NCBI GenBank assembly: GCA_022573225.1
Contig: JACZUI010000028.1
Location: 1 to 35,996 of the forward strand
Source of the DNA: Acidobacteriota bacterium
GTDB lineage: Bacteria > Actinomycetota > Acidimicrobiia > Spongiisociales > ZC4RG35
Direction of reading: 5' to 3'
Length of the DNA: 35,996 bases
Position numbers and translations under genes: made by a program
Part shown: positions 1 to 35,996 of the stretch, one piece after another
How positions within the stretch are numbered: position 1 is the stretch's first letter
Layout: every line of letters starts with the position of its first letter
Notes under the pieces: generated by a model
What the model saw: only the letters and a program-made list of their open reading frames with translations
What the model was told of the DNA's origin: nothing
The model's database searches: none

Positions 1-456
1 ATGGAGCCGGCATGCCGCCTGGGTTCTCAGAGCGGTGAGTTCGAGGTGGCGTTTCGCCAACATCCGCAACACCCGGGTGTGGTCCTCACCACGTACCACT
101 GCCAGACCGGGTTGACGGAGAGCGGCGATCGCCACCGAACGGGCATCATTGGGGTCGTTCTTATCCGAACGGCCCGATCCCAACAGCCTCACCCGGGAAG
201 CCAACACCGCAGGGACGTCCACCACCTGTTCGCCGCCAGCGATGAGCTGTTGGGAGAGTAGATAACCGAGCCCGCCGGCAGCCTCCACCGCCCAGAGGCG
301 GCCATCACCATTCAGTTCTGAAGCCCAGCCGATCAGCTGCTCCGTCTGGTGTTGGTCGGCCGGAACTGTTATCTCGCCCAACACCATTTCGGATCCGTCA
401 ATCGCAACCGCGGTATGGGTTGCCTTATGCGGATCGATTCCAATCGTCGTGACCAT
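1..456 (-). CDS. IS110-family transposase, N-terminal part (cut by window edge)
   Basis: The frame runs from an ATG at 456 without a stop to base 1, giving 152 residues of a protein normally about 350-400 long; the C-terminal part is outside the window. It has the RuvC-like DEDD domain of IS110 transposases: D8 in IGIDPHK, E58 in WAVEAAGG, and D101/D104 in SDKNDPNDAR. The serine-bearing C-terminal domain would follow. A strong ribosome binding site (AAGGAGG) sits 6 nt before the ATG, so the start is well supported. IS110 enzymes act as RNA-guided recombinases that use a bridge RNA encoded in the element's non-coding end; here the 5' non-coding stretch 457-710 is long and structured. The copy shows no internal stop in the visible part, so it may be intact. 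The 86-residue plus-strand frame over the same bases is only its antisense. Confidence 0.9.
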   Translation of the reverse strand, partial: MVTTIGIDPHKATHTAVAIDGSEMVLGEITVPADQHQTEQLIGWASELNGDGRLWAVEAAGGLGYLLSQQLIAGGEQVVDVPAVLASRVRLLGSGRSDKNDPNDARSVAIAALRQPGLAVVRGEDHTRVLRMLAKRHLELTALRTQAACRLH

Positions 457-650
457 GTCAACCTCCTTGTTTGAAGATCACTTGGGTGGCCAAGGTGGGC
501 ACTCCTGATCACAACAACTGGTTGCCTCCGGCGTTCGCCTCTTACGAGCCACACCACGACCGAGGGGTTCGACGGGCTAGCAGATCGTCACAAAGACCAC
601 CCCACAGGGTGGACCAGGCACATTGAGAGCCAAACCCGTCGAACCCTCAA
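457..650 (-). ncRNA. Candidate bridge RNA / structured left end of the IS110 element
   Basis: This is non-coding sequence directly 5' of the IS110 transposase. A long stem pairs 562-576 (GAGGGGTTCGACGGG) with 635-648 (CCCGTCGAACCCTC), 14 pairs with one bulged G. It encloses a second perfect stem, 597-602 with 607-612 (CCACCC/GGGTGG, 4-nt loop). A third small stem, 481-485 with 490-494 (CTTGG/CCAAG), lies nearer the gene. Known IS110-group bridge RNAs (IS621 type) come from this position and fold as a 5' stem-loop followed by target- and donor-binding loops. The structure is seen; the bridge-RNA identity is inference. The ends are approximate. Confidence 0.5.
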
Positions 651-675
651 AGCTACGGAACCCGACGTCCCGCAA

Positions 676-708
676 CACCCACAAGTATCAATCAGGCACT
701 TATGGGTG
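676..708. repeat. Imperfect inverted repeat CACCCACAAGT / ACTTATGGGTG
   Basis: The arms 676-686 and 698-708 match at 10 of 11 positions with an 11-nt spacer. The repeat lies about 220-250 nt 5' of the IS110 transposase start, where the left end of the element could be. The right arm shares the word TTATGGGYGG with sites near 2311 and 4782. It could be an element terminus, a target-site remnant or an operator. Confidence 0.45.
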
Positions 709-745
709 GCTGCTGGATTCGCCGGGATCGTGGAGGTCTTGACGT

Positions 746-1084
746 CTAGAGGGTGAGGTTGCGACCCCAGAGGATGACTGTGATACCTACTAGGACGATG
801 CCCCCGCCGACGAGGTCGGCAGTGTCTGGCCGCGCTCCATCGATAATCCAACCCCACGTCATGGCTCCAAGGAGGAAAACCCCGGCATAGGCCGCGTAGA
901 GGCGACTGAACGACGTTGCTGGCTGGAAGGTCTGAACGAGCGCGTACAGGAAAAGGGCGCCGATCCCGGCTCCGATCAGCCACGCAGATCCGGCGTCGCG
1001 CCGCCAGCGCCAGATTGCATATGCGCCACCGAGTTCGGCGATCACCGCGACAAGAAATATCGCGAAGGTCTTAGCGATGACCAT
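746..1084 (-). CDS. ynfA: YnfA/UPF0060 family small membrane protein
   Basis: This is a 112-residue, very hydrophobic protein with about four transmembrane helices. It carries the family hallmarks: AELGGAYAIWRWRRD near the N-terminus, SRLYAAYAGVFL in the middle and WGWIIDGARPDTADLVGG in helix 3-4. The length fits the YnfA/UPF0060 family (about 108-110 residues). YnfA is related to small multidrug resistance transporters and acts in the inner membrane; the substrate in this organism is unknown. The ATG at 1084 puts the first helix where the family has it, though no strong ribosome binding site is visible. The gene stands alone between an IS110 left end and a divergent DUF971 gene. Confidence 0.88.
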   Translation of the reverse strand: MVIAKTFAIFLVAVIAELGGAYAIWRWRRDAGSAWLIGAGIGALFLYALVQTFQPATSFSRLYAAYAGVFLLGAMTWGWIIDGARPDTADLVGGGIVLVGITVILWGRNLTL

Positions 1085-1198
1085 TACTGCGCGTCCGGGG
1101 GCTCACAGGCTCAAGTGCTCTTTCGCAGGCACCACGTGATGTTGGCATGTCAGATGCAATCCCACCACCCTCTTCAGAGGAGTCCTGCCGTCAACGCC

Positions 1199-1226
1199 CC
1201 GCACATAACGGGCGACTTATGTGCGG
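1199..1226. promoter_or_regulatory. Perfect 10-bp inverted repeat, likely operator
   Basis: CCGCACATAA (1199-1208) and TTATGTGCGG (1217-1226) are perfect reverse complements separated by 8 nt. A CATAAT hexamer at 1241-1246 matches the -10 consensus at 5 of 6 positions, so the palindrome would cover the -35 region of a promoter for the DUF971 gene, the position of a repressor site. Related half-sites occur at 676-708 and 4769-4788. Confidence 0.5.
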
Positions 1227-1307
1227 CTGATCTGACCGTACATAATGCGGGTTGTTGGACCTGTCCCCCTGGTTTCCGTTCTCGCTGAGCGGTTACTCTC
1301 CGGCACC

Positions 1308-1607
1308 GTGGACCCGCCGACGCGCATCGAGATAGAGGGCGGGACTCAGATGCTTCTTGTGTGGCACAACGGTACTGAGCAACGATTCAGCGCCCGAGAA
1401 CTGCGAGCAGCGTGCCCCTGCGCCGCGTGTGGTGAACCGGACGGTGCGCGGCGCCTTGCAGTCCTTCTCAGGGGACCGATCGAAGTGGAGATTGGCGACG
1501 CAGAGTTGGTCGGTTATGGGATCAACTTGACGTTCCGGCCCGACGGACACCGAACAGGGATCTTCTCATACGACTACCTGCGGAGTCTCAAGGACGGAGA
1601 CGTCTAA
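1308..1607 (+). CDS. DUF971 domain protein (GBBH-like N-terminal domain)
   Basis: This is a 99-residue protein covering one DUF971/GBBH-like N-terminal domain: strand IEIEGGTQMLLVWHNG, the motif LRAACPCAACGEPDG, and the conserved ending HRTGIFSYDYLRSL. The domain occurs alone in many bacteria, often near iron-sulfur assembly genes, and as the N-terminal part of gamma-butyrobetaine hydroxylase; the function of the stand-alone form is not established. I chose the GTG at 1308 because family members begin a few residues before the first strand and a -10-like CATAAT lies at 1241-1246. The in-frame ATG at 1245 would overlap that hexamer and is the alternative start. The stop lies about 10 bases from the broken end of a truncated IS110 gene on the other strand. 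Confidence 0.78.
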   Translation: MDPPTRIEIEGGTQMLLVWHNGTEQRFSARELRAACPCAACGEPDGARRLAVLLRGPIEVEIGDAELVGYGINLTFRPDGHRTGIFSYDYLRSLKDGDV

Positions 1608-2163
1608 CGGAACCCATGCGGGGCCGCATGTTTGCCGCCTCGGTGACCAGCCCGGTCTGATACCGGTTCTTGTACCGGATCCGGATCTCCTCGGGGGCGG
1701 TGAACACCAGATGACGTAACTGGTTCAACGTTTGGATACGTTGTTGACGTGCCGAACGGCGGGCCACCATCAGAACCCGGATCTGTTCCATCGGACCGTT
1801 CCTGGTTTTCGGGGTCACTGAAGCCTCACCGGAAAGAGCGGCTCGAGCCGCAGCCACCGCATCAGTGGGATCCGACTTTCCCTGTTTGCGTCGTTTCTGA
1901 CGGTTGGGACGATCCACTTCGACCACCACGATCTCTTGATCTGCGAGGAATCTGGTTAGTCCGACTCCCCAAGATCCGGTGCCCTCAACACCAACCTGGA
2001 TGATTGGGCCGAACCCGACCAACCAGGCCAACAGCTCCTCGTAGCCGGTCTCATCGGCAGGAAACGATTCGATACCTAACAATCCGCCGTTGTGATCGAT
2101 AGCTGCTGCCACATGAGTATCAGCGTGAGTGTCGACACCACCGGTGACTTCTACGATTCTCAT
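1588..2163 (-). pseudogene. IS110-family transposase, truncated after the DEDD domain
   Basis: The start is an ATG at 2163 with AAAGGGG just upstream. The protein opens with the RuvC-like domain: D11 in GGVDTHADTH, E60 in GVEGTGSWG, and D98/D101 in KSDPTDAVAAARA. The coiled region ARRSARQQRIQTLNQLRHLV and the TGLVTEAANMRP segment follow. After about residue 181 similarity stops, and the frame reads ten more residues antisense to the end of the DUF971 gene before a stop. IS110 proteins need a C-terminal serine domain of about 150-200 residues, so this copy should be inactive. It is a different subfamily from the copy at 1-456 (DTHAD instead of DPHK), so the two are not duplicates. Confidence 0.85.
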
Positions 2164-2322
2164 TGCCGCCCCTTTCTTTCGTAAATGGCGAAGGGGTGGT
2201 CGCACCACCGGAACGGCGGACCGGACCCGACCGAACTGGGCTAACAGTTCAACCGGTGATCCACCGCCCGACCGGTGGGCGCCACACAGCAATCATTCTC
2301 CCCCAGCCGGTTATGGGCGGCC
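2164..2322 (-). ncRNA. Structured left end of the truncated IS110 copy, candidate bridge-RNA region
   Basis: Three compact stem-loops lie in a row before the transposase start: GGTGGT/ACCACC (2195-2200 with 2204-2209, 3-nt loop), GAACTG/CAGTTC (2233-2238 with 2245-2250, 6-nt loop) and CCACCG/CGGTGG (2261-2266 with 2273-2278, 6-nt loop). All three are perfect 6-bp stems. This matches the position and general layout of IS110 bridge RNAs. The sulfatase stop codon begins at 2330, so the element end must lie between about 2279 and 2329. The structure is visible; the RNA itself is inferred. Confidence 0.45.
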
Positions 2323-2329
2323 TGTTTGT

Positions 2330-4690
2330 CTATTGCTGAGTCATGAGACGTTGCAGTTCGGCTTCGTTGTCGATGATGACATCCCCGCTCACGTCGATTG
2401 TCACCTGCGATAGTTCTCCGCTGAATTCGAAGGGTGAGGCGTAGTCGGTTGGGCTTACCGAGTCGATCCCGTCTCGTCCGCAGCTCACCCCGATGATTCC
2501 AAACAGGTTGGGAACGGTGAATTCGAACTCGTTACTCGCGACCAGTTCGCTATTCACATATAACTGTCCTCGCCCTGCGGCCCCTTTCCCGACGGTGAAG
2601 TCGGGGGGAGCTGTGGGCTCGAACTCGTAACGCACGACCAGATCCCCTGTCGGCAATGGATCTGGCGAGCTAACTCGGAAGAAGTCTCTCCCGAGGTAGT
2701 TGTGCACGTAGTGAAGGCGCCCGTCCTGGATGAAGAGCGTGTAGCCACCATGTCGATTCCCGTGAGCTATGAGCACACCTTCCGCTTCTCCGGAGTAGTT
2801 CAACTCGGCCGTGATGCTGTGGGCTCGGTTATAAACCCGCGGAGAGGCGGCAAACGGCACGGCTGCTCCACCGGGCTGGTATACGTATTTGGTGCGTGGA
2901 CGAGCGATCGACGGACGCTCCACATTCATACGGGCCATGTCCGCGGTCGCCAGGGGAAGTACGCCGTACCGATCAGCTTCCCCGTACCAAAGTTCTATGA
3001 GTTCGGTGAGCTTCTGCGGATGGTCCTCGGCAACGTTTGTTGTCTCGGTTGGGTCAGTATTCAAGTCGTAGAGCTCCCAGGCGTTCTCGTCGAGGTCGGC
3101 TAGTACGTCGGCCGTTAGTGGTCCTCCGAAGTAGCGCCCCTTTTCCGCAGCCTCGGCGAAGCTGGGCCCTGGGAACGGGCAGACCGCCCGCCAGTTCTTG
3201 TGGTAGATGGACCGGTGTCCAAACATCTCGAAGTACTGGGTCGTGTGCAGGCTCTCAGCGTCGGCGTCGTCGAACGACGAGGCGAAACTGACACCATGGA
3301 AGGATGACTGAGCTACGCCTCCGATTTCAGACGGCGGTTCAACATCCAGAGCTTCGAGAAGGGTTGGCACGATGTCGATCGCGTGGGCGTACTGAGAGCG
3401 AACGCTACCCCGATCGGAGATACCTGCCGGCCATGACAGGATGAACGGATCGGAGATTCCGCCTCGGTACGTTTCGCGTTTCCAACGGCGGAACGGTGTC
3501 GCTCCAGCCCAGGTCCATCCCCACGAGTAGTGCGGAAAGGTATCAACGCCACCCCAGTCATCGAAGTGAGCCATGTTGTCCTCGAGGGTCTCAGGCGTTC
3601 CGTTGAAGAACAACATCTCGTTGAATGTTCCGTGGACTCCACCCTCGGCGCTTGGTCCGTTGTCCGAGATGACAACAACAATGGTGTTGTCCGACTCACC
3701 GATCTCGTCTAGGTAGGTGATGATCCGTCCGAAGTGGTGGTCGGTTTGCGTTAAGAACCCCGCGTAGGTTTCCATCTGACGTGCATACATCCGCTGTTCA
3801 TCCTCAGACAACGAATCCCATGCGGGCACATCTGGATCACGCTCCGCAAGAACGGTCCCCGGGGCAACAATCCCCATTTCGACCTGACGCTGCAAAACCG
3901 TCTCGCGGTAGGCATCCCACCCACTATCGAACTGGCCCCGGTAAGGCTCAACCCACTCTTTTTCGACTTGGTGAGGAGCATGACCCGCGCCCGTGGCGTA
4001 GTACAAGAAGAACGGCTTCTCAGGTGCGTTGTTGTTGGCGTCCTTGATGAACTCGATCGCCTTGTCGGCAAGATCGATATTCAGGTGGTAACCATCTTCG
4101 GGCGTCCTCGGCTGCTCGACAGGATGATTGTCATATGTCAGATCCGGATGCCACTGATCGGTGTCACCACCCAAGAATCCGTAGTAACGCTCGAAGCCAC
4201 GCCCTAGCGGCCAACGATTGAACGGACCAGCGAGCGTCCCTTCCTCCGGTGGAGTCAAATGCCATTTGCCAATCGCGAACGTGTTGTAACCCTTCTCGAG
4301 CAGAATCTCCGAAAGGAATCCGTGCTCCGCACCCATGATCCCGTTATGAGCGGGGAAGCCCAGCGACAACTCCGTAATGGCCGACAAGCCCAAGGCGTGG
4401 TGGTTCCGGCCGGTAAGAACCGAACCTCGAGAGGGCGAACACAAAGCGGTGGTCTGCATATTCGAATACCGAAGCCCACTCTGGGAGAGACGATCCAGTG
4501 TCGGTGTCTCGACCAAGCCGCCAAACGGGCCGAGTTGACCAAACCCGACGTCGTCGAGGACGAACACGATCACATTCGGCGCACCCTCCACGGCTCGGTT
4601 CGGAGCCGGCCAAGCAGGCGAAGACTCATCGAGGGTCTTCCCAACCACCCCTGGAAATGGTGAGCCCGGTTCGTATTCATGCAGCGACAT
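2330..4690 (-). CDS. Type I arylsulfatase (formylglycine-dependent)
   Basis: This 786-residue protein hydrolyses sulfate esters. The metal-binding aspartates lie in VFVLDDVGFG (D46, D47). The sulfatase signature CSPSR is at 84-88, where C84 is converted to formylglycine, followed by GSVLTGRNHHALGL. FAIGKWHL and later VVVISDNGPSAEGG and TYRGGISDPFILSWPAG are the further active-site segments. The extra C-terminal beta domain and the length match the large arylsulfatases such as mycobacterial AtsA/AtsD. No signal peptide is seen, so it probably acts in the cytoplasm. The start is the ATG at 4690 behind GGGAGG; the frame extends to a GTG at 4771, but that extension has no ribosome site and covers the promoter. 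A formylglycine-generating enzyme is needed and is not in the window. The substrate cannot be told. Confidence 0.92.
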   Translation of the reverse strand: MSLHEYEPGSPFPGVVGKTLDESSPAWPAPNRAVEGAPNVIVFVLDDVGFGQLGPFGGLVETPTLDRLSQSGLRYSNMQTTALCSPSRGSVLTGRNHHALGLSAITELSLGFPAHNGIMGAEHGFLSEILLEKGYNTFAIGKWHLTPPEEGTLAGPFNRWPLGRGFERYYGFLGGDTDQWHPDLTYDNHPVEQPRTPEDGYHLNIDLADKAIEFIKDANNNAPEKPFFLYYATGAGHAPHQVEKEWVEPYRGQFDSGWDAYRETVLQRQVEMGIVAPGTVLAERDPDVPAWDSLSEDEQRMYARQMETYAGFLTQTDHHFGRIITYLDEIGESDNTIVVVISDNGPSAEGGVHGTFNEMLFFNGTPETLEDNMAHFDDWGGVDTFPHYSWGWTWAGATPFRRWKRETYRGGISDPFILSWPAGISDRGSVRSQYAHAIDIVPTLLEALDVEPPSEIGGVAQSSFHGVSFASSFDDADAESLHTTQYFEMFGHRSIYHKNWRAVCPFPGPSFAEAAEKGRYFGGPLTADVLADLDENAWELYDLNTDPTETTNVAEDHPQKLTELIELWYGEADRYGVLPLATADMARMNVERPSIARPRTKYVYQPGGAAVPFAASPRVYNRAHSITAELNYSGEAEGVLIAHGNRHGGYTLFIQDGRLHYVHNYLGRDFFRVSSPDPLPTGDLVVRYEFEPTAPPDFTVGKGAAGRGQLYVNSELVASNEFEFTVPNLFGIIGVSCGRDGIDSVSPTDYASPFEFSGELSQVTIDVSGDVIIDNEAELQRLMTQQ

Positions 4691-4732
4691 CGCGCCTCCC
4701 GTTGGTCTTTTCTGCTCAGAATGCTGACGGGC

Positions 4733-4760
4733 AAGATAGTGAAGAGTCTCTACCGACCAA
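4733..4760 (-). promoter_or_regulatory. Putative sulfatase promoter
   Basis: On the minus strand TTGGTC (4760-4755) and TATCTT (4738-4733) are separated by 16 nt, and the sulfatase ATG lies about 43 nt downstream of the -10. The match to consensus is partial. The palindromic motif at 4769-4788 lies immediately upstream of the -35, a usual place for an activator. Confidence 0.4.
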
Positions 4761-4768
4761 AAAGGGAG

Positions 4769-4788
4769 CACATAAAGGCACTTATGGG
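4769..4788. promoter_or_regulatory. CACATAA / TTATGGG inverted repeat upstream of the sulfatase gene
   Basis: The arms 4769-4775 and 4782-4788 match at 6 of 7 positions around a 6-nt spacer. The core CATAA/TTATG is shared with the perfect repeat at 1199-1226. This suggests a regulator or mobile-element site used more than once in the region. Confidence 0.4.
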
Positions 4789-4790
4789 CG

Positions 4791-5187
4791 ACCGAGCCTC
4801 GTAGGTTCGACTAGGTGAGGACGGGGGAGGAGCCCATTATTCTCAGTCCGAATCCACCCCTCCCTCGTTGGCGAAACTGACCCTGGTTTGGAGGATTTCC
4901 GTCATGGGTGTGGCTCTATCGCTGACGCTACGCACCGTTACGATCGTGGGGTGAACGTCCTGCACGTCGAGGACCGCTCTACATCGTGAAGCAACGCCCC
5001 GAGAAACCGAAAGGCCACGGTGCGGCACCTCCGCATACTCTCCCCCATTTTATGCCCCCACCATCGCCTCTTCGTTTACGAATCGGTGGGCTAGCCATTC
5101 ACGGTATGTGGGGATTCCAGGAGAGGAAGTGCGTCGTCGGCGTGGAGGCGTCGACAAAAAGGAACCAGGTGTATGTGGGGGCGGGCA
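4791..5187. other. About 400 bases with no recognisable gene
   Basis: The stretch lies between the sulfatase promoter and the end of the element ATPase. Short frames exist on both strands (minus 4843-5028, plus 4986-5270, minus 4979-5098), but none has a recognisable domain or a good ribosome site. I found no copy of the tRNA-Arg 3' end that would mark the far end of the integrated element. Confidence 0.5.
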
Positions 5188-6729
5188 TCAGGCCCGGTCC
5201 GGGAGTTCTGGTTGTTCCGGCGCGGACACTCCATCTTCTGAGTGAGTGTGCAGTGCGCCAGTCCCTATAGGCACTGGCGCGCTCACAGCACCGTACGGTG
5301 GTTCACTCCGCGCACTCCCGGACACTGGAACACTGAGGGTGTAAAGCCTTGCGTTTCTTGGTCCTTTCGTGGGGTCTAGTGTCCCGTCGTCTTCGCACAG
5401 TGAAAGTGCTCGGCGGATCGTTTCTCTTGAGTGCGCGAATTCGAGTTTCTTGGTGATTTGCCTTATAGACGGGGGTTTTTCGGCTGATGCGACGACCTCG
5501 ATGATGTCGGGTATTGCAGCGCGGGCTTTGGTGTCTTTGCGGGTTCCTCCGCCCAGAGTGAGATGTCGTGTCGTGTCGTCGTAGAGAAGGAGAGACTCGT
5601 TGATATTGACGTCCCGTCCGTAGGCTTTGATGTACCGGGGAGACGCGGGGTCTTCTTTGTCTTCTCGGACCAGCAGCCGTTCGACGTCGGGCCAGTCCCG
5701 GAATCGGGAGTCTCCGCGGGCCCGTTCGGCGGTGTGTCCCATGTGCTGGATGATTAGGAAATCTGGGATTCCTGCCTCGTCGCACAGCTCGTCGAATGCG
5801 GTGAGGAACCGTCCGCCGTCGCGGTGTTCGTCGAGGCCGAGAGCGTCGAGGATTGGTCTGAGAGGGTCGATGATCAGATAGTCGAAGCCGGCTAGCCGTT
5901 GAGCCCATTCGGAGCGTGTGGTCTCGTCCAGGACGTCGAAGGTGGATGCTTTGCCTCTCATCGGTATGACTGTGATCCGGTCGTCGTTTTCGATGCCCTG
6001 GTCGGCGAGCCACGCGGCCAACTGGTTTTCGCCCATCTCAAAGTCGAGGATCACAACACGGCCGACGGCGGCCACTTCAAACCTTCCGAGCCAGGGGTCG
6101 CCGTCGACCAGCGATCTCACCAGGTTGCCGACCAGGGTCGTCTTCCCCGCTTTGTATTGGGCTGAGAGCATCACCCTCGTATTGGCGGGCTGGAAGCCGG
6201 CCAACCGCCAGGCGACGTCGGGTTGGGGTCGTGCGAGTAACTCTCGGAGGGTGAGAATCTCCGGTGGTTCTACTTCGCCCCTGTTCTCCGCGTCGAACAG
6301 GCGCCGCGCCTTGTCCCGTATCCTCAGCCGGGTTAGCTCCTTTGAAACTTCGGCGTCGATCGTCTCGCCTGATGGCAAGACGATTTCGTTGTCGGGGTTC
6401 GGCGGGTAGCGACCGGCAATGTCGTAGGCGAGGTTCTTGACATCCTTGGCGGGCTTGGGCGGTTCGCAGCGGGTCTCGTTCATCACCGTGAGAGCGGCGA
6501 AGATCACGTCGTAGTCCGTGCATTGTCGTCTCATGGCTCCGCCCAAGCGAAGTAGGGCAGCGTGCCGTGAACCGACTGTGAGCTTGTCGGCGATGGGTTG
6601 GCGGCTGCCGTCTTCCCGCCGTTGGTCAAGCCTCGCCCTCCACGCTTGAGGGAGTTCAGGAGTCTCCGCCAGGCGTGGAGACTCCGGGTTCCTCGTCCAG
6701 TTTCCGTGTTCGTTCAGGCAAACGCGTAC
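5188..6729 (-). pseudogene. Integrative-element primase/AAA ATPase, N-terminus missing
   Basis: The reading frame is open from just after a TGA at 6732-6730, but the first usable start is a TTG at 6546, inside a conserved domain. The region coding GSRHAALLRLGGAMRR through ETRCEPPKPAKDVKNLAYD is the C-terminal primase domain (PriCT_1 type). It is followed by an AAA_25/RepA-like ATPase with Walker A QYKAGKTT and Walker B GRVVILDFEMG, then DYLIIDPLRPIL and FLIIQHMGH. A winged-helix-like stretch (SIRQITKKLEFAHSRETIRRAL) precedes a Ser/Pro-rich tail. Such proteins normally begin with a prim-pol catalytic domain of about 200 residues, absent here. Together with tRNA-Arg 88 bases away this looks like the broken replication gene of an integrated plasmid or phage-like element. 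A shortened TTG-started protein of about 452 residues could still be made. Confidence 0.75.
5255..5300. repeat. Two palindromes in the 3' end of the element gene
   Basis: Positions 5255-5262 (GCGCCAGT) and 5273-5280 (ACTGGCGC) are perfect inverted arms. Their centre contains a second palindrome, CCTATAGG (5264-5271), so 24 of the 26 bases are symmetric. Nine bases further is the perfect palindrome CACCGTACGGTG (5289-5300). They fall in the low-complexity tail of the ATPase gene, where protein sequence is not a strong constraint. Plausible roles are a replication-protein or regulator binding site of the element, or a hairpin. Confidence 0.6.
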
Positions 6730-6816
6730 TCAGCGCTTACTCAGCCAGTCGATGAGGTGTTGGAGTCGGTCGGCTGAAACCGAGAATCCCTTGCTAGTTG
6801 CGGGGGATTTAGCCAG

Positions 6817-6889
6817 CACCCCCGGCAGGAATCGAACCTGCGACACCCGGTTCCGGAAACCGGTGCTCTATCCACTGAGCTACGGGGGC
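6817..6889 (-). tRNA. tRNA-Arg, anticodon CCG
   Basis: The 73-nt gene folds into a full cloverleaf: acceptor GCCCCCG with CGGGGGT, D arm GCTC/GAGC, anticodon stem CCGGT/ACCGG around loop TTCCGGA (anticodon CCG), variable loop GTGTC, and T arm GCAGG TTCGATT CCTGC. The discriminator is G and CCA is not encoded. It reads the CGG arginine codon. The 3' end faces the broken integrative-element gene, and tRNA 3' ends are common attachment sites for tyrosine-recombinase elements; no integrase or second copy of the 3' end is visible. Confidence 0.96.
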
Positions 6890-6901
6890 GCGAGAACCGG
6901 G

Positions 6902-6907
6902 ATTGTA
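6902..6907 (-). promoter_or_regulatory. -10 element of the tRNA-Arg promoter
   Basis: TACAAT on the minus strand lies 12 bases upstream of the mature tRNA 5' end, matching the -10 consensus at 5 of 6 positions. No good -35 is visible. Confidence 0.5.
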
Positions 6908-6935
6908 GGAGGAGCGGTCTGTTTAGCCTCACCCC

Positions 6936-8159
6936 GTGCGGTACGTATCGACCCGTCGTGGTTCGCCTGAGGTTGACTTCGCCACGGCCTTCATGACCGG
7001 CTTGGCCCCCGATGGAGGCCTCTACATCCCGGTCGACATCCCCAGGGTTCCCGACGGTTGGGAGAGTTGGGGATACATCGACGCCGTCAGTTGGTCTCTC
7101 GAAGCCTTCGGGGTCGACGAGCCTCGCGCCCTGGTTGCCGAGGCCGCCGCGAGGTTCGGCCATCCCGATATCGTTCCCCTGCTCGATGTGGCCGACCGCC
7201 ATATTTACGAGTTGTTCTGGGGACCGACCCTTTCGTTCAAGGATCACGCGCTTCAGGTTCTGGGGCGACTTCTCGCCCGCGAGATGGGGGGTGCAAGTCC
7301 TACGGTGGCCATCGGCGCTACGTCTGGTGATACCGGGTCGGCGGCGATCGAGGGCTGTCGAGGTCAGCCCAATCTGAGGATCATCGTCCTGTACCCGGAC
7401 GGAATGGTGTCCGAGTTCCAGCGCAGGCAGATGACCACCGTGGCAGACGAGAACGTGATGGCCGTTGCCGTGCGGGGCACGTTCGACGACTGCCAAGCGA
7501 TGGTGAAGCAGGCCTTTGCCGACCACGAAGGTCTTCTCGCGGTAAATTCGATCAACTGGGCTCGCATCGCCGCCCAGGTCGGCTACTACCTGTTCCTGGG
7601 TGCCCGGATGGGAGCCGAATTCGACGTCGTAGTCCCGACCGGCAACTTCGGGAACGCCTATTCGTGCTGGCTGGCGAAGCAGATAGGAGTCCCTGTTGGG
7701 AGAATCACTCTCGCCAACAATGCAAACCACCTCCTGGCTGACGTTGTCGAGGGCAACGGGCCTGCAACCACGCCGGTCACGGCGACGCTGGCCCCTGCGA
7801 TGGATATCGCAATCCCGTCCAACTTCGAACGGTTTGATGGAGACCCGATGGTGGAGTTCTCCGCAGGCTGGGTTGACGACCTAGAGATCGTCGGGACGAT
7901 CGCTTCGGTCCATGACCAGCACGATTACACCCTTGATCCCCACACTGCTACTGCGTGGAAGGTGGGTGAGGAGACAAGGACGGATAAGCCTCAGGTGGTT
8001 ATCTCGACCGCCCATCCAGCCAAGTTCGCCGGCGCAGTCGCGACTGCTATCGGGTATGAGCCCACGCTGCCTCCCGGTTACGAGTCGCTCATGGATCTGC
8101 CCGAGCGAATCGTCACAATTGATGCCGATCCTTCAGCTCTGAACAGCTTGATCCGATAG
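6936..8159 (+). CDS. thrC: Threonine synthase
   Basis: This 407-residue PLP enzyme converts O-phosphohomoserine to threonine, the last step of threonine synthesis, in the cytoplasm. The N-terminus MRYVSTRRGSPEVDFATAF with LAPDGGLYIP is the family's standard opening, which fixes the GTG start at 6936. The PLP lysine is K102 in LSFKDHALQ, and GATSGDTGSAAIEG binds the cofactor phosphate. PTGNFGNAYSC and the late IDADPS region complete the fold. The only AGGAGG (6907-6912) is 23 nt upstream of the GTG, too far for normal use, so the message may be leaderless or have a short leader. The gene is divergent from tRNA-Arg and separated by 176 nt from rho. A 329-residue minus-strand frame opposite is an antisense shadow. 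Confidence 0.95.
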   Translation: MRYVSTRRGSPEVDFATAFMTGLAPDGGLYIPVDIPRVPDGWESWGYIDAVSWSLEAFGVDEPRALVAEAAARFGHPDIVPLLDVADRHIYELFWGPTLSFKDHALQVLGRLLAREMGGASPTVAIGATSGDTGSAAIEGCRGQPNLRIIVLYPDGMVSEFQRRQMTTVADENVMAVAVRGTFDDCQAMVKQAFADHEGLLAVNSINWARIAAQVGYYLFLGARMGAEFDVVVPTGNFGNAYSCWLAKQIGVPVGRITLANNANHLLADVVEGNGPATTPVTATLAPAMDIAIPSNFERFDGDPMVEFSAGWVDDLEIVGTIASVHDQHDYTLDPHTATAWKVGEETRTDKPQVVISTAHPAKFAGAVATAIGYEPTLPPGYESLMDLPERIVTIDADPSALNSLIR

Positions 8160-8335
8160 TTTGGACGAGGCTGCTTTGCGCAGCCGCACCGAATGGCTAC
8201 GATGATACTTGCTGGCGACGCCACGGGACGTCGCAGCATTCCACACACAGTCCTCTTTCGAGGCACGCTCCATTGCCATGCGATGGTGCAGGATCCCGGT
8301 CCGACTGAGCCTAGGCACGAGCTGCGAAGGATCAA
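8160..8335 (+). other. thrC-rho intergenic region / rho leader
   Basis: It contains a perfect hairpin, GGCTGC/GCAGCC (8169-8174 with 8180-8185), ten bases after the thrC stop but without a T-tract. A second stem pairs 8211-8220 with 8229-8237 with one bulge (GCGACG/CGTCGC core). Neither is a convincing intrinsic terminator. GATACT at 8204-8209 is a weak -10 candidate for rho. Confidence 0.35.
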
Positions 8336-9871
8336 ATGACCACACGAGCTCAACTTCAGAGCAAACCCATAGACGAACTCCGACAGATCGCCTCAGCAGT
8401 GGGGATCGAGGTCGACGGACTCCAAAAATCCAAGCTGATCACAGCCTTGATGGAGGCCGGTCAAGTAAAGGAGGGCTCTCCAATCGAGACAGTCGAGTTA
8501 CCCCAGGCCACCCCGCGCACTGAAAAACCTGAAGGGGCGGTAACTTCTGAAACGAGTTCGGACGCTGGCAAACCTGAGGGCCGCGATGGTCATAGCGATC
8601 GCGATGGTCGTCGCCCAAGCCAGGATGGCCAGGGAGGCCAAAGAGGCCAGGGCCAGGATGGCCAGGGAGGCCAAAGAGGCCAGGATGGCCAGGGAGGCCA
8701 GCGGAACCGTCGCCGACGCGGCGGTCAACGTGATGACTTCATCCCCGAAGAGGATCTGGAGATTCGCGAAGGGCTTCTGGACATTCTTCCCGAGGGATAT
8801 GGATTCCTCCGTGTGACCGGGTATATCGCCGGCGACAAGGACGTCTACGTCTCCGCCAACCAGGTGCGCAAGTTCCGGCTCCGAAAAGGCGATATCGTGT
8901 CCGGCCCGATTCGGCCGCCGCGCTCAAAGGAGAAATTCCCCGCTGTTGTTCGCATCGACAAGGTCAATGGGATGGAGCCTGAAGAGGCGATGGATCGCCG
9001 CAAGTTCGAAGCTCTCACCCCGTTGTTTCCCGATGAGCGTCTTCGGCTCGAGATCGAGGGGAGGAAGGATGGAATCCTCACCCGGATTATCGACCTGATC
9101 GCTCCCATCGGTAAGGGGCAGCGCGGACTCATAGTGTCTCCGCCCAAGGCCGGTAAGACCACCGTCCTCCAGGAGATCGCTCAGTCGATCACGACCAACA
9201 ATCCCGAGTGCTACCTCATGGTGGTCCTGGTCGATGAGCGTCCTGAGGAAGTCACCGACATGCAACGGTCGGTCAAGGGTGAAGTCATCTCTTCCACATT
9301 CGACCGTCCGGCAGAAGAGCACACCCAGGTTGCCGAGCTCGCGATCGAACGAGCCAAGCGGCTGGTGGAGATGGGGACGGACGTTGTCATCCTTTTGGAC
9401 TCGGTCACTCGCCTTGCCCGAGCCTACAACCTGGCTATGCCGGCTTCGGGGCGAATCCTGTCCGGTGGTGTCGACGCCCAAGCCCTGTACCCGCCGAAGC
9501 GTTTCTTCGGCGCCGCGCGAAACATCGAAGAAGGCGGGTCTTTGACGATTTTGGGCACTGCGCTCATCGAGACCGGTTCCAAAATGGACGAGGTCATATT
9601 CGAGGAGTTCAAAGGCACCGGAAACATGGAACTCCGGCTCGACCGCAAACTCGCCGACAAGCGGGTGTACCCGGCGATCGATATCGAGTCCTCGGGAACA
9701 AGAAAGGAAGAGCTCTTGTTCGACCGCAAGGAGCTCGCCCAGGTTTGGAAGCTCCGTAGAGTGCTGCTGGCGTTGGAGCCAGGTGCAGCTATCGAGTTGC
9801 TGATCGACCGCCTCAAGACGACCAAGACGAACGACGAGTTCCTCACTGAAGTCGCCAAGAGCACCGGCTGA
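8336..9871 (+). CDS. rho: Transcription termination factor Rho
   Basis: This 511-residue hexameric RNA helicase ends transcription of unstructured RNAs. Domains in order: Rho N-terminal helical domain (1-45, [27 protein letters not shown]); a low-complexity insertion rich in Gln, Gly, Asp and Arg (about 80-132); the primary RNA-binding cold-shock fold with GYGFLRV and DVYVS (about 150-180); and the RecA-like ATPase with Walker [10 protein letters not shown] (K274) and later [17 protein letters not shown]. The Q-loop/R-loop region [29 protein letters not shown] is intact. The insertion is a feature of high-GC actinobacterial Rho proteins and is linked to altered RNA binding. GAAGGA lies 5 nt before the ATG. 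rpmE follows 14 nt after the stop, so both are likely co-transcribed. Confidence 0.97.
8621..8707 (+). repeat. 27-nt tandem repeat inside rho
   Basis: Three copies of a 27-nt unit begin at 8621, 8654 and 8681; the first two are separated by 6 extra bases. They encode QDGQGGQRG units of the Rho insertion. The repeat is in frame, so copy-number change would lengthen or shorten the insertion without breaking the gene. Confidence 0.85.
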
Positions 9872-9885
9872 AATAGGAGACCGCT

Positions 9886-10152
9886 TTGAAGACTGACATT
9901 CATCCCAATTACGACGACACCCACGTCACCTGTTCGTGCGGGAACACGTTCACCACACGCAGCACCAAGCCGGGCGAGATGCACGTCGAGCTTTGCAACG
10001 AATGTCACCCTTTCTTCACTGGAAAGCAGAAACTGGTGGACACCGGTGGCCGCGTCGAGCGTTTCCAAAGACGATACGGCAAGACCGCATTCACCAAGGC
10101 CGGAGACACACCGGTCGAGGACCAAGAGGTAGAGACCGCTGACGCAGGGTGA
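9886..10152 (+). CDS. rpmE: 50S ribosomal protein L31
   Basis: This is an 88-residue L31 of the zinc-binding type: C16 and C18 (TCSCGN) and C37/C40 ([13 protein letters not shown]) are the four zinc ligands. [12 protein letters not shown] and the ending [12 protein letters not shown] are family signatures. It sits on the large subunit near the central protuberance. The start is a TTG preceded by AGGAGA at good spacing. The last 20 residues are an acidic extension ([13 protein letters not shown]) beyond the core. Zinc-type L31 is often replaced by a Cys-free paralog under zinc limitation; no such paralog is in the window. It follows rho, a common order. Confidence 0.95.
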
Positions 10153-10168
10153 GCGCACCGCCCCTCGG

Positions 10169-11134
10169 TTGAGCGGCGACATAGATCCGGCGAAGACCGT
10201 TGGTGGCCAGGCTGTGATTGAAGGCGTGATGATGCGCGCCCCGGGATCGTGGTCGGTTGCGGTGCGTCAGCCCGACGACTCAATCGTTGCCCGCCGTGAT
10301 GACCTGTCCCGTCTGGCAGATCGCAACCGGGCCGCCCGAATCCCCTTTGTCCGCGGGATCCTGGTCCTATGGGAGTCACTCAGCCTCGGCTTTAGGGCCC
10401 TCTCCTGGTCAGCCGAGAAGGCCACCGGTGAGGAGGAGAAGCCGCTCACTTCTTCTCAGATCGGGTGGACGATGGTGTTTGCCGTCCTCTTCTTCGCCGG
10501 AATCTTCATTCTTCTCCCGGCATTGGGGGCCGGGTTCCTTTCCAACGAGTCCGGTCTTGTGTTCAGCACGCTCGAAGGCCTGTTCAGGCTCGGCCTTTTC
10601 GTGGGGTATATCTGGCTGATCGGCCGTTCGGAGGAGATCGGGCGCGTCTTCGAGTACCACGGCGCCGAACACATGTCGATCCATGCCTTTGAGGCCGGCG
10701 AGCCTCTGTCGATCGACTCGGTGCGGCGCTATCCGCCGGAGCATCCCAGATGCGGAACGAGTTTTCTGCTCATAGTCGTCCTGGGCTCGATCATCATCTT
10801 CTCTTTTTTCGGACGCCCCGGGTTCGCGTTTCTGGTGGTGTCAAGAGTTCTGGGAATCCCAGTGATTGCCGGTATGGCGTACGAACTGCTGCGGTGGTCC
10901 GGAACCCGGACAACGGGCTTGTTGTCGCGAGCGCTCTCGGCACCGGGAATCTGGCTTCAGAAGTTGACGACGCGCGTCCCCGATGACACTCAGATCGAAG
11001 TCGCAATATGCAGTCTGGTTGTCGCATTGGATGACGAGATGGTCGAAGACGTTCTCCAGAGGGGTGGGGTCCCTGAGAAGGCCCTGACAGTTCGTGCGAC
11101 GGTTCTGAGCGGGCCAAGCCCTGACGAGCCATGA
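10169..11134 (+). CDS. DUF1385 family membrane protein
   Basis: The 321-residue protein opens with the family signature VGGQAVIEGVMMRAPGSWSVAVR. It has membrane segments around WTMVFAVLFFAGIFILLPAL, LFRLGLFVGYIWLIG, FLLIVVLGSIIIFSFF and FAFLVVSRVLGIPVIAGMAY. Between them lies the conserved polar stretch EYHGAEHMSIHAFEAGEPLS and HPRCGTSF. The histidine and glutamate residues suggest metal binding or catalysis, but the family has no proven function. It sits between rpmE and prfA, as in many Gram-positive genomes, and its stop overlaps the prfA start in an ATGA, so the two are translationally coupled. The TTG at 10169 is the only reasonable start in this frame; no strong ribosome site precedes it. 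Confidence 0.88.
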   Translation: MSGDIDPAKTVGGQAVIEGVMMRAPGSWSVAVRQPDDSIVARRDDLSRLADRNRAARIPFVRGILVLWESLSLGFRALSWSAEKATGEEEKPLTSSQIGWTMVFAVLFFAGIFILLPALGAGFLSNESGLVFSTLEGLFRLGLFVGYIWLIGRSEEIGRVFEYHGAEHMSIHAFEAGEPLSIDSVRRYPPEHPRCGTSFLLIVVLGSIIIFSFFGRPGFAFLVVSRVLGIPVIAGMAYELLRWSGTRTTGLLSRALSAPGIWLQKLTTRVPDDTQIEVAICSLVVALDDEMVEDVLQRGGVPEKALTVRATVLSGPSPDEP

Positions 11135-12195
11135 GCGGGACGACGTTCTCCGATCGATTGGGTGAGATCGAGGCCACCTTCGAGGAGGTGGAGAAGTCGC
11201 TTTCGGACCCGGATGTGATCGCCGATCCCAACCAACTGGCCGAGTTGGGCAAGCGCCACTCAGACATGCGAGATGTCGTGAGCGACATTCGTCGTTGGCG
11301 GGTGGCGAGTGCCGACCTGGAAGTGGCCCGGGAGATGGCCGACGACCCCGATATGGCCAACCTGGCCCAGGATCTGGAGCAAGAGATGGATGAGCTCGTC
11401 CTTCGCATCAAGATCGCCCTGGTCCCCGACGACCCGAACGACTCGAAGGACGTGATAGTCGAGATCCGGTCGGCCGCCGGCGGCAACGAAGCCTCGATCT
11501 GGGCGGGCGACCTGCTTCGCATGTATGAGAAATACGCCGATCGCAATGGATTCAAGGTCGAAGCCATGAACTCGTCTCCGTCCGAGGCCGGCGGCTATGA
11601 CAAGGTCACTGTCGCAATCAAAGGTCGGGGCGCCTACTCGAAGATGAAATACGAGGCTGGAGTGCATCGAGTGCAGAGAGTCCCCAAAACCGAGTCACAG
11701 GGGCGGATCCACACCTCTACGGCCACTGTCGCCGTTCTGCCAGAAGTGGAGGATATTGAGATCGAGATCGATCCGAATGACGTCAAGGTAGACGTCTATC
11801 GATCTACCGGACCCGGCGGCCAATCGGTCAACACCACCGACTCGGCAGTCCGGCTTACCCATGTTCCCACCGGGCTGGTCGTGACATGTCAGGACGAGAA
11901 GAGCCAGCTTCAGAACAAGGAGAAGGCGTTTCGGATCCTCCGGGCCCGGCTGTACCAGATCGAACTCGAACGTCAGCAGTCGGAGCTTGCCGGGGAGCGC
12001 AAATCCCAAGTTGGATCAGGCGGCCGCTCCGAGAAGATCCGGACCTACAACTACAAGGACAATCGGGTGACCGATCATCGAATCGGGCTGACCATTCACC
12101 AGCTGGATCAGATTCTAGAAGGCGACCTTTCACGCTTCGTTGAGGCCCTAGCGGCAGAGGAGCAGGCGGCGAGGTTCGCCGACAGCGACCTCTAG
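11131..12195 (+). CDS. prfA: Peptide chain release factor 1
   Basis: The 354-residue protein recognises UAA and UAG stops and triggers peptide release. The peptidyl-tRNA hydrolysis loop RSTGPGGQSVNTTDSAVR contains the GGQ motif at 229-231, whose Gln is the target of PrmC, encoded next. The stop-codon recognition tripeptide is PKT (185-187, in RVPKTESQGRIHTS) where many bacteria have PAT; the RF1-type PxT pattern is kept, so it is RF1 and not RF2. The length is normal. The ATG overlaps the DUF1385 stop by 4 nt. Confidence 0.97.
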   Translation: MSGTTFSDRLGEIEATFEEVEKSLSDPDVIADPNQLAELGKRHSDMRDVVSDIRRWRVASADLEVAREMADDPDMANLAQDLEQEMDELVLRIKIALVPDDPNDSKDVIVEIRSAAGGNEASIWAGDLLRMYEKYADRNGFKVEAMNSSPSEAGGYDKVTVAIKGRGAYSKMKYEAGVHRVQRVPKTESQGRIHTSTATVAVLPEVEDIEIEIDPNDVKVDVYRSTGPGGQSVNTTDSAVRLTHVPTGLVVTCQDEKSQLQNKEKAFRILRARLYQIELERQQSELAGERKSQVGSGGRSEKIRTYNYKDNRVTDHRIGLTIHQLDQILEGDLSRFVEALAAEEQAARFADSDL

Positions 12196-12281
12196 TGATG
12201 GGCGCATAAGCGTTGGGAATTACTGACGTTTAGCTCCCCGTTGCTTGCCGAGACCGTCGAAGATGTCAGACTTGGGATCTC

Positions 12282-13007
12282 ATGGTGGCTGTTCCCGAAC
12301 ACGAGAGGAGGCGGCTCGAGTCGATCGCGGACGATGCGCAGCCTCTTGATGACCTGATCGAGAGACGACTTGGCGGCGAGCCTCTTCAGTACATCGAAGG
12401 AACCGCGGCGTTCGGTCCGCTGACACTTGATGTTGACCCGCGTGTTCTCATACCAAGACCGGAAACGGAGAGGCTGTTCGAAATCGCCGCAGGCATGGTC
12501 AGATCACCCGAGGTCCTCGTCGACCTCTGTACCGGGTCGGGGGCTCTGGCTCTCGCCCTGAAGCGCGAGTTTCCTGGTTCCGCAGTGTTCGCGACCGATA
12601 TCTCCCCCGAGGCAATTGAAGTGGCGACCGAGAATCGTCACAAGACCCGTCTGCCCATCTACATCGCCGAGGGCGACCTCTTTGACCCTCTCCCTGCTTC
12701 TTTGCTCGGATCGGTCGACCTCATCGTTGCCAATCCGCCCTATGTCGCCGAGGTCGACTTCGCAGACCTGCCCCGCGACGTGCAGCAGGAGCCCAGGATG
12801 GCGCTCGTTTCGGGACCATCGGGGCTTGAGGTGATTCAAAGGATCGGGGCCGACGCAGCACTTTGGCTTCGACCTGGTGGGGTGATCGTCTGCGAGATCG
12901 GGGAAACCCAGGGTGTATCGGCGACCAGCTCGTTTGTTGACCTTCCGGCAGTGGTTCGTCAGGATCTGACAGGCCACGACCGGTATGTCGTCGCCGTGAA
13001 ACCGTGA
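12282..13007 (+). CDS. prmC: Release-factor glutamine methyltransferase
   Basis: The 241-residue SAM-dependent methyltransferase modifies the GGQ glutamine of release factors. RRLGGEPLQYIEGTAAFGPL and LIPRPETERL link the N-domain to the catalytic domain. DLCTGSGALALAL (81-93) binds SAM, and NPPY (151-154) is the catalytic motif that holds the glutamine. The N-terminal helical domain is short: only about 28 residues precede RRLGGEP, where relatives have about 60-70. No upstream start in frame restores it, so either the domain is reduced in this lineage or an upstream part is frameshifted. It follows prfA after an 86-nt gap and overlaps tsaC by 4 nt (GTGA). Confidence 0.92.
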   Translation: MVAVPEHERRRLESIADDAQPLDDLIERRLGGEPLQYIEGTAAFGPLTLDVDPRVLIPRPETERLFEIAAGMVRSPEVLVDLCTGSGALALALKREFPGSAVFATDISPEAIEVATENRHKTRLPIYIAEGDLFDPLPASLLGSVDLIVANPPYVAEVDFADLPRDVQQEPRMALVSGPSGLEVIQRIGADAALWLRPGGVIVCEIGETQGVSATSSFVDLPAVVRQDLTGHDRYVVAVKP

Positions 13008-13573
13008 ACGGCGAGGCTCTCGGGGAGGCTGTTGCCGCGATCAGGGCCGGGGATGTCGTGGGTCTGCCGACCGACACGGTCTATGGCATCGCGGCTGACC
13101 CCCTCAACGGAGAGGGGGTCGCCCGGCTGTTCGATCTGAAAGGCCGCCCTGAGCGCCGGCCAGTGGGCCTGCTCGTCGCCAACCTCGGGCAGGCCGAGAC
13201 AATCGGTGAATTGTCCGAGGCTGCCAGGGCGCTGGCTCGGGAGCATTGGCCGGGTGCTTTGACCCTGGTGGTAAGACCAAAGGTCATTCTGGCCAACTGG
13301 GTTGGCGATGGTCAGCGTCGGACGATCGGTATCCGTGTGCCCGACCACGATGTCGCGATCGAGCTTCTCCAACAGGTCGGTCCATTGGCAGTCACCAGCG
13401 CCAACCGAACAGACAAGCTTGAAGCACTTGATCATGCGGAGGCTCGCTCGATCTTTGGTGACGACGTCTCGGTCTACCTTGAAGGCCGCGCTCCGGGCGG
13501 AGTCTCCTCCACCGTCGTGGACGCGACTGGAAAAGATCTGGTCGTGTTGCGGGAGGGACCCGTCACTATCTAG
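13004..13573 (+). CDS. tsaC: L-threonylcarbamoyladenylate synthase (Sua5/YrdC/TsaC family)
   Basis: The 189-residue protein makes threonylcarbamoyl-AMP from threonine, bicarbonate and ATP, the first step of t6A37 tRNA modification. Family motifs are VVGLPTDTVYGIAADP, FDLKGRPERRPVGLLV (the KxR motif binding nucleotide), REHWPGALTLVV and VTSANRT. It is the short form without the Sua5 C-terminal domain. The GTG start overlaps the prmC stop by 4 nt, and coupling to prmC is usual. KGRPERRP differs from the more common KxRP..kPl but keeps the charged residues. Confidence 0.93.
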   Translation: MNGEALGEAVAAIRAGDVVGLPTDTVYGIAADPLNGEGVARLFDLKGRPERRPVGLLVANLGQAETIGELSEAARALAREHWPGALTLVVRPKVILANWVGDGQRRTIGIRVPDHDVAIELLQQVGPLAVTSANRTDKLEALDHAEARSIFGDDVSVYLEGRAPGGVSSTVVDATGKDLVVLREGPVTI

Positions 13574-13663
13574 GACAGGGTCGCGGGCCGGAGATACGCC
13601 GACAGACCTTGGCGATGTTGCACTACTGGTCTGCGAGAGGGGCCACTGGTTACTGTTCGGGCC

Positions 13664-14935
13664 ATGATTTCAATGGATCCCATCGAGCAGGTGGACCCTG
13701 CGATCGCCGGCCTGATCCGGAAGGACCTGGAGCGTCAGAACACCCACATCCATCTCATCGCATCGGAGAATTTCGCGTCACCAGCGGTGATGGCCGCTTC
13801 AGGCTCGATCTTTACCAACAAGTACGCAGAGGGTTACCCCGGCAGGCGGTACTACGAAGGTTGTCAGGTAGTCGACGAGATGGAGCAGCTCGCCATCGAC
13901 CGGGCCAAGGAGCTGTTTGGTGCCGGGCACGCCAATGTGCAGCCGCACTCGGGCGCTCAGGCGAATATGGCAGTCTATTTCTCGTTGATCGAGCCGGGGG
14001 ACACCGTTCTGGGGATGCGCCTCGACCAGGGCGGCCATCTCACCCACGGTTCGCCGGTCAACTTCTCGGGTCTCTACTACAACTTCGTCGCGTACGGCGT
14101 CGATCCCGAGAGCGAACTGATCGACATGGACCAGGTTGAGGTCTTGGCCAAGGAGCACCGACCCAAGATCTTGCTCGCCGGATACTCGGCCTACAGCCGG
14201 ACCCTCGATTACGAGAGGTTCAAGGGGATCGCCGACGAAATCGGAGCGATCTTCATGGTTGATGCCGCCCATTTCATCGGGTTGGTGGCAGGAAGGTCCC
14301 ATTCGTCGCCGGTGCCTTACGCCGACTTTGTCACCGGGACCACCCACAAGGCATTGCGCGGCCCCCGCGGTGGGCTGATCCTGAGCAAGGAGGAGTACAT
14401 CCCGGCAATCAACAAGGCCGTCTTCCCTAATGTCCAGGGCGGGCCGATCGAGTCACAGATTGCCGCCAAAGCGGTCTGTTTCCATGAGGCGGCCCAGCCG
14501 GCGTTCCATGACTACACGGAGCAGATCGTTGCCAACGCCTCGGCAATGGCCTCGGCCATTCAAGACGCCGGTGTCAGAGTCGTTTCCGGAGGTACCGATA
14601 ACCATCTGTTCCTGATCGATCTCCTGTCGATCGATGAGGACCTCACTGGCAAGGAGGCGGCCAAACTGCTCGACCGAGTCGGAATCACCTTGAACTTCAA
14701 CACTATCCCCAATGATCCGCGCCCCCCGTACCGAGCCTCGGGGCTCCGGGTTGGGACCCCCGCGATGACCACACAGGGGATGAAGGAGTCGCAGGCGGTT
14801 GAGGTGGCCGAGTTGATTGCCCGGGCTCTCCTGGAGAAGGAGGACGAGGCAGCGCTATCGGAGGTTGGAGGCCGCATCTCCGAGCTAGCTGGTCAGTTCA
14901 CTCCCTATCCGGCCGACTTCGCCGGGCACGTGTGA
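13664..14935 (+). CDS. glyA: Serine hydroxymethyltransferase
   Basis: The 423-residue PLP enzyme interconverts serine and glycine with tetrahydrofolate, the main source of one-carbon units. HLIASENFASPAVMAASGS, NKYAEGYPGRRYYEGC and NVQPHSGAQANMAVY are standard. The PLP lysine is K229 in TGTTHKALRGPRGG. A second ATG at 13673 (MDPIEQ) is an alternative start; neither has a clear ribosome site. It lies 90 nt after tsaC in the same direction and 116 nt before the ATP synthase operon, which probably has its own promoter. Confidence 0.96.
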   Translation: MISMDPIEQVDPAIAGLIRKDLERQNTHIHLIASENFASPAVMAASGSIFTNKYAEGYPGRRYYEGCQVVDEMEQLAIDRAKELFGAGHANVQPHSGAQANMAVYFSLIEPGDTVLGMRLDQGGHLTHGSPVNFSGLYYNFVAYGVDPESELIDMDQVEVLAKEHRPKILLAGYSAYSRTLDYERFKGIADEIGAIFMVDAAHFIGLVAGRSHSSPVPYADFVTGTTHKALRGPRGGLILSKEEYIPAINKAVFPNVQGGPIESQIAAKAVCFHEAAQPAFHDYTEQIVANASAMASAIQDAGVRVVSGGTDNHLFLIDLLSIDEDLTGKEAAKLLDRVGITLNFNTIPNDPRPPYRASGLRVGTPAMTTQGMKESQAVEVAELIARALLEKEDEAALSEVGGRISELAGQFTPYPADFAGHV

Positions 14936-14993
14936 GCAGCCGCCCGGTGGATGGAACGTCCGTATCGGCCGACGCTAGACCACTAGGTTCAAT

Positions 14994-15022
14994 TTGGAGT
15001 AGAAGTGCCTTCCCCATACACT
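14994..15022 (+). promoter_or_regulatory. Putative promoter of the ATP synthase operon
   Basis: TTGGAG (14994-14999) and TACACT (15017-15022) are separated by exactly 17 nt. They match consensus at 3 of 6 and 4 of 6 positions. Transcription would begin near 15029, inside the palindrome that follows, giving a leader of about 23 nt. Confidence 0.45.
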
Positions 15023-15040
15023 TTGTGAAGATATTCACAA
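15023..15040. promoter_or_regulatory. Perfect CRP/FNR-type palindrome before the atp operon
   Basis: TTGTGAA (15023-15029) and TTCACAA (15034-15040) are perfect reverse complements. The core TGTGA-N6-TCACA is the full CRP-family consensus. It covers the expected transcription start of the promoter at 14994-15022, a position that would repress rather than activate. A CRP-family regulator (as GlxR/Cmr in other actinobacteria) is the likely partner, but none is encoded in the window. Confidence 0.6.
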
Positions 15041-15051
15041 GCTGATTTCCC

Positions 15052-15288
15052 GTGAAAAACGAATCCACCACAAGACAAGTCAGCGTCGCCCTCAGGGAGG
15101 GCTGGATAGTGGGCGGATCCTTCCTCGGTTCAGTCCTTGCCGGGACCCTGCTCGGCTACGTCGCGGATCGATTGCTCGGTACCGACCCCTGGTTCATCGT
15201 TATTGGGGCCGTGCTCGGCTTCTACTCGGGCTTCATGACTCTTTGGAACTACTCGAAGCGGATGGAGGACGACCCGCGTGAGCGTTGA
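15052..15288 (+). CDS. AtpZ/AtpI-like F1Fo-associated small membrane protein
   Basis: The 78-residue protein has two transmembrane helices, WIVGGSFLGSVLAGTLLGYVA and WFIVIGAVLGFYSGFMTLW, joined by the short loop DRLLGTDP, and ends with a basic, acidic tail. This is the layout of AtpZ/AtpQ-type proteins (putative F0F1-ATPase subunit, Ca2+/Mg2+-transporter family) that open ATP synthase operons in many bacteria. The GTG at 15052 lies 11 nt after the CRP-type palindrome, so a regulator there would also block translation initiation if bound to DNA during transcription start. It overlaps the next gene by 11 nt. Confidence 0.8.
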   Translation: MKNESTTRQVSVALREGWIVGGSFLGSVLAGTLLGYVADRLLGTDPWFIVIGAVLGFYSGFMTLWNYSKRMEDDPRER

Positions 15289-15694
15289 CCAAGGTCACGT
15301 TCCGGTGGAGGCCATCCTCGCGAGGCACACAATTGTTAGGGCCGTCTATATCGCGCCGGTCCTGATAGTCGGCTTTGGCCTGCTCAGAGGTTGGGAAGGC
15401 GCCTGGGCCTCAGCGATCGGGATTCTGATTGTTCTGGCGAACTTCTGGCTCGCCGGAGCCATCCTCTCGGTTTCGTTTAGAATCGGGCTGCAGGCCTATC
15501 ATGCCGCCGCTTTGATCAGCTTCTTCCTACGTATCGCCCTCCTGGTCGGAGTGATGTATCTCATCGCGGAAATAGTGGAGATCGACAGGCTGGCTTTCGG
15601 AATATCGGCCGTGATCGCCTATCTGGTTCTCCTTGTCTGGGAAGCGGTGGCAGTGTCCAGAGGTGATGAAAGGGAGTTGAATTGGGCGAAGTAA
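15278..15694 (+). CDS. ATP synthase subunit I-like membrane protein
   Basis: The 138-residue protein has four predicted helices (about 20-36, 41-65, 73-100 and 106-127) and lies directly before atpB. This fits the AtpI group, which assists assembly of the c-ring; sequence in this group is poorly conserved, so the call rests on topology and position. The GTG at 15278 is preceded by GGAGGA. It overlaps atpZ by 11 nt and atpB by 13 nt. Confidence 0.72.
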   Translation: MSVDQGHVPVEAILARHTIVRAVYIAPVLIVGFGLLRGWEGAWASAIGILIVLANFWLAGAILSVSFRIGLQAYHAAALISFFLRIALLVGVMYLIAEIVEIDRLAFGISAVIAYLVLLVWEAVAVSRGDERELNWAK

Positions 15695-16500
15695 TCCTGG
15701 CCAGCGAGGAGTGCGACGTCGCCAACGAGGTGATCTGCGCACCTACGGACGTCAAAGAGCTTTTCGAGTTCGACGAGGCAATCTTCACGGTCTTTGGTGT
15801 CGGGGTCACCAAAACGATTTTTCTGATGTTTCTGGCTGCCTTTGTCGTAGTGGCGTTGCTCTACTTCGGGCTGAGAAAGCGTCAGCTGGTGCCATCCAAG
15901 TTCGGGTCTGCCATAGAAGCCCTGCTGGAGTTCGTTCGCGACGGCATTGCGAAGGATGTCATCGGCCCCGAGGGTTACAAGTACGTTCCGTACCTGACGG
16001 CGATCTTCTTCTTCATTCTGGTCGGCAATCTCTTCGAAGTCACCCCTTTCATCAACTTCCCGATCACGTCCCGGATGGCGATCCCTGCGTTCCTGGCAAT
16101 CGTCACTTATGTGATTTTCATCTTCATGGGGTTCGCCAAGAATGGATTCCGGTACTTGATCGACACGATCTGGCCAATGCATGTCCCCATCGGCCTGCGC
16201 TGGCTGGTCGGCCTCATCGAGCTGGTCTCGGTGTTCCTCCTTCGTCCCTTCACCCTTGCGGTGCGGCTCTTCGCCAACATGGTCGCGGGTCACCTCATGC
16301 TGACCCTTTTACTTGGTTCGGGGGTTATCTTCCTCACCGCCGTCGGCGACATCGGAATCCGAGCCCTCATCGGTATTCCGTGGTTCGTCCTGGGTGTCGC
16401 CATTTTTGTCTTTGAGGTCGTTGTCTCCGTCCTCCAGGCCTACATCTTCACTTTGTTGTCGGCTGTGTACATCCAGTCGTCTATCCAGTTCGAGCACTAA
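15682..16500 (+). CDS. atpB: ATP synthase subunit a
   Basis: The 272-residue membrane subunit forms the proton half-channels of Fo. The essential arginine is R195 in LRPFTLAVRLFANMVAGH, matching E. coli R210. YVPYLTAIFFFILVGNLFEVTPF and the C-terminal VSVLQAYIFTLLSAVYIQSS are family signatures. An N-terminal stretch with two cysteines (C11, C19) precedes the first helix. The TTG at 15682 is supported by GGGAG at good spacing and by the 13-nt overlap with the preceding gene. The stop is followed at once by the atpE ribosome site. Confidence 0.95.
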   Translation: MGEVILASEECDVANEVICAPTDVKELFEFDEAIFTVFGVGVTKTIFLMFLAAFVVVALLYFGLRKRQLVPSKFGSAIEALLEFVRDGIAKDVIGPEGYKYVPYLTAIFFFILVGNLFEVTPFINFPITSRMAIPAFLAIVTYVIFIFMGFAKNGFRYLIDTIWPMHVPIGLRWLVGLIELVSVFLLRPFTLAVRLFANMVAGHLMLTLLLGSGVIFLTAVGDIGIRALIGIPWFVLGVAIFVFEVVVSVLQAYIFTLLSAVYIQSSIQFEH

Positions 16501-16734
<234 letters not shown>

Positions 16735-16744
16735 AGCGAAGCGC

Positions 16745-17290
16745 ATGTATCTGTTGAACACAGCGCTGGTCTTGGCTCAGGAAGAGAGCACCTCCAACGT
16801 CGCGTTGGTGCTTCCGGAACGCTCTGAGCTGATTGCCGGAATCCTTGCTTTCGGGATTGTCTTCTTCTTTGTCTGGCGTTGGGCGCTCCCGACGATGAAC
16901 AAGACCCTCGAAGCTCGGAACGAGGCCATCGCAGGCAAGATCGCCGAAGCCGAGAAAGCCAAGGTCGAGGCCGAGAACCTATTGGCCGACTACAAGTCAC
17001 AGCTTGCCGAGGCCAAGGCCCATGGAAACGAGATTGTCGAGGAAGCGCGGGGCGCTGCCCAACACGTAAAGGACGACATGATCGCCAGGGCCGAGAGCGA
17101 TGCCGAGAGAATTCGGATCAAGGCTCGTGATGAGGCCGAGACGGAGAAGGCTCGAGCCCTCTCCGACGCGAGGGCTCAGGTTGGTGATATCTCGGTGGAT
17201 CTTGCGGGACGAATCGTTGGCCAGTCGCTCGATGCCGATGCCCACAAGGATCTAGTCGAGCGTTACCTGGCAGATCTGGAGAAGTTGTAA
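16745..17290 (+). CDS. atpF: ATP synthase subunit b
   Basis: The 181-residue peripheral-stalk subunit has one transmembrane helix near the N-terminus (about 29-48, LIAGILAFGIVFFFVWRWAL) and then a long charged helix rich in Ala, Glu and Lys to about residue 150 that dimerises as a coiled coil. The conserved start of the cytoplasmic helix, MNKTLEARNEAIAGKIAEAE, is present. The extra N-terminal segment of about 25 residues before the helix is common in actinobacteria. The stop directly abuts the atpH start. Confidence 0.93.
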   Translation: MYLLNTALVLAQEESTSNVALVLPERSELIAGILAFGIVFFFVWRWALPTMNKTLEARNEAIAGKIAEAEKAKVEAENLLADYKSQLAEAKAHGNEIVEEARGAAQHVKDDMIARAESDAERIRIKARDEAETEKARALSDARAQVGDISVDLAGRIVGQSLDADAHKDLVERYLADLEKL

Positions 17291-17821
17291 GTGGGCGATC
17301 GGATCGCCGGGTATGCCAGCGGAATATTCGAGCTGGCGAAAGCCGAAGATGAGCTCGAGCGTGTGGAAGACGAGTTGTTCGCCGTGGCTCAGGCCCTCGA
17401 TGGGTCTGCCGACCTGCGATCTGCCCTCACCGATCCGCAACTCCCACTGGAAAGGAAGCAGGCAATCGTCGATGACCTACTGGAGGGACGTGCTTCGTCC
17501 CTCACTGTTGGCCTCATTCAGCTTGTCCTTGGTCAGGGGCGCTCCTCAGAACTGCCAGCCATTGCGAGGGCTCTCCTCGAGAAAGCCGCAGAGTCTCGCG
17601 ACAGGGCCGTCGCCGAGGTCCGATCGGCCGTTGCGTTGGACGACGAGACAGTTGAGCGTCTTGCCGCGGCTCTCGGCAGGGCCACCGGAAAGAAAGTCGA
17701 AGTGAAGGTCATCGTGGATGAAACCGTGATCGGCGGGATCGTCGCCCGAGTGGGCGACATCGTCATCGACGGTTCCATCGCAAAGCGGGTTGAGTCGCTT
17801 CGCCAGGCCGTGCAGAGCTAG
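17291..17821 (+). CDS. atpH: ATP synthase subunit delta
   Basis: The 176-residue protein joins the top of F1 to the b stalk. The N-terminal helical domain (about 1-105) and the C-terminal beta part with [36 protein letters not shown] are typical. It is a plain delta, not the b-delta fusion found in mycobacteria, because a separate b gene precedes it. The GTG start immediately follows the atpF stop. A 50-nt gap separates it from atpA. Confidence 0.93.
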
Positions 17822-17871
17822 GGAGATACACATGTGCCAACGGTGCTCCGCAACAGCCTCCAAGGAGATAT

Positions 17872-19410
17872 ATGTCTGATTTGACAATTACCGCCGATCA
17901 AATCACCGAGACCCTTAGGACCCAGCTCGCAGACTGGAGCCCGGATCTCGACAAGGAGACGGTTGGTTATGTAACCGCTATTGCCGACGGTGTGGCCCGA
18001 GTAGAGGGCCTGCCAAAAGTGATGGCCTCAGAATTGCTCGAATTCCCAGGTGGGCTCACAGGGGTAACACTCAACATCGACGAGGATGATCTTGGTGTGG
18101 TGCTCCTCGGTGAGGCCAGCCATATCGAGGAGGGGGACCCGGTCAAGCAGACCGGAACCGTTCTCTCCGCGCCGGTGGGTGATGGGCTGTTGGGCCGGGT
18201 AATCGACCCGTTGGGCAACCCAATCGACGGCAAGGGGCCGATCAACACCACCGAGCGGCGTCTTCTGGAGACTCAAGCCCCATCGGTAATCGAGAGGCAG
18301 CCTGTCAACGAACCGCTCCAGACCGGTATCAAGGCCATTGACTCGATGACTCCGATCGGTCGCGGTCAGCGTCAGCTGATCATTGGCGATCGCCAGACCG
18401 GGAAGACTGCGCTCCTGGTCGACACCATCATCAACCAGAAGGTCAACCAGGGCACCGACCAGCAGGTCAAGTGCATATATGTGGCCATTGGCCAGAAGAA
18501 CTCGACCGTGGCCGAGGTTGTATCCACTCTGGAAGAGCATGGCGCGATGGAGTACACAGTTGTGGTGATTGCCTCGGCGTCGGCCGGTCCCGCCATCCAG
18601 ATGTACGCCCCTTATGCCGGTTCGGCAATCGGTCAGCATTGGATGTACAACGGCGAACACGCACTTGTCATTTTCGATGACCTCTCCAAACAGGCGGTTG
18701 CATACCGCGAGATCTCGTTGTTGCTGCGACGCCCCCCCGGCCGCGAGGCCTACCCCGGGGACATTTTCTATCTCCACAGTCGGCTTCTGGAGCGTTGCGC
18801 CAAGCTTTCGGATGAGCTCGGTGGCGGTTCGCTCACAGGTCTGCCGGTGATCGAGACCAAGGCCAACGACATCTCGGCTTATATCCCGACGAACGTGATT
18901 TCTATCACTGACGGTCAGTGTTTCCTGGAGACCGACCTGTTCTATCAGGGTGTGCGGCCCGCGCTGAACGCCGGCACATCCGTCTCCCGAGTCGGTGGTG
19001 CTGCCCAGATCAGCGCTATGAAAAAGATTGCCGGCCCGTTGCGTCTCAATCTGGCTCAGTATCGAGAGCTGGCGGCTTTCGCCGAGTTCGGCTCCGAACT
19101 CGACGCGGTTTCGCTTGCACAGTTGGAGCGGGGTCGCCGCGTTGTCGAGGTTCTCAAGCAACCGCAGTTCGTTCCGATGCCGGTTGAGGAACAGGTGGTT
19201 GTTGTCTATGCGGTCACCGAGGGCCACACCGACGACGTGGCAGTGAAAGACATCGGCCGGTTCGAAACGGAGCTTCTTGCGTCGATCAGGACCAGACACC
19301 AAGTCCTTCTCGACCAGATTCGAGACACCGGAAAGCTTCCCGAAGGCGACGCGCTGGGAGAGGCAATCGACGCATTCAAGGAGACCTTCGAGGGGTCGGC
19401 GGGAGAGTAG
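17872..19410 (+). CDS. atpA: ATP synthase subunit alpha
   Basis: The 512-residue F1 subunit carries the non-catalytic nucleotide sites and the regulatory half of each interface. The P-loop GDRQTGKT lies at 172-179; the [26 protein letters not shown] segment and [10 protein letters not shown] are standard. AAGGAG precedes the ATG at ideal spacing, the best ribosome site of the operon, in line with the three copies needed per complex. A 497-residue minus-strand frame opposite is an antisense shadow. Confidence 0.97.
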
Positions 19411-19414
19411 ACAG

Positions 19415-21772
<2,358 letters not shown>

Positions 21773-21773
<1 letters not shown>

Positions 21774-22102
21774 TGGCTAAGCCATTCCAAGTCGATGTTG
21801 TCTCGCCGGAGGCGACAGTGTGGAGCGGGCAGGCGACGTTCCTGGTCGCCAGGACGCCAGAGGGCGAACTTGGCATCATGGCCGACCATGAGGCACTGAT
21901 GGGAGCCCTCGTCACCGGGCCGGTGATCGTGGAGGACGAGTCCGGCCAGCGGACCACTATCGGAGTCCACGGCGGGTTTCTTCAGGTGCTCAACAACCAG
22001 GTGACGCTGATCACCGACCGCGCCGAGATCGCGGAGGGTGGCCGCGACGATGCCCAAGCCGTGGCCGAGCGGCTTGCCTCCCAAGAGGCGGCCGACGAAT
22101 AG
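21773..22102 (+). CDS. atpC: ATP synthase subunit epsilon (short form)
   Basis: The 109-residue protein forms the rotor foot with gamma and c. The beta-sandwich is complete (FQVDVVSPEATVWSGQATFLVARTPEGELGIMADHEAL through VTLITDRAEIAE). The C-terminal two-helix domain that inhibits ATP hydrolysis in other bacteria is cut to one short helix of about 18 residues. Such shortening suggests weak or absent epsilon inhibition. The GTG start overlaps the atpD stop by 1 nt. It ends the operon, 9 nt from a convergent gene, with no hairpin terminator between. Confidence 0.92.
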
Positions 22103-22111
22103 TCCTGAGGG

Positions 22112-22546
22112 TCAATCGAGGCTGGCGGCAAACCCTTTGACGGCCTCGGGGAATCCAGAGCCGATGCTGCCGGCGATTACCGGGAAGAACATCGATGACA
22201 GGATTCCCAAACTTTCCACACTCAGGGTGACGGTCAAGTCGCTGCCAGTTCCCGACGGGGCGATTTCCACCGAAAGGACACCATTGACCTCCGAAGTCTT
22301 GATGTTCCAGGTCATCGACTCGCCCTCGATCCGGTCAGCCGGTGTGGCTTGCCCCAGGTACGTTTTGCCCGCGGCAACGCTCTCGAAGGAGAACCCCCGG
22401 AGTGCGCCGACCGAGTCGATCACCGGGTCGAAGACCCGGTCGACTCCCGGGATGGCTTCCCACGTCTGGGGTTTTTGAAGTGCGATCCACACCTCTTCGG
22501 GAGAGGCGAATGTGCTGGCAGTTTGGGTGAAAGTCTGTGTGGGCAC
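22112..22546 (-). CDS. SRPBCC (START/Bet v1-like) superfamily protein
   Basis: This 144-residue single-domain protein begins FTQTASTFASPEEVWIALQKPQTWEAIPGVDRV, the usual opening of the CoxG/polyketide-cyclase branch of the SRPBCC fold. An amphipathic last helix (IAGSIGSGFPEAVKGFAASL) follows. These proteins bind hydrophobic ligands or lipids in a deep pocket; no ligand can be named here. The gene is convergent with atpC and 9 nt from it. It begins 77 nt from the toxin-antitoxin pair on the other strand. Confidence 0.75.
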   Translation of the reverse strand: MPTQTFTQTASTFASPEEVWIALQKPQTWEAIPGVDRVFDPVIDSVGALRGFSFESVAAGKTYLGQATPADRIEGESMTWNIKTSEVNGVLSVEIAPSGTGSDLTVTLSVESLGILSSMFFPVIAGSIGSGFPEAVKGFAASLD

Positions 22547-22585
22547 GGCGGCAACCTAACAAGTAGCTCGGCTCGTTCTCCTCCA

Positions 22586-22612
22586 CTACAGGGACTAAGC
22601 TAGTCCGTATAG
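22586..22612. promoter_or_regulatory. Palindromic operator before the toxin-antitoxin genes
   Basis: A 27-nt dyad with 10 of 12 paired positions is centred on GGACTA-AGC-TAGTCC (22592-22606). It ends 11 nt before the antitoxin ATG and touches its ribosome site AGAGGAG. Phd-type antitoxins repress their own operon through such a dyad. Confidence 0.6.
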
Positions 22613-22623
22613 AGGAGATAACG

Positions 22624-22848
22624 ATGCCGAACATCCACGAAACCAAAACCCATCTCTCCAAGTTGATCCAGCGGGTCGAGCAGGGGGAGGAAATCGTGAT
22701 CAGCCGCGCTGGGAAGCCGGTGGCAAGGATGGTGCCGTACCTGGGCGAGCCGGTGAGGAAGCCCGGGGTCTGGAAGGGGAAGATTTGGATGTCTGAGGAC
22801 TTCGACGCGGTCGATGAGGAGATCACCGCTCTCTTCTACGTTGAGTGA
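22624..22848 (+). CDS. Type II antitoxin, Phd/YefM family
   Basis: The 74-residue protein has the Phd/YefM DNA-binding fold in its N-terminal half: NIHETKTHLSKLIQRVEQGEEIVISRAGKPVARMVP. The C-terminal part (KIWMSEDFDAVDEEITALFYVE) is the toxin-binding tail, ending in the acidic and aromatic residues usual for antitoxins paired with PIN toxins. AGGAG lies close before the ATG. The stop overlaps the toxin start by one base (TGATG), so the pair is translationally coupled. Confidence 0.9.
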   Translation: MPNIHETKTHLSKLIQRVEQGEEIVISRAGKPVARMVPYLGEPVRKPGVWKGKIWMSEDFDAVDEEITALFYVE

Positions 22849-23219
22849 TGCGCATTCTTCTCGACACGCATGTGCTCCTTTGGTGGCTCGGCGCGAGTTC
22901 GCGTCTTTCCAAGCGTCACGCAGGATTGATCGAGTCGGACACCACTGAGGTCCTGGTCAGCGCGGCCACCGCTTGGGAGATCGGAATCAAGAAGGCGATC
23001 GGGAAGCTGACATCCCCGGATGACTTGCCAGGTGCCCTGGAAGCATCATTGATTGAACCGTTGGAAGTCACCGTTGAGCATGGTTGGGCGGTGGGATACC
23101 TTCCCAACCACCATGGAGATCCCTTCGATCGTCTCCTTGTCGCCCAGGCTCAGATCGAGGGGCTGACCATCGCAACCGTCGATCCGGTATTCAGCCTGTA
23201 CGACGTTCCGACGATCTAG
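22848..23219 (+). CDS. PIN-domain ribonuclease toxin, VapC-like
   Basis: The 123-residue protein is a PIN nuclease. The acidic metal-binding residues are D6 (RILLDTHVLLWW), E44 (TAWEIGIK), D91/D94 (GDPFDRLLVAQA) and D112 (IATVDPVF). This is the LLDTHxLLWW subgroup that usually pairs with a Phd-type antitoxin, as here. Toxins of this kind cut tRNA or rRNA when the antitoxin is degraded. A GTG three bases upstream is an alternative start. All catalytic residues are present, so it is probably functional. Confidence 0.92.
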   Translation: MRILLDTHVLLWWLGASSRLSKRHAGLIESDTTEVLVSAATAWEIGIKKAIGKLTSPDDLPGALEASLIEPLEVTVEHGWAVGYLPNHHGDPFDRLLVAQAQIEGLTIATVDPVFSLYDVPTI

Positions 23220-23281
23220 ACCACCAACCAGCTGGAGTAGCGGGGGCTGCGCCCGTAACCTGGCGACGATCCCTCTCAGTC

Positions 23282-24880
23282 ATGTTGATTGCACGCGACC
23301 TTCGCATTGATGTTGGGCCCCGGACTCTGATCACAGGGGCCTCCTTCAGTGTGCAGTCGGGGGATCGAATCGGACTTGTGGGGCGCAATGGCGCGGGCAA
23401 GACGACCTTGATGAGGACCCTGATCGGGGAGCTGGTTCCCGTGGAGGGCTCGGTTCTGCGCTCAGGCACGATCAGCTACTTCTCACAGGAAGCGGCACTT
23501 CCGGCATTGGAGCATCCTGACGCCACGGCCCTGGAGCGGGTTCTGATGGCCCGGGACATTGGTGCGATGCAGCGGCGGATCGAGGAGGCACGACATCGGC
23601 TTCACGATCTGACCGGCGACGACCGCGATCGGGGCATTGCCCGGTTCAGCCGGCTTCACGATGAGTTCGAGGCGAAAGGCGGGTTCGTCGCCGAGGCCGA
23701 GGCCAAGCGGATCTCGGCCGCGCTCGGCATCGGCAACGACGAACTGACCCAGCCCGTTGTCACCATGTCCGGCGGGCAGCGGCGACGGGTCGAGTTGGCT
23801 CGCATCCTTTTCGCGGAAACGGACATCATGGTGCTCGACGAACCAACCAACCACCTCGACCTCGACGCGAAGGGCTGGCTGATCGAGTACTTGAGCACCT
23901 ATCGGGGCGGCATGCTGGTGGTCTCTCACGATCTTCCGCTGCTCGACGAGGCGATCACCGAAGTGCTCGCGCTGGAGCATGGTGAGATCGAGCCCTATAG
24001 GGGCAACTACTCCCACTATCTGGTGGAACGTGTGGCGAGACGGGATCGGAAGGCAAAACAGCGTCGTCATCAGGATCAGCACATTGCCCGACTCGAGGAG
24101 AACATCCGTCGATTCAAGGGAACAACCGAGAAGATGGCCAAAGTCGCCCGCGCCATGGAGACGCGTGTCGAGCGGATGAAGCGCGAGTTGGTGGAGATTC
24201 AGAAGAGTGGAAAGAAGGTTCGACTCTCGTTTCCCCAACCGATCAAGTCGGGTCGCGTGCCGTTGTCTGCGTTCGGTCTCGCCAAGTCCTTTGGAGACAA
24301 CCTCGTCTTCGTCGACATCGAGTTCGCGGTGGAAAGGGAAGAGCGGATGCTGTTGATTGGCCTCAACGGCGCCGGCAAGACCACCTTGCTCAGGATTCTT
24401 GCCGGGGTGGAGACCGCTGATCTCGGTGAGGTCTCGCTTGGACACAAGGCATCTCTGGGGTATTACGCCCAGGAGCACGAGCAGATCCAGGGGGGTAAGT
24501 CGGTGTTGGAGCACATGCGGGAAGCGGCCCAGCTTCCTGAACAGATGCTGCGAGGGCTGCTTGGGCTTTTCCTTCTGGCGGACAAGGTGTCCCAGGATGC
24601 GTCGACTCTGTCCGGCGGAGAGAAGACCAAGCTGGCTCTGGCGATGCTGGTTGCGTCCCGGCCCAATGTCCTGCTGCTCGACGAGCCGACCAACAACCTC
24701 GATCCGCAGGCCAAGGAGGCCTTGCTCGACGCGCTGACTCTCTACGAAGGGACCATCATCCTGGTGAGCCATGACACCGACTTCGTGGCACAACTGGCCC
24801 CGGATCGTGCGGTGCTGATGCCCGACGGCGAGATGAAGTTCTTCGACGAGGAACTGCTCGATCTGGTGGCGTTGGCCTAA
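23282..24880 (+). CDS. ABC-F family ATPase
   Basis: The 532-residue protein has two ABC ATPase domains and no membrane part. The first has Walker A GRNGAGKT (34-41), signature MSGGQRRRVEL and Walker B IMVLDEPTNHLDLD; the second has GLNGAGKT, LSGGEKTKLALAM and VLLLDEPTNNLDPQ. Between them lies a basic coiled linker (RRDRKAKQRRHQDQHIARLEENIRRFKGTTEKMAKVARAME region) that in ABC-F proteins enters the ribosomal E site. Members relieve stalled ribosomes or protect against ribosome-binding antibiotics; which applies here cannot be told. The frame extends upstream into the toxin gene, but MLIARDLRI at 23282 is the natural N-terminus. There is no strong ribosome site. Confidence 0.93.
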   Translation: MLIARDLRIDVGPRTLITGASFSVQSGDRIGLVGRNGAGKTTLMRTLIGELVPVEGSVLRSGTISYFSQEAALPALEHPDATALERVLMARDIGAMQRRIEEARHRLHDLTGDDRDRGIARFSRLHDEFEAKGGFVAEAEAKRISAALGIGNDELTQPVVTMSGGQRRRVELARILFAETDIMVLDEPTNHLDLDAKGWLIEYLSTYRGGMLVVSHDLPLLDEAITEVLALEHGEIEPYRGNYSHYLVERVARRDRKAKQRRHQDQHIARLEENIRRFKGTTEKMAKVARAMETRVERMKRELVEIQKSGKKVRLSFPQPIKSGRVPLSAFGLAKSFGDNLVFVDIEFAVEREERMLLIGLNGAGKTTLLRILAGVETADLGEVSLGHKASLGYYAQEHEQIQGGKSVLEHMREAAQLPEQMLRGLLGLFLLADKVSQDASTLSGGEKTKLALAMLVASRPNVLLLDEPTNNLDPQAKEALLDALTLYEGTIILVSHDTDFVAQLAPDRAVLMPDGEMKFFDEELLDLVALA

Positions 24881-24918
24881 AGGCCCGTCTCACCTGGTTC
24901 CGTAGCTCTGATTAGACA

Positions 24919-24934
24919 AACGAACGTTCGTTCG
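24919..24934. promoter_or_regulatory. PaaR/TetR-type operator of the paa operon
   Basis: AACGAACGTTCGTT (24919-24932) is a perfect 14-bp palindrome. The overlapping CGAACGTTCGTTCG (24921-24934) fits the pattern CNAACG-NN-CGTTNG described for the TetR-family repressor PaaR of Thermus. It covers the expected -35 region of the paaA promoter, and a TetR gene closes the operon. Confidence 0.7.
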
Positions 24935-24953
24935 TCTGTCTGTCTGTCTGTTG
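24934..24953 (+). repeat. GTCT microsatellite in the paa promoter
   Basis: Four and a half copies of GTCT lie between the operator and the -10-like TACCAT. They form part of the spacer between -35 and -10, so a change in copy number would alter promoter spacing by 4 nt steps. Confidence 0.7.
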
Positions 24954-24959
24954 TACCAT
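24954..24959 (+). promoter_or_regulatory. -10-like element, probable leaderless start of paaA
   Basis: TACCAT (24954-24959), preceded by TG, ends 7 nt before the paaA ATG, and no ribosome site is present. Transcription would begin at or next to the A of the start codon. Confidence 0.45.
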
Positions 24960-24966
24960 TTGTCTC

Positions 24967-25896
24967 ATGACACCCGAGGAGCGTTTTGACGCAGTCGTCG
25001 CCGCGGAAGACAAGATCGAGCCCACCGACTGGATGCCGGAGGGGTACCGCAAGACCTTGATCCGCCAGATCGCCCAACACGCCCATTCCGAGATCATCGG
25101 GATGCAACCCGAAGGCAACTGGATCACACGTGCGCCGACGCTGCATCGCAAGGCAATACTGATGGCCAAGGTCCAGGACGAGGCAGGGCACGGTCTATAC
25201 CTCTACGCCGCAGCAGAGACCCTTGGCGTGAAGCGTGACCAACTCCAAGAGCTGCTTCATCAGGGCAAGCACAAGTACTCATCGATCTTCAACTACCCGA
25301 CTTTGAGTTGGTCCGACATGGGGGCCATCGGCTGGCTGGTCGACGGCGCTGCCATCACCAACCAGGTGATGCTCACCCGGTGCTCATACGGCCCTTATGC
25401 CAGGGCCATGGTCCGTATCTGCAAGGAGGAGTCGTTTCATCAGCGTCAGGGCTACGAGCTGTTGATCAGGCTGTGCCAGGGCACGCCCGAGCAGAAGGCA
25501 ATGGCTCAGGATTCGCTGAATCGTTGGTGGTGGCCGGCCCTGATGATGTTCGGGCCTCCTGACTCCGAGTCGACCCACACCGAGCAGTCGATGACCTGGA
25601 AGATCAAGAGGGTTACCAACGACGATCTCCGGCAACAGTTCGTAGACATGACTGTTCCCCAGGCCGAGTACCTGGGTTTGGAGATACCGGACCCCGAACT
25701 GACCTGGAATGAGGGGCGTGGCCACTATGACTTCGGACCTATCGATTGGGAGGAGTTCTGGGCGGTGGTAAAGGGCAACGGCCCGATGAACCGGGAACGC
25801 ATCGAGCACAAATTGAAAGCCTGGGAGGACGGTGCGTGGGTGCGAGAGGCTGCGGCCGCTCATGCGATCAAGAAGACAGCGCGTTCGGCGGCTTGA
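24967..25896 (+). CDS. paaA: Phenylacetyl-CoA epoxidase, catalytic subunit A
   Basis: The 309-residue diiron subunit epoxidises phenylacetyl-CoA to ring-1,2-epoxyphenylacetyl-CoA in aerobic phenylacetate breakdown. Iron ligands include E42 (HAHSEIIG), E72/H75 ([13 protein letters not shown]) and the later KEESFHQ pair. [17 protein letters not shown] and [15 protein letters not shown] are strongly conserved in PaaA. The ATG lacks a ribosome site and sits 7 nt behind a -10-like element, so its message is probably leaderless. It is the first gene of paaABCDE-tetR. Confidence 0.96.
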
Positions 25897-25907
25897 GGAG
25901 ATAGGCG

Positions 25908-26252
25908 ATGACATACGACGTTCCAGTTGCCCCGGGCGAAAGCGGGGACATCGAAACCACCACCAACAGTGGCGGCGACGTCTGGCCTATGTGGGAGGTG
26001 TTCGTCCGTGCCAGGCGGGGGATATCCCACGTACACATCGGCAGCCTCCATGCTTCCGATCCGGAGGCCGCGCTCCAGAACGCCCGTGACGTGTACACCC
26101 GCCGGGGCGAGGGCGTAAGCGTTTGGGTGGTTCGCAGCGCTGACGTTCATTCCTTCGAGCCGGAGGACGCGGTCGACTACATAGATGCCAACGAGAAGGT
26201 CTATCGGCTCGCCACCACTTACGAAATCCCCGACGAAGTGGGCCAGATGTGA
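25908..26252 (+). CDS. paaB: Phenylacetyl-CoA epoxidase, subunit B
   Basis: The 114-residue bridging subunit holds PaaAC heterodimers together. The core WPMWEVFVRARRGISHVHIGSLHASDPEAALQNARDVYTRRGEGVSVWVV is the PaaB signature. The protein has an N-terminal extension of about 25 residues (VPVAPGESGDIETTTNSGG) compared with the E. coli protein of about 95. GAGGAGAT precedes the ATG. It follows paaA after 11 nt. Confidence 0.95.
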   Translation: MTYDVPVAPGESGDIETTTNSGGDVWPMWEVFVRARRGISHVHIGSLHASDPEAALQNARDVYTRRGEGVSVWVVRSADVHSFEPEDAVDYIDANEKVYRLATTYEIPDEVGQM

Positions 26253-26289
26253 TCAGGGCGAGACCTTTCGGTCGTAAACCACCTCCCCA

Positions 26290-27048
26290 ATGAGCGAATA
26301 CATCCTCAGTGATGCCCCGCAAGGGACACCGAGCCCCGACTTGGGCGACCATTTCATCTTTCTCCTTGCGCACGCCGACGACAACATGGTGCTGGCCCAG
26401 CGCCTCGGAGAGTGGATCTCGAAGGCACCCGAACTGGAAGAAGACATCGCCATGGGCAACTTCGCTCTCGACCATTTGGGGGTGGCCAGGGCGCTGTATA
26501 CCCACGCAGGTGAGGTTGAGGGCAAGGGCCGGGGCGAGGACAAACTGGCCATGTACCGCAGCGAACGCGAGTTCATGAACGTGCTTCTGGTGGAGCGCCC
26601 CAATGGTGACTTCGCTCACACGATGGTCCGTCAGTTCTTGTTCGATGCCTACCAGGTGGAGTTGTGGTCTTACCTGTCCGGATCCGACGACGAAACACTT
26701 GCAGGAATCGCGGGCCGGGCACTCAAGGAGGCCACCTATCACCTCAGGCATTCGTCCGCATGGGTGATTCGCCTCGGTGACGGGACCGACGAGTCCAACC
26801 GGCGGACCCAAAAGGCGTTGGACCGACTGTGGAAGTACACCGCCGAGTTGTTCGAGGGGGAGAGCGAGCGCTATCGCAGTGCCTGGGAGTCGACCGTTGC
26901 CAACGTCTTCGATGAAGCTCACATGGCGATTCCCGAAGACCCCTATCAGCGCAGTGGCGGGCGTCGCGGGTTTCACAGCGAGCATCTCGGGTTCCTCATT
27001 GCCGAGATGCAATGGATGCAACGCAGTTACCCGGGGTTGGAATGGTGA
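26290..27048 (+). CDS. paaC: Phenylacetyl-CoA epoxidase, structural subunit C
   Basis: The 252-residue paralog of PaaA lacks the diiron ligands and supports the catalytic subunit. GDHFIFLLAHADDNMVLAQRLGEWISKAPELEEDIAMGNFALDHLGVAR and the C-terminal GRRGFHSEHLGFLIAEMQWMQRSYPGLEW are family signatures. It lies 37 nt after paaB. Its 3' end overlaps paaD by 7 nt (or more if the upstream paaD ATG is used). Confidence 0.95.
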   Translation: MSEYILSDAPQGTPSPDLGDHFIFLLAHADDNMVLAQRLGEWISKAPELEEDIAMGNFALDHLGVARALYTHAGEVEGKGRGEDKLAMYRSEREFMNVLLVERPNGDFAHTMVRQFLFDAYQVELWSYLSGSDDETLAGIAGRALKEATYHLRHSSAWVIRLGDGTDESNRRTQKALDRLWKYTAELFEGESERYRSAWESTVANVFDEAHMAIPEDPYQRSGGRRGFHSEHLGFLIAEMQWMQRSYPGLEW

Positions 27049-27506
27049 ACCCGGTGGCCATCGATGTGGATCGGGCCCGGGCCGTCGTGTCGGCCATTGT
27101 CGATCCCGAGATCCCGGTGCTGACGATTGCGGACCTTGGCATTCTCAGAAGCCTTGAGGAGGAGGACGGCCGTGTGGTGGTGACCATTACGCCGACCTAC
27201 TCAGGGTGCCCGGCGATGGGTCAGATCACCGAGGACGTCGTCACTGCACTTGCCCGCGCGGACTATCAGGCTGAGGTCAGGATGCGCCATGACCCGCCGT
27301 GGACCACCGACTGGATCACCGAGGACGGGATGAGAAAGCTCGATGCGTTCGGAATCGCACCTCCCACAGCTCAACATGACGTGGTTTGCCCGAAGTGCCG
27401 TGAATCGGAGCCTCGGATGGTCTCGTTTTTCGGTTCCACCGCATGCAAGGCCCTCATGGTGTGCTCATCCTGCGGTGAGCCCTTCGGCTACTTCAAGAGG
27501 TTCTAG
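27042..27506 (+). CDS. paaD: Phenylacetate degradation Fe-S assembly protein PaaD
   Basis: The 154-residue protein combines a MIP18/DUF59 domain (VDPEIPVLTIADLGILRSLE and TPTYSGCPAMGQITEDV) with a C-terminal four-cysteine zinc-ribbon-like region (CPKC at the start, CSSC near the end, FGYFKRF as tail). PaaD is needed for epoxidase maturation, probably for the 2Fe-2S cluster of PaaE. I chose the ATG at 27042, which overlaps paaC by 7 nt; ATG 27012 would add ten residues without similarity. Confidence 0.92.
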   Translation: MVNPVAIDVDRARAVVSAIVDPEIPVLTIADLGILRSLEEEDGRVVVTITPTYSGCPAMGQITEDVVTALARADYQAEVRMRHDPPWTTDWITEDGMRKLDAFGIAPPTAQHDVVCPKCRESEPRMVSFFGSTACKALMVCSSCGEPFGYFKRF

Positions 27507-27527
27507 TGAGAGGGTTGTTGGCCACCT

Positions 27528-28601
27528 ATGAGTGAGCTTGTTTTCCATTCGCTCAGGGTCATCGAGGTCGCTTCTCTCACCGACGATGCAGTCGCGGTGA
27601 CCTTCGACGTGCCATCCGAACTAGGCGACGCGTTCACCTATCTGCCGGGTCAGCATGTGACGCTTCGTGCCTTCATCGACGGTGAGGATGTCCGCCGGTC
27701 GTATTCGATCTGTTCGAACGCCAATGCCTCGAAACTTCGCGTCGGGATCAAGCGGCTTGCGGGAGGAGCCTTCAGCACCTATGCCACTAGCCGACTCAAA
27801 TCCGGGGACACGCTCGACGTTATGGCGCCGGTGGGGGAGTTCACCATTGAGCCAGACCCGGTCGGATCGGCCCATCGGGTAGCGATTGTCGCTGGATCGG
27901 GGATCACACCGGTTCTCTCGTTGATGTCGACCACGCTGGAATCGGAGTCGGCTTCCGTCTGGACCCTTCTCTACGGGAACAAGACTGCGAACAGTGTCAT
28001 GTTCCTGGAGGAACTGGAAGGTCTGAAGGATCGCTACTCCGACCGGGTCCAGTTGTTCCATCTCCTCAGCCGCGAGGGGTCCGACCTGCCGTTCCTGTCC
28101 GGACGAATCGACGCCGAGAAGATCACCACCGTTTACCGGCACCTGGTTCAGGGCGAAAGGGTGGCCGGCTGGTATCTGTGTGGCCCTTACGAAATGGTGA
28201 TGATGGCTCAGAAAACCCTCGCTGACCTGGGCGTGTCGGAGGAGGACATCTATGACGAACTGTTCTTCGCCGGCCCGGTTGACCCGTCGACGCTGCCTCC
28301 GGAGCCTCCGGTCGGTGAGGGCACCGTTGACTTGACGGTCATTCTCGACGGGAGAGCGGTGGACACTCGGATGACCCCCGACACGTCGATTCTCGATGCG
28401 GCTCTGCGAGTCCGATCAGAGCTTCCCTTCTCGTGCAAGGGAGGCATGTGCGCCACTTGCAAGGGGCGCATCGAGGAGGGGGAGGTCACGATGGACAAGA
28501 ACTATGCGCTGATCGACTCCGAGGTCGAAGCGGGATATGTGCTCACCTGTCAATCCCACCCGGTCACCGATCGGATCGTCGTCAGATACGACCACCGCTG
28601 A
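27528..28601 (+). CDS. paaE: Phenylacetyl-CoA epoxidase reductase
   Basis: The 357-residue protein delivers electrons from NADPH to PaaAC. Domains in order: FAD-binding barrel (LPGQHVTLRAFIDGEDVRRSYSICSN), NAD(P)-binding domain (VAIVAGSGITPVLSLM, WYLCGPYEMV) and a C-terminal plant-type 2Fe-2S ferredoxin with C-x4-C-x2-C (SCKGGMCATCKG) and the fourth Cys in LTCQSHP. The length and order match E. coli PaaE. The stop overlaps the TetR start by one base. Confidence 0.95.
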   Translation: MSELVFHSLRVIEVASLTDDAVAVTFDVPSELGDAFTYLPGQHVTLRAFIDGEDVRRSYSICSNANASKLRVGIKRLAGGAFSTYATSRLKSGDTLDVMAPVGEFTIEPDPVGSAHRVAIVAGSGITPVLSLMSTTLESESASVWTLLYGNKTANSVMFLEELEGLKDRYSDRVQLFHLLSREGSDLPFLSGRIDAEKITTVYRHLVQGERVAGWYLCGPYEMVMMAQKTLADLGVSEEDIYDELFFAGPVDPSTLPPEPPVGEGTVDLTVILDGRAVDTRMTPDTSILDAALRVRSELPFSCKGGMCATCKGRIEEGEVTMDKNYALIDSEVEAGYVLTCQSHPVTDRIVVRYDHR

Positions 28602-29176
28602 TGGTCACCACGAAAAACAGCCGCGCCGATGTGATCGCTGCCGCCGGCCGCCTTTTTTCCCAGAAGGGCTATCACGGCACGTCGATGCGTGATCTGGGCA
28701 GGGAGTTGGGGCTTCTCGGATCGTCCCTGTATGCCCATGTGGACTCCAAGCAGGATCTGCTCGTTGAGGTGGTCGAGGCCGGGGGGCAACTCTTTCAGGC
28801 GTCGGCGGATGCCGCGATACAGGTCGAGGGGAGCGCTGAGGCCCGGCTTCGCGCTCTGATCGACGGCCACATCGAAGTCGTGCTGGAGAATGTCGACGTG
28901 GCACGCACTTTCCTCAATGAAGCCCGTGACCTCGACCACGAACATCGTGAGAAGGTCCTCAAAGCCCGTGATGCCTACGAGTCTGCCTTCAGGGCGGTTA
29001 TCGCCGAAGGTCGCGACGACGGATCCTTTCGCGATGATGTCGACCCCAAAACGGCGGCGATCTTCATCCTTTCGATCCTCAATGCGATCGAGCGCTGGTA
29101 TCGGCCAGGCGGACGTCTCGATCGCGCCCGGTTGGTCGATGAGGTGACCGCCTTTGTGGAGTCAGGCTTGACCTAG
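28601..29176 (+). CDS. TetR-family regulator, probable PaaR
   Basis: The 191-residue protein has the TetR N-terminal HTH: RADVIAAAGRLFSQKGYHGTSMRDLGRELGLLGSSLYAHVDSKQDLLVEVV. The ligand-binding C-terminal part is helical. The ATG overlaps the paaE stop (TGATG), so it is co-translated with the paa genes it probably controls. A TetR-type operator at 24919-24934 over the paaA promoter fits autoregulation released by phenylacetyl-CoA, as known for PaaR of Thermus and other TetR-type PaaR proteins. Its last 4 bases overlap the convergent gene on the minus strand. Confidence 0.88.
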   Translation: MVTTKNSRADVIAAAGRLFSQKGYHGTSMRDLGRELGLLGSSLYAHVDSKQDLLVEVVEAGGQLFQASADAAIQVEGSAEARLRALIDGHIEVVLENVDVARTFLNEARDLDHEHREKVLKARDAYESAFRAVIAEGRDDGSFRDDVDPKTAAIFILSILNAIERWYRPGGRLDRARLVDEVTAFVESGLT

Positions 29177-29418
29177 ATGAGGGCAGCGGCTGCGAACGCA
29201 AACGCGCCCACACTCAGTGTGCTGCCGACACTCGCGGCGATATAGGTTCTGGTTTGGGCGCGTAGCGCCTCGTGCAAGTCCCAGAGACGGTCTTCAAACT
29301 TCTCCATACGCCGATCGAGCTGGTCCATACGCGAGTCGACATGTTCGAACCGTTGATCGATCCGCTTCATGTCAGACTTCGTTGCTAGACGATCTCGGTG
29401 TTCTGGCAGAAGCTCCAT
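29173..29418 (-). CDS. Small coiled-coil protein with C-terminal membrane helix
   Basis: The 81-residue frame starts at an ATG at 29418. The middle (SDMKRIDQRFEHVDSRMDQLDRRMEKFEDRLWDLHEAL region) has a clear heptad pattern, and the last 24 residues form one membrane helix. Many bacteria have such proteins with an N-terminal segment of the type 'LGxxxAxTLMxxLPPxxxxxLATKSDL'. Here MELLPEHRDRLATKSD is that segment's second half, while the first half is found in another frame just upstream (29385-29498). It is therefore probably the main part of a frameshifted gene, or is re-initiated by coupling. The function is unknown. Confidence 0.6.
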   Translation of the reverse strand: MELLPEHRDRLATKSDMKRIDQRFEHVDSRMDQLDRRMEKFEDRLWDLHEALRAQTRTYIAASVGSTLSVGAFAFAAAALI

Positions 29419-29498
29419 GGGGTGGCTGCCTGGTCGTTGCCGAGGACTTCTCTCAGCCTTTGATACAGAGTATCCCGCTTGGGCGCTCTGGTCGTCAT
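29385..29498 (-). pseudogene. N-terminal piece of the coiled-coil gene in a different frame
   Basis: A 37-residue frame begins at an ATG at 29498 behind a good ribosome site (GGGGGGAGA). It reads KRDTLYQRLREVLGNDQAAT and then leaves the expected frame at the ACCCCATGG stretch, ending in a stop at 29385-29387. A -1 shift there joins AAT to MELLPEHRDRLATK, the family's usual order. A one-base deletion, or translational coupling of two overlapping frames, would explain the layout. Confidence 0.5.
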
Positions 29499-29553
29499 GA
29501 TCTCCCCCCTTCGGTGAGATATGCCGTTCAGTATGGGGGGAGGTTGTGACAGA

Positions 29554-30585
29554 TCAGGCCGAGGCGCCGTTGCCGCTGGGGTCGACGGTCCAAGTGCCGT
29601 GACTGGCGATGAGCTTGGCCAGGTCGCCTTCTCCCAGCTTCTCTTTGGCCGCTGCCACCTGGGCATTTACTTCGGAGTCATAGGTGGGACGATTGACATC
29701 ACGGAAAATCCCGAGAGGAGTGGGACCGTATGGGCCGTGCGAAAGACGGCTCACCGCGAATGCCACCGAAGCGTTGGGATTGGTCGGATCGTGGACCAGG
29801 ATCGCCTTGGGGTCGACGGAATTCGAATCGACCACTACTGCCTCGCCGCCCCTCATCACCACGGCCTTGGCACCGTCGTCGAAGACGATCGGCTTGCCGG
29901 CTTCGAGGTCTATCCGGTTGTGGACTCGCTCTTCCTTGCCCGTGAGTTGGATGAAGGCCTTGTCGTTGAAGACGTTGCAGTTCTGATAGATCTCGATGAA
30001 GGCTGAGCCCTTGTGGTTGTAGGCAGCTTCCAGCATCTTCTGGGTATGGCTGCGGTCCATGTCGAGGGTACGAGCCACAAAGGTCGCCTCGGCGCCCAGC
30101 GCCAGAGAAACCGGGTTGAACGGATAGTCGATTGATCCGAACGGCGACGACTTGGTTGTCTTGCCTATCTCCGATGTTGGCGAGTACTGACCTTTGGTCA
30201 GCCCGTAGATCTGGTTGTTGAACAGCAGGATCGTCAGGTTGACGTTTCGCCGGAGTGTGTGGATGAGGTGGTTTCCGCCGATAGAGAGAGCGTCGCCGTC
30301 TCCGGTGATGACCCACACCGACAGGTCAGGCCTCGTTATCGCCACCCCCGAAGCAATCGCCGGGGCCCGTCCGTGGATTGAGTGCATCCCATAGGTGTTG
30401 ACGTAATAGGGGAATCTCGCTGCGCAGCCGATGCCCGAGATGAATACGAATTCCTCTCGATTTCGGCTGAGCCCGGCAAGGAACTGCTGGACCGAGGCAA
30501 GGATGGTGTAGTCGCCGCAGCCGGGACACCATCGAACCTCCTGGTCCGTCTGGAAATCTGCTCGTGTGTAGATAGGAGCGGTCAC
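29554..30585 (-). CDS. korB: 2-oxoacid:ferredoxin oxidoreductase, beta subunit
   Basis: The 343-residue subunit binds thiamine diphosphate and a 4Fe-4S cluster. CPGCGDYTI gives two cluster cysteines; GDGDALSIGGNHLIHTLRRNVNLTILLFNNQIYGLTKGQYSPT is the ThDP-Mg site. Together with the alpha subunit it oxidises 2-oxoglutarate (or another 2-oxoacid) to the acyl-CoA with reduction of ferredoxin. The GTG start overlaps the korA stop by 4 nt. The C-terminal 40 residues beyond the core are charged and helical. Substrate preference for 2-oxoglutarate is inferred from similarity to actinobacterial KorB. Confidence 0.93.
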   Translation of the reverse strand: MTAPIYTRADFQTDQEVRWCPGCGDYTILASVQQFLAGLSRNREEFVFISGIGCAARFPYYVNTYGMHSIHGRAPAIASGVAITRPDLSVWVITGDGDALSIGGNHLIHTLRRNVNLTILLFNNQIYGLTKGQYSPTSEIGKTTKSSPFGSIDYPFNPVSLALGAEATFVARTLDMDRSHTQKMLEAAYNHKGSAFIEIYQNCNVFNDKAFIQLTGKEERVHNRIDLEAGKPIVFDDGAKAVVMRGGEAVVVDSNSVDPKAILVHDPTNPNASVAFAVSRLSHGPYGPTPLGIFRDVNRPTYDSEVNAQVAAAKEKLGEGDLAKLIASHGTWTVDPSGNGASA

Positions 30586-32453
30586 TTGGTCATCTCCATG
30601 ATCTTCTCAGCCACTTCCGAAACCTTGAACGGTTCTCCGGCCACCTTGTTGAGCCCGACGGCGTCGAGGAGAAACTCGGCGCGAATCAGTTTGAGAAGCT
30701 GCCCTGTGTTCAACTCGGGGATGAGGATCTTGTCGTATGAGCTCAGAACTTCTCCGAGGTTCCTCGCCATCGGGTTGAGGTACCGAAGATGGAGGGTGGC
30801 AACCTTGCGACCGTCCAGGCGGGCGCGTCGTGCCGCGGCGCGAATGGCTCCGAACGTTGAACCCCAGCCGAGCACCACAAGGTCGGCGTCCTCATCGCCA
30901 TCGACGCTCAAGTCAGGGATGTCGTTGGCGATGTTGGCCACCTTCCACGCCCGGGTGTCGGTCATCAGTTGATGATTTTTGGGGTCGTAGGAGACATCGC
31001 CGGTGATCGCGTCTTTCTCGATGCCGCCGATTCGGTGTTCCAATCCCGGTGTGCCGGGGATTGCCCACGGCCGAGCGAACGTCTGGACATCCCGCAGGTA
31101 GGGGAGGAAGGTGCCGTCGGGCCCGTTGGGGTATTTGACAAAATCGACCTCGATGTTCGGGATCGCCTCGATATCGGGGAGTAGCCATGGCTCAGATCCG
31201 TTGGCGATTGAATTGTCGCTCAGCAGGATGACAGGAGTCATGTACGTCAAGGCGATGCGGGCTGCCTCAATCGCCACCTCAAAGGAATCCGATGGGGACG
31301 CGGCGGCGATAACGGGAACGGGAGATTCTCCATGTCTCCCGTAAAGCGAGAAGAGAAGGTCGGACTGCTCCGGCTTGGTGGGCAAACCTGTTGACGGTCC
31401 CCCCCGCTGGACGTTGATGACGATGAGGGGCAGTTCGGCTATGAAGGCGAGCGATATGGCCTCGCTCTTCAACGCGATGCCCGGCCCGGACGATCCGGTC
31501 ACTGCAAGATTGCCTGCAAAGGCGGCACCGATCGCGCTGCCAACGCCCGCAATCTCGTCTTCGGCCTGGAAGGTTCTGACGCCGAAGTTCTTTTGACGCG
31601 ATAGCTCGTGAAGGATGTCAGAGGCTGGTGTGATTGGGTACGAGCCATAGAACAGGGGTAGCCCCGACTTCTGTGAAGCGGCGATCAAACCCCAGGCGAG
31701 AGCGGTGTTCCCGTTGACATTGGTGTACGTGCCGGCGGGCAGGGCCGCCGGTTTTACCTCGAACGTGGATTTCGTGGCCTCGGTGGCGACGCCGAAGGTG
31801 TATCCGGCCTTGAATGCGGCGACGTTGGCTTCCGCTACTTCTGGTTTGTTGGCGAACTTCTTCCGGGCCCAGTCGATGGTGGGCTCGGTAGGGCGGTGGA
31901 ACAGCCACGCGAGAAGCCCTAATGCGAAGAAGTTCTTCGAGCGAAGAACACTACGGCCTGAAACACCCGAGCCCTTCACTGCCTCTTTGGTCAGCTCGTC
32001 CATCGGCACCTTGATGACCCGGTACCCCCTGAGAGAGTCATCGTCGAGAGGGTTGGACTCGTAACCGGCCTTAGCGAGGTTCCTCTCTTCGAAGGTATCG
32101 GTGTTGACGATGAGTGTCCCGCCCTGACGGAGATCCTCAATATGCTTCTTGAGGGCTGCCGGGTTCATGGCTACCAGGCAGTCCGGCTCGTCTCCGGCGG
32201 TGAGGATGTCGAAGTCGGCGATCTGCACCTGGAAGCTGGATACGCCAGGGAGGGTGCCGGCTGGCGCCCGGATCTCGGCCGGGAACGAAGGAAGAGTGGC
32301 GAGGTCGTTCCCGAAGAGGGCGCTGGCGTCGGTGAACCGGGTCCCGGCGACCTGCATCCCATCGCCGGAGTCGCCGGCGAAACGAATTACGACTTTTTCC
32401 AGGACTTCGGTGGTCGTACTCGAGGGGTCTACGGTGGCGATGTCATCTGCCAC
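30582..32453 (-). CDS. korA: 2-oxoacid:ferredoxin oxidoreductase, alpha subunit (fused gamma-alpha)
   Basis: The 623-residue protein fuses the gamma domain (VIRFAGDSGDGMQVAGTRFT through about residue 200) to the alpha domain (from GNTALAWGLIAASQ on, with YGSYPITPASDILHELS and FQAEDEIAGVGSAIGAAFAG). It partners KorB. The fusion and the lack of a separate delta ferredoxin subunit are as in mycobacterial KorAB, which supports an oxygen-tolerant TCA-cycle variant. The GTG at 32453 with AAGGA upstream is the start. It lies 97 nt after the amidase gene in the same direction. Confidence 0.93.
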   Translation of the reverse strand: MADDIATVDPSSTTTEVLEKVVIRFAGDSGDGMQVAGTRFTDASALFGNDLATLPSFPAEIRAPAGTLPGVSSFQVQIADFDILTAGDEPDCLVAMNPAALKKHIEDLRQGGTLIVNTDTFEERNLAKAGYESNPLDDDSLRGYRVIKVPMDELTKEAVKGSGVSGRSVLRSKNFFALGLLAWLFHRPTEPTIDWARKKFANKPEVAEANVAAFKAGYTFGVATEATKSTFEVKPAALPAGTYTNVNGNTALAWGLIAASQKSGLPLFYGSYPITPASDILHELSRQKNFGVRTFQAEDEIAGVGSAIGAAFAGNLAVTGSSGPGIALKSEAISLAFIAELPLIVINVQRGGPSTGLPTKPEQSDLLFSLYGRHGESPVPVIAAASPSDSFEVAIEAARIALTYMTPVILLSDNSIANGSEPWLLPDIEAIPNIEVDFVKYPNGPDGTFLPYLRDVQTFARPWAIPGTPGLEHRIGGIEKDAITGDVSYDPKNHQLMTDTRAWKVANIANDIPDLSVDGDEDADLVVLGWGSTFGAIRAAARRARLDGRKVATLHLRYLNPMARNLGEVLSSYDKILIPELNTGQLLKLIRAEFLLDAVGLNKVAGEPFKVSEVAEKIMEMTK

Positions 32454-32550
32454 TTCGTCACATCCTTGTCGGTGTTTTCATGGCGCGGTTATTGAGCGTA
32501 TAGAGGTTCGGATTCGTGAGGAACACCAACCACTGGACGCTGCTCACAGT

Positions 32551-33864
32551 TTACTGGCCTCCCAGGTTAGAGAGTCCGCGTGAGGCCGCCTGAAACCCGA
32601 TCATCCCGTGAGATTCAAGCGTGCGGCCGAACCCCAGAAGCGTCAACTCGGAGTTGTGCGGGGCCATCAGCTGAATAGACACCGGGGGTGAGCCGGTGCC
32701 CGCCAGCGGCACCGCAATCGAGGGGCAAAGCGTCTGGCTTCCGAGTGCGGTGAACCAGGACAGGACCTTCCGATAGTGGTGACCCCCAAGCATGTCGTTC
32801 CCGATCTCCTTCCTCATCACCGGCACGGTGGGTATGACAAGAAGATCAACCGTCTCGAACGCGTCGGAGAAACGAGAACGAATCATGGCCTGCCATTCGC
32901 GGGCCTTCTGGGTTTGAAGAGGGCCGACTTTCTCAGCATCGCGAAGGCGCTCCGCCACGTCTTCGCCATATGGTTTCCCCTCGGCGATGAATCGGGCGTG
33001 AACCTCAGTCACCTCTTCAGCGATGGTGTCCCAGATGAGCCCGGGCGGGTATGCGTCGGGAAGCTGCAAGGGATGGACCTGGTGACCGAGTTCCTTGAGT
33101 CGGTCCAACGCCTCTTCGAAGCCGGTGGCGACCTCGTCGTCGGTCGGTGACATCTCGTACCAGGGCTGGGGTATGCCGATTCGGAAGGCACGAAAATCGG
33201 TGGGGAGAGGTTGTTGCTCGTCGGCCATTGCCCGGTAGGCCTGTTCCAGGTTGTCAATGGAATCGGCCAGTGGTCCGACGGTATCGAGCGACGACACAAG
33301 CGGGAACACCCCTTCGAGCGGGACGCGCCCGTGAGTGGTCTTGAGGCCAAAGCATCCGCACAACCCGGCGGGGACCCGCACCGACCCGCCTGTGTCGGTG
33401 CCAATGCTGATCGGGGTGATTCCCGCGGCCACCGCCGCCCCTGAGCCTCCCGAGGATCCACCGGTCGAGGTTGAGGGATCCCAAGGATTTCGCACCGGGC
33501 CGAAGTGCGGGTTCTCCGACGAGAACCCAAAGGCCCATTCATGGAGGCCGGTTCGCCCGATGATCACCGCTCCCGCCTCCTCGAGTCGCGCGACAACGGG
33601 CGCTGTGATCTCTGCCTCATGTCGGTAGAAGGCGGACCCGCAGGTGGTGGTGCGTCCGGCCTGATCGATCAGATCCTTGAGGCCAATCGGGACTCCTGCC
33701 AGCGGTCCCGCGTATTCTCCGGCCTGGATCCGGGCGTCAATCTGCTCGGCGCGTTGCAGGGCCTGATCGTCGTCGATGAAGGTGAAGGCGTTTAGCGAGG
33801 CTTGGCTGGCATGAGCTGCATCCAAGGCCTGTTGAACCCGGCTGACCGCTGAGACTCCGAACAT
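32551..33864 (-). CDS. Amidase signature family enzyme
   Basis: The 437-residue protein has the Ser-cisSer-Lys triad of the amidase signature family: K63 in PIGLKDLID, S137 in STGGSSGGSGAA, and the nucleophile S161 in GTDTGGSVRVPAGLCG. It resembles GatA in the core, but the C-terminal half is the general amidase type and no gatB or gatC is near, so a role in amide hydrolysis is more likely than in tRNA-Gln amidation. The substrate is not evident. The ATG at 33864 gives a full-length N-terminus. Confidence 0.88.
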   Translation of the reverse strand: MFGVSAVSRVQQALDAAHASQASLNAFTFIDDDQALQRAEQIDARIQAGEYAGPLAGVPIGLKDLIDQAGRTTTCGSAFYRHEAEITAPVVARLEEAGAVIIGRTGLHEWAFGFSSENPHFGPVRNPWDPSTSTGGSSGGSGAAVAAGITPISIGTDTGGSVRVPAGLCGCFGLKTTHGRVPLEGVFPLVSSLDTVGPLADSIDNLEQAYRAMADEQQPLPTDFRAFRIGIPQPWYEMSPTDDEVATGFEEALDRLKELGHQVHPLQLPDAYPPGLIWDTIAEEVTEVHARFIAEGKPYGEDVAERLRDAEKVGPLQTQKAREWQAMIRSRFSDAFETVDLLVIPTVPVMRKEIGNDMLGGHHYRKVLSWFTALGSQTLCPSIAVPLAGTGSPPVSIQLMAPHNSELTLLGFGRTLESHGMIGFQAASRGLSNLGGQ

Positions 33865-33918
33865 CGCCCGGTGAGACTACCGGTCGTCTCGCAGATCCAT
33901 CCTGTCAGCCGCACACAA

Positions 33919-35277
33919 TTAGGGCAGAGAATCGAGCTGGTGGAGGTTCCAGGTTCCTGGGATGCCTTTTAGATCGAATTCTCCGAGTGGTGTGAATTCG
34001 ATGCCTGAGCCGGTGACGAGGTCTTTGACAGTGCCAGATACGACCACGCCTGGTTCTGTGGTTGCATCGGCAACCCGGGAGGCGATGTGAACGGCGAGAC
34101 CTCCGATGTCGCCTGAGGTGTCCACCTCGATTTCTCCGGTGTGGAGGCCAACACGGATTTCCACCCCGGCATCTGGCATGGCTGCGTGCAAGTGAGCGGC
34201 GCAGGTGACTGCTCGGGTGGGGCCGTCGAACGTGGCGAGGAACCCATCTCCGGTCGTATTGATCTCTTTGCCGTGGTACCGCTGGATGTATTGACGGGTT
34301 AGTCGGTTGTGCCGCTCGAGGGTGTCTAGCCATCGGGCATCTCCCAGTTGTGCGGCGAGGCGTGTCGAATCGACGATGTCGGTGAACATCACGGTGGCCA
34401 AGGTGCGGTCCGGAACGTGATGGGTCCGATCCCCGGTGATGAACTGTTCGATGGCTGAGAGGACAGGGGTGGTGTCTCCGATGAAGAAGGGAGCGGTGTC
34501 ACCGCCGGGAAGTTCCACGAGTTCGGCGTTGGGTATTTCGGCAGCAAGATATCGGCCGTGTTCGGCTCTGTGATAGACGGCGTCTCTGCGGACCAAAACG
34601 AGAGTCGGCGCTTGGATGGCCGACAACATCCATCGCACATCGGTTTGGCGGTAGAACTCAATGGCACTTCCAGTCGCCCCCGGGGAGGTGGAAATCCTCT
34701 GATAGCGGGCAAGACGATCCCGTATAGCCGGGTCCTGTAAGAGACTTGGAGAGGTACCCGTGAAGTAGTCGGCCGTACCCCAGTTTTGAGTCATCCATGT
34801 CTGGAGGTTCGCCAGAGCATCTTCCGGGATGCCGATTGGATAGTCGTCAGAACGTAGGAACCGGGCGAACGTGTTGGTTAGAACGAGACTCTCAACCCGC
34901 TCCGGGTAGGTAGCGGCGAACATCATCGCTCCTGGTCCACCCTCGACGTCTCCGATAATGGTCGCCCGGTCGAATCCAGCGGCGTCCATTGCGATTCGGG
35001 TGTCATCGCTGAAGCTCTCGAAAGTAAACAGACCGGCATTCGGTACCGGATCGGAGACTCCGCTACCACGAGAGTCGTAATACAACACTCGACTGAACGC
35101 TGAGAGGCGGTCGAAGTACTCGGCTGCTTCTGGCAGATCCCACATCGCCTCGGCGTTCGAATCGATCGACCCGGAAAAGACGACGTGCGACGTCCCGTCA
35201 CCAAACACCTGGTACCCGACCGACCCACGACCCGTATCCACATAGCGAGTCTCGGGCGGGTTACGGAAGAGGCTCAA
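33919..35277 (-). CDS. Alpha/beta-hydrolase-class III adenylate cyclase fusion, hydrolase nucleophile lost
   Basis: The 452-residue protein has an alpha/beta-hydrolase domain (about 15-280) and a class III cyclase domain (about 293-445), the architecture of mycobacterial LipJ/Rv1900c. At the nucleophile elbow, where relatives have G-H-S-E-G, the sequence is GDVEG (109-113), so the serine is V111; the hydrolase part is probably catalytically dead and may sense a ligand. In the cyclase domain the metal aspartates D300 (FTDIVDS) and D344 (TTGDG) are present, R401 is kept, the substrate-defining Lys is N340 with partner D390, and the transition-state Asn is H397. The last features are seen in Rv1900c-like enzymes that still make cAMP. 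The TTG at 35277 is the only in-frame start before a stop. Confidence 0.88.
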   Translation of the reverse strand: MSLFRNPPETRYVDTGRGSVGYQVFGDGTSHVVFSGSIDSNAEAMWDLPEAAEYFDRLSAFSRVLYYDSRGSGVSDPVPNAGLFTFESFSDDTRIAMDAAGFDRATIIGDVEGGPGAMMFAATYPERVESLVLTNTFARFLRSDDYPIGIPEDALANLQTWMTQNWGTADYFTGTSPSLLQDPAIRDRLARYQRISTSPGATGSAIEFYRQTDVRWMLSAIQAPTLVLVRRDAVYHRAEHGRYLAAEIPNAELVELPGGDTAPFFIGDTTPVLSAIEQFITGDRTHHVPDRTLATVMFTDIVDSTRLAAQLGDARWLDTLERHNRLTRQYIQRYHGKEINTTGDGFLATFDGPTRAVTCAAHLHAAMPDAGVEIRVGLHTGEIEVDTSGDIGGLAVHIASRVADATTEPGVVVSGTVKDLVTGSGIEFTPLGEFDLKGIPGTWNLHQLDSLP

Positions 35278-35482
35278 CGACAGCCGCTCTCATCCAAACA
35301 GCGTCTCCACCAACCACACTCAACCTATCAGCAGGCCCATTACCCAGCATAAGGTGGCACCACATATGGGCGGAGGGTGCCGGTGGGCTACCCGGGGAGG
35401 GGGATGATCCGGTTGCGATTCGCCGTTCTCCATCGATGATTCCGGTCAAACTGGCGGCATGAAGCGGTCGGGAACACCACGC
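35278..35482. other. Intergenic stretch without a clear gene
   Basis: No coding potential is evident. It contains TATGGGCGG (35365-35373), similar to words in the 5' accessory region, and a CCCGGGG-rich stretch around 35390-35400. Confidence 0.4.
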
Positions 35483-35806
35483 TCAGGATGTTTTGAATCG
35501 GGCGTACGCCTCGATCCTTCGAACCTGGCTCCCGCTTCGACCGAGCCTCTGGCCGATCTCTCCGTAGTTCTCGCCCTTGGCCCTCAACCTCAGAACAACC
35601 TTTTCGATGGGCCGCAGACCCCCCTTGTCAGACACTGGGTGATGGGACCGCCCCTGCTTGAACTCGACCATCTCGATGATTCGGTCCACGGTTCCGGGCC
35701 TCTTCCCGACCATCATGGCAATCTCAGGGATCGGCACATCATTGCGGTGCAGCCTCAATATCACTCGCTCGATGGGCCTAAGCCATTCTTTAGCCAATGA
35801 CTGCAT
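35483..35806 (-). CDS. Tandem sigma4-like helix-turn-helix protein
   Basis: The 107-residue protein consists of two copies of one 42-residue unit: residues 9-50 (LRPIERVILRL, EIAMMVG, GTVDRI, ending EFK) and 64-105 (LRPIEKVVLRL, EIGQRLG, SQVRRI, ending RFK). Each looks like an HTH of the sigma-70 region 4/LuxR type (LxxxExxVLxLxxxGxxxxEIxxxLGxSxxxV). They are joined by a 13-residue linker. No sigma region 2 or receiver domain is present. It probably binds DNA as an internal dimer; the targets are unknown. The ATG lies inside the end of the upstream ferredoxin gene (17-nt overlap), so the two are translationally coupled. Confidence 0.72.
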   Translation of the reverse strand: MQSLAKEWLRPIERVILRLHRNDVPIPEIAMMVGKRPGTVDRIIEMVEFKQGRSHHPVSDKGGLRPIEKVVLRLRAKGENYGEIGQRLGRSGSQVRRIEAYARFKTS

Positions 35807-35996
35807 CCTCGCGGTAGGGCTCGATCATGATGCACTCGCCGGGGCACTCCTCGGCCGATTCGATGGTGTCCTCGATGAGAGCATCCGGAATTCGGGCCAG
35901 TCCACGGGCACCCTCCGGCCCATGTCCTTCGCCCTCTTCGTCGTCGAACACGACGGTGCGGTCGAAGTACTTCGACTCCTCTTTGACCACCCAAAG
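35790..35996 (-). CDS. Ferredoxin-like protein, C-terminal part (cut by window edge)
   Basis: The frame is open to the right edge, and 68 residues are visible. The end, DTIESAEECPGECIMIEP, has the last cluster cysteine followed by proline (ECPGEC) and the terminal strand typical of small 3Fe-4S/4Fe-4S ferredoxins of actinobacteria; the first cysteines would be in the missing N-terminus. An acidic loop (DDEEGEGHGPEG) is longer than usual. It could supply electrons for KorAB or a cytochrome P450, but nothing in the window decides. The 3' end overlaps the HTH gene by 17 nt. Confidence 0.65.
   Translation of the reverse strand, partial: LWVVKEESKYFDRTVVFDDEEGEGHGPEGARGLARIPDALIEDTIESAEECPGECIMIEPYREDAVIG

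What the first reader, a model, noticed from the sequence alone, without database searches (positions are those of the whole stretch)
457..711. Structured leader of the IS110 element: candidate bridge RNA of an uncharacterised recombinase
The 5' non-coding end of the transposase at 1-456 has a 14-bp stem (562-576 with 635-648) enclosing a perfect 6-bp hairpin (597-612), plus a third stem at 481-494. IS110-group elements are known to encode a bridge RNA in this place that pairs with target and donor DNA. The visible transposase has its DEDD residues and a strong ribosome site, so the element may be active. If so, this is a programmable recombinase of a new subfamily.
Basis: partly seen in the sequence, partly recalled or inferred. 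Interest (0 to 1): 0.8.

Follow-up and report, generated by a model that had tools for sequence, protein, structure and literature searches.

The report
IS110 bridge RNA targeting attC-like sites
The folded leader next to a cut-off IS110 jumping-gene enzyme is the element's "bridge RNA", a guide RNA that pairs with both the element's own ends and its insertion site, and here the insertion site is a repeated recombination site resembling those of integron gene cassettes; the principle is known, but the target and a second conserved RNA at the other end of the element are unusual.

Summary
On the minus strand, window 495-695 folds as described (12-bp perfect core of the long stem, 6-bp hairpin), and the structure is conserved. 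In 31 homologous leaders, 94% of cells pair, with 79 double-sided changes against 32.5±4.7 shuffled.

It is the bridge RNA of an IS110-group element. The target loop's two guides covary with the insertion flanks (LTG p=5e-5, RTG p=2.5e-4; relatedness not fully removed). The donor-loop guides match the element's ends, with matched changes in three clades. Joined right and left ends form a -35/-10 promoter.

The target is CATAAGTGCC|GTTATG. A pattern covering it occurs 22 times in this genome and never in the control. These sites sit in cassette-like arrays, and several fold as attC hairpins with an extrahelical base; no IntI was found. Known attC-hunting relatives belong to IS1111, not IS110.

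"New subfamily" is too strong: the element is a new member of a known kind. The window holds only the recombinase's N-terminal 152 residues, because base 1 is a contig end.

An unexpected extra: relatives carry a second conserved pseudoknotted RNA (about 97 nt) directly after the recombinase gene. It matches no Rfam family above threshold.

The parts
1..456 (-). IS110 recombinase (transposase), N-terminal 152 aa with the DEDD RuvC-like domain; cut by the contig end at base 1
   Evidence: PF01548 E=4.2e-22; window is G000:C18 from base 1; 83% identical to full-length relative L115
462..468 (-). Shine-Dalgarno AAGGAGG of the recombinase gene
   Evidence: sequence
495..677 (-). bridge RNA (RNA start inferred about 7 nt after the -10 box; end from the covariance model)
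   Evidence: model match 495-695 (this sequence is one of 31 in the model); covariation
652..676 (-). 5' stem-loop of the bridge RNA
   Evidence: fold; conserved pairs 28-29/42-43 of alignment A1
635..648 (-). target-binding-loop stem, 5' arm (pairs with 563-576)
   Evidence: helices 2 and 3 of A1, many double-sided changes
563..576 (-). target-binding-loop stem, 3' arm
   Evidence: helices 2 and 3 of A1
616..625 (-). left target guide LTG (CAAUGUGCCU)
   Evidence: covaries with left flank, p=5e-5, n=32
597..612 (-). apical hairpin of the target-binding loop
   Evidence: helix 4 of A1, 100% of cells paired
585..591 (-). right target guide RTG (GUGACGA)
   Evidence: covaries with right flank in relatives, p=2.5e-4, n=22
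537..545 (-). left donor guide LDG (GUAAGAGGC; most relatives AAAGAGGC)
   Evidence: equals the right end of the element in three clades
502..511 (-). right donor guide RDG (UGAUCAGGAG)
   Evidence: complementary to the element start CTGATT; TATCAG/CTGATA in the variant clade
684..689 (-). -10-like GATACT in the left end, half of the circle-junction promoter
   Evidence: TTGACG-N17-GATACT in abutted junction L117/L131; RE of relatives carries TTGACA
694..695 (-). core dinucleotide CT, left boundary of the element
   Evidence: homology of 38 leaders starts here
696..706 (-). left half of the target site, CCCATAAGTGC (attC-like L' half)
   Evidence: a pattern covering the unoccupied site occurs 22 times in the genome
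1204..1260 (-). neighbouring attC-like double palindrome
   Evidence: pattern expected 0.04 times per window, 2 found; sequence
4771..4786 (-). unoccupied target-like site CATAAGTGCCTTTATG

Best explanation
The leader is the bridge RNA of an IS110-group insertion sequence. In the excised circle the right end (TTGACA) abuts the left end (GATACT) and forms a promoter with 17-bp spacing that transcribes the leader, then the recombinase. The roughly 180-nt RNA binds the DEDD recombinase. Its first loop pairs with the target (LTG with the bottom strand of ...CATAAGTGCC, RTG with the top strand of CGTTATG...). Its second loop pairs with the element's own joined ends (LDG AAAGAGGC, RDG AATCAGGAG). 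The recombinase then inserts the circle at a short core inside a repeated attC-like palindrome of cassette arrays. Shown here: structure conservation, guide/flank and guide/end agreement, promoter geometry, and target repeats. Inferred from IS621 (PMC11208160): transcription, RNA-protein binding and catalysis. Whether this copy is active is unknown.
For: Covariation of the stems: 79 double-change cells against 32.5 +/- 4.7, 0/500 shuffles; slid controls at most 22. LTG/left flank p=5e-5, still p=7e-4 with leaders clustered at 90% identity. RTG/right flank p=2.5e-4. Donor guides change with the ends in three clades. The model finds the RNA 15-80 nt upstream of the gene in nearly all loci searched (80 matches in all), including recombinases only 34-46% identical and six annotated plasmid IS110s that were not in the model. 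The target pattern occurs 22 times in the genome and 0 times in the reversed control. Right-end flanks of sibling copies in the genome complete the same site. An abutted right-end/left-end junction occurs in G003. The C-terminal Ser domain PF02371 is present in the full-length relative.
Against: No RNA data. The recombinase is truncated by the contig end, so this copy's right end and right flank are unknown. The window's own LTG has one mismatch to its left flank within the seven bases next to the core, and its LDG one mismatch to the family's right end. With leaders clustered at 80% identity only 9 remain and the LTG test weakens (p=0.04; 0.31 on the variable positions).
Confidence: 0.92

Rival explanations
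1. A plain 5' untranslated regulatory structure of the transposase mRNA (attenuator or translation control) with no guide function.
For: It lies directly upstream of a strong ribosome site and folds stably.
Against: Loop letters covary with insertion flanks and with the element's own ends; the conserved unit ends about 40 nt before the start codon, and the ribosome site is not sequestered by it.
Confidence: 0.04
2. A decayed, immobile copy: the leader is a relic of a bridge RNA and no longer works.
For: LDG and LTG each carry a mismatch in the window; many siblings are fragments; the gene is visible only to residue 152.
Against: The visible reading frame is intact with all DEDD residues; the stem is perfect; contig C31 starts with an open C-terminal piece and right end of the same type.
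Confidence: 0.3
3. The target palindromes are dif/REP-like repeats, not attC sites; the cassette-like spacing is incidental.
For: Arms and spacing (11-6-11) resemble Xer dif; only about 7-8 of some 24 scored sites have a clear R''-L'' partner; no IntI over cut-off in this genome or 11 relatives.
Against: Complete sites fold as attC hairpins with an extrahelical base; site spacing is often 400-750 bp with single genes between; a 395-bp segment bounded by such sites is repeated at 98% identity in another contig.
Confidence: 0.35

Closest known systems
IS621 and the IS110 group with left-end bridge RNA (PMC11208160)
   Same: DEDD recombinase; RNA of about 180 nt in the left end; 5' stem-loop then two loops; LTG then RTG, LDG then RDG; junction promoter; repeated palindromic target
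   Different: Weak sequence similarity (phmmer E=2.5e-12 to IS621, mainly the C-terminal domain); target is attC-like rather than REP; target core CG where the donor has CT; right end about 170-200 nt long with its own conserved RNA
IS1111-attC elements ISKpn4, ISPst6, ISPa25 (PMC11187229; Tetu and Holmes 2008; Post and Hall 2009)
   Same: Insert at one specific place in attC sites of integron cassettes, guided by an RNA from the non-coding region
   Different: Those are IS1111: RNA downstream of the gene, guide order reversed, long subterminal inverted repeats; here the RNA is upstream and in IS110 order
ISEc21, IS110-type seekRNA (PMC11187229)
   Same: Upstream non-coding region makes an RNA carrying target matches
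   Different: Different target; no comparison of sequence made here
Integron attC sites / CALIN (PMC9024848)
   Same: Double palindromes with extrahelical base in gene arrays
   Different: Complete integrons were not found in Actinobacteria by that survey; no IntI found here

Membership tests
[quoted passage not shown]
   E=4.2e-22, D8/E58/D101/D104
IS110 group (bridge-RNA insertion sequences) | C-terminal domain with conserved Ser (PF02371) | tested here: inconclusive
   Beyond the contig end in the window; met in the 83%-identical relative L115, E=1.7e-21
IS110 group (bridge-RNA insertion sequences) | Structured RNA in the left end, upstream of the gene | tested here: met
   Covariation and model hits
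IS110 group (bridge-RNA insertion sequences) | Target loop guides match both flanks, bottom-strand guide 5' of top-strand guide | tested here: met
   LTG p=5e-5, RTG p=2.5e-4 across relatives
IS110 group (bridge-RNA insertion sequences) | Donor loop guides match the element's own ends | tested here: met
   Three clades with matching changes
IS110 group (bridge-RNA insertion sequences) | Promoter formed at the circle junction | tested here: met
   TTGACG-N17-GATACT in an abutted junction; sequence only, transcription untested
IS110 group (bridge-RNA insertion sequences) | RNA is transcribed, binds the recombinase and directs recombination | not testable with these tools
   Needs experiments
IS1111 group | Guide RNA downstream of the gene, reversed guide order, 7-17-bp subterminal inverted repeats | tested here: not met
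   Guide RNA is upstream in IS110 order; no inverted repeat of 7 bp or more seen between the ends by eye; the downstream RNA is nearly invariant and so does not act as a target guide
Classical integron (target arrays) | IntI integrase | tested here: not met
   No TIGR02249 match over cut-off in G000 (89% complete) or 11 relatives
Classical integron (target arrays) | attC: R''-L''...L'-R' hairpin with extrahelical base | tested here: inconclusive
   Clear in about 7-8 sites, absent or unrecognised in the rest

The most novel reading that the evidence does not exclude
An actinobacterial lineage of IS110 elements carries two conserved structured RNAs: the left-end bridge RNA and a nearly invariant pseudoknotted RNA of about 97 nt directly after the recombinase gene. 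The second RNA also occurs on its own elsewhere in the phylum and has a role in recombination or its control that IS621 lacks. Members of the lineage parasitise integron-like cassette arrays whose own integrase is not a recognisable IntI.
Probability: 0.25. Interest if true: 0.7.

Novelty: new member of a known kind. Interest (0 to 1): 0.45.

Why it matters
It adds a well-supported, far-diverged bridge-RNA family from uncultured Actinobacteria, with natural guide/target pairs that show how targets are re-coded. It also suggests that homing on attC-like sites arose in the IS110 group as well as in IS1111. The second conserved RNA is a testable candidate for an unrecognised component of some bridge recombinases.

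Tried and rejected
Solo bridge RNAs: leader hits without a gene (L116, L117, L118, L121, L039:4699) proved to be contig ends or copies cut by deletions or other IS elements, not stand-alone RNAs. Rfam: no family matches the leader; for the right-end RNA only weak opposite-strand matches to RF02341 below gathering. Classical integron: IntI search negative. The right-end RNA as a second target guide was rejected because its loops do not vary with the target. A hairpin at window 481-494 as part of the RNA was rejected because it lies outside the conserved unit. Right-end RNA in plasmids and phages by blastn: no match.

Full report
Observation. The long stem has 12 perfect pairs, a length not reached in 60 random windows of the contig. 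The transposase strand folds 2.5 standard deviations better than dinucleotide shuffles, the opposite strand only 1.3.

Context. The window is G000:C18 from base 1, so the recombinase is cut by the contig end. The N-terminal 152 residues match PF01548. Four right ends of the same family lie elsewhere in the genome. One of them, contig C31, begins with a C-terminal piece of an IS110 recombinase, 74% identical to the relative L115. It could be the missing half, but this cannot be shown.

Homologues. Recombinases 54-83% identical occur in Acidimicrobiia and some other MAGs. Homology of the leaders starts sharply at window ~704-699 and is strongest to ~535. The left boundary reads ...GTGC-CT-GATTGAT. 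The right ends read TTGACACAAAGAGGCTTCG followed by the target. One locus shows right and left ends abutted, CTTGACGCAAAGAGGCTTCTGATTGATACT, which gives a -35/-10 pair spaced 17 bp.

Structure. In 31 leaders the consensus structure pairs in 94.2% of cells. Fifteen pairs change on both sides, with 79 double-change cells against 32.5±4.7 shuffled; structures slid by 1-3 columns reach at most 22. A covariance model built from them finds the RNA upstream of the recombinase in nearly all loci. These include Nocardioides and relatives at 34-49% protein identity (mostly 23-49 bits) and six annotated plasmid IS110s not used in the model (27-59 bits). The window itself was in the model, so its score is not independent.

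Guides. The 8 nt of LTG match the left flank in 178 of 256 positions against 161.5 expected (p=5e-5, n=32). Clustering leaders at 90% identity gives p=7e-4; at 80% only nine remain and p=0.04. RTG pairs with the right flank (46 of 66 against 35.0, p=2.5e-4, n=22). LDG equals the right end in three clades: AAAGAGGC, AAACAGGC and AGAGAGG. RDG follows the left end: AATCAG with CTGATT, TATCAG with CTGATA. The permutation tests do not fully remove shared ancestry.

Target. The left flank of the window (CATAAGTGCC) and the right flanks of siblings (CGTTATG) join to CATAAGTGCCGTTATG. The pattern CATANGTGCCNNTATG occurs 22 times in G000 and in 28 of 138 genomes of the order, with control counts of zero except one genome. 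Two palindromes of this type lie in the window, against 0.04 expected. The sites have a dif-like 11-6-11 form. About 7-8 have a complementary partner 34-50 nt away, and those tested fold as attC hairpins with an extrahelical base. Genes between sites look like single cassettes: UPF0060, a GBBH-like/DUF971 protein, nitroreductase, alpha/beta hydrolase. A 395-bp cassette in the window (about 1215-1609) is repeated at 98% in contig C60, bounded by the sites. No IntI was found. I therefore call the arrays integron-like and leave membership open. In the library read, attC-targeting relatives are IS1111 (ISKpn4, ISPst6; PMC11187229), and an IntegronFinder survey found no complete integrons in Actinobacteria (PMC9024848).

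Second RNA. Directly after the recombinase stop codon relatives carry a 97-nt RNA with an outer stem, an inner hairpin and a pseudoknot CAGGA/UCCUG. It shows 39 double-change cells against 13.0±2.3 shuffled. A model finds it behind the gene in some 65 loci, including Nocardioides (48-70 bits, not in the model), and in three of six annotated plasmid elements. In 296 genomes of the phylum it occurs in 9. Four of those copies (L234, L235, L236, L240) have no recombinase nearby. Its loops are nearly invariant while targets differ, so it is not a target guide. Its function is unknown; a recombinase-mRNA 3' element or a recombination cofactor are the two readings I consider likely. It is absent from the window because of the truncation. 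Elements with long non-coding regions on both sides of the gene have been mentioned before as exceptions (ISHvo10, ISAcp5; PMC11187229), but I found no description of this RNA in the papers read.

Verdict. The leader is a bridge RNA. Transcription, binding, activity and programmability remain untested.

Noticed in passing
L139:175-271, L141:1326-1422, L034:2812-2908 and about 65 loci: A second conserved pseudoknotted RNA of about 97 nt immediately after the IS110 recombinase gene, strong covariation, no Rfam family above gathering threshold.
   Followed up: partly
L234, L235, L236, L240 (position 1501 on): Copies of that RNA with no IS110 gene nearby in other Actinobacteria; could be IS relics or an independent RNA.
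   Followed up: partly
window 700-4790; G000 contigs C2, C6, C11, C44, C56, C60: Integron-like cassette arrays with attC-like sites in an Acidimicrobiia-like genome, no IntI found.
   Followed up: partly
window about 1215-1609 and L208:4837-5231: The same 395-bp cassette (GBBH-like/DUF971 gene) at 98% identity in two contigs, bounded by attC-like sites: evidence of cassette mobility.
   Followed up: yes
window 1588-2163 (-), 2306-2322: A second, unrelated IS110 remnant (34% identity) whose upstream flank is the half-site GCCGCCCATAACCGGC, so it too seems to have inserted in an attC-like palindrome.
   Followed up: partly
L117/L131 (G003:C69): Abutted right-end/left-end junction of a related element kept in a chromosome, followed by unrelated sequence.
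   Followed up: no
L245, L247 (annotated CDS): In some elements the annotated recombinase frame runs through the downstream RNA hairpin instead of stopping before it.
   Followed up: no
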